Assembly (NCBI RefSeq): GCF_039909015.1
Contig: NZ_CP150919.1
Location: 3,262,501-3,326,500 of the forward strand
DNA length: 64,000 nucleotides
Source of the DNA: Pseudomonas grandcourensis
GTDB taxonomy: Bacteria > Pseudomonadota > Gammaproteobacteria > Pseudomonadales > Pseudomonadaceae
Direction of reading: 5' to 3'
Below the pieces are notes generated by a model. It had not been told where the DNA came from. It saw only the letters and a program-made list of their open reading frames with translations, and made no database searches. This document shows, one piece after another, positions 1-64,000 of the stretch. Every line of letters starts with the position of its first letter. Within the stretch, counting starts at the first letter, position 1. A program made the position numbers and the translations under genes.

Positions 1-479
1 ACCGTGTCGCCCGGAGCGAGGTGGACGGCGCCCGAGGCAACCGCCTGTTCGGCCGAGCCGATGGCTGAGGACATGGTCGTGGCCCCGGCGAGGATTCCGC
101 CGGCCGCGCCTGTCGGCAAGTTCAAGAGACGCGTCCCCACGACCACCACGGCCAGACTGAACACGCTGCAAATGACCGCAAGGAGGGTGAACTTCAGCCC
201 GTCATCCTTCAGGCTGTTGAGGAAGGAGGGACCGACGCGCAAACCGACCCCGTACATGAACAGGTAGTAGAAGAGGTTCATGGTAAAGGTATCGAGCTTG
301 TATGTGATGCCATACAGGGAAGCGGCAATGGCGATGCCACAGCCCACCACGATGGCGCCCCCCACAGTGCCCAACCCATAGCCCTTGATGGTGAAACGCC
401 CGATCAGCACCGCCAGGCTCACCACCAGGAACAGCAACATGTAGGGGTTGGCATTGAGAAACGCGAAGAGTGCCTGCAC
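1..479 (-). CDS. aspT: AspT-like aspartate:alanine antiporter, N-terminal part (cut by window edge)
   Basis: The frame is open from a GTG at 479 to the window edge (about 159 residues) with GGGAGA just upstream of the start. The protein begins MQALFAFLNANPYMLLF and has alternating hydrophobic helices with the glycine-rich turns of the AspT/YidE/YbjL duplicated-permease family, including GRFTIKGYGLG, FMYGVGLRVGPSF and GATTMSSAIGSAEQA. AspT exchanges aspartate for alanine across the inner membrane, and decarboxylation of the aspartate then generates proton motive force. Only the first half-repeat is visible, so transport substrate is an inference from family. The partner aspartate decarboxylase, if present, would lie beyond the left edge. 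Confidence 0.72.
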   Translation of the reverse strand, partial: MQALFAFLNANPYMLLFLVVSLAVLIGRFTIKGYGLGTVGGAIVVGCGIAIAASLYGITYKLDTFTMNLFYYLFMYGVGLRVGPSFLNSLKDDGLKFTLLAVICSVFSLAVVVVGTRLLNLPTGAAGGILAGATTMSSAIGSAEQAVASGAVHLAPGDT

Positions 480-690
480 CGGTTGATTCTCCCTTTTCCG
501 TTACGCCATTGCCTGATTTCAGGAAATCCTCAGGCACTAGCGTAGCGTGTGAATCCGGGCAGGGTTGGCTCGCAGCGCTTCTCCTTATCTGTCAGGTCGA
601 CGAGTCTCCTCCAGGGGAGCTGCTACAGTTACCCAGTGCTTGTTCAAGGCATTACTTGCAGGCAGCAGCAATCTACTCAGGAGCTTTATC

Positions 691-975
691 ATGCGAATCG
701 TCGCGGCCGCTGTATGCACACTCCTGTTGTCCCTCGCCTTGCCATCGATCTCGTTTGCCGGTTCAAATTGCGATAATGCGGGCAGTGCAAGTGATGTCAG
801 AAACTGCATGAAAAACAACAATGATCAAAAAGGGAAAGGCAATTGCAATGACAATGGCAATTGCGGCAAGGCCAAGGACAAGGCCAAAAATAATGCTGAC
901 GATCACTCGGTCAGTTGCATGGAGATCAATAACCTTACCCTGCGCCGCCAGTGTCTTGATAAACGTAGAGATTGA
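691..975 (+). CDS. Small secreted Asn/Lys/Asp- and Cys-rich protein
   Basis: A 94-residue protein. The ATG at 691 follows AGGAG with good spacing, so longer in-frame starts upstream are not needed. Residues 1-22 form a typical Sec signal peptide ending FAG. The mature part is hydrophilic and low-complexity, rich in Asn, Asp and Lys, with six scattered cysteines (for example NCMKNNN, GNCNDNGNCG, SCMEINN, QCLDKRRD) that could form disulfides in the periplasm. No family was recognised. It stands alone between the AspT-like gene, which is divergent from it, and the DCC-family gene, which converges on it. Confidence 0.6.
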   Translation: MRIVAAAVCTLLLSLALPSISFAGSNCDNAGSASDVRNCMKNNNDQKGKGNCNDNGNCGKAKDKAKNNADDHSVSCMEINNLTLRRQCLDKRRD

Positions 976-1110
976 ATGACGGCTCAAGCCATTATTGAGC
1001 GGCAAGATAGCTGCGAACTCATGCAGCGCCAACCTGTGGTTGGTGCGTTCGCTGACGCAAACCTGACGCCGGCCCACTACGGGCGATCCGGTTAATGCGT
1101 GTGAGGGCGT

Positions 1111-1563
1111 TTATAAAGGGGCCTTCAAAAAGCGCTGTTCATGATCAGGGTCCGGCAACAGACAGGTGTCGTATTTCCCGAAGAGCCGATAACGATTAAG
1201 CGCAATGCGGTCGTATGCCCAATCTCGAAGTTTGCGAGGGAAGATGCGCAGCAGGCTCACAGGGCGCCAGCGTGGGGGAAGCTGGGCGATGACTTCGAAA
1301 AAAGCTTGCGAACGTTCCCAGTAGTGTCGGTCGCGGATCACCGCCATGGTGTGGAATTGATCCAGGGGCAAACCTGCCCATGCGAGCAGAGCCTGCCCCT
1401 CGGGTGACTGAACCGCCGCCAACCGCACGCGCCGCTGGCGGTCATGGCGGATCAAGAACCTCACCCAGCCATTGCATAGCTTGCAGACACCGTCGAACAA
1501 GACCACCGTCTCTCCTGGTTGGAGCAGCGGCGCGGGTGAGGGGCGGATTTGCGAGGCTGGCAT
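1111..1563 (-). CDS. DCC-family thiol-disulfide oxidoreductase-like protein (DUF393)
   Basis: A 150-residue protein carrying the diagnostic start of the DCC family, VVLFDGVCKLCNGWVRF, at about residues 20-36, with the CxxC pair inside DGVCKLC. The family is named for its Asp-Cys-x-x-Cys signature and is proposed to act in thiol redox chemistry, although substrates are unknown. The C-terminal part (RIFPRKLRDWAYDRIALNRYR) is the usual family ending and the length is normal. The ATG at 1563 has no clear ribosome site, but it lies 18 bases after the stop of the preceding small gene, so translational coupling in one operon (1111-2525) is likely. Confidence 0.85.
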   Translation of the reverse strand: MPASQIRPSPAPLLQPGETVVLFDGVCKLCNGWVRFLIRHDRQRRVRLAAVQSPEGQALLAWAGLPLDQFHTMAVIRDRHYWERSQAFFEVIAQLPPRWRPVSLLRIFPRKLRDWAYDRIALNRYRLFGKYDTCLLPDPDHEQRFLKAPL

Positions 1564-1581
1564 TGGGGCGCGCTACACCGA

Positions 1582-1788
1582 TCAGCTGCTGGCGTGATCG
1601 GTCGCCCTGGCTTTGCTTTGAGCGACAGCGGCTTCAGCCTTCTGCTTCTGTGCAGCCTGGAAGGCTTCCATCGAGACTTTCCGGGCCGACTCCATGCGTG
1701 CGAGGGTCCGGTCACCACCACCTGTGGCCATCGCCAGGGAAGAGGCGGTCAGAGCGGCGACTACGAAAAGGGCTTTCATGGATTTCAT
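1582..1788 (-). CDS. Small exported protein with signal peptide
   Basis: A 68-residue protein beginning MKSMKALFVVAALTASS. The start at 1788 was preferred over an in-frame ATG at 1809 because GAGG lies about 8 bases upstream of 1788 and nothing similar precedes 1809. Residues 1-21 look like a signal peptide cleaved near AMA. The short mature part is predicted to be one amphipathic, Ala/Gln/Lys-rich helix (ESARKVSMEAFQAAQKQKAEAA). It is probably periplasmic. It sits between a membrane-protein gene and the DCC gene on the same strand, which suggests an operon. No function is known. Confidence 0.6.
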   Translation of the reverse strand: MKSMKALFVVAALTASSLAMATGGGDRTLARMESARKVSMEAFQAAQKQKAEAAVAQSKARATDHASS

Positions 1789-1871
1789 TTGGGTATCCTC
1801 AAGTGACATTTTGTAAACAGCTAAAAGCGTGATTCATTTACTGAAGCTGAACTTCCTTGTTCAATCTGGCT

Positions 1872-2525
1872 TCACCATCCAGCCAGGGCGGCGTTTCCTG
1901 CTGACCAGGTGCCTTGCTCCTTACGAGTTTCGGTGTCTCTGTTTTTTGCCCAGGCAGTGAGCAGTACCATCGCCCCGAATCCACCGACGATGAGAACCGG
2001 ATAGGCTGCCAGCAACTCCACCAGCGAGTACTTCCAGGCCAGCGGACGACCAACACCCAGCATGGCGGCATAGAACCACGACACGCCAGAGAGGGCGCCG
2101 GAGAACAGCGCCAGCATGCGCAGGTTGAAGGAAAGGTTAAGTAACGAACCGGCTTTTTTCAGCGCCGGCAATACCGCGCGATGCAACAGGTAGCCGTTAA
2201 AGGTCAGCAGCACAACGATGCCGATTTTGGCTTGCAGTTTGGGATTGAGGAAATACTCCATCCCCTTGCCGGCATAATCGATCCCGACAATGCCGATGCC
2301 CGTAATCCAGAGCGCTACAAGTGCAAGCGATACGGTTTTTTGAAGGCTTTCCATGTGCGCGTCATCTTGATGACCTGACGCATCCCCCTTCAGGAGTTGC
2401 TTGACCATTGCAATGTCACTGGTCAAGACCAACCCGATTGCCACACAGCAGGCGATAAGATGAAAATATACAACGCCCAAACGCATATATTCCACGGTGG
2501 ACGAAGAGAACATACTAAGTTCCAT
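1872..2525 (-). CDS. Multi-spanning inner-membrane protein, family not recognised
   Basis: A 217-residue protein starting MELSMFSSSTVEYMRLG with AGAGG upstream. It has about five hydrophobic segments (near residues 15-36, 70-90, 100-118, 135-155 and 170-190). His22 in VVYFHLIACCVAIG and other histidines (LLHRAVLPAL) recall heme or metal-binding membrane families such as CopD/DUF2214, but I cannot assign it. It is the first gene of a probable three-gene operon with the small exported protein and the DCC-family protein, so it may share a redox role. An AT-rich stretch at 2611-2630 upstream probably holds its promoter. Confidence 0.6.
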   Translation of the reverse strand: MELSMFSSSTVEYMRLGVVYFHLIACCVAIGLVLTSDIAMVKQLLKGDASGHQDDAHMESLQKTVSLALVALWITGIGIVGIDYAGKGMEYFLNPKLQAKIGIVVLLTFNGYLLHRAVLPALKKAGSLLNLSFNLRMLALFSGALSGVSWFYAAMLGVGRPLAWKYSLVELLAAYPVLIVGGFGAMVLLTAWAKNRDTETRKEQGTWSAGNAALAGW

Positions 2526-2800
2526 GGTTACCTCTTGGCTTCAGTGAATCAATAATGCTCTCGGCACGGCTTAATTGGAGTTTGCCGTTGCTGGTTGCAA
2601 TCAAGATTCAGCAATTATTATCAATTAATCTTGCGACATTATGCCGCCAAGATAACGGTGAGTTTCTCGAATGAACTTTTAGTCATTCGATAATGTCCAT
2701 TTTCAGGTAACAAAAAACATCATTCGCACTGGGTGCATATGAGGTTTAACTTCCGCTTCTGGGGTGGGCAGTCGAGGCCCGGAACTCTATTGCGAGTGGA

Positions 2801-3079
2801 TCAGACAATGCTGGCGGGATTGGCCGGGCTTCCGCCCCATTCGAGGAAACGGATCTTGTGAACCTCGCCCTCGCTGTCCAGGTAAACAACAGTCACCGGT
2901 ACTACGCCGGTCTTGTCTGATGTATCGGTGCGCTGCAGTACTTGTTTAACATCGATGTCCATGCCGTAGTGGTAATCGATGGCTGAGACATGTGCGCCGG
3001 GCTCTTGCAGGCCGCTCTGGTCGAAGACGCTTGGTGCGAGACTGGAAATCACGGCACTTACTACTGTGGCCATGTTCAT
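2801..3079 (-). CDS. DUF2790 family protein
   Basis: A 92-residue protein. The start at 3079 was chosen because AGAGGT lies 8 bases upstream; an in-frame ATG at 3148 would add an N-terminus that does not look like a signal. The core, DYHYGMDIDVKQVLQ followed by GVVPVTVVYLDSEGEVHKIRF, is the signature of DUF2790, a family of small Pseudomonas periplasmic proteins often linked to metal or stress responses. Most members have a clear signal peptide; here the N-terminus (MNMATVVSAVISSLAPSV) is only weakly signal-like. It is monocistronic, 361 bases beyond the 3' end of the LysR gene. Confidence 0.75.
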   Translation of the reverse strand: MNMATVVSAVISSLAPSVFDQSGLQEPGAHVSAIDYHYGMDIDVKQVLQRTDTSDKTGVVPVTVVYLDSEGEVHKIRFLEWGGSPANPASIV

Positions 3080-3439
3080 TAGGCTGTACCTCTGCTGAAG
3101 TTCGCTTGACGGGGACCTAATGTGACATGTCTTGGAAGCTAAGTTCACTTTACCGCGACGAACGTGCCCGTTTGAAAAGCCTGTAGTGGCTGCAAACTCC
3201 TGGCAATTCCCCGCGCTTGACGCCTCTTGACCATTCGTCCTTTAAACCCCGTATTTGTTGGCAAAAGTCCGTTTTTTGAGGGAGGTCATGACATGTCATG
3301 ACGGATTTTCACGCAAGGTGAACCAGTGTTTTCAATTCAGTCGGCTGAGTCCGAGGGATCGGGTAATGGCCGTTTGCTTCCTGTCGCGAAGGGATGCAAA
3401 CGACCCAATAGACGTTGCAGCGCGTCGAGTATGGAGCGC

Positions 3440-4333
3440 TCAGCTTCTATATTTCAGCGCCTCCACCAATGCAGAAAAGGCGGGGGACGCCTGGCGTCTG
3501 TTGGGGTAATACATATGGTAGCCCTGAAACTCAGGACACCAGTCGGCCAGGACTTCTTTGAGTCGGCCGTCGGCCAGATACGGTGCTACCAATTGCTCTG
3601 GTACGTAGGCCAAGCCAATGCCATCAACGGCAGCGTTGAGTACATGCATGATGCTGTTGAAAACAAGTTGTCCATCTGCCTTGACCGTAAACGCCTGGCC
3701 ATCTCGTTCAAACTCCCAGGCGTAGATCGCCCCTGATGGCCTGTGTCGGATATTCACGCAGTCATGCCCGGTCAACTCATGGGGGGTTGTGGGTGCCGGG
3801 TTACGTTCGAAATAGGCTGGAGAGCCCACCACCGCCAGTCGCCAATCGGGCCCTATGCGAACGGCGATCATGTCCTTGCTGATCGATTCGCCCATGCGAA
3901 TTCCGGCATCGAAGCGTTCCTCGACCACGTTGGTGAATCCATAGTCGACGTAGAACTCCAGTGTGATATCCGGGTAATTCTTCAAGAAGCCTGCAAGCAT
4001 CGGCCGAATGCACAACTCAATCTGATCGTCAGTGCAGGAAATACGAATCGTGCCACTGGGCTTGTCCCGTAATTCGCTCAAGGCTTCAAGCTCAACCGCG
4101 ATCTGATCAAAAAGCGGGGCGATCGAGCGCATCAATCTTTCTCCAGCCTCTGTCGGCGACACATTGCGTGTCGTGCGGGCCAGCAGACGTATCCCCAGTC
4201 TTTGTTCAAGTGCCCGGACCGTATGACTCAGTGCAGAAGGCGTAATGCCCAGTTTGGCGGCGGCTTTGGTAAAGCTTTGATCGCGCGCCACCGCCAGAAA
4301 AGCCTGGAGATCGTTGACTTTGGTATTGGCCAT
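3440..4333 (-). CDS. LysR-family transcriptional regulator
   Basis: A 297-residue protein of normal family length. The winged helix-turn-helix is at residues 5-65 (FLAVARDQSFTKAAAKLG, then ITPSALSHTVRALEQRLG and LLARTTRNVSPTEAGERL). The rest is the periplasmic-binding-protein-like effector domain starting at GTIRISCTDDQIE. It is divergent from the hydrolase gene at 4430, with only 96 bases between the starts, so it most likely controls the hydrolase-MFS pair. The effector is unknown. Confidence 0.93.
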   Translation of the reverse strand: MANTKVNDLQAFLAVARDQSFTKAAAKLGITPSALSHTVRALEQRLGIRLLARTTRNVSPTEAGERLMRSIAPLFDQIAVELEALSELRDKPSGTIRISCTDDQIELCIRPMLAGFLKNYPDITLEFYVDYGFTNVVEERFDAGIRMGESISKDMIAVRIGPDWRLAVVGSPAYFERNPAPTTPHELTGHDCVNIRHRPSGAIYAWEFERDGQAFTVKADGQLVFNSIMHVLNAAVDGIGLAYVPEQLVAPYLADGRLKEVLADWCPEFQGYHMYYPNRRQASPAFSALVEALKYRS

Positions 4334-4429
4334 TGCTGAGTTTTTCTCAAAACTACATGAAGATTATGCCTACTAATCAGGGTATCTCGAATCCGTCAAG
4401 CTCTGTCACCTATCTGGAACGGAGTACTG

Positions 4430-5575
4430 ATGATGAGCGAGACACCTGTAACCCTCCTTGAAGCTATAGAAGCCTTGACCCCTCCCGGGCTTGATCGGCG
4501 CGAATTCGTAAAGGCCACCGGCGTCAGCATTGCGGCTCTGGGCGTCCTTTCGGTTGCGGGCGGCTCAGCCTTCGCGGCTGACTCGAAAAACGCTGTCAGC
4601 CCGCCGGATGGCGCTGACAACTTTTACAAAAGCGACAAGGTCACTGTGCAGAAGGTGACCTTCAAGAACTCATACAATCTTCAGATCGTGGGCAATCTTG
4701 TTACGCCCAAAAGTCTGGCTCGAAACGTTAAAGCGCCGGCGATTATCGTCGGTCATCCCATGGGAGCAGTCAAAGAGCAAAGCTCCATGCTCTATGCACA
4801 AAAGCTGGCGGAACAAGGCTTCATCACTCTGGCGATTGACTTGCCTTTCTGGGGAGAGAGTGAGGGCCAGCCTCGTAACCAGGTCGCCCCCGAAATGTAT
4901 GCCGATGCATTCAGTGCCGCCGTTGACTACCTTGGCACGCGGGACTTTATCGATCGCAACCGTATCGGCGTACTGGGTATCTGTGGCAGCGGTGGCTTTG
5001 CCATCAGTGCGGCCAAGATGGATCTGCGTTTGAAAGCCGTGGCCACCGTCAGCATGTACGACATGGGCGCCGTTACCCGTCATGGTCTGGGGCGTTCAGT
5101 GACTGTCGAGCAACGCCAGGCCATGCTCGCCAAAGCTTCCGAGCAACGCTACGACGAGTTCTCTACCGGGCAAATGCAATTTCTGAACTATTTGCCGGTG
5201 CAGCTTGCTAAAGATGCAGACCCAGTGACTCGTGAATTCTGGGACTTCTACCGTACGCCACGCGGCATCCATATCCCTCATGGCAGAACGTTGGAACTGA
5301 CGCAAAACCGCGCATTGACCAGTGAAGTCAGGTTCGTGAATTTCTATCCATTCAACGATATCGAGACGATTTCCCCGCGTCCGCTGCTATTCATCGCTGG
5401 CGATCAGGCTCACTCCAGAGAGTTCAGCGAGGACGCCTACCAACGCGCCGCCGAACCTAAGGAACTGGCCTGGGTGCCCGGCGCGGGTCACGTGGATCTG
5501 TACGACCGCGTGAACTTGATTCCCTGGACCAGGCTCACCACCTTTTTTACCCGGCACCTGACGGCAGTTGGCTAA
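4430..5575 (+). CDS. Tat-exported alpha/beta hydrolase of the dienelactone hydrolase/YcjY type
   Basis: A 381-residue protein. The N-terminus has a twin-arginine signal: DRREFVKATG at about residues 22-31, then a hydrophobic stretch ending GGSAFAADS, so it should be exported folded to the periplasm. The hydrolase fold shows a nucleophile elbow GICGSGGF with cysteine in the nucleophile position, as in dienelactone hydrolases, an acid region FIAGDQAHSREF, and the catalytic histidine in VPGAGHVDLYDR. Two tandem ATGs (4430 and 4433) follow GGAG. It forms a pair with the MFS gene 45 bases downstream, and a LysR gene diverges upstream. The substrate is unknown; an ester or lactone is likely. Confidence 0.85.
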   Translation: MMSETPVTLLEAIEALTPPGLDRREFVKATGVSIAALGVLSVAGGSAFAADSKNAVSPPDGADNFYKSDKVTVQKVTFKNSYNLQIVGNLVTPKSLARNVKAPAIIVGHPMGAVKEQSSMLYAQKLAEQGFITLAIDLPFWGESEGQPRNQVAPEMYADAFSAAVDYLGTRDFIDRNRIGVLGICGSGGFAISAAKMDLRLKAVATVSMYDMGAVTRHGLGRSVTVEQRQAMLAKASEQRYDEFSTGQMQFLNYLPVQLAKDADPVTREFWDFYRTPRGIHIPHGRTLELTQNRALTSEVRFVNFYPFNDIETISPRPLLFIAGDQAHSREFSEDAYQRAAEPKELAWVPGAGHVDLYDRVNLIPWTRLTTFFTRHLTAVG

Positions 5576-5620
5576 AAGGCCAGTGCTTCAGCCAACAACT
5601 ATTTGATGAGAGGCTTTTGA

Positions 5621-6832
5621 ATGACGGCTCAAGTATTCGACACCCCGGCAGGTGATGCCGTTGGCACGCCGGGGACTGGGGAACTGCCGGCTTACTGGAG
5701 TGGCATCTTTGCGATGACACTGTGCGTATTCGCGCTGATCGCCTCGGAGTTCATGCCGGTCAGTTTACTCACGCCGATTGCATCGGATCTGCAAATCAGT
5801 GAAGGACTGGCCGGGTATGGGATCGCCATCTCCGGCGCCTTCGCGGTGCTGACAAGCCTTTCAATTTCCAGGCTTGCGGGCTCCATGGACCGCAAGACGC
5901 TGTTGCTGTTACTGACAGGGATTATGTGCGTGTCGGGACTGGTGGTCGGTCTGGCGCCAAACTATACGGTGTACATGATTGGTCGTGCGCTGATCGGCGT
6001 GGTGATCGGCGGGTTCTGGTCGATGTCGGCGGCAATGGCCATGCGCCTGGTACCGTCCCATAGCGTGCCCAAGGCTCTGGCAATCTTCAACGGCGGCAAT
6101 GCTTTGGCAACCGTAGTGGCCGCACCATTGGGAAGCTATCTGGGGAGTGTCATCGGTTGGCGGGGTGCTTTTTTCTGCCTGATTCCGGTAGCGATCATCG
6201 CGTTGATCTGGCAGTGGATCAGCCTGCCAGCCATGACGGCGGCGCCGCGCAAAGCGGGCGCTGGCAATGTCTTTCGATTGTTCAAGAGCCCATTGGTCAG
6301 TGTCGGCATGTTGAGTGTGGGCACTTTCTTCATGGGGCAGTTTGTATTGTTCACCTATCTGCGCCCGTTCCTGGAGACCGTCACGGATGTAGATGTCTCC
6401 ATGTTGTCGATGATCCTGCTGGTCATCGGCGTGGCGGGTTTTGTCGGGACCCTTCTGATCGGCACTTTTTTGAAAACCGGCATGTACCGCGTCCTGGTCT
6501 GCATTCCACTCTTGATGGCCGCTATTGCACTTTCCTTGATTGTCCTTGGCGACGGAGTCGTGGCAGCTTTTGTATTGCTGGGGCTGTGGGGCCTGATCGC
6601 GACGGCGGCACCTGTGGGGTGGTGGTCGTGGTTGGCCAAGGCGTTGCCCGAGGATGCTGAAGCCGGTGGCGGCCTGATGGTGGCAGTCATTCAGCTTTCC
6701 ATTGCGCTGGGCTCTACCCTCGGCGGGCTGCTGTTCGACGGGAGCGGCTATCGCATGACCTTTCTCGCAAGCGCTATCTTGCTGGTACTCGCCGCAGTGA
6801 TGGCCTTTTTCACATCGCGAAACCAGGTTTAA
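5621..6832 (+). CDS. MFS transporter of the AraJ/NepI (DHA1) drug-efflux type
   Basis: A 403-residue protein with about 12 transmembrane helices. The first helix carries the DHA1-like signature ALIASEFMPVSLLTPIA, followed by the cytoplasmic loop SRLAGSMDRKTLLL and the helix-4/5 region GRALIGVVIGGFWSM. This matches exporters such as E. coli AraJ, YdhP and NepI, which pump sugars, nucleosides or drugs by proton antiport. GAGG precedes the ATG. It follows the exported hydrolase by 45 bases and is probably cotranscribed with it under the divergent LysR regulator. The substrate cannot be told. Confidence 0.88.
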   Translation: MTAQVFDTPAGDAVGTPGTGELPAYWSGIFAMTLCVFALIASEFMPVSLLTPIASDLQISEGLAGYGIAISGAFAVLTSLSISRLAGSMDRKTLLLLLTGIMCVSGLVVGLAPNYTVYMIGRALIGVVIGGFWSMSAAMAMRLVPSHSVPKALAIFNGGNALATVVAAPLGSYLGSVIGWRGAFFCLIPVAIIALIWQWISLPAMTAAPRKAGAGNVFRLFKSPLVSVGMLSVGTFFMGQFVLFTYLRPFLETVTDVDVSMLSMILLVIGVAGFVGTLLIGTFLKTGMYRVLVCIPLLMAAIALSLIVLGDGVVAAFVLLGLWGLIATAAPVGWWSWLAKALPEDAEAGGGLMVAVIQLSIALGSTLGGLLFDGSGYRMTFLASAILLVLAAVMAFFTSRNQV

Positions 6833-6958
6833 TAGAAGGCAGATTTGAGTAAGACAGGCAACTGTCCGCAATATGTCAGATCGGATTTGATCCAACGTCT
6901 GCTGTTGGCCGATGGCTGCCTGTTGTCCGGATGCCAGATGGTCAACAGGCGCCAATGG

Positions 6959-8524
6959 CTATCGGCTGAAACGTTCGGCCAGGCTGTGCAGGTAATCGGC
7001 CATGACTTCCAGATCCTGGCTGATGGCGGCGCCTTGCTTGGCCTGCCCGGCACTGTGATCACACAGTTGGGCAATTCGCGTGATCTGTTGATTGATATCT
7101 TCAGCCACGTGACTTTGCTCTTCAGACGCCGAGGCCATCTGCTGGCTCATGCCGGTTATCCGGGTGACGGCCTGGCTGATGCCGACCAACGCCTGCTGCA
7201 CCGCCTCGACACTTTGCATGCTTTCGCGGGAAATCTGCTCGCCACGATTGGCCGTTGATACAGCGCGATCGGCACCGTCATACAGCGAAGCAATGATGCC
7301 GTGGATCTGTTCGGTGGAGGTGCGGGTGCGTTGGGCAAGGGAGCGCACCTCGTCAGCAACCACGGCAAAGCCGCGACCTTGCTCACCGGCCCGGGCCGCC
7401 TCGATGGCAGCGTTGAGCGCCAGCAGGTTGGTCTGTTCGGCAATGGAGGTGATGACATCCACGACACTGCCGATCGACTGCGTTTCGCTCGCCAGTGCAT
7501 TGACCGCCAGGCCAATCTCGCTGACCGCCTCATGCATGGTTTTCATGGCGCTCAGGCTTTGCCGGGCCAGTTCACTGCCGTCACGGGTCAACTGGTCAGC
7601 CTCCGAGGCGGCATGTGCGGTGCTGATGACGTTTTGCGTGACTTCCTGAATGGTGGCGGCCATCTGTGAAATGGCGGCGGCAGACTGATCGGTTTCACTG
7701 CGCTGGCGATCCAGCGATTGCGCCTGGGAACCTGAGAGTTCGGATGATTGCGCCGCCTTGGCCTTGACATTGACCCCGGCATCGACGAGCCGGCTCAGGG
7801 CTGTCTGCAGGCGCGCTTCCTCACTGAGCATGGCCATGTCCAGTTGCCCCTGGGGACCGTGGTTATCGCTGTAGGTGAGCGCGACCAACGGGTCGGAAAA
7901 GGCTTTCGGATGCTCGGCCAGGGTGCGCTCGATGGCCCGGCGATTTCGAGACTCGATCAGGTACCAGGCAACCCCAAGGCTCGCGACCAGGACCCCTTGT
8001 GCCGCCGTTGTCGGTAGCCACTGACTTCCCACCAGTGAAACCCCGCCAGCCATCAATAATGGCCACCCTTGTTGCAGTGGCCGGAAAATCCGCGCGCTCA
8101 GCGAAACGATCGGCTTGCCGGCCCGCATCCTTGAATAGAGTGCTGCTGCCCGCCGAACCTGGTCGCGGCTGGGCACCGAGCGGACCGACTCGTAACCACT
8201 CATGCGTCCGCTTTCATAGATGGGCGTGACGTAGGCACTGACCCAATAGAAGTCACCATTTTTTGCGCGGTTTTTCACAATACCCATCCAAGGTTTGCCT
8301 TGCTTGATGGTGTGCCACATATGCACGAATACCCCGGGCGGCATGTCGGGGTGTCGAACCAGGTTGTGGGTCTGGCCGACCAGTTCGTCGTAGGTGAAAC
8401 CGCTGATGGCAACAAAGGCGTCATTGCAGTAAGTGATTCGGCTATCCAGATCGGTCGTGGATATCAATCGCTGTTCGGTGGGGAAAACTCTTTCATGCTC
8501 GGTTACGGGTAAATTCACACGCAT
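6959..8524 (-). CDS. aer: Aerotaxis receptor Aer (PAS-sensing methyl-accepting chemotaxis protein)
   Basis: A 521-residue protein, the normal length for Pseudomonas Aer. Residues about 10-120 are a PAS domain ([52 protein letters not shown]), the FAD-binding sensor of Aer proteins. Two short hydrophobic segments near residues 150-185 anchor it. The C-terminal half is the chemotaxis signalling domain with the highly conserved hairpin tip [19 protein letters not shown]. It should sense redox state or oxygen and signal through CheW and CheA. GAGGGG lies upstream of the ATG. It is a single gene. Confidence 0.93.
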
Positions 8525-8837
8525 ACAATGCGACCCCTCGGATTATTATTATTTTGAGCATATAAATAGGAAAAGCGCCCAGGCATTGCGCCAGCCGGGC
8601 CAGGCGTCAGATCGGGGGATTCAACGCGCGGGCCTGAAGAGGAATCTATGGACGGGGGAGGCTATCGACCATTCATTCGACGACAATTTCTTTTCATTTC
8701 ATGACAAACCGGCGATATCAATGTGAAATCATGCATGACGTCGATTTGAGTCAGCCTTGAGTCGCGAATGAGCGTCGCGGTCAAAGGCCGCTGAGGGAAC
8801 CTCGTTGGCCTGACGCCTGCCGGCTCGTTTCGTGTTT
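8525..8837. other. Intergenic stretch between aer and the MHS transporter gene
   Basis: About 313 bases without a convincing gene. It must hold the aer promoter close to 8524 (an AT-rich run at about 8541-8570) and the 3' end signals of the transporter gene. I saw no strong hairpin-plus-T-run terminator and no repeat. Confidence 0.5.
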
Positions 8838-10175
8838 TCAGGCGGATGCGCCCACGCCTTCGGCTTTCTCCTGCGCCGCAACGTCATGCAGGGAAATCCT
8901 TGAAGTCTCCGGTAATGCCAGGCCACCCGCCAATGCGAGCAAGGCAATCGCAATCAGGTAGAACGCCGGCGACAGGTTGCTGCCGGTTGTGCTGATCAGC
9001 CACGTCGCCACCAGCGGCGCGGTGCCGCCGAACAGGGTGTACGCCATGTTGTAGGTGATAGCCGAGGCGGTGTATCGGGTACGGGTAGGGAAGGTTTCCG
9101 AGAGCAAGGCCGCGGTCACCACGCCACACAACACCGCGCCAATCGCCAGGAGCATGACGCCGACGATGGACGCGACGAACGAACCGGAGCTGGCCATCAG
9201 GAACGATGGATACACGACCACCATCAACAGCGCGCAAGCGGTCATCACCGTGATTCGACGCCCGACCCGGTCCGAATACAGCCCGGCCAGCGGGCAGATC
9301 GCTGCGGCGAACAACAATGCAATCAGTGACACCAGCAAGGCTGTTGCGCGACTCAGGCCACCGGCAACTTGCAGGTAAGTCGCGAAGTAGGTGGTGAACA
9401 TGTAAAACGAAAGTGCCGTGAGTGACACAAAGGCGCCCAGGCAACAGATCGCCGCACCATGGTTGCGCAAGGTTTCCTTGAGTGGAGAGTGTGCGACAGC
9501 ATGTTCCTGAGTCACCGCCTGGAATGCCGGTGTCTCATCGAGCTTCCAGCGCAGGTAAAGCCCCACCAGGCCCAGGGGCGCGGCAATCAGGAACGGCAGG
9601 CGCCAACCCCAGCTTCCCATTGCTTCGGCCGACAATGACGCCTCGAGCGCATAGGCCACCACGGCAGCGGCGGCGAAGGCGGAAAATGTCGACACCGGAA
9701 TGAAGCTGCCGTACCAGGCGCGTTTATCACTCGGTGCATGCTCCATCAGGTAGGCACAGGCACCTGCGTATTCTCCCCCGGCGGAAAAGCCTTGGGCGCA
9801 ACGGATCAGGGACAGAAGAATCGGCGCCATGACCCCGATCGCCGCATAAGTGGGCAGCAGACCGATCAAGGTCGTGGCACCGGCCATCAGCAGGATGGTC
9901 ATCGCGAGGGTGCGCTTGCGGCCGATCCTGTCGCCCAGCATGCCGAAGAAAATCCCGCCAAGGGGCCGAAACGCAAAGGCCACGGCGAATACCGCGAAGG
10001 TCTTGAGCAGCGCGGCACTGGCATCGCCGCTGGGGAAGAATTGCTGGGCGATAGTGGTGGCCAGAAAGCCGTAGACGGCAAAGTCGAACCACTCGACGAA
10101 ATTGCCGATGCCGGCGGCCACAATCACTCTTCTCAGCGTTTGCGGGCTGACTTGTTCCATAGTTGCGCTCGTCAT
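8838..10175 (-). CDS. MFS transporter, metabolite:H+ symporter (MHS/ProP-like) family
   Basis: A 445-residue, 12-helix transporter. The N-terminus has the MHS signature GNFVEWFDFAVYGFLA followed by the A-loop GMLGDRIGRKRTLAM and LIRCAQGFSAGGEYAGA. These residues place it with ProP, KgtP and citrate or dicarboxylate symporters, which import small organic acids or zwitterions with protons. The ATG at 10175 follows GAGGTCAAGC. No enzyme gene lies next to it on the same strand, so the substrate cannot be inferred. Confidence 0.9.
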   Translation of the reverse strand: MTSATMEQVSPQTLRRVIVAAGIGNFVEWFDFAVYGFLATTIAQQFFPSGDASAALLKTFAVFAVAFAFRPLGGIFFGMLGDRIGRKRTLAMTILLMAGATTLIGLLPTYAAIGVMAPILLSLIRCAQGFSAGGEYAGACAYLMEHAPSDKRAWYGSFIPVSTFSAFAAAAVVAYALEASLSAEAMGSWGWRLPFLIAAPLGLVGLYLRWKLDETPAFQAVTQEHAVAHSPLKETLRNHGAAICCLGAFVSLTALSFYMFTTYFATYLQVAGGLSRATALLVSLIALLFAAAICPLAGLYSDRVGRRITVMTACALLMVVVYPSFLMASSGSFVASIVGVMLLAIGAVLCGVVTAALLSETFPTRTRYTASAITYNMAYTLFGGTAPLVATWLISTTGSNLSPAFYLIAIALLALAGGLALPETSRISLHDVAAQEKAEGVGASA

Positions 10176-10403
10176 GCTTGACCTCGACAGTTCGTCAGTA
10201 AGCTATCGATTATCGGGGCAGGCCCTGAGGTGGTTCACTTCAAAAGTGTCACCCACATAGTCAGTACCGACTTCATACCGTTGAATCACGCAGGATTCGC
10301 GCCAGATTGGCCGAGGGAAAGAAAAGGGCGATTTTTTCGCAAATCTGAAAAGCGTCGAGGGTATTGTCGGTCGCGGGGATCAGATCAATCAAAAGGGATG
10401 AAG

Positions 10404-10970
10404 ATGACACTGACTGCCGAAAGCCTGCTCAGGATCGCAATGACCAACCCGGTAAACGCAGAAATTTCCGCTCGCTTGCCTGAGCTCGGTTTGAACCAAT
10501 GCCTGCTCACGGCCGGTTGCCTGTTCCAGGCCGTCTGGAATCATCAGGCACAGCAACCGCCAGAGTGGGGCGTGAAGGATTACGACATCTTTTACTTCGA
10601 TGATGATTTGTCGTGGGAAGCCGAGAATGAGGTTATCCAATCCGGTCAGCGTCTGTTCCGTGACCTCGACGTGAACATTGAGATCAAGAATCAGGCTCGC
10701 GTGCACCTGTGGTACGGCCAGCGCTTTGGCGGGGATTATCCAAGGCTTGAGTCGGCAAAAGACGGGATTGATCGCTACCTGATTGCCGGCACCTGCATTG
10801 GCCTGGACATCGAAACTGGCGAGATCTATGCGCCCAACGGCCTGGCCGACACTGAGCACGGGTTGCTTCGAATCAATCCAAAGAATTCCAAGCCAGAGCT
10901 GTTCGATCAGAAGGCGAAAAGTTATCAGGCTCGCTGGCCCTGGCTCAGGATCGTGGAGCTGCAAAGTTGA
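10404..10970 (+). CDS. Nucleotidyltransferase-family protein (DUF925-like)
   Basis: A 188-residue protein. The start at 10404 was chosen because AAGGG lies 6 bases upstream; an in-frame ATG at 10398 overlaps that site. The motif KDYDIFYFDDDLSWEAE at about residues 60-76, with paired acidic residues, and the later VHLWYGQRFG and GIDRYLIAGTCIGL match the family annotated as nucleotidyltransferase-like (DUF925, YkgJ-type neighbours). The real reaction is unknown. It is followed 57 bases later by a DUF2986 gene on the same strand. Confidence 0.75.
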   Translation: MTLTAESLLRIAMTNPVNAEISARLPELGLNQCLLTAGCLFQAVWNHQAQQPPEWGVKDYDIFYFDDDLSWEAENEVIQSGQRLFRDLDVNIEIKNQARVHLWYGQRFGGDYPRLESAKDGIDRYLIAGTCIGLDIETGEIYAPNGLADTEHGLLRINPKNSKPELFDQKAKSYQARWPWLRIVELQS

Positions 10971-11027
10971 ATCGGTTCAATGTCTCAAGCTGATATCATT
11001 CAAGAATTACAGGCTGAGTAGAACAAC

Positions 11028-11189
11028 ATGAACCGTCAAAAGAAACTAAAGCAGCTGTTCAAGGCTAAGGCCAAAAAGGCCAGTGCCAAACTGGCACCGA
11101 AAAGCAAGTCGACCTACATCAGTAAAGCGGACCGATTGAAGCTGGCTGCACAAACCACTGACGAGTCAACCATCGCCTCTGAGAGCTGA
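11028..11189 (+). CDS. DUF2986 family small basic protein
   Basis: A 53-residue protein: the frame from ATG 11028 to TGA 11187-11189 reads MNRQKKLKQLFKAKAKKASA and continues with KLAPKSKSTYISKADRLKL. This is the DUF2986 pattern, very lysine-rich, found in many gammaproteobacteria. It has no signal or membrane segment. Its function is unknown; the strong positive charge would fit RNA or ribosome contact, which is only a guess. It may be cotranscribed with the upstream nucleotidyltransferase-like gene. Confidence 0.75.
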   Translation: MNRQKKLKQLFKAKAKKASAKLAPKSKSTYISKADRLKLAAQTTDESTIASES

Positions 11190-11235
11190 TTCAGGTCGGA
11201 CCGCGTAGACGTGGTCGACCCCTTCCTTCAAGTCG

Positions 11236-11252
11236 AAGCCGCTTCGCGGCTT
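11236..11252 (+). terminator. Weak hairpin after the DUF2986 gene
   Basis: A perfect 7-bp stem (AAGCCGC/GCGGCTT) with a three-base TTC loop begins 46 bases after the DUF2986 stop. Only a short T-run (TTT) follows, so it is a weak candidate for an intrinsic terminator. Confidence 0.4.
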
Positions 11253-11614
11253 TGAATGACTAGATCCCCTCGCTACATTTCTCGAACATTGCCCTTTTTG
11301 TACCGTCGACTGCATGTCGTTTGCGGTCTTGAAAACGGCGCCACCGGACATCCGATCCGGCAATGTGCCCGTTGCCCAGCCCGAAGGGCCGTTCAATTTG
11401 CGACAGGTTACGTTTCTGTTAACGACCCTATGATTTTGGTTTGAAATTCCATCTACATGATTTGTAAGGTAAATAACTATTTCCTATGTGTGTTCTTACA
11501 GTATTTTCTGTGTATACATAAAAAATACAAAGCATTGACGACACCCGAAACCCGTGCGAATCTGAATTCAACAACAAGCCGTAACCGCTGATTTGACTGC
11601 CTCGGGAGGTCATT
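11253..11614. promoter_or_regulatory. Upstream region of the first GntR gene with a TGTATACA palindrome
   Basis: About 360 bases without a gene. The part from 11430 is AT-rich and should hold the promoter of the GntR gene at 11615. A perfect palindrome TGTATACA lies at 11511-11518, about 100 bases before the start. Short TGTATACA-like palindromes are typical FCD/GntR binding sites, so autoregulation is a reasonable inference. Confidence 0.35.
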
Positions 11615-12301
11615 GTGAAAAACGGCAAGAGCACTCTTTATGACGACCTCAAGCGTCAGATCCTCACGATGGAGCTCGATCCTGACGAGGCGCTGGATGA
11701 GGTTGCCATCAGCGAGCGGTACGGACTTTCGAGAACCCCGGTACGGGAAGTGTTTCGACGTCTTGCAGGTGAGGGGTACATCGATATCAGGGAGAACCGC
11801 GGCGCCCGGGTGATTCCCATGAACCACTCGACACTGCGAAATTTTTTTCTGGTGGCTCCCATGGTGTACGCCGCGATAGGTCGCCTGGCGGTTCAGAATT
11901 TCAAGGCTCAGCAACTGGTGGACCTGAAGGAAACGCAACGCCGTTTCCGTGCTGCGACGGTGTCCCGTGATGCCCTGATGATGGTCGTTGAAAACAATCG
12001 CTTCCACGCGATCATGGGTGAAATGTCAGGCAATCAGTACCTTGAGCCCAGCCTCGAAAGACTGCTGATTGATCACGCGCGGATTGGCCATACATTTTTC
12101 CGCCCTCGTGATGAGGATATGGAGCAACGGCTACAGCTTTCCGCAGAGCACCACGATGCTTTTATTGAAGCCATTGAGCGGCGTGACGAGAGCGCTGTAG
12201 TTGACCTGGTCTTTGAGCATTGGGAACTCTCTCGCGAGAACATGGAAATGTTTATCGCCCCCCATGGAATGAAGGCAGACCTGCCAATTCCATTTAAATA
12301 A
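11615..12301 (+). CDS. GntR-family regulator with FCD domain (first of two related copies)
   Basis: A 228-residue protein starting at GTG 11615 behind GGGAGG. The winged helix is at residues 5-70 (EVAISERYGLSRTPVREVFRRLAGEGYID) and the FCD helical effector domain follows, with likely metal or ligand histidines in ENNRFHAIMGEMSGN and EHHDAFIEA. It precedes the betaine-type ABC operon on the same strand and is 195 bases from it. It is clearly related to the GntR protein at 18642-19364, for example in LLIDHARIG/LLIDHARLG. It is probably a repressor of the catabolic island. Confidence 0.92.
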   Translation: MKNGKSTLYDDLKRQILTMELDPDEALDEVAISERYGLSRTPVREVFRRLAGEGYIDIRENRGARVIPMNHSTLRNFFLVAPMVYAAIGRLAVQNFKAQQLVDLKETQRRFRAATVSRDALMMVVENNRFHAIMGEMSGNQYLEPSLERLLIDHARIGHTFFRPRDEDMEQRLQLSAEHHDAFIEAIERRDESAVVDLVFEHWELSRENMEMFIAPHGMKADLPIPFK

Positions 12302-12495
12302 TACCGGCCCTCGCTTAATTGGTTTGAGGATCGATACGAGTTGATGCCGTAGAAACTTCGGCATTGAATATCAATTCGCTTACGGATTGATAGGCAACAA
12401 CAACTGAAACAGAGGGTGAGCTTACAGCTGTGCACCACGGGCCTCTATTGTTTAGAGACTAATATAAAAAGTATTAACGTAGGTCGAGGAACGCC

Positions 12496-13344
12496 ATGAA
12501 GAAGATTTGGAAGGCAGTCTGCGCGGTCGCGATGATGGGCATGGTAATGCTGCCTGTTCACGCGGAAGAAAAAACAATCACCATGGGCACGTTGACCTGG
12601 GAAGACTTGACACCCATTACCGGTATTACCAAAAAGGTGCTTGAAGACTCCGGTTATAGCGTAAAAGTCATCGAGTTTTCCGAGTGGGGCATTGCTTATG
12701 CCGCGCTGACCAAAGGTGATATCCAGGTACTTGCCTCACAAACCGACTACGCGGCAAACGACTACTGGAACAAGAACAAGAACCGTCTGGAAAAGCTCTC
12801 TCCGGTCTCCTATGGCCTTTACCAGGCGATCGCCGTACCTAAATACGTCGACATCGATTCAATCGAACAACTCAATGACAACGCTGAGAAGTTCGGCAAC
12901 AAGATCATCGGTATCGAACCAGGTTCGGGCTTGATGAATGATGCGAGCAAGGCGGTCAAGGACTACGGCATCAAGTTGCAACTGCTCGAAGGCAGTACCG
13001 CTGCCATGACAGCCGCATTGAAATCGGCAGTCGATCGTAAAGAGTGGGTTGCCGTCACTGTGTGGGAGCCTTCATGGATGGCGCAGAAGTTCGATCTGAA
13101 GTTCCTCAAGGATCCAAAGGGTGTCTTCCCACCACCACAAGGTTACTACTGGATTGGTCATAAAGACTTCTCAAAAGAAAACCCACGTGCACGTGAAGTA
13201 ATGGCCAGCGTATACGTGCCGATTTCAGATATCACTGCAATCAACGGTGAAGTAAAGGACGGCAAAACCATGGAGCAAGCCATTCAGGGCTGGACCGATG
13301 GGCACGCTGAGCTTTTGAAGCGCTGGGAAAACATAAAGAAGTAA
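12496..13344 (+). CDS. Periplasmic substrate-binding protein of a betaine-type (OpuAC/ProX) ABC importer
   Basis: A 282-residue protein with a signal peptide (residues 1-23, ending VHAEEK) and the OpuAC fold: TITMGTLTWEDLTPITGI, EFSEWGIAYAALTKGDIQ, IIGIEPGSGLMNDASK and WVAVTVWEPSWMAQKF. The tryptophans near residues 33, 60, about 180, 187 and 191 could build the aromatic cage that binds quaternary amines in ProX-like proteins. That part is inference, because cage residues differ between subfamilies. GAGGAACGCC precedes the ATG. It is first in an operon with an ATPase and two permeases. Confidence 0.9.
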   Translation: MKKIWKAVCAVAMMGMVMLPVHAEEKTITMGTLTWEDLTPITGITKKVLEDSGYSVKVIEFSEWGIAYAALTKGDIQVLASQTDYAANDYWNKNKNRLEKLSPVSYGLYQAIAVPKYVDIDSIEQLNDNAEKFGNKIIGIEPGSGLMNDASKAVKDYGIKLQLLEGSTAAMTAALKSAVDRKEWVAVTVWEPSWMAQKFDLKFLKDPKGVFPPPQGYYWIGHKDFSKENPRAREVMASVYVPISDITAINGEVKDGKTMEQAIQGWTDGHAELLKRWENIKK

Positions 13345-13423
13345 ACAGTACCTTTTTAAACGCCACTGCCGCCCTTTGATTCATTAGAAAAACCAGAAAA
13401 AACTGGTTCGACGGGTACGAAAA

Positions 13424-14542
13424 ATGACAACGCCCAACATTGATACCAACGAAGTGCTGATAGATTGCCAGTCAGTCTGGAAAATCTTCGGGAAAGCCGC
13501 ACCTGCTGCGATGAATGCCGTCGTTCAGCAGGGGCTCACCAAGACTCAGATCCTGCAAAACTACGGCTGCGTGGTCGGGGTCTCGGACGTCAGTCTCCAG
13601 GTTCGCCGGGGAGAGATCTTCTGCATCATGGGATTGTCAGGCAGTGGCAAATCTACCCTGATAAGGCTGTTGAACAAACTCATCACACCCAGCGCCGGCA
13701 AGATCGTCGTCAAGGGCAAAGAGTTGTCGTCTTTGAGTGCCGCGCAACTGCGTGAGGTGAGAGCACGTCATATCGGCATGGTTTTTCAGAGCGTTGCATT
13801 GCTGCCTAACCGTACGGTTCTGGAGAACACGGCATTTGGACTGGAAGTACAAGGCGTGGGCAAGGCCGAGCGCTACAAGGTTGCCGAGCAGGCCTTGGCC
13901 AAAGTCGGTTTGAGTGACTGGATGTCGCGCTACCCCAGCGAACTGTCCGGCGGTATGCAGCAGCGGGTAGGGCTGGCCCGGGCAATCACCGCAGACCCGG
14001 AAGTGATCCTGATGGATGAGCCTTTCAGTGCGCTCGACCCGTTGATTCGCCGGCAGTTGCAGGATGAGTTCCGCCAGTTGACCAAGGAACTGGGCAAGTC
14101 TGCTGTATTCATCACCCACGATCTGGACGAAGCCATTCGTATTGGTGACCGGATCGCGATCATGAAGGACGGCGCGATCATTCAGGTAGGGACTGCCGAG
14201 GAGATCGTGCTCAATCCTGCGGACGATTACGTTGCGGAATTTGTCGCCGGTATCTCAAGATTGCATCTGGTCAGGGCCGGCTCTGTCATGACGCCCGTCG
14301 AGCCGTTCAAGGTAGCAAACCCCGGCTGCGACATCGCCAGGCTCACCAAAACCTCGGTCGATGCGGATATCAACGAGCTTATCGGCTTGACCATGAAGTC
14401 CGAGCGCGACGCACTCGCCGTGGTCGATAACGGAGTGGTGGTGGGGATCATTACCCCGCGTGATTTGCTGCGTGGCGTCCAAGGTATTCCCAACGAGTTC
14501 GCGGTATCGAAGGCCGCCACTGCACTGGAGGCGTCGACATGA
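13424..14542 (+). CDS. ATP-binding protein of the betaine-type ABC importer (ProV/OpuAA-like)
   Basis: A 372-residue protein with Walker A GLSGSGKST at residues 70-78, signature LSGGMQQRVGLARA, Walker B VILMDEPFSALDP and switch histidine FITHDLDEA. A C-terminal extension (about residues 270-365, ending VVDNGVVVGIITPRDLL) looks like a CBS pair, the ionic-strength sensor of OpuA-type ATPases. The N-terminal segment with NAVVQQGLTKTQILQ is the usual ProV-type insertion. The next permease start overlaps its stop by four bases (ATGA), which indicates translational coupling. Confidence 0.92.
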   Translation: MTTPNIDTNEVLIDCQSVWKIFGKAAPAAMNAVVQQGLTKTQILQNYGCVVGVSDVSLQVRRGEIFCIMGLSGSGKSTLIRLLNKLITPSAGKIVVKGKELSSLSAAQLREVRARHIGMVFQSVALLPNRTVLENTAFGLEVQGVGKAERYKVAEQALAKVGLSDWMSRYPSELSGGMQQRVGLARAITADPEVILMDEPFSALDPLIRRQLQDEFRQLTKELGKSAVFITHDLDEAIRIGDRIAIMKDGAIIQVGTAEEIVLNPADDYVAEFVAGISRLHLVRAGSVMTPVEPFKVANPGCDIARLTKTSVDADINELIGLTMKSERDALAVVDNGVVVGIITPRDLLRGVQGIPNEFAVSKAATALEAST

Positions 14543-15387
14543 GCACGCCTGACTTTTCAAACCAATTCGATTCGGTCGTCGACTCGAGCCTTGAATGGCT
14601 GATGGACAATGGAGAGTCGGTGTTCGACACGACCAATGCGTTTTTGAAGGGCGTTTACGAAGGCGTGCAGTGGTGCATCGCCTACCCACCTTACTACGTC
14701 ATTGCGATAGTCATTGCCCTGATCGGCTGGCGCGCAGTGGGTTTGCGTTTTGCGATTCTTACCGGCCTGGCCTTGTTGTTTTGTGATGTCATCGGTTTAT
14801 GGCCAGAAACAGTCAGCACGCTTGCCCTGGTGCTTACCGCTACCGTGCTTGCCCTGGTGATCGCGATTCCACTGGGCGTGCTGGCGGGGCTGGCGCCTTC
14901 GTTTGACCGGGTGGTGGATCCGTTCCTCGATCTGATCCAGACCATGCCGCCCTACATCTACTTGCTGCCGGCCATTGCGCTGTTGGGCTATGGCACCGCC
15001 ACGGCACTGTTGGCGACTTTTATCGTGGCTGTACCACCTGCCATGCGCCTGACCTCCCTGGGGATTCGCATGACACCAAAAGAGTTCATCGAACTGGGGG
15101 ACGCCAGCGGCGTCACCGGGTGGCAGATGTTTTTCAAGATCCGCCTGCCGTTTGCCATGCCAAGCATCATGGCCGGGGTCAATCAGAGTCTGATGATGGC
15201 CTTCGGCATGGTGGTCATCGCCGGCATCGTCGGTTCCGGTGGCCTGGGTGAGTCGATCTATGGCGCTGTTCGCACGCTGGACATCGCCAAATCAATCAAC
15301 GCCGCCATTGCCATTGTCATCCTGACCATGATTCTGGATCGGTTGGCGCAGAGCGCCGCGCGTTCCCGGATGGGAGAATCGAAATGA
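14539..15387 (+). CDS. First permease of the betaine-type ABC importer (ProW-like)
   Basis: A 282-residue protein with about six to seven helices. The cytoplasmic EAA loop reads GIRMTPKEFIELGDASGVTG, then WQMFFKIRLPFAMPSIMAG, as in ProW and OpuAB. It overlaps the ATPase gene by four bases at its start and the second permease by four bases at its end. Two non-identical permease genes in the same operon imply a heterodimeric channel, unlike the single ProW of the classical system. Confidence 0.9.
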   Translation: MSTPDFSNQFDSVVDSSLEWLMDNGESVFDTTNAFLKGVYEGVQWCIAYPPYYVIAIVIALIGWRAVGLRFAILTGLALLFCDVIGLWPETVSTLALVLTATVLALVIAIPLGVLAGLAPSFDRVVDPFLDLIQTMPPYIYLLPAIALLGYGTATALLATFIVAVPPAMRLTSLGIRMTPKEFIELGDASGVTGWQMFFKIRLPFAMPSIMAGVNQSLMMAFGMVVIAGIVGSGGLGESIYGAVRTLDIAKSINAAIAIVILTMILDRLAQSAARSRMGESK

Positions 15388-16235
15388 CTGCTGCAGAAAT
15401 CCATTTTTCACCGGGCGCATTCCTGGCACCCGCCGTCGATTGGCTCAACGCCAACTTGCATGGGCTGTTCAAAGTCATCAGCCAGGTGATCGAGGCGGTA
15501 CTGGGTGGAGTAGAGGGTGCACTGCTTGCGCCGCATCCCTATGCCCTGATCGGCGGGGTAGTGGTGCTGGCATTCTTTTTCGCCAACAAAAAAGTGGCCC
15601 TGTTTGCCGGGTTGATGTTGGCATTCTGTCTGTTCTCCGGGCTGTGGGTCGCGTCCATGCAGACCATTGCCCTGGTCTCGGTTGCGGTGCTGATTTCGGT
15701 ATCCATAGCCTTTCCGCTCGGCGTTCTGGCAGCACGGGTGAAACGGGTCGACGAGGCGATCTTGCCAATCCTCAACATCATGCAAACGGTACCGCCTTGG
15801 GTTTACCTGATCCCGGCCGTGATGCTGTTCAGCCTGGGACGGGTGCCCGCGATCATTGCAACCATCGTCTACGGCATTCCTCCGATGCTCAGATTGACGA
15901 CCCTTGCCTTCAAGCAACTGCCCAAGGAGTTCCTTGAACTGGGCCAGGCCATTGGTGCTTCGCCGAGGTCGATCCTGTTCAAGATCGAATTGCCGACTGC
16001 CGCGCCGACGCTGTTGGTGGGACTGAACCAATGCATCCTCCTGTCACTGGCAATGGTGGTGTTGGCAGGCCTGGTGGGGGCGGGTGGTCTTGGTGCTGAA
16101 GTCACCCGAGGCCTCACAAGGATGGAGATGGGGCTGGGCCTGCGTGCCGGCTTGGCGATTGTCGCTGTCGCACTCCTTCTGGATCGACTGTCTCGTGGCG
16201 CGTTGCAGCGTCACTCCCCGCGCAAGCTCGTGTGA
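15384..16235 (+). CDS. Second permease of the betaine-type ABC importer
   Basis: A 283-residue protein with the same layout as the gene before it; the EAA loop reads AFKQLPKEFLELGQAIGASP, then RSILFKIELPTAAPTLLVG. It is a diverged paralog rather than a repeat, and should pair with the first permease. The start overlaps the preceding stop (ATGA). The gene ends 12 bases before the proline racemase-family gene, so transport and first enzyme appear to be in one operon. Confidence 0.9.
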   Translation: MTAAEIHFSPGAFLAPAVDWLNANLHGLFKVISQVIEAVLGGVEGALLAPHPYALIGGVVVLAFFFANKKVALFAGLMLAFCLFSGLWVASMQTIALVSVAVLISVSIAFPLGVLAARVKRVDEAILPILNIMQTVPPWVYLIPAVMLFSLGRVPAIIATIVYGIPPMLRLTTLAFKQLPKEFLELGQAIGASPRSILFKIELPTAAPTLLVGLNQCILLSLAMVVLAGLVGAGGLGAEVTRGLTRMEMGLGLRAGLAIVAVALLLDRLSRGALQRHSPRKLV

Positions 16236-16247
16236 GAGATTTTCAGA

Positions 16248-17246
16248 ATGAGACGTAGCTTTTTTTGTGTCGATTCCCATGCGTGCGGGAACCCGGTTCG
16301 CGTCGTCACGGGTGGCGGGCCGTTGCTGCCATCCGTATCGATGGCGGAGCGCCGCGAGATCTTCGTTCGCGATCATGACTGGGTGCGCACGGCGTTGATG
16401 TTTGAACCGCGAGGGCACGACATCATGTCCGGCGTGATCATCTATCCATCCTCCCGTGAGGATTGCGACTTCGGCGCCTTGTTTATCGAGGTCAGTGGGT
16501 GCCTGCCCATGTGCGGGGCGGGCACCATCGGGTTGTCCACGGTTGTCATTGAGGAAGGCCTGGTCACACCTCGCGAACCTGGTCGGCTGGCCATCGAAAC
16601 GCCGGCGGGCCGGGTGGATGTCGACTACACCCTGAACGGTGAATATGTTGACTCCATCCGCCTGTTCAACGTAGCCAGTTATCTGCACAGTGCCGATGTG
16701 GTGGTGGATGTGCCTGGCGTTGGCGAACTTGTCGTAGACATTGCCTACGGCGGCAATTTTTACGCAGTGGTCGAGCCGCAGGAAAACTGGCCGGGTTTGA
16801 AAGGATTGACCACGGCAGACATCGTCAGCCTGAGTCAGAAGCTGCGCACCGCCCTGGCTGAAGTCAGTGATCCTGTGCATCCAGAGAACAGCAGGATCAG
16901 CGGCGTTCACCATGTCATCTGGTGTGACGAGGAACACTCGACGGCAGCAGACGGGCGCGGTGCAGTATTCTACGGCGACAAGGCGATTGATCGCTCGCCC
17001 GGTGGCACAGGTACTTCGGCACGAATGGCGCAACTGTTCGGCAAAGGACGGTTGAAGGTCGGGCAGACATACCGCAACGAAAGCCTGATCGGTACGATCT
17101 TCGAAGGAAAAGTCGAAGCGTCGGTGAAAGTGGGAACCTTTGACGGAATCAGGCCTAGTATCGGTGGCTGGGCGCAAATCACCGGGCACAACACCATTTT
17201 TGTCGATGACAAGGATCCTCTTCGTCATGGCTTCCAGCTTGCTTGA
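16248..17246 (+). CDS. Proline racemase-family enzyme lacking the second catalytic cysteine
   Basis: A 332-residue protein of normal family length. The family converts proline or hydroxyproline stereoisomers (two catalytic cysteines) or dehydrates trans-3-hydroxyproline (second residue Thr). Here the first motif is MCGAGTIG with Cys89 kept but Ala91 where His is usual, and the second motif is DRSPGGTGTSA with Gly252 where Cys or Thr is expected. Two-base racemisation is therefore unlikely; elimination or another one-base reaction is possible. GAGAGA precedes the ATG. It sits directly behind the importer genes. I place it in the family with confidence but not to a named enzyme. Confidence 0.88.
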   Translation: MRRSFFCVDSHACGNPVRVVTGGGPLLPSVSMAERREIFVRDHDWVRTALMFEPRGHDIMSGVIIYPSSREDCDFGALFIEVSGCLPMCGAGTIGLSTVVIEEGLVTPREPGRLAIETPAGRVDVDYTLNGEYVDSIRLFNVASYLHSADVVVDVPGVGELVVDIAYGGNFYAVVEPQENWPGLKGLTTADIVSLSQKLRTALAEVSDPVHPENSRISGVHHVIWCDEEHSTAADGRGAVFYGDKAIDRSPGGTGTSARMAQLFGKGRLKVGQTYRNESLIGTIFEGKVEASVKVGTFDGIRPSIGGWAQITGHNTIFVDDKDPLRHGFQLA

Positions 17247-17358
17247 CCCGGAAGGAGTGGCCTCAGGATGGTGGGATTCCCAACGCTACAGGTGACGCTT
17301 TCTCGAACGTAAAAGAGTGGATTGAAGATTGATCGAAAGACGCCAGTTTAGCGGAGGC

Positions 17359-18342
17359 ATGAAGGGGAAGAATCTTCGCTATGTGAATGACAACCCCAGC
17401 CAGCCGACGCAAATGGTTCGAGCGGGATTCCTGTTGCTCGAGCACTTCTCGTTACCCGCGTTCACCCAGGCGCTGGATACGATTGTCACCGCCAATCTAC
17501 TGCGTCCCAAGCTGTTCTCGTCCCAGACGTTCGGCTTGAACGACGGGGAGGTCGTCAGTGATCTGGGCCTGGTCATCCGGCCAGATTCCCGTATCAATTG
17601 TTCGGTACTTCAAGACCTGGACCTGCTGGTCATTTGTGGCGGTTACCGGACAGAGCTCAGGGCTGGCGATGAGTTCATACACTTGTTGAAGACAGCCGCG
17701 GGCTTGGGCATCACGCTTGCCGGATTGTGGAATGGTGCTTGGTTCCTGGGGCGCGCCGGATTGCTCGCCGGCTACCGCTGCGCCATTCACCCCGAGCATC
17801 GCCCCGCACTGGCCGAGTTCTGCAAGGCGACACAGGTCAGCAGTGAGCCCTATGTGATTGACCGAGACCGGCTTACCGCCTCCAGTCCTTCCGGGGCATT
17901 CCACATGGCGCTGGACTGGATCAAGGGGCTGCACGATAAAGCGCTGGTCGAAGGTATCGAGGACATTCTCGCTTTTGAAGAGTCTCGCTACCGGCGCATC
18001 AAGCCGACAGAGAACATCTGTTTGAGTGCGCCGCTACGGGAGGTGGTCAAGCTGATGGATGCCAACCTCGAAGAACCCCTGGAGCTGGAGCAACTGGCGG
18101 CTTACGCCGGCCGCTCACGCCGGCAACTCGAACGCCTGTTCAGGGAGCAGTTGGGCACTACGCCGCAACGCTATTACCTGGAGTTGCGCATCACCGAAGC
18201 GCGTCGGCTCCTGCAGCATACCGAGCTCTCGCAAGTCGATGTACTGGTTGCCTGTGGCTTTGTTTCACCCAGCCATTTCAGCAAGTGCTACAGCTCCTAC
18301 TTTGGCTATCGCCCGTCGAAGGAAGTCCGGCTGGTCAAGTAA
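17359..18342 (+). CDS. GlxA-type AraC regulator with DJ-1/PfpI-like N-terminal domain
   Basis: About 327 residues. Residues about 20-190 form a class-I glutamine amidotransferase-like (DJ-1/PfpI) domain (MVRAGFLLLEHFSLPAFTQAL, DLDLLVICGGYR, ITLAGLWNGAWFLGRAGLLAG), where the usual elbow Cys is replaced by Trp-Asn. The C-terminal AraC domain has both HTH motifs (LEQLAAYAGRSRRQLERLF and VDVLVACGFVSPSHFSKCY). This architecture is that of GbdR, CdhR and LhpR, which control betaine, carnitine and hydroxyproline use in Pseudomonas. The start is uncertain: ATG 17359 has GGAGG only one base away, and a TTG at 17329 is possible. Confidence 0.88.
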   Translation: MKGKNLRYVNDNPSQPTQMVRAGFLLLEHFSLPAFTQALDTIVTANLLRPKLFSSQTFGLNDGEVVSDLGLVIRPDSRINCSVLQDLDLLVICGGYRTELRAGDEFIHLLKTAAGLGITLAGLWNGAWFLGRAGLLAGYRCAIHPEHRPALAEFCKATQVSSEPYVIDRDRLTASSPSGAFHMALDWIKGLHDKALVEGIEDILAFEESRYRRIKPTENICLSAPLREVVKLMDANLEEPLELEQLAAYAGRSRRQLERLFREQLGTTPQRYYLELRITEARRLLQHTELSQVDVLVACGFVSPSHFSKCYSSYFGYRPSKEVRLVK

Positions 18343-18555
18343 AGAAGCCGTGATTGAACAACCGCCATTCGTGAGGCGAACACGCTCAGGGATATGCCTG
18401 GGCGGTGTCACGACGATCATCCTTCTGATGTCGCAAGCGAAGCGGCCCTGACGCCTGTTTCCGCCAAAATCCGGCGCTCTGACGCCAGACAAAATCCGCC
18501 TCCTCAAAACCATCCGTCGCTTCGGGATAAAGGCTGTTTTGAATGTGTATTTTAA

Positions 18556-18567
18556 TTGTAGACACAA
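18556..18567. promoter_or_regulatory. Candidate GntR operator upstream of the second GntR gene
   Basis: TTGTAGACACAA is an imperfect palindrome with TTGT/ACAA arms, 75 bases before the second GntR start, in an AT-rich promoter. It resembles the TGTATACA site before the first GntR gene. Confidence 0.3.
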
Positions 18568-18641
18568 AGAATAATGTTGTTTTATAGTGAGAATACAGGT
18601 AGTAGACAGCGTTCACTCACCCGTACGAAGGTTTCTAATAA

Positions 18642-19364
18642 ATGGCTACCAAAGAACTCGATCTGCAGGCCACCGCGGATCTGCCCGTTGACCGTAAAGC
18701 TGTGCTGGGAGAGGCGTTGCGTCGCCGGATCCTGAGCATGGAGTTGGCACCTGGCGCCGTCGTTGACGAACTGGCCTTGTGCGACGAGTTCGGCCTTTCC
18801 CGACCCCCTGTGCGCGAGCTCATGCGGCAGATGGCGGCCGAGGGATACATCGATCTTGAAGCGAACCGTGCCGCCCGCGTTTCGTCAATGAGCTACCAGT
18901 CGCTCAGAAGCTTTTTCCTGGCAGCACCGTTGATCTACATCGCCACCACCCAATTGGCGGCTGCCCATGCAACGCCATCGGAGATTGCAGAGCTTAAGCG
19001 CATCCAGGCGTTCTTCCGTACGGCCATCGAGGAAAAGGATGTAGAGAAGCGCGTGCTCTATAACGACGAGTTCCATTTGCAGATCGGCAAGATGGCGCAC
19101 AACGCTTACTTGATGCCAAGCCTGCAACGCTTGCTGATTGACCATGCGCGGCTGGGGAAGATCTTCTATCGCCATCCCACGACAGTGGACATGCAAGAAG
19201 ATCTGGAAGTGGCGGCGCAACAACATGACGACATGATCAGTGCCATTGAAAACCACGATCAGGTTCTGGCGGGAGATATCGTGCGCGCGCATCTGGAATT
19301 GTCGCGTCGCCGAATGTCCGAATACGCTGCGCCGGAAGGGTTGGATGTAGCGCTTACCTACTAA
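18642..19364 (+). CDS. GntR-family regulator with FCD domain (second copy)
   Basis: A 240-residue protein with winged helix (LALCDEFGLSRPPVRELMRQMAAEGYID) and FCD domain (YNDEFHLQIGKMAHNAYLMPSLQRLLIDHARLG). It shares whole stretches of pattern with the GntR at 11615, including the positions LRSFFLAAPLIYIA/LRNFFLVAPMVYAA, so the two are paralogs. It stands directly upstream of the FAD oxidoreductase gene, suggesting that each regulator controls one half of the island, transport and catabolism, or that they form mixed dimers. Confidence 0.92.
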   Translation: MATKELDLQATADLPVDRKAVLGEALRRRILSMELAPGAVVDELALCDEFGLSRPPVRELMRQMAAEGYIDLEANRAARVSSMSYQSLRSFFLAAPLIYIATTQLAAAHATPSEIAELKRIQAFFRTAIEEKDVEKRVLYNDEFHLQIGKMAHNAYLMPSLQRLLIDHARLGKIFYRHPTTVDMQEDLEVAAQQHDDMISAIENHDQVLAGDIVRAHLELSRRRMSEYAAPEGLDVALTY

Positions 19365-19461
19365 AGCAGTACCGATGCCACTTGCATGAACAGTGTGACG
19401 AAAACGTGCAGAAGGGACGCTTTTAGTAACTACAAATATAAAAGAGCCCAGGTCGCGAAAA

Positions 19462-20781
19462 ATGGCAAAAATCAGATACACACCTGCAGATGACTCTACA
19501 TGCGGCTGGTTCCACCTCAGCCAGTCGAGAGTGGCCCGTCCCTCTCACTCGGGTATCCGCTCGGCCCGATGGGTCGTGCTGGGTGCCGGGTTTACCGGGC
19601 TTGCGGCAGCTCGCCAACTGGCGCTGAATTTTCCAGATGACGAGATTGTCCTGATCGAGGCCCAGGAGGTCGGTTACGGGGCCTCCGGCAGAAATGCCGG
19701 CTTCGCCATCGACCTGCCACACGATATCGGTGCCGATGATTACATCGGCGATATCAAGACGGCAAAAATCAGTATGGCGTTGAACCTGACAGGGCAGCAC
19801 ATTCTGAAGAGCCTCGTGGAAAAACACCGGATCGACTGTCAGTTCCGCATGTGCGGGAAGTATCAGGCTGCCATTGAAGACCGGGGCATCGCGGTTCTGG
19901 ATGCTTATCGCCGTGGCCTGGACAAGCTCGGTCAAGAATACGAAGTGATCGAAGAGAAAGACTTGCCGGACCACATCGGCACGCCTTTCTATCGCAAGGC
20001 ACTGTTCACCCCGGGCACGGCACTCATCCAGCCGGCCGCCTTGGTCAAGGGCCTGGCCGACAGCCTGCCGGCCAACGTGACGCTTTATGAAAACACGCCG
20101 ATTACCGACGTGGAGTATGGCGACAAAACCATCCTCTCCCATAAGAACGGTCGTATTGTTGCGGACAAGTTGCTGCTGACCAATAACGCGTTCGCCATGA
20201 GCTTCGGCTTTCTGAAAGGGCGCATGCTGCCGATCTTCACCTACGGCAGCCTGACCCGGCAGCTGACGGAAGAAGAGCAGGCACGCCTGGGAGGCCGGCC
20301 TTATTGGGGCGTGATTCCTGCCGACCCTTTCGGCACCACATTGCGCCGGACAACGGATAACCGCCTGCTGGTGCGTAACAGCTTCAGCTTCAATGCAGAT
20401 GGACGCAGCCATCAGAAATACCTGGAGCGGTTTATCCAGCGACACAAGGATTCGTTCGATCGCAGGTTTCCCATGCTCCCCGATGTCAATTTCGAGTACA
20501 CCTGGGGCGGGTCGCTGGCGTTGTCGCGCAACCACATGGCGCACTTCGGGCAACTGGCCAACAACGTCTACGGTGCACTCTGCTGCAATGGATTGGGCGT
20601 GACCCGCGGCACGGTGACAGGCACCTTGCTGGCCGACTGGCTGGCAGGCAAGAAGGACCCGCTTATCGACTTTCTATTGTCGTCCCCAGGGCCTAACAGA
20701 AACCCACCGGAACCCTTACTTTCAGCAGGTGTGAATATGAACTTGTTGTGGGGACAGTGCCGGGCCGGGAAAGAAAGCTGA
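19462..20781 (+). CDS. FAD-dependent amine/D-amino-acid oxidoreductase (PuuB/DadA-like)
   Basis: A 439-residue DAO-family flavoprotein. The FAD-binding Rossmann motif is WVVLGAGFTGLAAARQ (Gly41-x-Gly43-xx-Gly46), followed by GYGASGRNAGFAID at about residues 71-84, typical of gamma-glutamylputrescine oxidase (PuuB) and related amine oxidases. The C-terminal FAD contact is GALCCNGLGVTRGTVTG. It should oxidise a C-N bond in a secondary amine or D-amino acid made from the imported compound. A soluble cytoplasmic location is expected. Nothing next to it suggests polyamine use, so a PuuB label would go too far. Confidence 0.9.
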   Translation: MAKIRYTPADDSTCGWFHLSQSRVARPSHSGIRSARWVVLGAGFTGLAAARQLALNFPDDEIVLIEAQEVGYGASGRNAGFAIDLPHDIGADDYIGDIKTAKISMALNLTGQHILKSLVEKHRIDCQFRMCGKYQAAIEDRGIAVLDAYRRGLDKLGQEYEVIEEKDLPDHIGTPFYRKALFTPGTALIQPAALVKGLADSLPANVTLYENTPITDVEYGDKTILSHKNGRIVADKLLLTNNAFAMSFGFLKGRMLPIFTYGSLTRQLTEEEQARLGGRPYWGVIPADPFGTTLRRTTDNRLLVRNSFSFNADGRSHQKYLERFIQRHKDSFDRRFPMLPDVNFEYTWGGSLALSRNHMAHFGQLANNVYGALCCNGLGVTRGTVTGTLLADWLAGKKDPLIDFLLSSPGPNRNPPEPLLSAGVNMNLLWGQCRAGKES

Positions 20782-20953
20782 TTGCGCAACACTCTGACAG
20801 ACAAGTTAAACGTTAAATAATTGGTTAGAAGTTCTTGGCTTATTGGCTAGTCCATCAAGGCTGATGGTTTCTTATCGAGGCGGCTTTGATTCGCCCGGAT
20901 TTTGGGTTTGCGCTTCAGCCCTCTGAATGACCGAAGCGAAATAGGAGATAATA

Positions 20954-22285
20954 ATGACAAGTCCTAATACCTCTATTGAGGATGTTCCTCTCAATAACTT
21001 TCACCGTTTACTGACAGCCCGTTCCGGGGGCGGGTCGTTTGTAGACGGTTATGTACTGAGCATTATCGGTATAGCGATGATGCAAATAACTTCCGCTCTG
21101 AATTTGTCGGAGTTCTGGCAAGGAATGATTGCCGCATCGGCACTCATGGGGGTGTTTTTTGGTGGTTTCATCGGTGGCTGGTTGACCGACAGGCTGGGTC
21201 GCAAAAAGGTTTATTTCGTTGGGCCTACGCTCTTCATCGTTTGTTCGTTGGCACAGTTTTGGGTCGAGTCCGCGCCGGTGTTGTTCGCCCTCAGATTTAT
21301 CATCGGTCTGGCGGTGGGTATTGAATACCCGGTGGCCACGTCGTTGTTGGTCGAGTTCCTGCCGAAGAAACAACGCGGCCCAAGGCTCGCGGCGCTGACC
21401 ATCCTGTGGTTTGCCGGTGCGGCGTTTGCCTACGTTGTCGGCACTTCAATCCTTAATGTAGGTGGGGATGACGCCTGGCGTTATGCCCTGGCGAGTACCA
21501 CCGTCATCGGGCTGATGCTGCTAATACTGCGTGTCGGCACCCCTGAGTCCGCGCGCTGGCTCTTGAGCAAGGGGCGCGAGGCTGATGCCGAGCGCGTGAT
21601 CAAGCATGTGTACGGTCAGCACTATTCGCTTCGAGATCTTCCTGAAGAGCCCGACCAGAGGAAAATGTCATTCCGGGATTTGCTTCACTCCGGCTATGGG
21701 AAACGCTTGTTCTTTGTTTCCGTCTTTTGGTCCTGCTCGATCATTCCGGTTTTTGCAGTCTATGCGTTCGCCCCCAAGGTTCTCCTGGCGTTGAATCTGA
21801 AAGGGGAGTGGGCTTCATACGGTTCCATGATCATCACCATGCTGTTTGTTGTGGGTTGTGTATTCGCGACAAGGCTGATCAACACGATTGGCCGGCGCTG
21901 CATGCTGATTCACAGCTTTCTATGGTCGGGCCTGGCCTTGTTGGGCTTGGCGACTTTTTCCCACAGCAATGAAGTGCTGGTGCTCTTCCTGTTCGGCGCC
22001 TACGCGGTGTTTATCGGTGGAGCACAAGTTCTGCAGCTTGTTTATCCCAACGAGTTGTTCCCTACAGAAATTCGCGCATTTGCCGTCGGCATCGGAACTT
22101 CCCTTTCCCGTGTGGGAGCAGCGGTCGGCACTTACCTGGTACCTGTTTCGCTACAGACGCTGGGTATCGGCAACACGATGTATGTGGCCGCCGTGGTCAC
22201 CTTTGTCGGCCTGATGGCTGCTTGGGCCATGGCACCTGAAACACGTTCGTTGAACTTGCGCGAGGCAGCGGCGCTGAGCAGTTGA
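20954..22285 (+). CDS. MFS permease of the sugar/organic-acid porter type
   Basis: A 443-residue transporter starting at ATG 20954 behind AGGAG. It has about 12 helices with GGWLTDRLGRKKVYFVG after helix 2, RFIIGLAVGIEYPVATSL in helix 4 and VYPNELFPTEIRAFAVG in the second half, the signature of the sugar porter/AAHS branch. It lies between the FAD oxidase and the DHDPS-family gene on the same strand, so it probably brings in a pathway substrate or intermediate as a second route besides the ABC importer. Confidence 0.88.
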   Translation: MTSPNTSIEDVPLNNFHRLLTARSGGGSFVDGYVLSIIGIAMMQITSALNLSEFWQGMIAASALMGVFFGGFIGGWLTDRLGRKKVYFVGPTLFIVCSLAQFWVESAPVLFALRFIIGLAVGIEYPVATSLLVEFLPKKQRGPRLAALTILWFAGAAFAYVVGTSILNVGGDDAWRYALASTTVIGLMLLILRVGTPESARWLLSKGREADAERVIKHVYGQHYSLRDLPEEPDQRKMSFRDLLHSGYGKRLFFVSVFWSCSIIPVFAVYAFAPKVLLALNLKGEWASYGSMIITMLFVVGCVFATRLINTIGRRCMLIHSFLWSGLALLGLATFSHSNEVLVLFLFGAYAVFIGGAQVLQLVYPNELFPTEIRAFAVGIGTSLSRVGAAVGTYLVPVSLQTLGIGNTMYVAAVVTFVGLMAAWAMAPETRSLNLREAAALSS

Positions 22286-22380
22286 GAAGTTGCAACTGAG
22301 CCGTAGGCAATGAGTTGTCCCTGATAAATGGCGGTGGACGCCAGGTTGAATAACATTCCCTTAGTGATGGAGAGGCAATC

Positions 22381-23286
22381 ATGAAATTCGAAGGCATTTA
22401 TACCCCGGCAATCACTCCTTTGACCGCGAGCGGTGAAATCGACAAGGCCGCTTTCGCCGACGTGCTGGAGTACCTGATCGAGTCGAAAGTGCACGGCATT
22501 ATCATTGGTGGTTCGACCGGCGAGTATTACGCCCATACCTCTCAAGAGCGTATCGAACTGGCGACCCAGGCTAAAGATGTCATCGGCGGACGCCTGCCGC
22601 TGGTGGTTGGTACCGGTGCAATCCGCACTGAAGACTCCGTCGAATACGCCAAGGCTGCTCGCGAGATCAAGGCCGATGCGATTCTGGTGGGCTCTCCGCC
22701 GTATGCATTGCCTACCGAGAAAGAAAACGCCATCCATGCGCTGACCGTGGATCGCGCTGCCGACTTGCCGATCATGCTCTACAACTACCCGGCACGCATG
22801 GGCGTCAGCATGGGCCCGGAGTATTTCGCGGCCGTTGCCGAAAGCAAAAACATCGTGGCCATCAAGGAAAGCTCCGGCGACATGGCGCAAGTCCATCGCC
22901 TGGCCCGGGAATACCCGAACATCAGCCTGTCCTGTGGCTGGGATGACCAGGCGCTGGAGTTCTTCGCCTGGGGTGCACGCAGCTGGGTGTGCGCCGGATC
23001 GAACTTCATTCCCCGTGAGCACGTTGCGCTCTACGAAGCCTGCGTCGTGGAAAAAGACTTCGATAAAGGCCGCAAGATCATGAGCGCCTTCATGCCGCTG
23101 ATGGACTTCCTGGAAAGCGGTAAATTCGTGCAGTCGATCAAGGTTGGCTGCGAGTTGAACGGCCTGCGCACCGGCGGCGTGCGTTCGCCTCTGCAACCTC
23201 TTTACGAGCACGAGAAACAGGCCTTGCAAGACATCATCACCACCCTGAAACGTGACGTCGCCCAGGTGACCGGGAGCGCAAAATGA
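22381..23286 (+). CDS. Dihydrodipicolinate synthase/NAL-family class I aldolase or deaminase
   Basis: A 301-residue TIM-barrel protein. The pyruvate-binding motif GGSTGE is at residues 43-48, the conserved Tyr lies in MLYNYPARMG (about 132-141) and the Schiff-base Lys162 in AIKESSGD. Family members cleave or form keto-acid bonds, or hydrolytically deaminate 4-hydroxy-pyrroline-carboxylate in hydroxyproline breakdown. The lack of dapA context and the overlap with the aldehyde dehydrogenase gene (ATGA, four bases) indicate a catabolic role here. GAGAGG precedes the start. Confidence 0.9.
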   Translation: MKFEGIYTPAITPLTASGEIDKAAFADVLEYLIESKVHGIIIGGSTGEYYAHTSQERIELATQAKDVIGGRLPLVVGTGAIRTEDSVEYAKAAREIKADAILVGSPPYALPTEKENAIHALTVDRAADLPIMLYNYPARMGVSMGPEYFAAVAESKNIVAIKESSGDMAQVHRLAREYPNISLSCGWDDQALEFFAWGARSWVCAGSNFIPREHVALYEACVVEKDFDKGRKIMSAFMPLMDFLESGKFVQSIKVGCELNGLRTGGVRSPLQPLYEHEKQALQDIITTLKRDVAQVTGSAK

Positions 23287-24779
23287 CTGGCCTTCTCAGC
23301 GCGGCGGAATATGCCGCCATCGCCCGGGGCCTGAAGTTCCCGACTCAGTCGTTCGTCAACGGTGAGTCCTACACATCGGTGTCGGGCAAAACCTTTACCA
23401 CAACCAATCCGGCGACCAATGACGTGCTGGCCGAGATCACGGCCTGCAATGCTCAAGACGTTGACTTCGCAGTGGCCAAGGCCAAGGAGGCCTTCGAAGA
23501 TGGTCGCTGGCATAAATTGAGCCCTGGCGAGCGCAAGAAGGTGTTGCTGCGCTTTGCTGACCTGCTGGAGCAGAATTCCCACGAGCTTTCTGTCCTGGAA
23601 AGTCTGGATAGCGGTAAACCCGTTCGCGAGTGCCAACTCACGGATGTTCCGGAAACCATTCACATGATCCGCTGGCATGCAGAGCTGATCGACAAGATCT
23701 ACGACAGCACCGCACCGGTCGGCTCCGGTGCGTTGAGCCTGGTGGTGCGTGAAGCCATCGGGGTCGTCGGCCTGGTGCTGCCCTGGAACTTCCCGCTGCT
23801 GATGCTGGCGTGGAAAATCGGCCCTTCGCTGGCCGCGGGCTGCTCCATCATCGTCAAACCGGCCAAGGAAACCACCTTGACGGCACTGCGGGTCGCCGAA
23901 CTGGCTCATGAGGCAGGCGTGCCCGCCGGTGTGTTCAACGTGCTGTCGGGCGGCGGCGGTGAAGTGGGCGAGCCGCTTGGCCGGCACATGGACGTGTCCA
24001 TGGTCAGCTTCACCGGTTCGACAGCCACCGGCCGCAAGTTCCTTAACTACGCGGCGGATTCGAACCTCAAGCGCATTGTGCTGGAGTGTGGCGGCAAGAA
24101 CCCGGCAGTGGTGATGGATGACATCGAAGACCTGGATCTGGTCGCCAGCCACGTCGTCAACGGCGCGTTCTGGAACATGGGCGAAAACTGCTCGGCGTCC
24201 TCGCGCTTGATCGTGCATGCGGACATCAAGGACGAGTTGTTGAAGCGCATCGGCGTGCAGATGCGCGAATGGAAGATGGGCAATCCACTGGATCCGGACA
24301 ATCGCCTTGGCGCCATGGTCAGCAAAGCCCATTTCGAGAAGGTTCGCTCCTACCTCGAGCAAGCGGCCGTTGAGAAACTCGACGTCGTTTATGGCGGCAA
24401 CACCAAGAGTGACATCTTCGTCGAGCCTACCGTTGTCGATGGCGTAGGTGTCGATAGCAAACTGTTCCAGGAAGAGATCTTCGGCCCTGTGCTGGCGGTC
24501 ACGACGTTCAACACCGTTGACGAAGCCATCGCTCTGGCCAATGACTCGGTGTATGGCCTGGCGGCATCGGTCTACACCGACAACCTGCGTAACGCCATCA
24601 AGCTCTCGCGGGAAATTCGCGCGGGGATCGTGACGGTCAACTGCTTCGGTGAGGGTGATGCTTCCACGCCGTTTGGTGGCTACAAGGAGTCCGGGTTTGG
24701 CGGGCGCGACAAGTCCATCTGGGCCCACGATCAGTACACCGAAATCAAGACCATCTGGATCGACGTCTCTGAGCGGTAA
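23283..24779 (+). CDS. NAD(P)+-dependent aldehyde dehydrogenase (PuuC/KauB-like)
   Basis: A 498-residue protein of normal length. The NAD fold shows PWNFPLLMLAWKIGP and FTGSTATG; the catalytic residues are Glu268 in LECGGKNP and Cys303 in GENCSASSRL. It is closest in pattern to PuuC/KauB-type enzymes that oxidise omega-amino or semialdehydes. Its start overlaps the lyase stop, so the lyase or deaminase product is very likely its substrate, for example alpha-ketoglutarate semialdehyde if the pathway follows the hydroxyproline route. Confidence 0.92.
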   Translation: MTGLLSAAEYAAIARGLKFPTQSFVNGESYTSVSGKTFTTTNPATNDVLAEITACNAQDVDFAVAKAKEAFEDGRWHKLSPGERKKVLLRFADLLEQNSHELSVLESLDSGKPVRECQLTDVPETIHMIRWHAELIDKIYDSTAPVGSGALSLVVREAIGVVGLVLPWNFPLLMLAWKIGPSLAAGCSIIVKPAKETTLTALRVAELAHEAGVPAGVFNVLSGGGGEVGEPLGRHMDVSMVSFTGSTATGRKFLNYAADSNLKRIVLECGGKNPAVVMDDIEDLDLVASHVVNGAFWNMGENCSASSRLIVHADIKDELLKRIGVQMREWKMGNPLDPDNRLGAMVSKAHFEKVRSYLEQAAVEKLDVVYGGNTKSDIFVEPTVVDGVGVDSKLFQEEIFGPVLAVTTFNTVDEAIALANDSVYGLAASVYTDNLRNAIKLSREIRAGIVTVNCFGEGDASTPFGGYKESGFGGRDKSIWAHDQYTEIKTIWIDVSER

Positions 24780-24809
24780 TCTACCGAACGGATGACAGCG
24801 GTATGCACG

Positions 24810-24841
24810 CCCATCCCGAATACCACGAATGTCGGGATGGG
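24810..24841. terminator. Strong hairpin after the aldehyde dehydrogenase gene
   Basis: A perfect 10-bp stem (CCCATCCCGA/TCGGGATGGG) with a 12-base loop starts 31 bases after the dehydrogenase stop. No T-run follows, so it is a terminator or 3' stability element of the island transcript rather than a textbook intrinsic terminator. Confidence 0.45.
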
Positions 24842-24918
24842 GGCTGCATCAAGCAATGGCAAAAAATAAAATGCCAATTGAATGTACCCGTTATTTGCCG
24901 TCCATACTCCCGGACGGC

Positions 24919-25527
24919 TCATCCCTGTTTGGTGGAAAAAATCGCCGGCATCTGGAGATGCTTGTAGATGGCGAGAAACCTCAGGCCGAAGGTGAAAATC
25001 AATGCAATCCAACCGGCAACCCAGATCGAGGGGAATACGTCGCGTAGCAGAACATAGAGCGTGCATCCCAGCAAAATTGGCGTGGCATAGATGTCACGTG
25101 ACATCAGCAGCGAGACTCTTCCGGCCAGGACATCCCGCGCGATGCCACCTCCGATGCTGGTCAGCACCCCCATCATCACGGCCAATGGCGCTGCAAGATG
25201 CAATGCCAGGACTTTCTCGGTTGCCGCCAATCCGAACAGCGCTGCCGCTAATCCATCAAGGTAAAGCAACAGTCGATAACGCTGCTGCAGCCTTTGGGTC
25301 AGAAAAAACGCCAGCAGTGCTGCCAGCAAGGCGGCCCAAATGTAATTGAAGTCGGCAATCCAGAAGATCGGAAGATCCAGCAACAGATCGCGCAGGGTGC
25401 CGCCGCCAATAGCCGTGATGATTCCGAGCACCACAGCACCAAACAAATCGACATCCGCTTTCTTGATGGCCAGCACACCTGTGATGGAAAACACCGCAAT
25501 ACCTAGCATTTCCTGGAGATAAAGCAT
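24919..25527 (-). CDS. TRIC-like cation channel family membrane protein (UPF0126, YicG/YadS type)
   Basis: A 202-residue protein starting MLYLQEMLGIAVFSITG; the start at 25527 has AGGGA 8 bases upstream and was chosen over an in-frame codon at 25566. Seven helices are arranged as two repeats, each with the conserved glycine turn: GIITAIGGGTLRDLLLD and GVLTSIGGGIARDVLAG. Prokaryotic TRIC proteins form trimeric monovalent cation channels. UPF0126 members in E. coli are linked to glycine transport, which would fit an amino-acid catabolism neighbourhood, but that is inference. Confidence 0.88.
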   Translation of the reverse strand: MLYLQEMLGIAVFSITGVLAIKKADVDLFGAVVLGIITAIGGGTLRDLLLDLPIFWIADFNYIWAALLAALLAFFLTQRLQQRYRLLLYLDGLAAALFGLAATEKVLALHLAAPLAVMMGVLTSIGGGIARDVLAGRVSLLMSRDIYATPILLGCTLYVLLRDVFPSIWVAGWIALIFTFGLRFLAIYKHLQMPAIFSTKQG

Positions 25528-25572
25528 CTTGCATTCCCTTCTCAGGTGACCCGGCAGTAGAGCCAAGTAAGT

Positions 25573-25788
25573 ATGGTCAATATGAAAGCCAGTAACGCGA
25601 AAATGCTCTCAACCCTGATCAGTGCCATGGGCTCGGACCGGATGGGCGCGTCCATTGATTCAGCGCTGCGAAGTATCCTGGGATTCGATATGAGCTGCGG
25701 CTATTTTTATATGGGCTCGGAAAGTACGGAGGCGAGATCCGAAGATGCGTTGGTTCACATCCTTTCCGGCGGTTCATCAACTATCTGA
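25573..25788 (+). pseudogene. Small ORF, possible N-terminal remnant of a LuxR-type regulator
   Basis: A 71-residue frame reading MLSTLISAMGSDRMGASIDSAL and then RSILGFDMSCGYFYMG. The pattern resembles the N-terminal sensing part of LuxR-family HTH regulators of Pseudomonas, with the rest missing. No obvious ribosome site precedes it. It could equally be a short hypothetical protein; evidence is thin. Confidence 0.3.
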
Positions 25789-25844
25789 CGGGGCCACTCT
25801 GAAAAGACAGTGGTCGTTTCCCGATTGCGGACAAGGAGCTTTCA

Positions 25845-26771
25845 ATGTGCATCCTGTACATGGCAGACCCGGCCGATGCGCAGAAGTGGCGCGATTGCCT
25901 GTCATCGATGGCTCCTGAACTGGAGTTCCGCCAGTGGCCTGATGTCGGTAACCCGGCAGAGGTACGTTACCTCCTTGCCTGGGAGCCTCTGCCCAACCTG
26001 GCTGACCGGTTTCGCAATCTTCGAGTCCTTTACGCAGCGGGGGCTGGCGTCGATCAGTTCGATCTGGCCGGTTTGCCGGCAGGGGTATCGCTCGTTCGGC
26101 TGGTTGATGGCTCGATGGCCTACATCATGGCCGAGTATGTCTTGTTCGCCGTACTTGCCTTGCACCGAGACATCCTCGCGTACCAGGAGGATCAACGCAG
26201 TGGTCGTTGGCAACCCAGGCCAATCGTGCTCGCATCCCAGCGGTGTGTTGGCGTCATGGGGCTTGGTACTCTGGGGCGAGCGGCGCTTGGTCGCCTTCAA
26301 CCCTTGGGGTTTCAGCTCAGTGGCTGGAATCGCTCCATGAAGGATGTTCCTGGCGGACGCTGTTACGTCGGCCAAGAGCAGCTGGATGAGTTTTTGGCTC
26401 AGTGCGACATCCTCGTGAACATGTTGCCGCTTACCCCCGAAACAAAGGGGATACTCAATGCTGCAACGCTGGCTCGATTGCCTCAGGGAGCGGGGCTGAT
26501 TAATGTGGGGCGCGGCGCCCACCTGGTTGAGCAAGATTTGCTTGCAGCGCTGAATGACGGCCGCGTGGGAGGGGCAGTGCTGGACGTCCTGGCACAGGAG
26601 CCTGCGTCCCCGGACAATCCTTTTCGTAAACACCCTCGAGTACTGTTGACCCCGCATATCGCGAGTGATGTGCAGGTTGAAGGGGGCGTGGCCGTGATCG
26701 TCGAAAACCTTCAGAGAGAGCGAGAGGGTAGACCACTCTTGAATGAGGTTGATCGTTTCAAGGGTTACTAG
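25845..26771 (+). CDS. ghrA: D-2-hydroxyacid dehydrogenase, glyoxylate/hydroxypyruvate reductase A type
   Basis: A 308-residue NAD(P)-dependent oxidoreductase starting at ATG 25845 behind AAGGAG. It has the nucleotide motif VMGLGTLGRAALG at about residues 143-155, the substrate arginine in LINVGRGAHLVEQ, Glu in LDVLAQEPAS and catalytic His in LLTPHIAS. This is the GhrA layout, reducing glyoxylate and hydroxypyruvate. It is transcribed away from the TRIC gene and ends in a strong terminator. Whether it belongs to the upstream catabolic island is unclear. Confidence 0.85.
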   Translation: MCILYMADPADAQKWRDCLSSMAPELEFRQWPDVGNPAEVRYLLAWEPLPNLADRFRNLRVLYAAGAGVDQFDLAGLPAGVSLVRLVDGSMAYIMAEYVLFAVLALHRDILAYQEDQRSGRWQPRPIVLASQRCVGVMGLGTLGRAALGRLQPLGFQLSGWNRSMKDVPGGRCYVGQEQLDEFLAQCDILVNMLPLTPETKGILNAATLARLPQGAGLINVGRGAHLVEQDLLAALNDGRVGGAVLDVLAQEPASPDNPFRKHPRVLLTPHIASDVQVEGGVAVIVENLQREREGRPLLNEVDRFKGY

Positions 26772-26854
26772 AGTCCCGGTTTGCAAGGACAAACGCTACG
26801 GTTGGCCTGCTGCAATCGATCCATATCTGCATGAAAACACTCGCCCGAAATCTC

Positions 26855-26892
26855 AAGCCCCCTGGTTTTTTTGAACCAGGGGGCTTTGTTTT
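26855..26892 (+). terminator. Intrinsic terminator after the hydroxyacid dehydrogenase gene
   Basis: A 13-bp perfect stem (arms AAGCCCCCTGGTT and AACCAGGGGGCTT) with a six-base loop is followed by TGTTTT. It stands 84 bases after the ghrA-like stop and before the convergent DUF1329 gene. Confidence 0.85.
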
Positions 26893-26918
26893 ACCTCCGG
26901 CATTGCTTCGCCACGGAC

Positions 26919-28241
26919 CTAGCGGATACCGGCACCCGCCATGGACTCTGGCACCCACTGCGCGGTCGATAGCGGCTCGATGTAGCGGATGCCGCCATGC
27001 GGGCCTACCACGCCATTGATGTTATAGGTGCCTTTCGACAGGTCGTAAGTCATGAAAGGGGTGGCGTCCGGGACCTGCTGGTCGTAGCTCTGGCTGAAGA
27101 ACGCGAAGGAGCCACGGTACAACTGGCCACTGGTGTCGTACTGATCGGAGGCCACCGCGGCCCAGGTGTCTTCATCCAGGTAGAAACGGCGCTTCTGGTA
27201 GATGTGCTTCGCCCCGGGCTTGAGGTTGCCCTCCACGACGTACACCCGGTGCTTTTCCCAGCGTACGAAGTCCGGGGCAATGAAGTTGGGCGTAGTCAGC
27301 GACTTGGCAGCGCGAGCGTAGGTGAGTTTGTACGTGTTGTAGGGCACGATCATTTCCTGCTTGCCCACCAGCGTCCAGTCGTACAGTTCGAGTGCGCGGG
27401 CGGTACCGGGGTTGGGGGTGTCGTAGGCCAGGATCGATATCTGTTTGACCCGGCGCTGGGCAGGCATGTACTGCCAGGCGCGGCCAGGGAACTTCGTCGC
27501 GTTGGTGGCGTTCTTGAGCATGATCGACTCGCCAGCTCGGCGCGCTGGTCCGGTATACGACAGTTTCAACTGATAGTAGATGTCGGAGCTGTTGAACGGC
27601 TTTGACAGGTTCTCGTAGATCGGGAAGGAGATGAATGCTTCGCCGGTGACCGCCAGGCTCGGAACGCCCGCCGTGTCGACACTCCAGGAATCGTACTTGG
27701 AGTGGATGTTGACGCCCTGGTAGCGCAGCAGGAAATTCCACATCGCTTCGGCGCCGGATTGCGGGATCGGGAAGGGCACTCCGGGCATCACATTGTCGAT
27801 GGCGATCCCGCCGTTGAGGGACCTGGCGTTGGTCGCATTCTTGCGGCTGTTGTCCAGTATCGCCTGTGGCAGCGATGCCGTGCGGTGGGTCGGATAGACG
27901 TCGATGCGAAAGTCGGGGTAGCGCTTGGCCAAGGCCACTGTGGTGGCGGTCAGCATGCCTTTATACGCGTCGACGTTTCTGCCGTTGATCACCTGCAGCG
28001 GTTTTTCGCCCGCGAAGGGGTCCGGGCGCATGCTGTCGCCGGCCTTGAAGCTGGATGGAGCCGTGGTCAGGCCACCGTTGTAGGGCGGAATGGAACCGTC
28101 GGCATTACCGGCCTTTTCGGCTCCCACCCACGTCAGGCTGGTGCCCAGTCGGGCGGCTTCCTGGCTCGATACATAGGCTCGGGCATCGATGGCCAGCGCC
28201 ATGATGGGTACAGCAGCCAGAAGACTTTTCACGAATTTCAT
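26919..28241 (-). CDS. DUF1329 family exported protein
   Basis: A 440-residue protein with signal peptide MKFVKSLLAAVPIMALAIDARA. The mature part matches DUF1329 throughout: GTSLTWVGAEKAGNADGSIPPYNGG near the start, FPGRAWQYMPAQRRVKQ in the middle and EDTWAAVASDQYDTSGQLYR near the end. DUF1329 proteins have a LolA/LolB-like fold and are often encoded next to RND-type lipid exporters; here the gene is alone. A periplasmic or outer-membrane role in lipid handling is inferred from the family only. Confidence 0.9.
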   Translation of the reverse strand: MKFVKSLLAAVPIMALAIDARAYVSSQEAARLGTSLTWVGAEKAGNADGSIPPYNGGLTTAPSSFKAGDSMRPDPFAGEKPLQVINGRNVDAYKGMLTATTVALAKRYPDFRIDVYPTHRTASLPQAILDNSRKNATNARSLNGGIAIDNVMPGVPFPIPQSGAEAMWNFLLRYQGVNIHSKYDSWSVDTAGVPSLAVTGEAFISFPIYENLSKPFNSSDIYYQLKLSYTGPARRAGESIMLKNATNATKFPGRAWQYMPAQRRVKQISILAYDTPNPGTARALELYDWTLVGKQEMIVPYNTYKLTYARAAKSLTTPNFIAPDFVRWEKHRVYVVEGNLKPGAKHIYQKRRFYLDEDTWAAVASDQYDTSGQLYRGSFAFFSQSYDQQVPDATPFMTYDLSKGTYNINGVVGPHGGIRYIEPLSTAQWVPESMAGAGIR

Positions 28242-28572
28242 ATTGTTATTCTCCTGCCTGGCGTACCAGGCAACTCGTGACTCAGGCGCAGCAGTCGCTT
28301 ACGTCAACTCATCGCCAGAGACCTTTTCAGTACTGCCATTAGATAGCCCCCTTATCAGGGTCGCTTTTCATTCGACGACAGCCCCTTGGCTATTGATGAC
28401 AGGCCAGGGCTGTCTCGGCGGGCATTCGATGGGTCGAGTGATCATCACTTGTTTGTATTTTTCAGCGGAATCATCGGGTTACCGAATGGTCATAGTTATG
28501 GCTGAACACTGCCCGGATGAAAGTTTCGAGCAGCCATGACCCTTCCATACCTCCGACGTTTAGGACGTTTTT
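28242..28572. other. Intergenic region between DUF1329 and lipoprotein genes
   Basis: About 330 bases between two divergent genes. It should contain both promoters. I saw no gene, strong hairpin or repeat in it. Confidence 0.5.
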
Positions 28573-28803
28573 ATGAATCGCGCAGTAATCTTGATCGTGG
28601 CCATTTCCAGCGCCGTCTTGTTGGGAGGCTGCGGCCCACATTGGGATGACGGAGAACGGTACGGGCGATATCACGATCATGACCATCGACGTGGTTACGA
28701 CCAGCGAGGGGACGATGATCGAGGTTATGACCGTGACGATGATCGTCGTGGCTATGATCGCGATCACCGTCGCTACCGTGATCGCGATGACAACGACGAT
28801 TGA
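28573..28803 (+). CDS. Small lipoprotein with Asp/Arg/His/Tyr repeat tail
   Basis: A 76-residue protein. Residues 1-19 are a lipoprotein signal with lipobox LLGGC and Cys20 as lipidation site. The rest is almost only Asp, Arg, His, Gly and Tyr in loose repeats such as RRGYDQRGDDDRGYDRDDD. The DNA below it is correspondingly repetitive (GAT/CGT-rich). Such a tail could bind metal ions or anionic surfaces in the periplasm, but no family was recognised. TAGGA lies before the ATG. It is monocistronic. Confidence 0.6.
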   Translation: MNRAVILIVAISSAVLLGGCGPHWDDGERYGRYHDHDHRRGYDQRGDDDRGYDRDDDRRGYDRDHRRYRDRDDNDD

Positions 28804-28996
28804 TACGTTAACTTCGAGTGGATGGAAGCCAGGTCTGAGCAACACGCAGCGAATAATTTGCAGCCCGTCTCATACCTGGCACTAAAGTGAACAAAATCAT
28901 TGAAAAAAACCGCCATAAGCTTTAAACGGAAAGCCAAATGGCACATTGCAAGCAATCAGCCAGTGAGTTTCAGTAGTTTTGGCTCAGGGAGCGCTG

Positions 28997-31903
28997 ATGA
29001 GTTTTCGTACATTGACTGGCTCCCCGCGGCAATCGAGCAATGACGCAGTTGCCGAATTTCACCCCCCGGGGAACCCGGATACTGTCGGCATGGCCTGCGC
29101 CGGCAACGACGACACGATCGGGCACTTGTTGGACTCGGCGCGCAACTGGGCCCATACCACCGCATGGGTGTTTTACCGTGCCGGTGAACAGATGCATCGG
29201 GTTGGCCAGGGCGACCCACGGGTACAGTGGCCTTCGAGCGTTGCGAGTGACGAGTTTGATGCCTTTTGCCTGGCTTCGAACCTGCACCGCTGGCCCACCG
29301 GCAAGGGCGAAAGTGAGCTGGGCTGGCTGCTCGCGCCACTCGACGATGCTGCAGAACCGGCGCTTGCCGAACTTGCCCAGTGCCTGGGCATTGAGCTGCA
29401 GACCAATACCCTGGCCCGTGCGCAGATCACTCAGCGTGTGCTGTATGAAATTACCTACCTGGCCAGCTCGACCCGTGACCGGTCAGAGTTCCTGGTGGGG
29501 GCTCACCGGCTGCTGGCCAGCCTGATCGACGCCGAGAACTTCTATCTCGCGCTGTATAACCCGCACACTGGCAAGATCGATTACCCGTATTACGTCGACA
29601 TCATCGACGTAGATGCCCTGGAATCCGAGAACTACGAATACCTTGACCCTTCGCGCCTGTCGTTGACCGGCCAGGTGTTGACCACCGGCCAGCCGTTGCT
29701 GATCGATGCCGCCGGTATTCTCGCGGCCCAGGCCGAGGACCGTTTCCACTGCGTGGGTGATCGTCCCGAGTTCTGGATGGGCGCACCGTTGAAAAACGCC
29801 TCGGACGAGGTGTTTGGCATGCTGGCGATGCAGGTCTACGACGTTTCTCGCATCTACAGCGCTGAAGACCGCGCACTGTTTCTGGTGGTCGCCCGCCACG
29901 TGGCCATGGCGCTGGACCGGATTCTGCACCGGGAAGACCTGGAAGAAACGGTGTTGCGTCGCACCCTGGAGCTTTCGGCGGTCAACGACGCATTGCGCCA
30001 GGAAGTCACAGACCGGGAGCGTGCCGAACATCTGCAAAGCGCGCTGTTCCAGATTGCAGAACTGTCCAGCCAGCCCGGTGACATGGCCGAGTTGTTCCGG
30101 ACCCTGCATGGCATCGTCGGTGATCTGCTGTTCGCGCAGAACTTCTACATTGCGCTGTTTGCCGACGCGACCGGCGAAGTGACGTTTCCCTATTACGTGG
30201 ATGAGCGGCAGACCACCTGCCCGGCGGCACGTCGAGGGCGTCGGGGCTTGACCGAGTACGTCATCCGTCAGCGCCGCCCCTGCCTGATTGACGTCGGCGA
30301 AGCTGAACGATTGTCCGCGCAGGGCGAAATCCAGATTGCCCATGAGTCCGTGCGCTCCTTCTCCTGGCTGGGTATTCCTTTGTTCGAAGACGACGTGGTG
30401 CGCGGTGTACTGGCGGTGCAGAGCTATACCTCGCAGGTGCGCTATACCCTGCGCGACCAGGAATTGCTGACCTTCGTGTCGCGGCACATCGACACAGCGT
30501 TGTCGCGACGCACGGCCGCCGAAGCGATTCATGCCGCCAACCTCAAGCTTGAAGCCAGGGTACAGAGCCGCACCCGCGAACTCGATCACGCCAACGCCAA
30601 GTTGCAGCACGAAAACTCCCACGATGCGCTGACCGGGCTACCCAATCGCACTTATCTGCAGCAGCGCCTCAACCTGGCCTGGTCGCGGTTCGGCCGCGAA
30701 GGCGGGCACCTGGCCGTGATGTTCATCGACCTCGACCGCTTCAAGATGGTCAACGACAGCCTCGGCCACCATTTTGGCGACCTGCTGTTGATGCAGGCTG
30801 CCCACCGTTTGCGCGGTTGCCTGCGCGAAACCGACATGCTGGCTCGTTTGGGTGGCGATGAGTTTTCAGTGCTGGCTCCCGAGGCATCGCTGGAGGTGTT
30901 GATCGAAATCGCCGAACGGATCCTGGTGGCATTCGACCTGCCGTTTTTCATCAATGGCCATGAAGTTTTTTCGTCCTGCAGTATCGGCATCGTCAGCGCC
31001 GATAGTCAGTTCCATCACGAGCCCGCCGACTTGCTGCGCGATGCCGATGTGGCGATGTACCGGGTCAAGAGTGCCGGGCGCGACAGCTACGCGGTGTTCA
31101 ACCAGGAAGTGCGCCGTGAAGTCTCGGACCAGGTCGAGCGAGAAGGGGCCTTGCGCAACGCGCTCAAACGCACCGACGAACTGCTGCCGTATTTCCAGCC
31201 GATCGTCAGCGTCGACACCGGCGAACTGTTGGCCCTTGAAGCACTGATCCGCTGGCACCAGCCGGGCGGCCGGGTGATTGCACCGGGCCAATTCTTGCCG
31301 GATGTCGAGGGTTTGCGCCTGATCGGTCGATTGGATCTGTACATGCTCGCCAGCATTGCCGCGATCCTCGCACAGCCCGAACACGCCGACTGGCCGCCGG
31401 TGCACGTCAATTGCTCCAGCTACAGCATGACGCGCCCCGAATTCGCCAACGAGGTGCTGGCACTGTTGGCGCAGCACCGGGTCTCGCCATCGCGAATCTG
31501 CCTGGAGTTGACCGAAGGGGCGCTGGTCGCCGAACCGGCGATTGCCCGGCAGACCATGCAACAACTGGCCGACAACGGCATGTCAGTGGTGCTCGATGAC
31601 TTCGGCGCAGGGTTTTCATCCCTGAGCTATGTGCATCAATACCGCTTCAGCGGCTTGAAAATCGACAAGTCGTTCATCCTCGAACTGACCACCAGCCCCC
31701 GAAGTCGCGCGATCGTCCGGGCTATTGTGCGGATGGCCGAATCGCTCGACCTGAGCGTGGTGGCCGAAGGCGTCGAGGATCAAGCGACGCTGGAGTTGCT
31801 GCGTGAAATGGGGGCAGGGCAGGCCCAAGGTTATCATTTTGCCAAACCGATGGCCTTGAAGGCGCTTTTGGCCAGCCCACTGCTCGGTCGCCAGCGTTGC
31901 TGA
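28997..31903 (+). CDS. Dual GAF, GGDEF and EAL domain protein (c-di-GMP turnover)
   Basis: A 968-residue protein; ATG 28997 behind GGGAG is preferred over a TTG six codons upstream. Two GAF-like sensor domains (about residues 150-310 and 350-510) are separated by a coiled coil (ETVLRRTLELSAVNDALRQE), followed by a GGDEF domain with intact LGGDEF and an I-site RETD five residues ahead, then an EAL domain with ALEALIRW and DDFGAGFSS. Both active sites look complete, so it may make and break cyclic di-GMP. There is no membrane segment, so it senses cytoplasmic signals. Its 3' end overlaps the convergent MFS gene by 70 bases. Confidence 0.93.
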   Translation: MSFRTLTGSPRQSSNDAVAEFHPPGNPDTVGMACAGNDDTIGHLLDSARNWAHTTAWVFYRAGEQMHRVGQGDPRVQWPSSVASDEFDAFCLASNLHRWPTGKGESELGWLLAPLDDAAEPALAELAQCLGIELQTNTLARAQITQRVLYEITYLASSTRDRSEFLVGAHRLLASLIDAENFYLALYNPHTGKIDYPYYVDIIDVDALESENYEYLDPSRLSLTGQVLTTGQPLLIDAAGILAAQAEDRFHCVGDRPEFWMGAPLKNASDEVFGMLAMQVYDVSRIYSAEDRALFLVVARHVAMALDRILHREDLEETVLRRTLELSAVNDALRQEVTDRERAEHLQSALFQIAELSSQPGDMAELFRTLHGIVGDLLFAQNFYIALFADATGEVTFPYYVDERQTTCPAARRGRRGLTEYVIRQRRPCLIDVGEAERLSAQGEIQIAHESVRSFSWLGIPLFEDDVVRGVLAVQSYTSQVRYTLRDQELLTFVSRHIDTALSRRTAAEAIHAANLKLEARVQSRTRELDHANAKLQHENSHDALTGLPNRTYLQQRLNLAWSRFGREGGHLAVMFIDLDRFKMVNDSLGHHFGDLLLMQAAHRLRGCLRETDMLARLGGDEFSVLAPEASLEVLIEIAERILVAFDLPFFINGHEVFSSCSIGIVSADSQFHHEPADLLRDADVAMYRVKSAGRDSYAVFNQEVRREVSDQVEREGALRNALKRTDELLPYFQPIVSVDTGELLALEALIRWHQPGGRVIAPGQFLPDVEGLRLIGRLDLYMLASIAAILAQPEHADWPPVHVNCSSYSMTRPEFANEVLALLAQHRVSPSRICLELTEGALVAEPAIARQTMQQLADNGMSVVLDDFGAGFSSLSYVHQYRFSGLKIDKSFILELTTSPRSRAIVRAIVRMAESLDLSVVAEGVEDQATLELLREMGAGQAQGYHFAKPMALKALLASPLLGRQRC

Positions 31904-33093
31904 CAAAACCACAGCATCAGGGCAGTCGCACTGATCAAGGCCCCCAGCAGGCTGACGGCGATCCAGCCCCATAACGCATATACCTGCGTCGCGGCGGCGG
32001 CACCCAGTGCGCTGCCCACCGAGTAAAAGCACATGTAGGCGCCGACCATGCGACTTTGCGCGTCGGGCCGTGCCGCGAAAATCAGGCTCTGGTTGGTGAC
32101 GTGTACGGCCTGCACCGCGAAGTCGAGCAAGAGCACTCCAAACACCAGCGCGATCAGTGACCACTGTGCAAAGGCGATGGGCAACCAGGACAGCGTCAGG
32201 ATCGCCAGCGAAATGCCGGTGACCCGTTGCCCCAGACCCTGGTCGGCCCAGCGACCGGATCTTCTGGCAGCCAGGGCACCAGCGACGCCCGCCAGGCCAA
32301 ACAGGCCAATGACCGTGTGCGAAAGCGACAGCGGTGGGGCGCTCAACGGCAGCACCATGGATGTCCATAGCACGGAAAAAGCGGCAAAGATCAGCAACGC
32401 CAGCAGGCCCCGGGTTCGCAACACCGGTTCGGTCATGAACAGCGTGAACAGCGAGCGGATGAGTGCCGGGTAGGTGTATCGACTGCGTGGCGTCACTGCG
32501 GGTGGCAACACTTTCCAGAACACCGCCGCGAGGGTCAGCATCAATCCCGAGGAAACGAAGTACACAGCACGCCAGCCCGCCAGATCGGCGATCAGCCCGG
32601 AGGTGAACCGCGCCAGAAGAATGCCCAGGACAATGCCGCTGGTGACGGTCCCCACGGCCTGGCCACGTTGTGACGGCGTTGCCAGGGCAGCGGTGCAGGC
32701 CACCAGCACTTGAACCATCACGGCCAGCAAACCCACAGCGATCATGGTCCCCAACAGCGTCAGCCATTGCTGTGCGGCGCCGACGCCCGCCAGCGCAATC
32801 GCAGACAGCAGCATTTGCGTCAGAATCAGCCCTTTACGGTTCAACAAGTCGCCCAGCGGGACGATGAACAGCAACCCCAGCGCGTAACCGACTTGAGTCG
32901 CCGTCACCACAAACCCGATCATTGATGGGGCAACCTCCAGGCTCCGGGCCATCGAGTCGAGCAAGGGTTGTGCGAAGTAGACGTTGGCGACGGCAAGCGC
33001 GCAGGTGACAGAAAACAGAAACGTGAGCTTCGCAGAAAGCCCCGAAGCCTGCGTGGTGAATGGATGGGTGGCTGAACCGGTACCTGCTTTCAT
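31834..33093 (-). CDS. MFS transporter of the DHA1 efflux type
   Basis: A 419-residue, 12-helix protein. It begins with a hydrophilic tail and continues LFSVTCALAVANVYFAQPLLDSMA, IVPLGDLLNRKGLILTQ and GIVLGILLARFTSGLIAD, typical of YfcJ/YgaY-type and Bcr-like exporters. GGAGG precedes the ATG at 33093. The HxlR gene is divergent from it, 135 bases away, and is probably its regulator. It likely exports a drug-like compound. The stop lies inside the 3' end of the GGDEF-EAL gene on the opposite strand. Confidence 0.88.
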   Translation of the reverse strand: MKAGTGSATHPFTTQASGLSAKLTFLFSVTCALAVANVYFAQPLLDSMARSLEVAPSMIGFVVTATQVGYALGLLFIVPLGDLLNRKGLILTQMLLSAIALAGVGAAQQWLTLLGTMIAVGLLAVMVQVLVACTAALATPSQRGQAVGTVTSGIVLGILLARFTSGLIADLAGWRAVYFVSSGLMLTLAAVFWKVLPPAVTPRSRYTYPALIRSLFTLFMTEPVLRTRGLLALLIFAAFSVLWTSMVLPLSAPPLSLSHTVIGLFGLAGVAGALAARRSGRWADQGLGQRVTGISLAILTLSWLPIAFAQWSLIALVFGVLLLDFAVQAVHVTNQSLIFAARPDAQSRMVGAYMCFYSVGSALGAAAATQVYALWGWIAVSLLGALISATALMLWFCQQRWRPSSGLAKSAFKAIGLAK

Positions 33094-33228
33094 GTAAGCC
33101 TCCGTGGCGCTAAACTGGTTTCAATTGGCAACTGGATTTAATTGTTATCGAATCAGGTTTCATATTGCAACCACATTGCTCAAGGCCAGACGATTGGCCT
33201 GGCAGTCCTTATCCAAAAGGTAAACACG

Positions 33229-33687
33229 ATGGTCGCAGACCCTTCATCGCAAGGCAGCGAATGCCCGGTAGCACGGGCACTGGAAGCTATTGGGGATCGT
33301 TGGTCGCTGATGATCATTCGCGACGCGTTTGACGGCATTCGCCGATTCAGCGAATTTCAAAAAAGCCTGGGGGTGGCCAAGAACATTCTGGCATCGCGCC
33401 TGAAGACGTTGGTTGAGGTCGGTGTGTTCGATGTTCAACCTGCGTCGGATGGAAGTGCCTACAAGGAATACGCCCTGACGGAAAAAGGGCGTGAGATTTT
33501 TCCAGTGGTGGTCAGTATGAGGCAGTGGGGCGAACGGTTTCTGTTCACCCAGGACGAGACCCGTTCGGTGTTGCTGGACAATGAGTATGGCCAGTCCCTG
33601 ATGCCGATTGAAGTTCGCTCCGCGAGCGGTCAAAAACTTGGACCGTCCGACTGCCACCGGGTGAGGGTGGTAGCGGGCGAGTCGTGA
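33229..33687 (+). CDS. HxlR-family transcriptional regulator
   Basis: A 152-residue protein; ATG 33229 with AAAAGG 8 bases upstream was chosen over an earlier in-frame codon at 33142. It has the HxlR signature CPVARALEAIGDRWSLMIIRD at the N-terminus with the conserved Cys, then RRFSEFQKSLGVAKNILASRL (recognition helix) and a C-terminal dimer helix. HxlR proteins often sense electrophiles or oxidants through that Cys. The divergent MFS exporter is the probable target. Confidence 0.9.
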   Translation: MVADPSSQGSECPVARALEAIGDRWSLMIIRDAFDGIRRFSEFQKSLGVAKNILASRLKTLVEVGVFDVQPASDGSAYKEYALTEKGREIFPVVVSMRQWGERFLFTQDETRSVLLDNEYGQSLMPIEVRSASGQKLGPSDCHRVRVVAGES

Positions 33688-33708
33688 ATCGAACGGTTGA
33701 AAGGTGAA

Positions 33709-34167
33709 TCAGTCGAGCAGCGACACCAGCCGCGGTTCGATTGACTGCCCAACCATTTCCAGCAACGCCAGGGTGACAGGCAATTTGAAGCGTCGGCGCC
33801 CGGCACTGCCTGGGTTCAGGAACAGCCGCTCACCGCGCCAGTCGATGCACGGTTTGTGCGAATGACCGGTGATCACCAGCTTGATGCGGCTATCAAGATC
33901 GGCCGCCACATCGGCGATGTCATGCACCAGCAGAACTGTCCAGCCGTTGAGCTCCAGGCGCAGACAATCGGGCAACGTCTGTGCCCAAAGGGCGTCCAGG
34001 TCATTGTTGCCACGCACCGCATCGACCGGCGCGATTGCGGCCAGTTGGTCGAGGATCGCTTCGCTGCCGATGTCACCCGCGTGAAGGATACGATCACAGC
34101 CTTGCAGGGCGGCAATCGCTTCGGGGCGGAGCAAGCCGTGGGTGTCGGAAATGACGCCGATTTTCAT
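33709..34167 (-). CDS. YfcE/MJ0936-type metallophosphoesterase
   Basis: A 152-residue protein starting MKIGVISDTHGLLRPEAI; an earlier in-frame ATG at 34188 is less likely because family members begin at this point. The metal-binding motifs are complete: SDTHG, ILHAGDIG, VRGNND, LLVHDI and ITGHSHKP. The family hydrolyses small phosphodiesters with manganese or nickel. It lies 35 bases after the stop of the LysR gene on the same strand, so the two may be cotranscribed. Confidence 0.9.
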   Translation of the reverse strand: MKIGVISDTHGLLRPEAIAALQGCDRILHAGDIGSEAILDQLAAIAPVDAVRGNNDLDALWAQTLPDCLRLELNGWTVLLVHDIADVAADLDSRIKLVITGHSHKPCIDWRGERLFLNPGSAGRRRFKLPVTLALLEMVGQSIEPRLVSLLD

Positions 34168-34201
34168 CGCGGGCGGCTCGAGTTGCATTCTGGTTCCAGG
34201 C

Positions 34202-35119
34202 TCAAGGGGATGTCTCCTGCGCCGAGCTTTGTTGAGCGAAGCGGTCGATCAACCACCTCGCAGCCGGCCCCGGCGGCAGATCCGTGCGGTAGATGACGTC
34301 GAAGGGGTAAATTCCGCTCTTGTATTCCGGGATGTTCAGTTGCACGAGTCGGCCGCTCTCCAGGTCTTCCCGGACCATCGGGGCCGGCATGTTCCCCCAA
34401 CCGATGCCTTCACGCAGCAGCATGTGCTTGGCGCCAAGGTCCGCCAGGCGCCAGGTGCGGTTACTGAGCACGGCGAAATCCTTGTCCTTGGTCAAAAGCG
34501 AGCGGTCGGACAGCACCAGTTGCGTGTGTTCTCGGCCGGCGCCCGGAACGTTCGAGTCGCTTGAAGCCAGCGGATGATTCGGGGCCGCCACGGGAATCAA
34601 CTCGACACTGCCGACGCCCATTCTCTCGATCCCGTCGATACCCTCGTTCATCGGACCGCTGACGCCGATGATCGCACCACGGTTGACCACCCGTTCAGTG
34701 ACGGCGCCGAGGGCTTCCATGTGCAAGTGCAGGGCAACGGTCGGGAATTCTTCGCGAAAGGATTTGAGTGCATCCACCACGCGCTCGGGGGGCAGCATGA
34801 CATCAAGCACCACGTGAACTTCGGCTTCGAGCCCCTGGAGCAGGCCTTTGACCTTGGCGCGTAGCCCATGGATGCCGTTGGCAATGGTCCTGGCTTCGGC
34901 CAGTACGGTGCGACCGGCATCGGTGAGCTGGGGCTTGCGGGTCGTCTGGCGATCGAACAGCGACACGCCGAGCTGCATTTCCAGGTTGGCGATCGAGTAG
35001 CTGACAACCGACGTGGCGCGATGAAGTTTTCTGGCGGCGGCTGCAAAACTGCCGACTTCCACGACCGTCAGGAACACCCGCAGTTGGTCCAGTGTCGGTG
35101 TTCCCGGGTCAGAGATCAT
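34202..35119 (-). CDS. LysR-family transcriptional regulator
   Basis: A 305-residue protein with the winged helix at residues 8-68 (FLTVVEVGSFAAAARKLHRATSVVSYSIANLE) and an effector domain beginning EVHVVLDVMLPPERV. AAGGA precedes ATG 35119. It is divergent from the DoxX gene at 35317, and an inverted repeat at 35230-35250 lies between them. It probably regulates the DoxX and oxidoreductase pair. Confidence 0.92.
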   Translation of the reverse strand: MISDPGTPTLDQLRVFLTVVEVGSFAAAARKLHRATSVVSYSIANLEMQLGVSLFDRQTTRKPQLTDAGRTVLAEARTIANGIHGLRAKVKGLLQGLEAEVHVVLDVMLPPERVVDALKSFREEFPTVALHLHMEALGAVTERVVNRGAIIGVSGPMNEGIDGIERMGVGSVELIPVAAPNHPLASSDSNVPGAGREHTQLVLSDRSLLTKDKDFAVLSNRTWRLADLGAKHMLLREGIGWGNMPAPMVREDLESGRLVQLNIPEYKSGIYPFDVIYRTDLPPGPAARWLIDRFAQQSSAQETSP

Positions 35120-35229
35120 GTCTGTTTCCTTGATCCAGACGTCGCTCGGAAAATTGCACGATTGATCTCTCCTTTGCCGGTTGTGCGGGTGTGCTTTTCT
35201 AATAAATCGAATCTAATGATCTAAATTAG

Positions 35230-35250
35230 TCAGCTATTAAGATTAGCTGA
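35230..35250. promoter_or_regulatory. Inverted repeat in the lysR-doxX intergenic region
   Basis: TCAGCTA and TAGCTGA are perfect 7-bp arms around a 7-base spacer, 87 bases before the DoxX start, in an AT-rich stretch. Position and symmetry suit a LysR-type binding site. Confidence 0.45.
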
Positions 35251-35316
35251 CGCAGCGCAACATTTCCTCACCAAGGCGGTTCCTGTCGAATCGCACCCAA
35301 CTGAAGGAAATACCTC

Positions 35317-35757
35317 ATGACGACTTCTGCAAACATCGCTCAAACAACCACCTCTGAACAGAGCCGTTCCGACGTCACCCAAGCCTCGGCCTCGTTGATC
35401 GGCCGCGTACTGCTCAGCGCCATCTTCATCCTTTCCGGTTTTTCGAAACTCGCCGCTCCGGCAATGATGATCGGCTACATCGGTTCGGTCGGGCTTCCGC
35501 TTCCACAATTGGCACTGGCGGTGGCGATCATTGTAGAGATCGGCGGCGGCCTGGCACTGATCGCCGGATACCGCACCCGCACCGTCGCCGCCGTACTGGC
35601 CGTGTTCAGCGTGTTCACCGCGCTGGCGTTCCATAACGCACTGGGCGATCAGAACCAGTTCATCCACTTCTTCAAGAACATCGCGATGGCCGGTGGCCTG
35701 CTGCAGGTCGTGGCCTTCGGTGCCGGTCGCTTCAGCCTCGACGCCCGCCGTCGTTGA
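35317..35757 (+). CDS. DoxX-family membrane protein
   Basis: A 146-residue protein with four helices (residues about 25-45, 60-85, 88-108, 115-138). The pattern RVLLSAIFILSGFSKL and MMIGYIGSVGLPLPQL is standard for DoxX proteins, which are linked to oxidoreductase partners and thiol or oxidative stress. AAGGA lies before the ATG. The next gene, a quinone oxidoreductase-like enzyme, starts 76 bases later and is probably in the same operon, under the divergent LysR regulator. Confidence 0.9.
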   Translation: MTTSANIAQTTTSEQSRSDVTQASASLIGRVLLSAIFILSGFSKLAAPAMMIGYIGSVGLPLPQLALAVAIIVEIGGGLALIAGYRTRTVAAVLAVFSVFTALAFHNALGDQNQFIHFFKNIAMAGGLLQVVAFGAGRFSLDARRR

Positions 35758-35833
35758 TACCCCCCGCGCTGCGCAGGGCACGCGCCCACGCAGCGCAATG
35801 TTTTCTCCCTTCTTTTCGATTATCGAGGCCTCC

Positions 35834-36757
35834 ATGAAAGCCCTACGCGTATACGAATACGGCAGTCCTGATGTATTACGCCTGGAAGAAATTGCAGACC
35901 CTGTCGCCGGCGTTGGCGAGGTGCTGATCGATGTCGCCGCAGCCGGGGTCAACCCGATTGACTGGAAAGTCCTGTCCGGCGCCATGAAAGCGTTCATCCC
36001 GTTGCCGCTGCCTTTTACTCCGGGCGTTGAGGTGGCCGGCACCGTCGTCGCGCTGGGGGAGGGCGTCACTGAGTTCAACATCAGCGATGAAGTGTTCGGC
36101 TTCATCAACATCGTCGGCGGTTACGCGACCAAAGCCGTTGCCCAGGTTTCCAAACTAGCGCTCAAGCCAAAATCCCTCAGTGTCTTGCAGGCTGGCGCTG
36201 TTCCGGCATCGGCATTGACGGCGTGGCAGGCACTGACCGAACACGCTGGCGTGCAACGTCGACAGAAGGTATTGATCCACGCCGCGGCCGGTGGCGTGGG
36301 CAGTATGGCCGTACAGATTGCCAAGTACCTGGGCGCTGAAGTCTACGCAACGGCCTCGGCACACCACCATGCCTACCTGAAGGAAATCGGAGCGGACTAC
36401 ACCATCGACTACACCACCCAGGCTTTTGAGGAACTGGTATCAGGCCTCGATGTGGTACTGGACCTGGTGGGTGGCGAAACGCAAACCCGTTCGTTTGCGG
36501 TACTGAAAAAGCACGGCGTGCTGGTGTCGCCGGTTAGCGCTCCAAACATGTCGCTGGCCAATGACTACGGCGTGACCCCCGCGAACTTCGCCACCCGTTC
36601 GGATGGCCGGCAGCTCTCGCTCATCGCCGAACTGTTCGACAAGGGACACCTCAACGTCGATGTAGAGACTTACCCCTTGAGCGAGGGGACAATCGCGATC
36701 GAGAAAAGCATGGGCCGTCACTTACGGGGCAGGCTTGTTCTCGATACAACAAAGTAA
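35834..36757 (+). CDS. NADP-dependent quinone oxidoreductase-like MDR protein
   Basis: A 307-residue medium-chain dehydrogenase/reductase; ATG 35834 follows GAGG. Residues 1-120 form the catalytic GroES-like domain (MKALRVYEYGSPDVLRLEE, AGVNPIDWKV, PFTPGVEVAGTVVALGEGV), and the nucleotide site is AAAGGVGSMAVQIAKYLGAE. The zinc-binding cysteines of alcohol dehydrogenases are absent, which places it with zinc-free quinone or enone reductases. It follows the DoxX gene. Confidence 0.9.
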   Translation: MKALRVYEYGSPDVLRLEEIADPVAGVGEVLIDVAAAGVNPIDWKVLSGAMKAFIPLPLPFTPGVEVAGTVVALGEGVTEFNISDEVFGFINIVGGYATKAVAQVSKLALKPKSLSVLQAGAVPASALTAWQALTEHAGVQRRQKVLIHAAAGGVGSMAVQIAKYLGAEVYATASAHHHAYLKEIGADYTIDYTTQAFEELVSGLDVVLDLVGGETQTRSFAVLKKHGVLVSPVSAPNMSLANDYGVTPANFATRSDGRQLSLIAELFDKGHLNVDVETYPLSEGTIAIEKSMGRHLRGRLVLDTTK

Positions 36758-36835
36758 GTGGTTGCCAGTGATTGTTCCTGGAGTTGGGCGTCGATACTGG
36801 AGACGCCCATCAATCCCTGTGTTGGGTGGCGAGTG

Positions 36836-37909
36836 TTACTCGCGTTCCCGATCTATAGCTCGCCTCACCTGGTTCAGCAGGTGATCGACATCCTCGGCGG
36901 TGGTGGCGAACGAGGTGACAAAGCGAACAACATTTGGCCCCCAGCGATCATGGTAGAACCCGAAGCCGGCCTTTAGCAGCGCATCGATCATTGCCTTGTC
37001 CAGCCGACAGAACAGGATGTTCGCCTCGGTGCCGCCGAGCACCTCAACGCCGCTCAGGCCGGCAAGTCCCTGGGCCAGGCGCTGGGCGGCAGCGTTGGCC
37101 TTGCGTGCGTTGCGCAACCAGAGGTCGTCGGTCAGGTACGCATCGATCTGCGCCGCCAGAAAACGCATTTTGGAAAACAGATGGCCTGCGCGCTTGCGCC
37201 GGTAACTCATCTCGGTGGCGAGGGAGGTGTTGAACAGGACGATGGCTTCCGCCGCCAGCACGCCGTTCTTGGTGGCACCGAACGACAGGGCATCCACGCC
37301 GGCCTTCCACGTCATCTCGGCCGGGGAGCAGCCAAGCGACACCAGGGCGTTGGCGAAGCGCGATCCATCCATATGCAATCCCAGGGAGGAGGATTTGCAG
37401 ACGTCACCAATGGCTGCGATTTCATCCAGGGTGTAGATGCTGCCGACTTCGGTGGCCTGGGTGATGCTGACGCAGGCGGGTTGGGTCGTATGCACGTCGC
37501 CGACTTTGTCGCGAGTGCGCTCGCGCAGTCGGACGATATCCAGCTTGGCCGCCGGGCCGTCGACGGTCATCAGCTTCGCGCCGTTGGAAAAGAACTCCGG
37601 CGCGCCGCATTCATCATTGTTGATATGGCTGGCGGGGTGGCAGTAGATGTTGCCCCAGGGTGGCGTCATCGCGCTAAGGCACAGGGCGTTGGCGGCGGTG
37701 CCGGTGGGTACGAGGAGCACTTCGACGTCACGCTCGAAGATCTCGCAGAACTTGCGCCGGACCTGCGCCGTCAACTCGTCGGTGCCATAGGGACTCGCCT
37801 GGCCTGTGCTGTGTTTGACCAGGGCTTGTGCCACCTCCGGCGATGCACCGGCGATGTTGTCACTTGAAAAACCCAGCGCGGGCGGCCTGTTTGTTTCACC
37901 GTTCATCAT
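36836..37909 (-). CDS. ltaE: Low-specificity L-threonine aldolase-type PLP enzyme
   Basis: About 357 residues from ATG 37909 (37906 is also possible; a longer in-frame start at 37957 adds an atypical tail). The fold-type I PLP pattern is clear: [14 protein letters not shown] region as [52 protein letters not shown] and the PLP lysine in [15 protein letters not shown]. It cleaves threonine or allo-threonine to glycine and acetaldehyde. It is monocistronic and convergent with the MDR gene. Confidence 0.88.
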
Positions 37910-38019
37910 CCATATCTCGGCTGTGCGGGCAAAGGTGTTTCGCCCGGATTGGCGCATCCTATGGAGAGGGAAGGTTGTTGCGCTTGTAAAAAATTGACGG
38001 TCGCCTGATGGTCGGCGGC

Positions 38020-38835
38020 CTAAGACCTGTAGCGCGATGGCGCGACGCCGAATGCCTGCCGAAAGGCGCGATTGAAATGGCTTTGATCGTAAAAGCCGAC
38101 GGCGTGGGCGACATCGATGATCGGTTGCTCGCTGCCAGACAGCAGACCACAGGCCCGTTCAAGACGCAGGCGAAGCAGCCACGCGTGGGGCGTCATGCCG
38201 ACCGTCCGCTTGAACTGCTTGAGAAACGGGAAACGCCCCAGCCCACAGAGTCCGGCGAGATCATCGAGGGTGATTCGCTCATCGATGTGACTGAAACAAT
38301 AGTCCCTGACGCGAGACCATTGCAGGGGCGATAGCGTGCCGGTAATCGTTTCGGGCTTGATCGCCCGTGACTGGCTCAACAGCTGTTCAAGCAGGCTGAA
38401 CCATTGCGTCTGCACCGCCAGGCTGCCTGGCCCAACGGCCTCCTGCATCGCGTCGTGCAACCCACGCAGGTTACCGGCAAGCCCCGCGTCTTCCAGCAAC
38501 ACACCGGTCAATTCAAGCTCTCTCGATTGACCGCTGATCTCCTCGGTCAGGCTCGCAACCAGCGCCTGGGACAGTCGGAATGTCTTGAGCGTATAAGCGT
38601 CGCCGCCCTCGGGCAGACCGTCGTGGATTTCGCCCGGCGGCATCAGGGCAATCCTTCCCGGACCTAAAAGAAACGACTCGCCTTTGGATCGATGACGCTG
38701 GATGCCTTCGGTGACAAAACCAACGTGGAAATCGAGGTGGTAATGGCGATCGAAACCGGTGTCTACAAAGCGCGCGGACCCCAGCACCAGGCCTGGTACT
38801 TCGGACACGTGATGGTACTTGGCATGCTCAGTCAT
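38020..38835 (-). CDS. AraC-family regulator with cupin-like sensor domain
   Basis: A 271-residue protein. The N-terminal half is the AraC-type jelly roll ([22 protein letters not shown] and [15 protein letters not shown]), and the C-terminal DNA-binding domain has [20 protein letters not shown] and [20 protein letters not shown]. It is divergent from the NmrA-like gene at 39083, whose promoter carries one copy of the duplicated ~94 bp segment. It could act on that gene together with the LysR protein at 40007. Confidence 0.9.
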
Positions 38836-38946
38836 GAAACCCGTTCAACAATCGGCGAGGAGGGCGGGGACCACAAAGTTTAGGTCCACCAGCGGTATAG
38901 ATCCATGGGTTGCCAGCAATTGGCCTCAGGCTGGATATGTTTGCTC

Positions 38947-39040
38947 ATTCCTCGTACAGCTGGATGAGTGCAATCCAATTCTCCCGACTACTCAATCAAT
39001 CGGACCACCCCTACTGTTTCAGGTATCGGGCCGTGAGGCT
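38947..39040. repeat. Duplicated promoter segment, copy 1 (before the NmrA-like gene)
   Basis: This segment aligns without gaps to 40927-41020, exactly 1980 bases downstream. An identical 20-base core TGGATGAGTGCAATCCAATT lies at 38961-38980 and contains the dyad TGGAT-N7-ATCCA. Further matching blocks are CGACTA..TCAA..AATCGG and AGGTATCGGGCCG. It ends 42 bases before the NmrA-like start. It is probably a shared regulator-binding region plus promoter. Confidence 0.8.
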
Positions 39041-39082
39041 CGTCGATTTTTCCACCCAGTCATCCTTCAAAGGAAAACGACC

Positions 39083-39988
39083 ATGTCAAATACCCGAAAA
39101 CTCATTGCCGTCGTCGGCGCAACCGGTCATCAGGGCGGCGCCGTTGTGCGTGCGTTGCAGGCAAACGGTCAATTCAAGGTCCGTGCGTTGACGCGCAATC
39201 CGGCCGAACATCTGCAGTTGGCGGACGAAGTCGTGCTGGCGGATCTGACTCGTCCGCAAACACTGAAAGACGCGTTTGCCGGGGCACACGGCGTTTTTCT
39301 GGTCACCAACTTCTGGGAGCCGGGTACGGACGAGTACACCCAGGCGCTCGCGGCCGTTCACGCGGCCAAAGCGGCCGGTGTTCAGCACTTCATCTGGTCG
39401 ACGCTACCGAACGTGGAGGCGATCAGCCAAGGCAAACTCGATGTCCCGCATTTCACCGACAAGGCAAAGATCGACACAATCGTGAGCGAGGCCGGATTTG
39501 CGCACCACACCTTCGTGATCGCACCGTTCTTCTATCAGAATCTGCTGGGTGTAATGGCACCGCAGAAGCAAGCAGACGGGACGGTGGGATGGGCGCTGCC
39601 GCTCGATCCGAGGCAGCGCGTCATTCACATGGGTGACATCTCCGAACTCGGCCCCGTCGTGGCAGGCGCATTCGCCCAGCCTGAACTGGTCGGGAACGGC
39701 GAATACTTGCCGATGGTGGGCGACTTCCTGAGCTTCAACGAGGTCATCACCGAGTTGAATCGACTGGGACACAAGGTCTCGTTCAAGCACATCCCGCCAG
39801 AAGTTTTTGCCGGCTGGTTCCCGGGAGCCCAGGAGATAGCGCAGATGCTCGCCTACTTTGAGGCCCACACTTATCTGGGGGCCGATTCGCGCGAGGCCAT
39901 TGCTCTGGCCAACAAGGTCGCCGGCGTAGAACCGACGAAGTTCGCCGCGTGGGCGAGGGAAAACTTTGCGGTGCCGGCCATCGCCTGA
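39083..39988 (+). CDS. NmrA-like NAD(P)-binding protein
   Basis: A 301-residue atypical short-chain dehydrogenase; AAGGA precedes ATG 39083. The nucleotide motif is VVGATGHQGGAVVRAL at residues 9-24, followed by VRALTRNPAEH and DLTRPQTLKDAFAGAHGVFLVTNFWE. The usual SDR Tyr-x-x-x-Lys is not obvious, as expected for NmrA-type redox sensors or quinone reductases (HSCARG, QOR2). It shares its promoter segment with the pirin gene 2 kb away. Confidence 0.9.
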   Translation: MSNTRKLIAVVGATGHQGGAVVRALQANGQFKVRALTRNPAEHLQLADEVVLADLTRPQTLKDAFAGAHGVFLVTNFWEPGTDEYTQALAAVHAAKAAGVQHFIWSTLPNVEAISQGKLDVPHFTDKAKIDTIVSEAGFAHHTFVIAPFFYQNLLGVMAPQKQADGTVGWALPLDPRQRVIHMGDISELGPVVAGAFAQPELVGNGEYLPMVGDFLSFNEVITELNRLGHKVSFKHIPPEVFAGWFPGAQEIAQMLAYFEAHTYLGADSREAIALANKVAGVEPTKFAAWARENFAVPAIA

Positions 39989-40006
39989 TGCATCGATTGC
40001 CGCTCG

Positions 40007-40918
40007 CTACGGGTGCACCTCTGGTGCGTCCGACGCATTCAACTTCTCGATCACCAGGTCGATGAAGGCCGATACTGCGAGCGGCAACTGTCGTCGGCTT
40101 GGATACAGCACGTTCAGGCCATAGCCTTTGGGTTGGTATTGCGCCAGCACCGGGACGAGTACACCGGCCTGAACATCGAGCCTGGCCATCACTGGTGGCA
40201 GTAGCGCGATGCCGAGGCCGGCCACAGCGGCCCTGCGCAGTGCCTGTGCGGTATTGCCACTGAAGCGCCCGCTGACTTGCACTTCCTCCTCACCCTGCGG
40301 GCCGACCAGGCGCCATGTGGCGTAGCCGCCGGGTTGCGCCGAGATCACACAATCGTGGTCCACCAGGTCTTGCAACGTGCGGGGTGAGCCGTGTGCGGCA
40401 ATGTACGCTGGGCTTGCGACCATTCCGACGCTGCGCGGGTCAAGGATCTGACGGCCGACAAAACCGGAGTCGCGCAAGGCGCCGCCGCGAAACGCGACGT
40501 CGATCTGCTCTGCAATCAAGTCGGCCTTCCCATCGCTGAGTACGAAGTCGAGCCGCACACGGGGATGCGCGGCGAGGAACCCGCTCACCCAGTCCATCTG
40601 GAAGAAGTCGAAGAAGTCGGCCGGTGCCGCCACGCGCACCAGGCCACTGGGCTCGTGACTGCCCGTCACCAACTCCTGTCCGGCTTCGAGCAAACCGTCG
40701 ACTGCGCCTGCACAGCGCTCATGAAAGTCGTGCCCTGCACTGGTGAGTGTGAGCTTGCGAGTGGAGCGTTGCAGCAGCCGCGTGCCGAGGTGTGCTTCGA
40801 GCTGCTGGATGCGGCGACTCACGGTATTGGGCGGCATGCCCAGGCGTCGTGCCGCCTCGGCAAAGCTGCCGCTGCGGACTACCTGCACAAACATCGCGAT
40901 GTCATTGAGGTCGAGCAT
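40007..40918 (-). CDS. LysR-family transcriptional regulator
   Basis: A 303-residue protein with winged helix MLDLNDIAMFVQVVRSGSF, then AEAARRLGMPPNTVSRRIQQ, and effector domain starting GLVRVAAPADFFDFF. AAGGA lies 9 to 10 bases before the ATG. It is divergent from the pirin gene, and copy 2 of the duplicated promoter segment sits in the shared promoter. Because copy 1 lies before the NmrA-like gene, this LysR is the best candidate to control both. It converges with the NmrA-like gene. Confidence 0.92.
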   Translation of the reverse strand: MLDLNDIAMFVQVVRSGSFAEAARRLGMPPNTVSRRIQQLEAHLGTRLLQRSTRKLTLTSAGHDFHERCAGAVDGLLEAGQELVTGSHEPSGLVRVAAPADFFDFFQMDWVSGFLAAHPRVRLDFVLSDGKADLIAEQIDVAFRGGALRDSGFVGRQILDPRSVGMVASPAYIAAHGSPRTLQDLVDHDCVISAQPGGYATWRLVGPQGEEEVQVSGRFSGNTAQALRRAAVAGLGIALLPPVMARLDVQAGVLVPVLAQYQPKGYGLNVLYPSRRQLPLAVSAFIDLVIEKLNASDAPEVHP

Positions 40919-40926
40919 GGCCGGTC

Positions 40927-41020
40927 ATTCCTTGTCGTCGTGGATGAGTGCAATCCAATTGTATCGACTAATCAAGTAATCGGCCTCGCTCTATTGTTCG
41001 AGGTATCGGGCCGAAAGGCT
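40927..41020. repeat. Duplicated promoter segment, copy 2 (before the pirin gene)
   Basis: Gap-free match to 38947-39040. The 20-base core is at 40941-40960 with the TGGAT-N7-ATCCA dyad at 40941-40957. It begins 9 bases upstream of the lysR start and ends 17 bases before the pirin start. Confidence 0.8.
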
Positions 41021-41037
41021 TTCCACTTCGAGTGATC

Positions 41038-41955
41038 ATGATGAACGTTCAGCTACAACCTCCTATCGCGACTGATCCGCGCTCTGCACGCGAAGCCGAA
41101 ACTCACCGCGCAATCAGCTATCGCACCACGGGCAGCGGGCACGGCGCTATTGTCCGGCTGATGAGTCCTGGCGATCTCGGCCACCTGATCAAGCCCTTTG
41201 TGTTCCTTGATCTGTTCGAAGGTGAGAGCTCATTCATCAACGGCATGCCCATGCATCCGCACTCGGGCATCGCCACCGTCACGGTGATCACCGAAGGCAA
41301 TTTGCGCTTCGAGGATGCTGATTCGGGTACCGGGATGATTGACTACGGCGGTGTCGAATGGATGCGGGCCGGCGGCGGGGTCTGGCACGGCAAGGAAATG
41401 TCGGTAGGCACTTCGAAGCGGATTCAAGGTTTTCAGCTGTGGATTGCACTACCACCGACCTTGGAAAACGCCAGTGTCGATAGCCAATATCTGGAGTCAA
41501 GCGTGATGCCTGAAGTGGGGCCGGCGCGGGTGATTCTCGGCGCGTACCAGAGTGTCCAGAGCCCGGTGCGTGCTCCCGCTGGCATGAATTACCTGCTGGT
41601 CACGCTACGAGCCGGGGAGTCCTGGACTTACATACCACCCAATGGGCACGAGTCGTTGTGGTTGAGTGTCAGCCGCGGCACTTTGTCCGCACCAAGGTTG
41701 GTCAACGCAGGAGAGATGGCCATCTTCGAACCCGGCAACGGCGCAGTGACGCTCAAGGCGCTGAACAAAGACGCCGTCTTCGTGATTGGTTCAGCAGAAC
41801 CTCATCCCTACGATCTGGCGCTGGGAAACTACTCGGTGCATACCAACCCGCAGGCGCTGCGTGCGGGAGAGGCGAAAATTGCCGAGATTGGCGTTCGCTT
41901 GCGTGAGCATCTGAAAAAGCCCGGCGGGTCAGCCGGCGTGCCGGTTTTCAAATAA
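41038..41955 (+). CDS. Pirin-family protein
   Basis: About 305 residues. The first cupin has the pirin metal site: HPHSGIATVTVITEG, later WMRAGGGVWHGKEM, which supply three His and one Glu. Bacterial pirins are metal-dependent quercetinase-like or regulatory proteins linked to redox stress. The start is uncertain between ATG 41038, ATG 41041 and GTG 41032, with only a weak GAG ahead. It is paired with the divergent LysR gene and ends in a hairpin terminator. Confidence 0.92.
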   Translation: MMNVQLQPPIATDPRSAREAETHRAISYRTTGSGHGAIVRLMSPGDLGHLIKPFVFLDLFEGESSFINGMPMHPHSGIATVTVITEGNLRFEDADSGTGMIDYGGVEWMRAGGGVWHGKEMSVGTSKRIQGFQLWIALPPTLENASVDSQYLESSVMPEVGPARVILGAYQSVQSPVRAPAGMNYLLVTLRAGESWTYIPPNGHESLWLSVSRGTLSAPRLVNAGEMAIFEPGNGAVTLKALNKDAVFVIGSAEPHPYDLALGNYSVHTNPQALRAGEAKIAEIGVRLREHLKKPGGSAGVPVFK

Positions 41956-41970
41956 CTTGTGAGCCATGGC

Positions 41971-42000
41971 GGCGCGCCCTCCGTGTCAGGATGGCGCGCC
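41971..42000. terminator. Hairpin between convergent pirin and SlyB-like genes
   Basis: GGCGCGCC at 41971-41978 pairs with the second GGCGCGCC at 41993-42000, and three further pairs close the loop after one mismatch. TTT follows on the + strand. It lies between two convergent genes and may serve both. Confidence 0.55.
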
Positions 42001-42024
42001 TTTGTCATGTTGCAGTCACCGCTG

Positions 42025-42480
42025 CTAGCTTTGTGGCACCACCCGCGCTTCGTTACCACTACCCTCGACATACACGTTCATGCCTTTTCTCAGCGCCGGA
42101 TTGATCGGCTGGGTCACTTGAACCAGTACGCCGCTGTGGGTGCGCACGATGATCTGCTGTGCGTCCACGGGCTGATCATATTTTTTCTTTTCGACGTAGT
42201 TGCCGCCTGCCGCCCCCGCGAGGGCACCGGCGACCATCGCCACATCCCGGCCGGTACCCTGGCCGATCAGGCTACCCAGGCCCAGACCGCCAATACCGCC
42301 CAATATGGCACCGACGCCGCTATCGTGATTGGTCTGCATCTGGGTCTGTGTGATCTGCTCGATTTTCCCCGAGCGAATTTCCATCTCGCCAGCGCCTCCA
42401 CTTCCGGCACCCACTGCGGCACAGCCGCCAAGCACCAGACCAAGAAGCGTAATCGTCAGCCAGGAAGCGATTGTTTTCAT
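42025..42480 (-). CDS. Glycine-zipper outer-membrane lipoprotein (SlyB/PcpY-like)
   Basis: A 151-residue protein with a lipoprotein signal (MKTIASWLTITLLGLVLGGC) and Cys20 as lipid site. The glycine zipper runs GVGAILGGIGGLGLGSLIGQ and continues VAMVAGALAGAAGGNYVEKK, the 2TM pattern of SlyB and the 17-kDa antigen family. The C-terminal part (IIVRTHSGVLVQVTQ) is the usual beta region. GGAG stands 7 bases before the ATG. It is expected in the outer membrane, where SlyB-like proteins stabilise the envelope. Confidence 0.9.
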   Translation of the reverse strand: MKTIASWLTITLLGLVLGGCAAVGAGSGGAGEMEIRSGKIEQITQTQMQTNHDSGVGAILGGIGGLGLGSLIGQGTGRDVAMVAGALAGAAGGNYVEKKKYDQPVDAQQIIVRTHSGVLVQVTQPINPALRKGMNVYVEGSGNEARVVPQS

Positions 42481-42657
42481 CGTCGAACTCCATTTTCAGA
42501 GGAAGTGGGTCATGCACACGCATCCAATGACGTTAGACGAAAAAGCCTGGTGCATGCGGTTGTTCGGCAACAAGACCCTCTGTCGCCACTCGACTGCTCC
42601 CACTATTTAGGGTGTTTACTTCCAGTCAGGCCCTTCATGTGCAGAAAGGAATACACG

Positions 42658-42822
42658 ATGAGCAATCAACAGATGGCACCTGAAACAACAGGTGTTGCGG
42701 TGAAGTTACTTGCAACAGACCAGCCAAAGCGTTGGCGAAAAGCTGTGTGGAAAATGAGCTTGCCAGGTAACTGGATAATCCGGGGCGATTCAAGTGGGCT
42801 CTACGTCTACCGCGAGGTTTAG
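42658..42822 (+). CDS. Small hypothetical protein
   Basis: A 54-residue protein, MSNQQMAPETTGVAVKLL to the end LYVYREV. ATG 42658 follows AAGGA with good spacing. The middle part (RWRKAVWKMSLPGNWIIRG) is basic and Trp-rich. It has no signal peptide and no family was recognised. It stands alone in front of the diguanylate cyclase gene. Confidence 0.45.
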   Translation: MSNQQMAPETTGVAVKLLATDQPKRWRKAVWKMSLPGNWIIRGDSSGLYVYREV

Positions 42823-42957
42823 TGAGATACTGGCATCGTAAGACACGGACTTCCCTTTTACTGCATGGATTGCACCCCGCTTGAAAACCATAGCGCTTAC
42901 CTTCGCTTTACTTGTTCCCATCGGCACCACGCACGCTTTGCGCGTTGAGAAGCCCGA

Positions 42958-44520
42958 ATGATGTTTACCAGGCGGCGCGGCTCCCTGGTGGGGTTCACTC
43001 TTCTGGCGGTCGGTTTGGTTGGTTTCTCGACCTTGTTACTGCTGACATCTGAGACCGAACGCCGGGAAACGCGTTTTTCAGAGTACGTACAGAACATTTC
43101 CGGCATCGTGCACAACCAGCTCGATACCAATGAAGCGGTATTGTCGGGTTTCTCAGCCTTTCTCCAGGCCGTCGACCAGAGCGATACGGAAGCAGCAACT
43201 CGCTATGCGGCAGCGGTTTTATCCGCGTACCCTCACATTTACATGCTCGAGGCGGCGAGGGCGGTCCCCGTCGCCGAGCAGGCTGCATTTGAAGAACTGT
43301 TGAGACGCACCTGGCGTCCGGATTTCGCACTCAAGGATTTCCCGAGCCTCGCTCAGCAACCTGCCCAGCGTCAGGTCGATCTCAATGAGACCTGGCCCGT
43401 GATGTTCATGTACCCGCCACTCCCGCAATCCAGTTCGATCTATGGCGTCAGGCTGGAAACCGTTGGGCATCTTTCATATGCACTGGCTCGAACCCGCAGT
43501 AATCAGAAACCCGTCGTATCACCCGTTTTCTCGATGTTCGAAGGTGGTAATGCTTACATTCTGATGCAGTCTGTCCGTCGGACCGAGGATGCAAGAGAGA
43601 GCACACGCCCCAATTTTTTCGGCAGCACGATGTTGTCTTTGCTTTTGATCAGAACGGACTCGTTATTGGAAGCCGTGAATGATGCGAACGTCGATCCTTT
43701 CGTCCATATCAGCGCTGTTCTGAAAACCGGTGCCGGTTCAGAAAACAACGTGTTTTCTACAGACACAGAGCAGGCCGGTTTCCTGGATCAGCTTTTCCTG
43801 CCGTGCCTGACTGATCGGGTCGACATCAGAAACGCGTCACAACCCATGACGTTGCTGTTTGAGCGTCAGTTGCGGTTTGGGGATGTTCTGAGCGCCGAAA
43901 CATTGGTGATCCTTGCCGTTTTGGCCGGGGCGCTTGTCCTCATGCCGCTTGTGTTGATCCGGCATTTCAAGGCGATAGAAAGGGCTGAAGTCGAGCACGA
44001 GCGAGCAACGTATCTGGCAACCCATGACGTACTCACACAATTGCCCAACCGCTACCTCTTTGCCGATCGTTTTGAGCAGGCCATCGCCAACTGGAAAATG
44101 GATGGGACTCAGTTTGCCGTGTTGTTGATCGACCTGGATCACTTCAAGGAAATCAACGACGAATGCGGCCATGAGGTAGGCGATCAAGTGCTTCGAACGG
44201 TCGCAAGTTGCATGCTTCAGGCGACTCGCTCGCGTGACACAGTCGCACGCTATGGAGGGGATGAATTCGTCATTCTGCTCACGGACATTACCAGCGCCGA
44301 GAGTGCTGAAAAAAAGGCGGAGAGGTTGTTTGAAGCCATCGCACAGCCAGTCATGACAACCGCTGGAGAGCGAACGCTCTCGTGCAGTATCGGGGTTTCG
44401 CTGTTTCCGGTTCACGGCCAGAGTCTCGACACTTTGCTCAAGGCGGCGGATCAGTCCATGTATGGCGTCAAACAATTAGGTCGCAAAGGCATTGCAATGA
44501 CTGAAACGTTAGAGACCTGA
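42958..44520 (+). CDS. Membrane diguanylate cyclase with CHASE-like periplasmic sensor
   Basis: A 520-residue protein. A first helix (about residues 10-30) and a second near 320-340 flank a periplasmic region of about 280 residues with CHASE features (HNQLDTNEAVLSGFSAFLQA and YPHIYMLEAARAVP). The GGDEF domain follows: DVLTQLPNRYLF, IDLDHFKEINDECGHEVGD and RYGGDEFVILL, with the inhibitory I-site RSRD five residues ahead. It should make cyclic di-GMP in response to an external ligand, with product inhibition. There is no EAL domain. Confidence 0.92.
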   Translation: MMFTRRRGSLVGFTLLAVGLVGFSTLLLLTSETERRETRFSEYVQNISGIVHNQLDTNEAVLSGFSAFLQAVDQSDTEAATRYAAAVLSAYPHIYMLEAARAVPVAEQAAFEELLRRTWRPDFALKDFPSLAQQPAQRQVDLNETWPVMFMYPPLPQSSSIYGVRLETVGHLSYALARTRSNQKPVVSPVFSMFEGGNAYILMQSVRRTEDARESTRPNFFGSTMLSLLLIRTDSLLEAVNDANVDPFVHISAVLKTGAGSENNVFSTDTEQAGFLDQLFLPCLTDRVDIRNASQPMTLLFERQLRFGDVLSAETLVILAVLAGALVLMPLVLIRHFKAIERAEVEHERATYLATHDVLTQLPNRYLFADRFEQAIANWKMDGTQFAVLLIDLDHFKEINDECGHEVGDQVLRTVASCMLQATRSRDTVARYGGDEFVILLTDITSAESAEKKAERLFEAIAQPVMTTAGERTLSCSIGVSLFPVHGQSLDTLLKAADQSMYGVKQLGRKGIAMTETLET

Positions 44521-44701
44521 TCTGACGAAGAGATGATGGAATGCTTGCCGGCTGGTCTCGGGGTGCGGCAGGCGTTGATCACGCTGGAGGTACCGCATAC
44601 ATGATTGAAATTATGGGTTATGTCATATGTTCATAAGCGGGCCGTCTTCTTGCTCTGGGAGAGTACCGGCCGAATCGTTGGGCTTTGCGGCCAGTTACTG
44701 A

Positions 44702-44723
44702 GGGAGCGAGCAAGCCCGCTCCC
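44702..44723. repeat. REP-like palindrome next to dppF
   Basis: GGGAGCG and CGCTCCC are 7-bp arms around AGCAAGCC. Read on the minus strand it contains GGGAGCGGGCTTGCTCGC, the common Pseudomonas REP sequence. It lies 7 bases beyond the dppF stop, and a run of five T follows on the + strand, so it may also end transcription. Confidence 0.65.
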
Positions 44724-44729
44724 ACATTT

Positions 44730-45710
44730 TTATGCCGCGCCGTCGAGGAATTGCTCGGCGTAGTGGCAAGCCACCTGGCGGTTGTCGAGCAGGCGCAGGG
44801 CCGGCTCTTCAGTGCTGCAACGCTCGGTGGCGTACGGGCAGCGCTTGTGGAAGGCGCAGCCGGACGGCGGGTTCAGTGGGTTGGGCAATTCGCCGACGAT
44901 CTTGATTTTCGGCTTGTTCGGATCCGGGTGGATGGCCGGTGTCGCCGACAGCAGTGCCTGGGTGTAGGGGTGAAGGGGACGGGAGTAAATGTCCTCTTTC
45001 GTGCCCATTTCCACCGGGCGACCGAGGTACATCACCATCACGTGGTCGGCCACGTGGCGAACTACTGCCAGGTTGTGGGAGATGAACACGTAGGCGGTGT
45101 TGAACTCTTGCTGCAAATCCATGAACAGGTTGAGCACCTGCGCCTGAATCGACACGTCCAGCGCCGAGGTCGGTTCGTCCGCCACCAGCACTTTCGGTTG
45201 CAGCATCATCGCCCGGGCCAGGGCGATCCGCTGGCGCTGACCGCCGGAGAACATGTGCGGATAACGCTGGTAGTGTTCGGGACGCAAGCCCACCTGCTTC
45301 ATCATCGCCTGGACTTTCTCACGACGTTCCGCGGCGCTCAGATTGGTGTTGATCAATAGTGGCTCTGCCAGCTGATCACCGACTTTCTGCCGTGGGTTCA
45401 ACGAGGCGTACGGGCTCTGGAACACCATCTGCACGTCTTTGCGCAGTTGCTTGCGCTGGGCCTTGTCGGCGCCGGCAACTTCCTGGCCGGCGATTTTCAA
45501 GGAGCCGGAGGACGGCTCTTCGATCAGGGTCAGGGCACGGGCCAGGGTGGATTTGCCGCAACCCGACTCGCCTACGACAGCGAGGGTCTTGCCGGCTTCC
45601 AGTTCGAACGACACGCCGTTGAGGGCGCGTACGGTGGCGTGACCCTTGAACAGGCCTCGGGACACCTCGTAGTGACGGGTCAGGTCGCGGGCGGTAAGAA
45701 CGACGGCCAT
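44730..45710 (-). CDS. dppF: Dipeptide ABC transporter ATP-binding protein DppF
   Basis: A 326-residue ATPase with Walker A VGESGCGKSTLARAL, signature SGGQRQRIALARAM, Walker B VLVADEPTSALDVS and the C-terminal OppF/DppF cysteine cluster CAFHKRCPYATERC that holds an iron-sulfur or metal site. AGGAGG precedes the start, which overlaps the dppD stop by one base (TAATG). It is the last gene of dppABCDF and pairs with DppD. Confidence 0.93.
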   Translation of the reverse strand: MAVVLTARDLTRHYEVSRGLFKGHATVRALNGVSFELEAGKTLAVVGESGCGKSTLARALTLIEEPSSGSLKIAGQEVAGADKAQRKQLRKDVQMVFQSPYASLNPRQKVGDQLAEPLLINTNLSAAERREKVQAMMKQVGLRPEHYQRYPHMFSGGQRQRIALARAMMLQPKVLVADEPTSALDVSIQAQVLNLFMDLQQEFNTAYVFISHNLAVVRHVADHVMVMYLGRPVEMGTKEDIYSRPLHPYTQALLSATPAIHPDPNKPKIKIVGELPNPLNPPSGCAFHKRCPYATERCSTEEPALRLLDNRQVACHYAEQFLDGAA

Positions 45711-46678
45711 TACGCCACCTCCTGGTTCAGCGGGTAGAAGCAGCGAGCGAGGCTGTTGCTTTTCTGGTCAAGGGCCGGACGTTGTTGACGGCAGTTGTCT
45801 TTCACGTACGGGCAGCGCGGCGACAGCAGGCAACCCTGCGGACGGTCGTAGCGACCGGGAACGATGCCCAGCAGGGTCGACAGGCGCGCGGCACCCAGGC
45901 TGTGTTCCGGAATCGCCTTGAGCAGCGCTTCGCTGTACGGGTGTGCCGGGATGTCGAACAGTTGCGGCACCTGACCGACTTCGACCGCCTGGCCGGCGTA
46001 CATCACGCACACGCGCTGGGCGGTTTCGGCCACGACGGCGAGGTCGTGGGTGATCAGCACCAGGCCCATGTTCTGCTCTTTCTGCAACGCCAGCAGCAGG
46101 TCCATGATCTGCGCCTGAATGGTCACGTCGAGTGCCGTGGTCGGTTCGTCGGCGATCAGCAGTTTCGGTTCGCCAGCGATCGCCATGGCAATCGCGACGC
46201 GCTGGCTCATACCACCGGACAGTTGGTGCGGGTAGGCGTCCATACGGCTGGCGGCACCCGGGATTTCAACTTTTTCCAGCAGTTCGATGGCGCGCTTGCG
46301 GGCGGCCTTGCCGGACATTTTCAGGTGCAGGCGTAGCACTTCTTCAATCTGGAAGCCGACGGTGTAGCTCGGGTTCAGCGCGGTCATCGGATCCTGGAAG
46401 ACCATGGACAGGTCTTTACCGACGATCTGTCGACGCTGGCGATTGTTGAGCTTGAGCATGTTCTTGCCGTCGAAATTCAGGGCGTCGGCGGTGACGATCC
46501 CCGGATGCTCGATCAGGCCCATCAGCGCCATCATGGTCACGGACTTGCCGGAACCGGATTCGCCAACGATGGCCAGCACTTCGCCCTTGTCCACTTTCAG
46601 GTCGAGGCCATCGACCACTGGCGTGGCGGTTTTGTCGCCGAAGCGGACGTTGAGATTCTTGATTTCTAGCAGTGACAT
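45710..46678 (-). CDS. dppD: Dipeptide ABC transporter ATP-binding protein DppD
   Basis: A 322-residue ATPase; ATG 46678 follows GAGGAG, so an in-frame start at 46723 is not needed. Walker [16 protein letters not shown], signature [14 protein letters not shown], Walker [15 protein letters not shown], and a cysteine-containing C-terminal motif [14 protein letters not shown]. Together with DppF it drives uptake. It is 10 bases downstream of dppC. Confidence 0.93.
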
Positions 46679-46688
46679 GGGAATCTCC

Positions 46689-47606
46689 TCAGGCGGCGTT
46701 CTTGAGTTTCGGGTCCAGCGCATCGCGCAGGCCGTCGCCCATCAGGTTGATTGCCAGCACGCTGAGCAAAATGGTCAAACCAGGCAGGCTCACCACCCAC
46801 CAGGCGCGTTCGATGTAGTCGCGGGCCGAAGCCAGCATGGTGCCCCACTCAGGGGTTGGCGGTTGTACGCCAAGGCCGAGGAAGCCCAGTGCGGCGGCAT
46901 CGAGGATCGCCGAGGAGAAGCTCAGGGTGGCCTGAACGATCAGTGGCGCCATGCAGTTGGGCAGCACGGTAACGAACATCAGGCGTGGCAGGCCGGCACC
47001 GGCCAGGCGCGCGGCGGTCACGTAGTCGCGGTTCAGCTCGCCCATCACCGCCGCGCGGGTCAGGCGAACGTAGGACGGCAGGGAGACCACGGCGATGGCA
47101 ATGATGGTGTTGATCAGGCCAGGGCCGAGGATGGCGACAATCGCCACGGCCAGCAGCAGCGATGGCAGGGCCAGCATGATGTCCATCAGACGCATGATGG
47201 TCGGGCCGAGAATCCGCGGGTAGAACCCGGCGAACAGGCCCAGGAGAATCCCCGGGATCAGCGACATCACCACCGACGACAAACCGATCAGCAACGACAG
47301 GCGCGAACCATTGATCAGGCGCGACAGCAGGTCGCGGCCCAGTTCGTCGGTACCGAGCAGGAATTGCAGTTGCCCGCCTTCCAGCCAGGCCGGCGGGGTC
47401 AGCAGGAAATCGCGGTATTGCTCGCTCGGGTCGTGGGGGGCAACCCACGGGGCGAAGATCGCGCAGAAAATCACCAGCAGCATGAACATCAGGCCGGCGA
47501 CGGCGCCTTTGTTCTTGGAGAACGCTTGCCAGAATTCTTTGTACGGAGACGGGTACAGCAGGCTTTGATCGACTGCTACCGATGGAATTGGAGTGGTCAT
47601 GGTCAT
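46689..47606 (-). CDS. dppC: Dipeptide ABC transporter permease DppC
   Basis: About 305 residues. The N-terminal OppC-type segment is [23 protein letters not shown]; the permease core has [20 protein letters not shown] and the EAA loop [18 protein letters not shown]. The start could be ATG 47606 or 47600, both just after the dppB stop. It has six helices and forms the channel with DppB. Confidence 0.92.
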
Positions 47607-47610
47607 GATC

Positions 47611-48621
47611 TCAGCGCTGGTGACGGATGCGTGGGTTGGCAAAGCCGTAGAGGATGTCCACTACGAAATTGACCACAATCACCAGGCAGGCGATTAACAG
47701 GATGCCGTTTTGCACGACGGGGTAATCCCGGGCGCCAATGGCTTCGATCAGCCATTTGCCGATGCCGGGCCACGAGAAGATGGTTTCAGTCAGGACCGCA
47801 CCGGCCAGCAGGGTGCCGACTTGCAGGCCGACCACCGTCAGTACCGGAATCAGCGCGTTACGCAGACCGTGCACGAACACCACGCGCGATGGCGACAGGC
47901 CCTTGGCCTTGGCGGTGCGAATGTAGTCTTCACGCAGCACTTCGAGCATCGAAGAACGGGTCATCCGCGCGATCACCGCCAGCGGGATGGTGCCGAGCAC
48001 GATGGCCGGCAGGATCAGGTGATGCAGGGCATCGAGGAACGCGCCGACGTCATCGGCCAGCAGCGTATCGATCAGCATGAAGCCGGTACGCGGCTCGATG
48101 TCGTAGAGCAGGTCGATCCGCCCGGATACCGGGGTCCAGCCCAGGCTTACCGAGAAGAACATGATCAGGATCAGGCCCCACCAGAAGATCGGCATCGAGT
48201 ATCCCGCCAGGGAGACACCCATCACCCCATGGTCGAACAGGGACCCTCGCTTGAGTGCCGCGATCACCCCGGCCAGAAGGCCCAGGATGCCGGCGAACAA
48301 CAGGGCGGCCATGGACAGTTCCAGGGTCGCGGGGAACAGGGAAGTGAATTCGCTCCAAACGCTTTCACGGGTCCGCAGGGATTCCCCGAGATCGCCGTGG
48401 GCCAGCTTGCCGATGTAATCCAGGTACTGGGCATACAGGGGTTTGTTCAGACCTAGGCGTTCCATTGCCTGAGCGTGCATTTCGGGATCGACCCTACGTT
48501 CTCCCATCATGACTTCTACGGGGTCGCCCGGGATCATGCGAATCAACGCGAAAGTCAGCAGGGTGATGCCGAAGAACGTGGGGATCAACAACCCCAGTCG
48601 GCGGGTAATGAAACTCAGCAT
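47611..48621 (-). CDS. dppB: Dipeptide ABC transporter permease DppB
   Basis: A 336-residue permease starting MLSFITRRLGLLIPTFFG with the OppB/DppB pattern FALIRMIPGDPVEVMMGERRVDPE, LYAQYLDYIGKLAHGDLGES and EAA loop REDYIRTAKAKGLSPSRV. AAGGAG lies upstream. A 207-base gap with a hairpin separates it from dppA, so its expression may be lower than that of the binding protein. Confidence 0.93.
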   Translation of the reverse strand: MLSFITRRLGLLIPTFFGITLLTFALIRMIPGDPVEVMMGERRVDPEMHAQAMERLGLNKPLYAQYLDYIGKLAHGDLGESLRTRESVWSEFTSLFPATLELSMAALLFAGILGLLAGVIAALKRGSLFDHGVMGVSLAGYSMPIFWWGLILIMFFSVSLGWTPVSGRIDLLYDIEPRTGFMLIDTLLADDVGAFLDALHHLILPAIVLGTIPLAVIARMTRSSMLEVLREDYIRTAKAKGLSPSRVVFVHGLRNALIPVLTVVGLQVGTLLAGAVLTETIFSWPGIGKWLIEAIGARDYPVVQNGILLIACLVIVVNFVVDILYGFANPRIRHQR

Positions 48622-48802
48622 TTGGGTTAATCACTCCTTATTATTTTTCTAATGCCGGTCAGCGTGCTGGCCGTACCCAACAGTTCAGGCCTGCACGGGT
48701 AGAGGCTCCGGCTCGACGTTTCCCGGCGTGGCGATTGATTGTTTTGGTTGTCGCTGGTGAGGAAGTCCTCGCCGGTCTCGCGCCGGCTCGAGGAAGGCGA
48801 AG

Positions 48803-48822
48803 GGGGCCGCTTGGCCGGCCCC
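48803..48822 (-). terminator. Hairpin between dppA and dppB, possible attenuator
   Basis: GGGGCCG pairs with CGGCCCC around a six-base loop, starting 7 bases after the dppA stop. There is no T-run, so it is more likely to stabilise the dppA transcript or cause partial termination than to end it fully. Confidence 0.4.
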
Positions 48823-48828
48823 TGTCGC

Positions 48829-50430
48829 TCACTGATCGTTGTAGACGCCGTAGAAGCTGCTGAGTCCGAAGGGACTGATCTGGAAGTCCTGCACACTGGT
48901 GCGCATCGGCTGGTAGACCGTGGAGTGGGCGATCGGGGTCATCGGTACCTGCGCTTTGAGGACATGCTGCGCTTCTTTGTACAGCGCGGTGCGCTTTTCC
49001 ACATCGGCGGTGGCCTCGGCGGCCTTCACCAGTTTGTCGTAGCCAGCATCGCACCACTTGGAGAAGTTGTTGCCGTTGACCGCGTTACAGGTGTAGAGGG
49101 TGCCCAGCCAATTGTCCGGGTCACCGTTGTCGCCAGTGAAGCCGATCAGCATGGCGTCGTGTTCGCCGGCGTGGCCGCGCTTGATGTACTCGCCCCATTC
49201 GTAGCTGACGATGTTGGCCTTGATGCCGATTTTGGCCCAGTCGGCCTGGAGCATTTCGGCCATCAGCTTGGCGTTGGGGTTGTAGGGGCGCTGCACCGGC
49301 ATGGCCCAGAGGGTGATTTCTGTGCCTTCTTTTACGCCTGCAGCCTTCAGCAGCGCCTTGGCTTTTTCCGGGTTGTAGCCGGCGTCCTTGATGGTCTCGT
49401 CGTAGGACCATTGGGTCGGCGGCAGGCCGTTGACGGCCAACTGGCCGGCGCCCTGGTAAACGGCGTCGATGATGGCTTTCTTGTTTACCGCCATGTCTAG
49501 CGCCTGGCGTACTTCGAGCTTGTCGAACGGCTTGCGGGTGAAGTTGTAGGCGATGTAGCCAAGGTTGAAGCCTGGTTGACTGGGCATCTTGATGTTCTTG
49601 TCTTCCTGCAGCGGCTTGATATCGGCCGGGCGCGGGAAGGAGGTGATCTGGCATTCGTTCTTTTTCAGCTTTTGCATGCGCACCGAGGCGTCGGTGGTGA
49701 TGGCGAAGATCAGATTGTCGATCTTCACGTCTTCAGGCTTCCAGTAATCCTTGTTGCCCTTGTAGCGAATCTGGGCGTCTTTCTGGTACTTGCTGAACAC
49801 GAACGGGCCAGTGCCGATCGGCTTTTGGTTGATGTCCTGGGCCTTGCCTTCCTTGAGCAACTGGTCGGTGTATTCGGCCGACTGGATCGAGGCGAAGCTC
49901 ATGGCCAGGTTCTGGATGAAGGCTGCGTCGACACCCTTGAGGGTGAACTTGACGGTATGGTCGTCGACTTTTTCGACCTTGGTGATGTTTTCGTTCATCC
50001 CCATGTCGGTGAAGTAGGGGAATTCGGTGGGGTAGGCCTTGCGGAACGGCATGTCCTTGTCGAGCATGCGGTTGAAGGTGAACAGCACGTCGTCGGCGTT
50101 GAAGTCGCGGGTCGGATTGAAGTAGTCGGTGGTGTGGAACTTTACCCCGTCCCGCAGGTGGAAGGTGTAGGTCAGGCCATCGGGAGAAACGTCCCAGCTG
50201 GTTGCCAGGCCCGGGATGACCTTGGTGCCGCCACGTTCGAACTGCGAGAGACGGTTGAATACGGTTTCGGCTGAGGCGTCGAAGTCGGTCCCCGTGGTGT
50301 ATTGGCCTGGGTCGAAGCCAGCCGGGCTGCCTTCGGAGCAGAACACCAGGTTGCTGGCGGCGTGGGTGAAGCCGGAACCGAGGATCAGGCCGGCGGCGAT
50401 CATGGTCTTGAGCGTGGTCTTTTTGCGCAT
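48829..50430 (-). CDS. dppA: Periplasmic dipeptide-binding protein DppA
   Basis: A 533-residue protein with signal peptide (MRKKTTLKTMIAAGLILGSG, cut near THAAS). The SBP_bac_5 fold shows CSEGSPAGFDPGQYTTGTDFDA, AETVFNRLSQFERGGTKVIPGLA and PLLINT-free closing motifs such as WLGTLYTCNAVNGNNFSKWC. GAGGTTCGC precedes ATG 50430. It binds dipeptides for the DppBCDF channel. Two operator-like sites lie about 200 bases upstream, shared with the regulator system at 50692. Confidence 0.92.
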   Translation of the reverse strand: MRKKTTLKTMIAAGLILGSGFTHAASNLVFCSEGSPAGFDPGQYTTGTDFDASAETVFNRLSQFERGGTKVIPGLATSWDVSPDGLTYTFHLRDGVKFHTTDYFNPTRDFNADDVLFTFNRMLDKDMPFRKAYPTEFPYFTDMGMNENITKVEKVDDHTVKFTLKGVDAAFIQNLAMSFASIQSAEYTDQLLKEGKAQDINQKPIGTGPFVFSKYQKDAQIRYKGNKDYWKPEDVKIDNLIFAITTDASVRMQKLKKNECQITSFPRPADIKPLQEDKNIKMPSQPGFNLGYIAYNFTRKPFDKLEVRQALDMAVNKKAIIDAVYQGAGQLAVNGLPPTQWSYDETIKDAGYNPEKAKALLKAAGVKEGTEITLWAMPVQRPYNPNAKLMAEMLQADWAKIGIKANIVSYEWGEYIKRGHAGEHDAMLIGFTGDNGDPDNWLGTLYTCNAVNGNNFSKWCDAGYDKLVKAAEATADVEKRTALYKEAQHVLKAQVPMTPIAHSTVYQPMRTSVQDFQISPFGLSSFYGVYNDQ

Positions 50431-50624
50431 GCGAACCTCATTGTTGTTATTTTTGAGGGCGGCAGATCAGGTAATCCATTCCTGGGGGGATGCACCTGAC
50501 CCTGCGGCTTTACGGGCTGTAGGCTGCCTGTCATTTGCGAACAGGCAGCCGAAGGCCGACGTCCTGGCTCGGGCGGTAGCGCTGAAAGGGGGAGAGATGC
50601 TCGTGCCACCACCGGCCGAGGCAA

Positions 50625-50661
50625 AAATTAAGTCAATCTAAAATTAAATTCAACTTAAATT
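50625..50661. promoter_or_regulatory. Two overlapping operator-like sites upstream of dppA
   Basis: 50625-50645 reads AAATTAAGTCAATCTAAAAT(T), and 50641-50661 carries the same pattern on the other strand. Both match the two sites at 51332-51386. The consensus is close to AAWTTAAGTNNNNCTNAAATT. They lie between dppA and the XRE-cupin gene, so the regulator probably binds here. Confidence 0.55.
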
Positions 50662-50691
50662 CAGTGATACTTACTTTTTTGAGGCGACCGG

Positions 50692-51258
50692 TCAGGCCGT
50701 GGGGTGATCGTCGAGCAGGCCCCCCATGGTGGTGACGACCAGGACTTCGGCAACATCGTCGCCAGAATTAGCGATGGAATGCTGCTTGGTGGAGTCGAAA
50801 TGCACTGATCCCCCCGGGCCGAGCGGGTAGGTGTGGCCTTCGATGGTGTAGACGATTTGCCCGGAGAGCACATAGGTAAACTCTGCGCCTTCGTGGGAGA
50901 TGAGCTCGGACTGGTAGCCCACCGCCATGGTCATCTTCATCGCGTTGATCAGGTTGCCGGGGAAGTTGCTGGACAGGCGCTCGTAGACCAGCGGCTGGCT
51001 GCCGATGGAGTACCGCACGCGCTGGCCCTGGTGGGAGTCGGGCTGGGGCTGGGCGGGCTGGTCGAACAGGGTGTTGAGCGGAACGCCCAAGGCATTTGCG
51101 ATTCTCGCCAGCGAGGAGATGGACACGCCAGTGAGGTTACGCTCCGCCTGGGACAGGAAACTGGCTGTGAGGCCTGTTTCAGTGGCGACTTGGTTCAGGG
51201 TCTTGTTAGCGGCGCGACGGTGGCGGCGCAGCCGTTCCCCGATCTGTTCTGCGGTCAT
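50692..51258 (-). CDS. XRE-family regulator with C-terminal cupin domain
   Basis: A 188-residue protein starting MTAEQIGERLRRHRRAANK; an in-frame start at 51402 would run through the operator region and is rejected. HTH_3 at about residues 5-60 (LNQVATETGLTASFLSQAE, then VSISSLARIANALGVPLNTLF), and a cupin_2 sensor at 110-185 (HEGAEFTYVLSGQIVYTIEG, YPLGPGGSVHFDSTKQHSI). Such regulators control amine or amino-acid uptake and breakdown genes. It lies between dppA and the M24 peptidase, with two operator-like sites in each promoter. Confidence 0.92.
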   Translation of the reverse strand: MTAEQIGERLRRHRRAANKTLNQVATETGLTASFLSQAERNLTGVSISSLARIANALGVPLNTLFDQPAQPQPDSHQGQRVRYSIGSQPLVYERLSSNFPGNLINAMKMTMAVGYQSELISHEGAEFTYVLSGQIVYTIEGHTYPLGPGGSVHFDSTKQHSIANSGDDVAEVLVVTTMGGLLDDHPTA

Positions 51259-51331
51259 TGGCGTGGCTCGTGTTCTGAAAGGCGCCAGTATAGCGGGCAG
51301 CGCATTGTCGAAAAGGCTTTTCGCCTGATTG

Positions 51332-51386
51332 AAATTAAGTAGCACTGAAAATACGCATTGACGCGAGTTTAAGTCAGGCTTAAATT
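51332..51386. promoter_or_regulatory. Two operator-like sites between the XRE gene and the M24 peptidase gene
   Basis: 51332-51352 (AAATTAAGTAGCACTGAAAA+T) and 51366-51386 (AGTTTAAGTCAGGCTTAAAT+T) share the pattern of the two sites upstream of dppA. The second includes the dyad TTTAAG-N5-CTTAAA. The centres are 34 bases apart, about three helical turns. Confidence 0.6.
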
Positions 51387-51418
51387 TTGAGCGCTGCAAC
51401 ATAACTCAGGAGAATGAG

Positions 51419-52636
51419 ATGACAGTGGGTGTAGGTGGCAAAACTCCGGAACAGGCGCTGGCCGGCCTGGCGAAGATGACCGAGGGCATGCAGCCCATCG
51501 GCCTCGACGAATACCAGTCACGCATTGCCAAGGCCCAGGGCCTGATGCGAGAGCAGGGCATCGCCGCCCTCTACCTGAACGCTGGCAGCAACCTGTGCTA
51601 CTTCACCGGAGTGAAGTGGAGCCCGAGCGAACGCATGGTCGGCGCCGTGCTGCCCGCCAACGGCCCACTGGCCTATATCGCCCCGGCCTTCGAAGAGGGC
51701 ACCATCCGCGACTTCCGCGAAGTGGATGGGGTTATCCATGGTTGGCATGAGCACGAGAGTCCGTACCGCCTGCTGCTCGACATGCTCGCAGGAATGGGCA
51801 TCGCCGCCGACGCAGTGGTGGGCCTGTGTCCGTCCCTGGCGTTCTTCATGTTCGACGCAATCCGCCGCCTCGGATCGGGCTTCGAGTTCGTAGACGCTTC
51901 TTGCGTGATAAGCCTGTGTCGCTATCACAAGTCCGCTACAGAATTGGCGCTGATGCAGCGCGCCAAAGACATGACCTTGCAAGTGCACAAGGCTGCCGCC
52001 AGCATCCTGCGCGCAGGCATCAGCACCACCGAGGTTGCCGAGTTCATCCGCGAGGCGCACCGCAAGGTGGGCGCGCCGGGCTCGACCTTCTGCATTGTGC
52101 TATTCGGCGAGGCCAGCGCCTTCCCCCATGGGGTGAAGCACGCGCAGGTGCTCAAGGACGGCGACATGGTGCTGATCGACACGGGCTGCCTGCTCCACGG
52201 CTACCAGTCGGATATCACTCGCAGTTACGTGTTCGGCACCCCGAGCGACCGCCAGCGCGCCATGTGGAACCTGGAAAAGGCCGCCCAGCAGGCCGCCTTC
52301 GACGCCGCGCGCCTGGGCGAACCCTGCCAGGTGGTGGATGCCGCCGCGCGGCTTAGCCTGGAAGCCGCCGGCCTCGGCCCGGACTACCAGTTACCCGGCT
52401 TGCCGCACCGCACCGGACATGGCATCGGCCTGGACATTCACGAAGGGCCCTACCTGGTGCGTGGTGACCAGACACCGCTGGCCGAGGGCATGTGCTTCTC
52501 CAATGAGCCGATGATTTGCGTGCCGGGCGAGTTCGGCATTCGCCTGGAGGATCATTTCTACATGACCGCCACTGGCCCGCGCTGGTTTACCCAGCCGAGC
52601 CATTCCTTAGACGACCCGTTCGGGTTGGAGGCCTGA
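51419..52636 (+). CDS. M24-family metallopeptidase (Xaa-Pro dipeptidase type)
   Basis: A 405-residue pita-bread enzyme; AGGAG lies 6 bases before ATG 51419. The N-terminal creatinase-like domain includes LYLNAGSNLCYFTGVKWSPSER. The five metal ligands are visible: Asp in MVLIDTGCLLHGYQSDITRS (two Asp), His in HRTGHGIGLDIHEGP, Glu in CFSNEPMICV and Glu in GIRLEDHFYM. It should hydrolyse Xaa-Pro or similar dipeptides in the cytoplasm, a natural partner for the Dpp importer under the same XRE regulator. Confidence 0.92.
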   Translation: MTVGVGGKTPEQALAGLAKMTEGMQPIGLDEYQSRIAKAQGLMREQGIAALYLNAGSNLCYFTGVKWSPSERMVGAVLPANGPLAYIAPAFEEGTIRDFREVDGVIHGWHEHESPYRLLLDMLAGMGIAADAVVGLCPSLAFFMFDAIRRLGSGFEFVDASCVISLCRYHKSATELALMQRAKDMTLQVHKAAASILRAGISTTEVAEFIREAHRKVGAPGSTFCIVLFGEASAFPHGVKHAQVLKDGDMVLIDTGCLLHGYQSDITRSYVFGTPSDRQRAMWNLEKAAQQAAFDAARLGEPCQVVDAAARLSLEAAGLGPDYQLPGLPHRTGHGIGLDIHEGPYLVRGDQTPLAEGMCFSNEPMICVPGEFGIRLEDHFYMTATGPRWFTQPSHSLDDPFGLEA

Positions 52637-53167
52637 GGGCAGGCGATTGTCCGAGGTGGCCAGCCATTGAGGAGGACTTGAGGTGGATTGCACACAGCCT
52701 TTTTAGAACAACCGCATGCGAAGCAAATGTCCTACGAATCTGTGTGCCGGTGAGGCAGGTATGCCAAACGACGGAGTTATCTGTCAGGGTCCGGTAGCAA
52801 TCGCGATCGGGCCTGGCATCGATGATAGGGCTCTCAAACCGTCGCTCAATGACATCGGCGACGTCAGCAAAAACAATCTCAATGTTGGCCCGAGCGACTG
52901 AGTTCTGACGGGCTCGGGGAATGTATCGGGTGGCACACCAGGACAGGTACTGCTTCAACAGCCGCAGGTACTGAGAGCGGAGTAAGTTCGGGGTCATTCC
53001 TGGGCGCTTGATTCGTAGCATATGGTCGGACTCGGTACGATTGGTTCCAGACTGGAGGGAGCAGGGCAGTGCCCCCGCAATCCGCTGGCAGCGCGAGCGA
53101 TTGCCGTTGCTGATGACAACGCTGGAAATGGTCGCTCCAAGTTTGCAGGCATTAGGGGAGATTTACT
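52637..53167. other. Gene-poor stretch at the edge of the AT-rich region
   Basis: About 530 bases without a convincing gene. A minus-strand frame reading FADVADVIERRFE near 52850 has no ribosome site. Its DNA (CGCTCAATGACATCGGCGAC) is nearly the same as CGCTCAATGACGTCGGCGAC at about 54574, so it may be a decayed fragment related to the small ORF at 54512. Confidence 0.4.
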
Positions 53168-53928
53168 TTAGCTGGGTTCATCCTTGCAGGACGCGTCTAT
53201 CTTTCCGGGCACCCACCGTGGGTACATCCAGTTGGCAATAAACCAGTCCTGCTGAAGGCTACCGTCTTTGGCAAAAATGTCTTTTCCTTCAGCCAGCTTG
53301 AAATCGAATGTTTGTAGCTCTTTACTATTTCCTGAGTACAGCGTTAGCTCGATGGCTGAGTGGGGACCAAAAAGCTTCGAAAAACTTTTATTCACTTCAT
53401 CGACGAAGAAGTTTTCGGTGATGGTGAACGGGTCTTCAGGCGTCGGAACATGAATGTCTTTTAGTGCACCGCCTTCGAGCCACGCAGCCAAGCCAGGTAA
53501 ATGAACGCTGTCTGATACCCTCAGCCAGACCGTTTCGCCAGGATCAATTTTGATGGGTGTATTCGCGTTGGGATCGTCCGTAAGCACGCACTGACCAAAC
53601 ACACCAGGGCGGCCAAGCGTAGCGGTGTCACTTTTGACTATTTTGATCTTCGCCGACGTTAGGTCCCATAGTTTCTGAGTTGGAACTGTACAAACACATC
53701 GTCTTGGCCTTCAGTGTTGACAGGGCTGATTCGGTAAGGCTTGAGCCTCGCTCGAACAACGCTCAACGAGCTGGTGTCATCTCCCCGTAGTTGGCTGATG
53801 AATGAGATCACGCTGGTGCTGTCACTGAGGAAGCCAACAACCGCTACCAGCACACCTACCGAGCAGAGCCTCTTCGCAGTCAAACTGGTTCTTATAGATC
53901 GCACCATGAATTTGAGTTTCTGAAGCAA
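53168..53928 (-). pseudogene. Frameshifted gene for a single-pass membrane protein
   Basis: Two minus-strand frames join into one coherent protein of about 250 residues. The first starts at TTG 53928 behind AAAGGAA and has one helix (LCSVGVLVAVVGFLSDS). It stops at 53659 after VFVQFQLRNYGT. Reading the other frame through the same point gives WDLTSAKIKIVKSDTATLGR, then GVFGQCVLTDDPNANTP and on to 53168. A single indel near 53665-53675 would explain this. It may be a true mutation or a sequencing error. No family was recognised; the C-terminal part looks extracytoplasmic. Confidence 0.6.
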
Positions 53929-54027
53929 AAGAATTTCCTTTCATTCTCTCGATTATTGGTTCGTAAGCCTCCGCCGAAGTCACCTTGCGTGACTCAGGTC
54001 GGCTTCCACCGGTACAGCAGCAGTTGG

Positions 54028-54258
54028 TTAATCTCGATTGCCCGCTGCGTCGGCAGACTTCGACGATTTACTCCCAACTAATCGCAGCACCTCCAGCGCT
54101 ACGGACAATCCGCCTTTATCAGTACCGTGATTCCGAACCTGACGGTGGCAAGCCCCCACGAGGATCAGTTTTTTGGCTCGACGCCCTAGGGTGTCTCCGC
54201 ATACCTCATATTCTGCGGTGTGGGTGATGCCTTCATTGAGTAAAGAGAGTTGTTGCAC
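54028..54258 (-). CDS. Small hypothetical ORF
   Basis: A 76-residue frame from GTG 54258 with AGGAG 7 bases upstream: MQQLSLLNEGITHTAEYEV, then GRRAKKLILVGACHRQVRN. Good ribosome site, no signal peptide and no recognised family. It may be a small island gene or chance. Confidence 0.4.
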   Translation of the reverse strand: MQQLSLLNEGITHTAEYEVCGDTLGRRAKKLILVGACHRQVRNHGTDKGGLSVALEVLRLVGSKSSKSADAAGNRD

Positions 54259-54511
54259 AATTCGACTCCTGATGGAAAAAAGAGCTGTGCGCAGGCACGA
54301 TTAATTATGGCTCGAAAGAGGGGCCAAGCAGGCCGGTATTGAAGCACGGTTCAAGACATTTTGAATCGACGGAAACCATCTCCTGGTTAGTTTTCCAGAG
54401 GCATAGGGGAGGGGCGCTGGGGCAGCCGGTTGAATCTACAGCCAACAGCAGACATTCATCAATTTCGCTATCAAAGCAAGAGGGCCTAAGCCATCAAAAC
54501 CCCCGCTTTGC

Positions 54512-54715
54512 TTAGTTCTCTGCTTGAAGCTGTTCCAGGATGAACCTTAGCCTTCGCAGCAGTTCGTCGCGCCGCTCAATGACGTCGGCGACATCTGCTT
54601 CAGCTTTGCCGATTCGGGCGACAAGGTTGTCGGCTTGACGGCCGCTTTGGAGCCGGATGGCGTCATTAATATTGAGGCCACGGCTTTTGATAGATATAGA
54701 AAGCCTGGATCGCAC
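54512..54715 (-). CDS. Small coiled-coil ORF
   Basis: A 67-residue frame (GTG 54715). Residues from NDAIRLQSGRQADNLVARIG through KAEADVADVIERRDELLRR would make a charged coiled coil. There is no clear ribosome site. It may be the C-terminal remnant of a larger gene. The part encoding DVADVIERR is almost repeated at about 52850. Confidence 0.35.
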   Translation of the reverse strand: MRSRLSISIKSRGLNINDAIRLQSGRQADNLVARIGKAEADVADVIERRDELLRRLRFILEQLQAEN

Positions 54716-54940
54716 GCAGATGTGCCGCAGCCGTGTTGTGAGCGCAGCACCTTAGTGACGTCCAATCTCTCAATGGGCCATGTCCTTCGTGTTCATGGCG
54801 AGTCCTTGAATGAGGTGGCTGCAGATGAAGCTGATTCAGTGCCGTTTCTCTTCAGGTCAGCGTGTACCGCTGCTCGTGCAGATGCGGCAATCGATAATTA
54901 ATGCGATCGACTGTAACCGACTGATATTTTTGGCTTTTTT
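54716..54940. other. Intergenic stretch left of the repeat cluster
   Basis: No convincing gene. The sequence ends in a T-rich run (54928-54941) directly before the first repeat, TGTTTCGGAG. Confidence 0.4.
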
Positions 54941-55061
54941 TGTTTCGGAGAGTAAAAATGCGACTTTGTATGTTGAAAGTCGCATTTTTACTTCAGAAAC
55001 ATTAGGGGGAAGTGCATTTTTATTTGACGTGGATTGTATGAAAGTCGCATTTTGTTTTACA
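54941..55061. repeat. Cluster of AAGTCGCATTTT repeats, candidate transposon end
   Basis: TGTTTCGGAGAGTAAAAATG(CGACTTT) at 54941-54967 and its near-exact reverse complement at 54976-55001, ending AGAAACA, form an inverted repeat around GTATGTTG. The arms differ by one substitution and one indel. Further reverse-orientation copies start at 55010 (AAGTGCATTTTTATTTG) and 55041 (AAAGTCGCATTTTG). A diverged forward copy, AAAATGCAACTTTT, is at 55562-55575. Repeated transposase-binding sites starting with TGT are normal at Tn7-like ends, but the mixed orientation is not. Confidence 0.55.
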
Positions 55062-55781
55062 GAACCGCAGTTCGCATTGCTGAAACTAGCTATCGAGTCA
55101 TTAACGTCTGTCGCTTTCATGGAAGTGTCAGCGTTTGTTAATCAATCGAGCTTCTATGACGATGCCCGGTACGTTCGGATAGGCGGTACGGACGAAACCG
55201 GATAGCTGAGGGCGAGTTGAGCGTGGAATTTTAGCGAGCAAACCGTACATTTAGTACTGCATGCACCTTCAGCGCTTAGCAACAACGCATATAAGCCCCA
55301 AAAATCAGGCAAAAAAACAATCATTTATTCGATTGCTTGAGGGCTTTTAAATCGAAATTTTCGATGTTTTTATGCGTAGGGCATGTGACTCTCAATAATT
55401 CCTCCCGCGATTATGCCAATATTTTCAAAAATATCAATCTAACCGATGCGTATCTCGCCGGACTCTCTACTAGGGCGGGGGATGTTTTGGCGTTCAATCA
55501 AGATATTTAACGATATATTGACCGGCCTTCACAATATATGGAAATTTAATGGAAAAAGTCGAAAATGCAACTTTTAGTGTGTTTGCCTGCTTTGACAGTT
55601 TTCAGTTTTGAGGTTTAACTGCGCCACCCAAACGATATTTGGGGACAAGGATTGACGGAATCGACTTAAGGCAACAAACGCTCTTTAAAAACTTGCGACG
55701 ACAGACACCTATGCATGAATAAAAATTTTGATAGGAAGACATGCCGGGCCTAGATAACTAAAGTCAGAATAGGACGGTAGT
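55062..55781. other. Long AT-rich leader before the transposase gene
   Basis: About 720 bases without a convincing gene. It holds a palindrome ATCGAAATTTTCGAT near 55351, the dyad ATATTTTCAAAAATAT near 55420 and the diverged repeat at 55562-55575. It probably contains the promoter and more transposase contacts. Confidence 0.45.
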
Positions 55782-57590
55782 ATGACTGAGGCGACTGGTT
55801 TGGAAACTGATGCGCACACCACGACGATTTCAGTTCAAGCGCTCACGGAAGCGAGCGACCTTACAGAAGTCCAGCGGCACGCATTGGGAAGTGATCGTTT
55901 TGAAGTCGTTAAGAGATACTGGGACGGCGACCTGACCCCTGAAGAGGGAAGTGAAGCTCTAGGAATAAGCCGTTCCCAGTTTTTTCGCATTTGTGCTAAA
56001 GCCCGGGGAGCCCTGAACTACCTACAGGTGGTTCCAGGGAAGAGGGGACGAAAGGCTGACAAAATTGTGTTGCCTTATGAAGTAGAGAGAATGATCGAGG
56101 AGATGTATATCGAGCATTATCCCCAAGGCAAGACTTTTTCGGCAGTATGGGAAGCATGTCAAGTTGAAGGCGATCGTCGGAGGATTACACGACCGAGTTA
56201 TTACTCTGTCTGTCGGTGGATTAAACAACGGCCTGAGAGAGAGCGGTATGAAATGGTCAACGGCGAAGAAGCTGCTGCCCAAAGATACGATTACCGACCA
56301 GGGTACAAAGAAACAAATCGTCCGCTGGAGTGGGTTCAAATTGACCATACGCCTGCAGATCTGCTGGTAGTCGACTCACTTGATAGAACCACCATTATTG
56401 GTCGGCCTTATTTAAGTTTTGCGATCTGTATCCATACAAGGGTGGTATTGGGATTTTATATCTCGTTTCTTCACCCTAGTGCAGTAACGGTAGCGAAGCT
56501 ACTTGAGACTTGTGTCCTACCGAAGAATCGACTACTCGAAGCATGGAAATTACGTTCCGACTTATGGCCGATGCATGGCCTTCCAGAAGTTATCCACACG
56601 GACAACGCCAAAGAGTTTGTGTCTCAGGTATTTCAGTTGAACGCTAAAGACTTTGATATTGACGTTCAACAGCGCCCGATCGGCCAGAAGCACTTCGGTG
56701 GACATATTGAAAGCCTTATTGGCAAGCAGTCAATGAAATTACTTCATGCTCTGCCAGGAACTACAGGTGCAAATACAGTTGCGCGTAAAAAGCTAAAGAG
56801 TGAAAAGAGTGCTTGTGTAACAATTGAGCGTCTCAGGCGTTTAGTTGTCTTAGGGATTCATTCTTATCATGAAACAAAACATTCTGAGCTAAATGATCGC
56901 CCCGCAAGGATCTGGGAGAAATTCCAAGCTACGAAAAATGCACCCAGGATGTTATTGGAGTCAAAGCATGATAGTTTTCGTTATTGTTTCTATCCTGAAG
57001 TTCCAAGAAAGAAAATCACTACTGGAGGTATAGAGCTATTCAGAAGGTTTTATGATCATGCGGGCTTCGAAAGCTCTGTGCTGGAAGAAGTATTAGTTAA
57101 ATATGACCCCTACGATATCAGTTACATAATGGTGTTTTTACACGGTAAGTGGATCAAAGCAACATGCAAACGAAACATTTTCGAACGCAGCAATGACTAT
57201 GAATTATACCGTTGGGAGCGCCAACAAAAAGGTGAACGAAATGGGACAATGAGCGCCGCTGGTGCTGAGTCGAAAGGGCAGATATTTGATGAGGTAAAAG
57301 AAGAAAAAAGCCTAACTGCTCAAGCTAAAAGAAAGAGAAAACGCGTAAAAGGGGAAGAGGACTACCGAAAAGAGAATGAGCTGCTCGATAAAGCTGGCAA
57401 TAAGCCGGAAAGCCATGCTCCTGGAAATAAAAAAACCTCTTCTGAGTTGAAACCAAAAGCTAAGAAAGAAATAGCGAAATATAAAAGCGACGTGAAAAGT
57501 AACGTCATAGATCTTAAAGCGATAATGAGTAAAAAACTTACGAACGAAACAGATGATGAAATTGTTATATACAATATGGACAGATTCTGA
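55782..57590 (+). CDS. TniA/TnsB-like DDE transposase
   Basis: A 602-residue protein; AGGA precedes ATG 55782. An N-terminal HTH region (about residues 30-75: EGSEALGISRSQFFRICAK) is followed by the integrase core. The catalytic triad is complete: Asp188 in WVQIDHTPADLL, Asp274 in VIHTDNAKEF and Glu310 in HFGGHIESLIGK, with 35 residues between the last two, the classical D35E spacing. A beta-barrel region follows, and the last 110 residues are a charged, Lys/Glu-rich tail, in the place where TnsB contacts its ATPase. It catalyses strand transfer at the element ends. Confidence 0.93.
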   Translation: MTEATGLETDAHTTTISVQALTEASDLTEVQRHALGSDRFEVVKRYWDGDLTPEEGSEALGISRSQFFRICAKARGALNYLQVVPGKRGRKADKIVLPYEVERMIEEMYIEHYPQGKTFSAVWEACQVEGDRRRITRPSYYSVCRWIKQRPERERYEMVNGEEAAAQRYDYRPGYKETNRPLEWVQIDHTPADLLVVDSLDRTTIIGRPYLSFAICIHTRVVLGFYISFLHPSAVTVAKLLETCVLPKNRLLEAWKLRSDLWPMHGLPEVIHTDNAKEFVSQVFQLNAKDFDIDVQQRPIGQKHFGGHIESLIGKQSMKLLHALPGTTGANTVARKKLKSEKSACVTIERLRRLVVLGIHSYHETKHSELNDRPARIWEKFQATKNAPRMLLESKHDSFRYCFYPEVPRKKITTGGIELFRRFYDHAGFESSVLEEVLVKYDPYDISYIMVFLHGKWIKATCKRNIFERSNDYELYRWERQQKGERNGTMSAAGAESKGQIFDEVKEEKSLTAQAKRKRKRVKGEEDYRKENELLDKAGNKPESHAPGNKKTSSELKPKAKKEIAKYKSDVKSNVIDLKAIMSKKLTNETDDEIVIYNMDRF

Positions 57591-57827
57591 AACTGTTGTT
57601 GATTGGTGATTGAAGTAGACTCCATTAAGCACGAGCATTCTTGTGCGTCATTGTTTTTCATTCTCGAAATGTATTTTGGCCTGTCTGTCGTTGCAGTTGT
57701 TTTTTTGGTGCTCATTTATAAAGTCACCCGACATTAAGAAAAGCGATACTCATGTTGCTAATTTGGATTCCGGTATGGAATTCAAAGAGGGCACGGCGAT
57801 TGATATTGACCAACAAAAGGTGAAATT

Positions 57828-58730
57828 TTGGAAGTTACAAATTATACACATGTGCACCATAGTCGACACCATCTTTTTGAACTTGATGATGAGGAGCGAA
57901 TGTTCGCCTGTGCAATCGATTTCTGGGTTCCCCACCCTGATGGTGAGAAGATTATTTCCAGGGTAAAAATTGCAATGCGAATGAATAAAAAGACTGTAGC
58001 GCCTTGTATGTTGGTCACCGCGCCCGGAGGGGGTGGTAAAACTGCATTGATAGATGAACTGAAACACCGCAATCTCCAATTCGATGATAAGCTCCTATTT
58101 GTTACTATGCACCAAAGTCCGAACGGATACGCGTTGCGAGATTTAATCCTCCTAGAAATGGGATTGGGTGTAGGTCGTCGAGCGCGTCAAGGGGACAATA
58201 TCACCCCTCTCATGCAACATATGATTAAAACTCAGAATATTCGCGGAATTGTTATTGACGAAGTGCATGATGCATTGACGTTGACTGAAGTTCAGCAACG
58301 AATCAACTTATCTTTGTTGAAAAATCTTTCTGGTTCGACCTACGGTCTTTCAGTTTTTGCATTCGGGGTACCGGCAGCGGCAGCTGTTCTCAGGCGCGAC
58401 CCGCAACTGGCTCGACGGTACGCAGTGCACTCAATGACCGAATGGAAAAACGGCAAGGATTTCCGAAGCTTTGTGGGGACATATATCACGATGCTCCCCT
58501 TAAAAAAGCCAACGAATTTTAAAGACCAAAACCTGTTTCTCAAAATCATGCATGCAGGGCAGGGCATAACTGACAACATTGTAAAGATTCTTCAAGCATC
58601 TGCGATGATGGCGATCATGGACGGTAGCGAGTGCATTACACATCGACACATTGATGATATCGAAAAAATCATGAGTGAATTTAACTTTGCTTTGCGCGAC
58701 GCAGAACCTGAAGGCATTGAAAGTGAATGA
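57828..58730 (+). CDS. TniB/TnsC-like AAA+ ATPase
   Basis: A 300-residue protein starting at TTG 57828 with AAAAGGTGA 5 bases ahead; a stop at 57807 rules out a longer form. Walker A is APGGGGKT (Lys71, Thr72), Walker B is IVIDEVHDAL (Asp144, Glu145), and an arginine-rich sensor region RRDPQLARRYAVHSM follows. TniB/TnsC proteins polymerise on target DNA and recruit the transposase. The stop overlaps the next start by four bases (ATGA). This one looks fully active. Confidence 0.9.
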   Translation: MEVTNYTHVHHSRHHLFELDDEERMFACAIDFWVPHPDGEKIISRVKIAMRMNKKTVAPCMLVTAPGGGGKTALIDELKHRNLQFDDKLLFVTMHQSPNGYALRDLILLEMGLGVGRRARQGDNITPLMQHMIKTQNIRGIVIDEVHDALTLTEVQQRINLSLLKNLSGSTYGLSVFAFGVPAAAAVLRRDPQLARRYAVHSMTEWKNGKDFRSFVGTYITMLPLKKPTNFKDQNLFLKIMHAGQGITDNIVKILQASAMMAIMDGSECITHRHIDDIEKIMSEFNFALRDAEPEGIESE

Positions 58731-59527
58731 CTAATACTAAGAAGGCTCGCATTGTGCTGGAGGGCCGACACGGCTTCCAGCACAGCTTATTAACTCAAAA
58801 AAAAGCACTTGATGAGCTTAATGTAGCAAGCCGAAGAAATAAGTGTGGAGGACTCGTTATTTTTTTTGGGGCTCCAGGATGTGGCGTCACGACAGTACTC
58901 AAACAGTTTAAATCAACATTAGAGCAAGAGCCGTTCTGGCCTCGATGTGAGCAGTTCAGTTCACGGGTAAGCCTGATAGATCATGTTCTGGATTGTGCAG
59001 GGTTGCGGAATGATTTTGATTATACATCCAGTGTCCCAAAATCTCTTATAGAGTTTTCATTTATTACTGGGCGGAGAACGATAATAATTGACGGGCTAGA
59101 AGATTATCTGTCTTCTAAATATAGCTATCCACAGCTACTTCCACACATCCATCGATTCGCGACCTGTTCAAATGGGTTTTTAGTAGTGGCTACCACTCAA
59201 GATAAAAAGCTATTTCAGAAATGCCGCGACTTAAATATTGATTTTAAGCAAGAAATTATCTTGGATGATGAGATTGGTCGGGAAGAATCTGAGCAATTTA
59301 TAAATAATTTTTGGCGAAGTTGTAATGAATTTTTAGGTGAGAACTTATATTTAAGCAACGAACTCAGAACTTTCGCTTTGGGTGGTAATAATGGCACTTT
59401 GTCTTCGCTAATCGCACGCCTAGAAATACTCTACGCCGCAAAGACGATTGGTTTTGAGTTGAATTTTCATAGTTTCGCCGATTTTGAGACTTTTGAGTTG
59501 GGTGTGTGGAATGAGCTGTATTCCTGA
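58727..59527 (+). CDS. Second AAA-like ATPase with degenerate nucleotide site
   Basis: A 266-residue protein with the same length range and order of motifs as the ATPase before it, but a changed active site. The P-loop reads GAPGCGVTT, with Val54 where the essential lysine belongs, and the Walker B reads TIIIDGLEDYL, with Gly123 where Glu would be. It may bind nucleotide weakly or not hydrolyse it. The gene is coupled to the first ATPase by ATGA overlap and to tniQ by a 17-base overlap, so it is an integral part of the module. It probably forms a mixed complex with the active ATPase. Confidence 0.8.
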   Translation: MTNTKKARIVLEGRHGFQHSLLTQKKALDELNVASRRNKCGGLVIFFGAPGCGVTTVLKQFKSTLEQEPFWPRCEQFSSRVSLIDHVLDCAGLRNDFDYTSSVPKSLIEFSFITGRRTIIIDGLEDYLSSKYSYPQLLPHIHRFATCSNGFLVVATTQDKKLFQKCRDLNIDFKQEIILDDEIGREESEQFINNFWRSCNEFLGENLYLSNELRTFALGGNNGTLSSLIARLEILYAAKTIGFELNFHSFADFETFELGVWNELYS

Positions 59528-60503
59528 GCCGGTAGTTGGCGAAAGCCTTAGCTCATGGATATTTCGTGTGCAACTTATAAAGCGCGAATACTTAGATTTA
59601 AGCTCATTCGATAAGTCGAATCCATTCACTGAGTTAGGGTCGAAGTCGGCTGAAAATGTAGACCCAGATGTCAATAGCTTAGACGCTTTGATTAATGATT
59701 TTAGCAGTACGTACGACGTGCCAAAATCATATTTGTTGGACAAATTTCAGCGTAGTACACAACCAATCATGGCGAAACACTACAGTTCCGCTTATTGCTA
59801 TGAGTGTATAGCTAGCTCAATCCGCACTATTGGAGCTCCTCATATGAAGGTGGCATGGTGCTTTGCTCTAGCTCCAGTTTGCACAGTGCACGGAAAGGTA
59901 TTAAACGATAGGCCAAGCTATAGTTCCAGTGTGGAGAGCTCACCTCGTCAGGTGTTTCTTTGGCATACTGAAAATTTATTCAGCAGCAAATTGAAATGGA
60001 GGGAGCGGGCTTCTTACGACGTGGTATCTGCATTGGCCTTGCGGGTTCAGAACTTGCATGAAAGTATTAGAGCGAGCGCTATTAACACAAAACGACAATG
60101 CATGATAGATAATTTTATACTCACGATAGTTCGTGCGTTACTGATGCCGTCCGTAAGTTGTTTTTATTCCAACAGATTTCAAAGTGAGACGCGTCTAGGA
60201 AACAATAATTCGTTTTCCGATAGCTGGTTTCGAAGCTTTTTCCATAATGTGTTTCTTGCTTCAGCCTCGGAAAGGGCTATAGCAATGTGTCTTACGGGCG
60301 TGTTACTGGGGTGGATAACCAACGAAGAGGCGGAGCTATTGCAACCTGTATACGATCGAGAACAAAATATAACGCAAAATATTTGGACGGTCTTTAAGAG
60401 TGATGCGAATATGCTGCACTGGCTCAAATTCGAACTATTACGAAATGAAACAGACTTGTTGAGCTTAGCGCAGCTTTCCAACAAGCCCGGAAGCTGGAAG
60501 TAA
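59511..60503 (+). CDS. tniQ: TniQ-family target-selection protein
   Basis: A 330-residue protein; ATG 59511 lies inside the end of the preceding gene, and an in-frame TTG at 59484 is less likely. The N-terminus has the TniQ opening PEPVVGESLSSWIFRV. The zinc-binding knuckle is C96-x2-C99 in YCYECI and C124-x2-H127 in APVCTVHG. TniQ/TnsD proteins connect target recognition with the ATPase. No second, DNA-binding TnsD-type C-terminal half is obvious, so its target is unknown. Confidence 0.85.
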   Translation: MSCIPEPVVGESLSSWIFRVQLIKREYLDLSSFDKSNPFTELGSKSAENVDPDVNSLDALINDFSSTYDVPKSYLLDKFQRSTQPIMAKHYSSAYCYECIASSIRTIGAPHMKVAWCFALAPVCTVHGKVLNDRPSYSSSVESSPRQVFLWHTENLFSSKLKWRERASYDVVSALALRVQNLHESIRASAINTKRQCMIDNFILTIVRALLMPSVSCFYSNRFQSETRLGNNNSFSDSWFRSFFHNVFLASASERAIAMCLTGVLLGWITNEEAELLQPVYDREQNITQNIWTVFKSDANMLHWLKFELLRNETDLLSLAQLSNKPGSWK

Positions 60504-60504
60504 T

Positions 60505-61038
60505 ATGTATACATATCTAGTGCCTTATTATTTTAGGCCGGGCTGCCTAATACAAAAAAGCAATGAGCGATTTCCCAGTCCAGTAACTTTATGCCTTATT
60601 TTGGACTCGAAAACTGGAAGCATACTGAGTTGGTCATGCTCCTTAGATCACCCTAGTGTAAACTTATACATGCGCGCCTTATTATTGCTAAGAGGCGAGT
60701 ACTCAGCTCTAGATTTGTCGTGCGAGGAAAAGAATGGACGCGCCTCTTTTTTTGAATCCGTAATGAGCTCAACCATGAAACGCACTCGTGGTATTGAAAT
60801 GGATAAGATGCTTCCCTCGTTGGAATGGAAGAAATCGCGTAGAGTTTTAACATTTATAAGTGATATTAAATTTCAGGATTTATTTTTGCATCATTTCTAC
60901 AATTGGCCAATTGACATGGTGAAAAGTCCTCAGTGCCTTGAGGAATTCTTATTTAAGTCTTTGGTCGCGCGGGCAGTTAGACGAACGAATGATGAGTGTG
61001 GTAGGGCGGGAAATGACTTGATTAGGCTTAATATATAA
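60505..61038 (+). CDS. Last gene of the transposition module, unknown function
   Basis: A 177-residue protein beginning MYTYLVPYYFRPGCLI, two bases after the tniQ stop with no separate ribosome site, so translation is probably coupled. The segment VTLCLILDSKTGSILSWS followed by CSLDHPSVNLYMRALLL resembles in pattern the RNase H-fold strand of the transposase of the same module (LSFAICIHTRVVLGFYIS then FLHPSAVTVAKLLE). It may be a stub of a polynucleotidyl-transferase fold without a full catalytic triad. This is a weak inference; no family was recognised. Confidence 0.65.
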   Translation: MYTYLVPYYFRPGCLIQKSNERFPSPVTLCLILDSKTGSILSWSCSLDHPSVNLYMRALLLLRGEYSALDLSCEEKNGRASFFESVMSSTMKRTRGIEMDKMLPSLEWKKSRRVLTFISDIKFQDLFLHHFYNWPIDMVKSPQCLEEFLFKSLVARAVRRTNDECGRAGNDLIRLNI

Positions 61039-61298
61039 GCGCTGTGCGTCGTCTACTGGTATTTAAGCGATGTTGCGGAAGGCGGATATTTATTTAAGTG
61101 TTCAATAAGGCGCATTGATACTCCATGCAGATGGGGAAATGCTTGCAGTGAAATAATTCTGTGCTTCTACGCTTAACTTAAATATCAATATTCAAATTCA
61201 ATTTAACTGTAAATTTGATGACTTAAGCGGCCGCTTTCAAACCGATCAAAGGAAAACGTAGACCATTTGGCTCACCGCGATTGCCCTCCCTGAAACTT

Positions 61299-61772
61299 CT
61301 ACGACTTCCTCCAATACTCCCTCACCGACGTCAACGCCAGCCCCAACTGGGTCGCTGCCTCTTGCTGCGTCGCACCTTCCGCTTTGAGTGCCAGTACCGC
61401 TCTCTCATTATCTGCGTTTAGCGGTTTACCGCGTCCTCGTTTTATGAGGTTACCGTCAGCATCGAACTGGTCGCTGAGCACCTTCATGCCCCCTTCAGCT
61501 TCGAAGGCCGCCACGTCGATTAATGCACGACCAATTACGGTGAGTGGTTGCTCACCCTGGCGATGGGCAATGCACAGAGTAAGCATTGCGATGGGATCGA
61601 GACCAAGGGATTGCGCGAGCTCGTCAAATTGCTCGACGGTGATGCTGGTCTGCGCGTTCTCAAGCGCACTGACTTTGCGTCGGTGGGTCGCATCCGAGAC
61701 GTCAGCGTACCTGGCGCGCCGAATGAGGCGGAGCGCCCGAAGCACAGCTGCAAATGCGGTTCTCAGTTCCAT
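61299..61772 (-). CDS. HTH regulator (XRE-like N-terminus, second HTH at the C-terminus)
   Basis: A 157-residue protein; GAGAAAG lies before ATG 61772. Residues about 5-65 fit an XRE-type domain (AVLRALRLIRRARYADVSD, ALENAQTSITVEQFDEL). The C-terminal end GRGKPLNADNERAVLALKA, then GATQQEAATQLGLALTSVRE resembles the HTH of resolvases and invertases. It is transcribed toward the transposition module. Similar regulators are common in Pseudomonas islands. Its target is unknown. Confidence 0.7.
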   Translation of the reverse strand: MELRTAFAAVLRALRLIRRARYADVSDATHRRKVSALENAQTSITVEQFDELAQSLGLDPIAMLTLCIAHRQGEQPLTVIGRALIDVAAFEAEGGMKVLSDQFDADGNLIKRGRGKPLNADNERAVLALKAEGATQQEAATQLGLALTSVREYWRKS

Positions 61773-62007
61773 GACTTTCTCAAAAGTCAGGATATAGCCA
61801 TAACTGAGGTTTACGAATAAACGTCAATATAGTGTATTATCCGTTTCGGCGGCGCCCCGGTGGGCCGCAAGCAGTGGTTTGAAGGCAGTAGGGCAGACCC
61901 CGCTATGAGCGTTGAGCCCGCGACACCCGTGGTGGCCCCCCCAGTTCAAGATCACCTTCGGGCCATCACTCGACGAAGCCAGCAGATGCATTTACGGAGA
62001 TTTGAGA

Positions 62008-62415
62008 TTGAGCGCAGATAAAAACGAAGGTTCTGAGGAGTTACTTGATGGCGACCCTGGCGTACCTCGCCAAGGAGTCGTGGATTCAGATGAAATTGTG
62101 ATGGGGCTAGTGCAGGCACTCTATCCGCGCAAACCGTATTGCCTGGTTGAAGCTTGGACAATTTTCAAAGTCGACGTCAGCGAAGATGAGCTCAACAAAA
62201 TCCACGCAGCAGGGCAGCTACCTCTAGTTTTGTTTGCTCACAATGTGCGCTTCGACAGCCAGCGTCGTTTTGATGTCGGGGACTGGATGCGCAGCACTTT
62301 TGCGACTTCGTTTGAGGAGGGATTCCTCTTTGAAACGAGGAACACTGTCTACGTGTTGTGCGGCCCGGGTCACGAAAAGTCAGCGAGCCTCAATTCAGTT
62401 CTTTCTTTTTTCTAG
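62008..62415 (+). CDS. DUF6957-like island protein
   Basis: About 135 residues. The core YPRKPYCLVEAWTIFKVDVSE, LVLFAHNVRFDSQRRFDVGDW and TRNTVYVLCGPGHEKSAS has the pattern I associate with DUF6957, a family of small proteins in Pseudomonas accessory regions. The start is uncertain: TTG 62008 has GGAG 8 bases upstream, and the frame stays open further left. No enzymatic motif is seen. The next gene on the same strand starts 36 bases later. Confidence 0.6.
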   Translation: MSADKNEGSEELLDGDPGVPRQGVVDSDEIVMGLVQALYPRKPYCLVEAWTIFKVDVSEDELNKIHAAGQLPLVLFAHNVRFDSQRRFDVGDWMRSTFATSFEEGFLFETRNTVYVLCGPGHEKSASLNSVLSFF

Positions 62416-62451
62416 TGAGTAATGGCTCACCAATGGAAGCGGATGGTTTAG

Positions 62452-62874
62452 ATGTTTGGCACAGATTTAATTGATAGGGCAGGGATCGTGGGTATGTTCG
62501 GCGAAGGCCATGCCCATTGGGTCAAAATTTCTCGATTGATCCGGACTCACTGGTATCACGTGGATGTGAAAATCCGCAATGAAGGCCGAATGACCTCTTT
62601 AGTTTTGATGGCGGGTGATGAAGCCGCGTTTGTAGACATCCTCAAGAAGCGTGGGCCTGATTTCGAGTTGACACAAGTGCAGGCAGTAATCCCAAAGTGG
62701 ATGAACAAAACCAACACATGGAGCATGGAAGAGTTAACCGGATTATCGCTAGGTCAGGATAAGCACGGGATCCCTGTGTGCCTTTTGGAAGTGGCTAGCG
62801 GAGAAGTGTACACAGACGTTCATGATCCTCTGTTTCGTATCGACTCCTTAGTTGAAGTAAAAAAAATCTACTGA
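62452..62874 (+). CDS. Hypothetical island protein
   Basis: A 140-residue soluble protein from ATG 62452 (MFGTDLIDRAGIVGMFGEG). It contains many conserved-looking aromatic residues (TNTWSMEELTGLSLGQDKHG) and no signal or membrane segment. No family was recognised. It is in line with the genes before and after it, so an operon is likely. Confidence 0.55.
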   Translation: MFGTDLIDRAGIVGMFGEGHAHWVKISRLIRTHWYHVDVKIRNEGRMTSLVLMAGDEAAFVDILKKRGPDFELTQVQAVIPKWMNKTNTWSMEELTGLSLGQDKHGIPVCLLEVASGEVYTDVHDPLFRIDSLVEVKKIY

Positions 62875-62889
62875 ATCGGGGCTGGAACA

Positions 62890-63267
62890 ATGTCAGGAAA
62901 TACAGAGATCGAGTTTCATTCCAGACGCCTGACGGATTTCCATTTGCGCAGAATCCTACGTGCGTGCCAGCACCATTACGAACTTCCCATCACGGCTTAC
63001 TTGAGCGACGTTTTCGTCTTCGGCAGCATGGCGGTCGGAGTCGTTTACGGTCACAGGGAAATCGGTCAATTCGGGCGTTTTGATGACGGGCATTTTTTGC
63101 GTACCTCCTCCATACGTTTTGTTAAGAAGGAAGGGCGGTTCTGGGTGCTTACAACGTTGGATGCCAGATACGTGATCGCGTCATTCAAGCGCTTGGATGG
63201 ACGGCCAAGCTTCCGAGGCTTACTGGCGGGTATGAATGGGTCTCCTTTGCCACCAACTGTTCAGTGA
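62890..63267 (+). CDS. Hypothetical island protein
   Basis: A 125-residue protein from ATG 62890, 15 bases after the preceding stop (MSGNTEIEFHSRRLTDFHLR). It is basic, with no signal peptide. No family was recognised. Context suggests the same transcript as the two genes upstream. Confidence 0.55.
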   Translation: MSGNTEIEFHSRRLTDFHLRRILRACQHHYELPITAYLSDVFVFGSMAVGVVYGHREIGQFGRFDDGHFLRTSSIRFVKKEGRFWVLTTLDARYVIASFKRLDGRPSFRGLLAGMNGSPLPPTVQ

Positions 63268-63308
63268 GCTCAGGTCAGGCTCATGCAGCATGAAAAGCTG
63301 GATTTGCT

Positions 63309-63524
63309 ATGGCTCAAGAAGACGACGATACCGTGTATTGCAATGTGCAAATGTCCCTGGCTCGTGGCAAAGAGCTGCTTCAGCTAGTAACAACGCTACG
63401 CGAATCAGGATCTCATCCGAACCTCGATTCTGTTTTCCATCGTATGCAATTTGAGCTGTCGATGACGATCGATATTGTTGAGCACCCACCGACATGGGGT
63501 GCTGGTGAACCTACGAAGCACTGA
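63309..63524 (+). CDS. Small hypothetical island protein
   Basis: A 71-residue protein from ATG 63309 (MAQEDDDTVYCNVQMSLARG) with an acidic start and helical middle (GKELLQLVTTLRESG). The ribosome site is weak. No family was recognised. Confidence 0.45.
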   Translation: MAQEDDDTVYCNVQMSLARGKELLQLVTTLRESGSHPNLDSVFHRMQFELSMTIDIVEHPPTWGAGEPTKH

Positions 63525-63677
63525 TTAGCCCAGCCCATTGTTCGCTGCTTGTGGGAGATCCGGTGAAGCTAGGCGCTTACGCGAAGGGGCGATTTAATCG
63601 TAGCGGCGCATCTTGATCACGTGCCGCGGGCTTACATGTTTTCTGTCGCACCTCGCAAAAAGCCTAAGGACTCACAA

Positions 63678-64000
63678 ATGAAGATTCACGTGCTCTCAGA
63701 TCTACACCTCGAGTTTTCTGATTTCGTACCGCCTCCGAACGTCGCAGACGTGGTGATCTTGGCGGGTGACATACACACCAAGTGTCGTGGCGTGGAATGG
63801 GCAAATGAAACCTTCACATGTGAGGTTGTTTATGTCTGTGGAAACCATGAATTTTACGGCGGCCACATCGATCACACCCTGCGCAAAATGCGAGATGCCG
63901 CCGCACCCCACGTCCATGTCCTGGAAAACCAGGTGTGGATTCACAGCGAAATACGGTTTTTGGTCACAACGGGGTGGACTGATTTCACATCTACAGGCGA
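63678..64000 (+). CDS. Metallophosphoesterase, N-terminal part (cut by window edge)
   Basis: The frame is open from ATG 63678 to the window end (about 107 residues), with AAGGA upstream. It begins MKIHVLSDLHLEFSDF and shows the calcineurin-like motifs SDLHLEF, ILAGDIH and VYVCGNHEFYGG, which bind two metal ions. The rest, including the C-terminal His motif, is outside the window. Such enzymes are frequent in mobile islands; the substrate is unknown. Confidence 0.85.
   Translation, partial: MKIHVLSDLHLEFSDFVPPPNVADVVILAGDIHTKCRGVEWANETFTCEVVYVCGNHEFYGGHIDHTLRKMRDAAAPHVHVLENQVWIHSEIRFLVTTGWTDFTSTG

Follow-up and report, generated by a model that had tools for sequence, protein, structure and literature searches.

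We find that the five genes at 55,782–61,038 of the window (the whole 64,000-nucleotide stretch analysed here, from a 6.76 Mb, single-contig Pseudomonas genome, G000) are the movement machinery of a 141,647-bp transposon whose right end lies outside the window, 123 bp from the sole dif (XerCD) site found in the genome. At dif, the two copies of the chromosome are resolved from each other. Our best reading of the family is that of TnsA-less, Tn5053-like transposons that target dif, represented here by a five-gene variant.

A five-gene transposition operon

The initial annotation had described a Tn7/Tn5053-like module in which an additional ATPase-like gene separates tniB from tniQ and a fifth gene encodes an unknown protein. 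This description was upheld, and all five open reading frames were present at the coordinates given for them:

55,680–55,691, + strand: boxA-like stretch GCTCTTTAAAAA, about 100 bp upstream of tniA (read in the sequence)
55,782–57,590, + strand: tniA, a TnsB-like DDE transposase of 602 aa (Pfam Mu-transpos_C, rve)
57,828–58,730, + strand: tniB, a TnsC-like AAA+ ATPase of 300 aa with the Walker A lysine and a TTG start (Pfam TniB)
58,727–59,527, + strand: X, a TniB homologue of 266 aa with a degenerate Walker A motif (GAPGCGVTT)
59,511–60,503, + strand: tniQ, a short TniQ target selector whose ORF opens at 59,484 (Pfam TniQ)
60,505–61,038, + strand: Y, an unknown protein of 177 aa that may be a degenerate transposase core of RNase H type

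In Pfam searches, TniA matched Mu-transpos_C (1.1e-6) and rve (9.5e-6, below the rve cut-off), and its acidic triad was assigned by eye to QIDHT, HTDNA and GGHIES in the translation. TniB matched the TniB family at 2.7e-22 and TniQ the TniQ family at 1.2e-6. X gave a weak AAA_22 match alone (1.1e-3, below cut-off), and the Pfam search with Y returned no family. The stretch upstream of tniA, which we take to be a putative boxA, is the same before tniA in two related loci (L043 and L004).

The genes are tightly packed. tniB and X overlap by 4 bp (ATGA), X and tniQ by 17 bp if TniQ starts, as is probable, at 59,511, and 1 bp separates tniQ from Y; the gap between tniA and tniB is 237 bp. These junctions suggest translational coupling. 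The overlapping starts noted earlier are thus real, but the fixed stoichiometry drawn from them does not follow, as overlaps alone do not imply it.

The gene set recurs in other Pseudomonadaceae loci

Among 398 Pseudomonas genomes searched for TniB, 67 had a match at E ≤ 1e-8, and 38 loci were taken from these. Together with L004 (genome G254, a public record named Pseudomonas fluorescens H24), L043 and six more, these formed a set of 46 loci for profile searches. The window, L004 and L043 supplied the profiles for TniA, TniB and TniQ, and those for X and Y drew on the window, six proteins, and loci L004, L043, L095, L096, L099 and L103. Only L200–L203, which had been picked by their match to the X profile, were held out of the X and Y profiles. 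The complete order tniA-tniB-X-tniQ-Y was found in nine of the 46 other loci (L004, L043, L095, L096, L099, L103 and L201–L203), three of them (L201–L203) held out, and L200 showed tniB-X-tniQ-Y on a short contig. The same genes therefore recur in the same order beyond chance. Most other scanned loci were plain tniA-tniB-tniQ. Three (L126, L127 and L129) encode a 627–641 aa protein with matches to both X and TniQ, apparently a fusion of the two; in L132, X is accompanied by a split TniQ.

An earlier X profile matched in 4 of 398 genomes of the genus, and a wider profile matched at E ≤ 1e-3 in 59 of 398 genomes drawn from across the family, with strong matches (E ≤ 1e-30) in six only: the window genome, G313, G628, G630, G615 and G637. 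Among the 53 weaker matches, that in G475 (1.3e-10) is a TniB (L204) and the rest were at 4e-5 or weaker. A search of 5.8 billion proteins returned 10 X homologues, and all four with a named organism were from Pseudomonas. X was encoded in none of 114 pattern stretches on viral contigs, and plasmids gave no X match at E 0.01. At the DNA level, a search with 50,700–64,000 against 38 genomes matched the module in the window genome alone; the other matches were flank pieces.

In a tree of TniA and TniB from 39 elements, the ten five-gene elements formed one clade (support 92), and elements whose X is of the fused or split type fell together in another (support 100). Rooted at its midpoint, this tree is compatible with either one or two origins of X. 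A described family with the same five genes would have made the set less unusual than first claimed; none was found in the open-licence literature.

X resembles an inactivated TniB

X is a full-length TniB/TnsC homologue. Taken by itself, a Foldseek search with X ranked TnsC only sixth, after ORC and NSF chains. The Walker A lysine was present in all 39 TniB proteins examined and missing from X in all 14 five-gene-type proteins read, from three fused X-TniQ proteins and from the X of G319; the initial annotation had not mentioned this loss. An alternative view, in which X still functions as a regulatory ATPase despite its atypical P-loop and is not a dead paralogue, would fit the rest of its glycine-rich loop, which is mostly kept, and two more distant X-like proteins (G182 and G357) that keep the lysine. 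We consider this improbable, given how uniformly the lysine is absent from the five-gene-type and fused proteins and the X of G319. At least one of the five operon proteins thus looks like an inactivated copy of another part of the machinery.

A low-confidence model of Y showed likeness to the RNase H core of TnsB/MuA. A profile comparison lent no support to Y as a TniA paralogue (P 0.24, versus 0.2 for the reversed control). Across relatives, Y is 157–186 aa long.

The five proteins differ in how fast they change. Between the window and L004 or L043, TniB is 62–67% identical and TniA 49–52% (60–67% and 49–57% among all three), and among the three loci identities are 21–29% for X, 29–33% for TniQ and 28–32% for Y. 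The fast divergence of X, TniQ and Y fits target-side or partner-side roles, which we infer for them from these comparisons.

The operon moves a 141.6-kb element

We searched for element ends blind to dif, as paired termini that begin with TG and are flanked by an exact 5-bp repeat; in a first batch, which mapped the elements of the window genome, G313, G254, G182, G357 and G022, the right side started at the recombinase gene. In the window genome this placed the ends at 3317383 and 3459029, 141,647 bp apart, with terminal inverted repeats (TIRs) matching at 21 of 24 positions and a target-site duplication (TSD) of GCAGA; the runner-up pair with an exact 5-bp flank matched at 15/24. The mapped left end is at 54,883 of the window, so the element does not begin at tniA; its size and its target were beyond the reach of the initial annotation. 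The window holds the following features of the left end and its flank:

52,778–52,973, − strand: fragment, in the flank, of the tyrosine-integrase gene that the element interrupts (80% identity to the L043 integrase)
54,569–54,882: further integrase fragments (blastn against L043, L046 and L050; joined flanks)
54,878–54,882: left copy of the 5-bp target duplication GCAGA, identical to the five bases that follow the right terminus (G000:C1:3459029)
54,883–54,906, + strand: left terminus and terminal inverted repeat TGCGGCAATCGATAATTAATGCGA, matching the right terminus at 21/24
54,953–55,055: transposase-site-like repeat in three copies (AAGTCGCATTTTTA and variants), at 54,953 (−), 54,977 (+) and 55,042 (+)

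All six transposase-site-like repeats found at up to 2 mismatches in 205.5 kb around the element lie within 1 kb of an end, three per end. AT-rich CAATATAT repeats upstream of tniA were also considered as TniA sites; they occur near left ends with no clear right-end partners, and for this reason were dropped and the AGTCGC / GTCTCA repeats taken instead.

The blind search mapped 8 of 14 elements, including that of the window, so conserved ends do occur around homologous modules. The G313 element is 37,380 bp long (TIR 20/24, TSD CGTTG), with all five transposase-site-like matches in 119.7 kb near its ends, that of L004 in G254 94.3 kb (TIR 23/24, TSD GTAGG), that of G628 16,541 bp (TIR 22/24) and that of G637 63,305 bp (TIR 20/24). 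TIRs matched at 16/24 in G182 (runner-up 13), 18/24 in G357 (runner-up 15) and 21/24 in G022. No clear pair was found in the other six (G215, G291, G157, G295, G088 and G615). The element thus has the TG-type inverted ends, transposase-site repeat arrays and 5-bp duplication of Tn7-like elements, along with a TnsB-type transposase, a TnsC-type ATPase and TniQ in conserved order.

Cargo and a candidate resolvase

Two cargo genes follow the operon within the window:

61,299–61,772, − strand: HTH regulator-like gene (weak Pfam HTH; 34% identity to L043:12484-12999)
61,912–62,415, + strand: DUF6957 gene (Pfam DUF6957, 7e-39)

An HTH regulator-like gene also lies next to the module in L043, where the Pfam HTH match is clear, and a DUF6957-like gene was seen there by eye (13447–13998). 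The middle of the element holds many genes that by eye are of catabolic type, four of them checked by Pfam, and the right end carries GajA and GajB (Gabija), a KfrA_N protein and a second tyrosine recombinase. GC content is 52.7% in the element and 57.9% in the window's leftmost 51.5 kb.

The initial annotation saw neither TnsA nor a resolvase and left cointegrate resolution open. Beside the operon we likewise saw no TnsA-type gene, nor TnsF or TnsE; a recombinase does exist, as a 472-aa tyrosine-recombinase-like gene near the right end, outside the window and about 140 kb from tniQ. It shows the catalytic residues by eye (arginine, HWLRH and a C-terminal tyrosine) and a weak N-terminal Pfam match only. 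A relative, with no Pfam match, lies at the right end of the G313 element, where homology runs back across one stop codon, and relatives at E ≤ 1e-10 were found in 12 of 20 genomes searched, the window genome included. This gene is therefore an obvious candidate for cointegrate resolution. A tyrosine recombinase of the right-end type also lies in the flank of the G182 element.

Right ends lie next to dif

All eight blind-mapped right ends lie 53–129 bp from a single dif site: besides the 123 bp in the window genome, the distances are 82 bp in G313, 53 in G254, 129 in G182, 126 in G357, 65 in G022, 77 in G628 and 65 in G637. The elements mapped without the use of dif are thus independent insertions that all keep to a set, short distance range from it. 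The dif pattern had exactly one match in each of the 20 genomes of one set and in 33 of the 35 genomes of another; its reversed control gave zero matches in both sets, and G163 and G057 had no match at one mismatch. A second end search, limited to 700 bp around dif, added G049 and G011 and, across contigs, G332 and G088, all with exact TSDs and TIRs of 18–20/24; it gave nothing clear in 8 of 12 tests.

Of 31 close TniB matches (E ≤ 2.6e-26), 19 share a contig with dif, and in 18 of these dif lies downstream of the operon at 34–139 kb, the exception being L095 in G291, with dif 104 kb away on the other side. Several of the elements with a more distant TniB (identity 27% or less) lie megabases from dif, for example in G190, G029, G121, G078, G194 and G149. 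A genome of the same species, G290, has no TniB match and lacks the element, and its synteny with the window ends at 52,881, 85 bp from its own dif.

The TTAAAT arm of dif, identified as the XerD arm in PMC10132070, faces the right end in the five-gene elements of G000, G313, G254, G628, G637 and G088 and the fused-type elements of G049 and G332, and the other arm does so in G182, G357, G022 and G011. Where the ends are unmapped, the side was called on the assumption that dif is near the right end. On this basis, all five-gene, fused and split X carriers with a readable side lie on the XerD-arm side, and eight three-gene elements (G022, G215, G409, G011, G364, G051, G301 and G100) and the two with lysine-bearing X-like proteins (G182 and G357) on the other. 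That X dictates insertion on the XerD-arm side was rejected: four elements with three genes only (G386, G064, G032 and G232) also lie there, as does G306, so X is not required for that side. Which side of dif is taken seems to go with the clade and does not prove a function for X.

Alternatives to dif as the target

The target could instead be a neighbouring gene, either the tyrosine integrase or the Cupin_5-type gene beside dif. The window element is inserted at codon 24/25 of a decayed tyrosine-integrase gene, whose piece around the insertion is inverted relative to relatives (54,756–54,882 is inverted relative to 54,569–54,755), and the G313 element lies just upstream of the same kind of gene, which puts both insertions at the 5′ end of one integrase family. 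Next beyond the right end is a Cupin_5-type gene in G313 (Pfam 2.3e-42) and, by eye, in G000, G254 and G628. However, flanking ORFs (≥110 aa, within 2.5 kb) show neither gene in G182, G357 and G637, all of which have dif, as does G022, where junction frames only were read. The integrase gene is absent from the listed flanks of other relatives, and a second copy of it in G313 (L046) is accompanied neither by dif nor, among the neighbouring ORFs listed, by a tni gene. We therefore regard a neighbouring gene as a distinctly unlikely target. The 3′ end of a thymidylate-kinase-like gene (Pfam 9e-8), which ends the G254 left flank and also lies near modules L098 and L129, was rejected as a target because the G254 right end is again at dif.

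Proximity to dif could also reflect survival without targeting, with large insertions tolerated near the terminus. Islands are often found near the terminus, and the blind-mapped five-gene elements are large (16.5–142 kb), but the same end falls within 53–129 bp of one short site in eight of eight multi-megabase genomes, which makes this explanation very hard to credit. Alternatively, the element could be an IMEX, an island that XerCD integrated at dif and that carries the tni genes as mere cargo. This would account for the position and for an Xer-like integrase gene, intact or as remnants, which G000 and G313 share at this locus. We give it next to no weight, as it is already largely refuted by the single dif match per genome, the lack of any second dif-like site at up to 6 mismatches in the 205.5 kb around the window element, and termini that are inverted repeats with exact 5-bp duplications.

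A model for transposition beside dif

We consider it probable that the operon belongs to a TnsA-less Tn7-like (Tn5053-type) transposon that targets dif, working along the following lines. TniA would cut the 3′ ends only and join them to the target, producing a cointegrate that the tyrosine recombinase would resolve. By analogy with Tn5053, TniQ may sense a recombination site, here dif bound by XerC and XerD. X would be an ATPase-dead partner of TniB, assembling with it at dif to adjust the landing position, and Y, perhaps a transposase core that is no longer active, would be an accessory protein that docks on X or TniQ. This explanation is at its weakest on what X and Y do. A bolder version, in which a family of giant transposons senses XerCD-dif and, in one branch, a dead sub-complex of X and Y, as inactivated duplicates of the element's own ATPase and transposase core, sets the dif arm, strikes us as possible but doubtful.

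The dif site is widespread, single-copy and must be kept intact by the cell, which makes it ideal as a safe place to land. Large cargo such as the catabolic-type genes and the Gabija-type defence pair could then pass between species through transposition at the terminus. How a TniQ-type transposon recognises a site occupied by a recombinase can be put to the test in this family, which also provides a natural experiment on the duplication of an AAA+ regulator with loss of the Walker A lysine from one copy. Hunting for dif by insertion sequences of the IS1202 family is already described (PMC10132070).

Comparison with known systems

Our searches of the open-licence literature found no TniQ-type transposon that targets dif, and no X or Y. 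Clade 3 Tn7-like elements that have a resolvase and lack TnsA are described in PMC8649781 as relatives of Tn5053, predicted to be replicative and to use tyrosine or serine resolvases; X, Y and dif targeting are absent from the sections consulted.

The Tn6022/AbaR set, proposed earlier as a comparison, is apt in part, judged by description only. PMC10293859 gives these elements TnsA, TnsF (a dead tyrosine recombinase), TnsE and insertion in comM. The likeness lies in a short TniQ with additional target-selection genes. In contrast, the gene interrupted here is a tyrosine integrase beside dif and not comM, TnsF has 498 aa versus 157–186 aa for Y, and X is TniB-like.

IS1202-family elements of the ISAjo2 type are, according to PMC10132070, hunters of dif and pdif with a TnsB-related transposase and a 5-bp duplication; they measure 1.5 kb, carry the transposase alone and insert 5 bp from the XerC side. 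The elements here are instead multi-gene (a five-gene operon in 141.6 kb in the window genome) and lie 53–129 bp from dif, with the mapped five-gene members all on the XerD-arm side.

The likeness to Tn5053/Tn402 lies in tniA, tniB and tniQ without TnsA, a 5-bp duplication, the hunting of recombination sites and the use of a site-specific recombinase for cointegrates (traits in part from PMC11406308 and PMC8373256). Most Tn5053 elements have one TniQ and res-site targets, according to the review PMC11406308. The element here departs from Tn5053 in the strict sense, with its tniA-tniB-tniQ, adjacent tniR and res-site insertion: where Tn5053/Tn402 carry the serine resolvase gene tniR by tniQ, here Y follows tniQ and the recombinase, a tyrosine-type one, is found at the opposite end of the element, and where they target the res sites of plasmids or Tn3-family elements, the target here is chromosomal dif, 123 bp from the insertion. 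To the Tn5053/Tn402 plan the element adds X, Y and a far larger cargo.

Cargo and flanks of the G000 element

The 141,647-bp Tn5053-like transposon of P. grandcourensis (genome G000) looks like a catabolic transposon, since a long series of catabolic-type genes lies inside it (G000:C1:3336–3433 kb, locus L059 and its neighbours). Near its right end, next to the tyrosine-recombinase-like gene, is a Gabija pair, and genome G313 carries a partial GajB-like gene in the equivalent position (L062:54–1073). Upstream of tniA lies a boxA-like stretch; the same one also precedes tniA at loci L043 (G313) and L004 (G254), and it could possibly act in antitermination of a long transcript.

L059 and neighbours: catabolic-type cargo, for example FAA hydrolase, DmpG-like aldolase, acetaldehyde dehydrogenase and aldehyde dehydrogenase
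G000:C1:3453051–3456706 (= L060:13652–17307): Gabija GajA/GajB pair, adjoining the recombinase gene
window 55,680: boxA-like GCTCTTTAAAAA, 5' of tniA

At the insertion point, the short integrase segment (window 54,569–54,882) is reversed in orientation relative to L043, L046 and L050. Three separate elements each have a thymidylate-kinase-like gene close to their left side (L004:6062–6700, L098 and L129), and a Cupin_5 (DUF985)-type gene is the first past dif in four genomes (G313 and, with copies matched by eye only, G000, G254 and G628).

Modules of other types

Genome G291 carries both a five-gene module (L095) and a module with a fused X-TniQ protein (L126), about 75 kb apart on contig C1, possibly as nested elements. 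The X-like genes of L121 and L122 (G182 and G357) retain the Walker lysine, which may represent an independent or an ancestral state, and the right ends of these two elements lie at the opposite side of dif.
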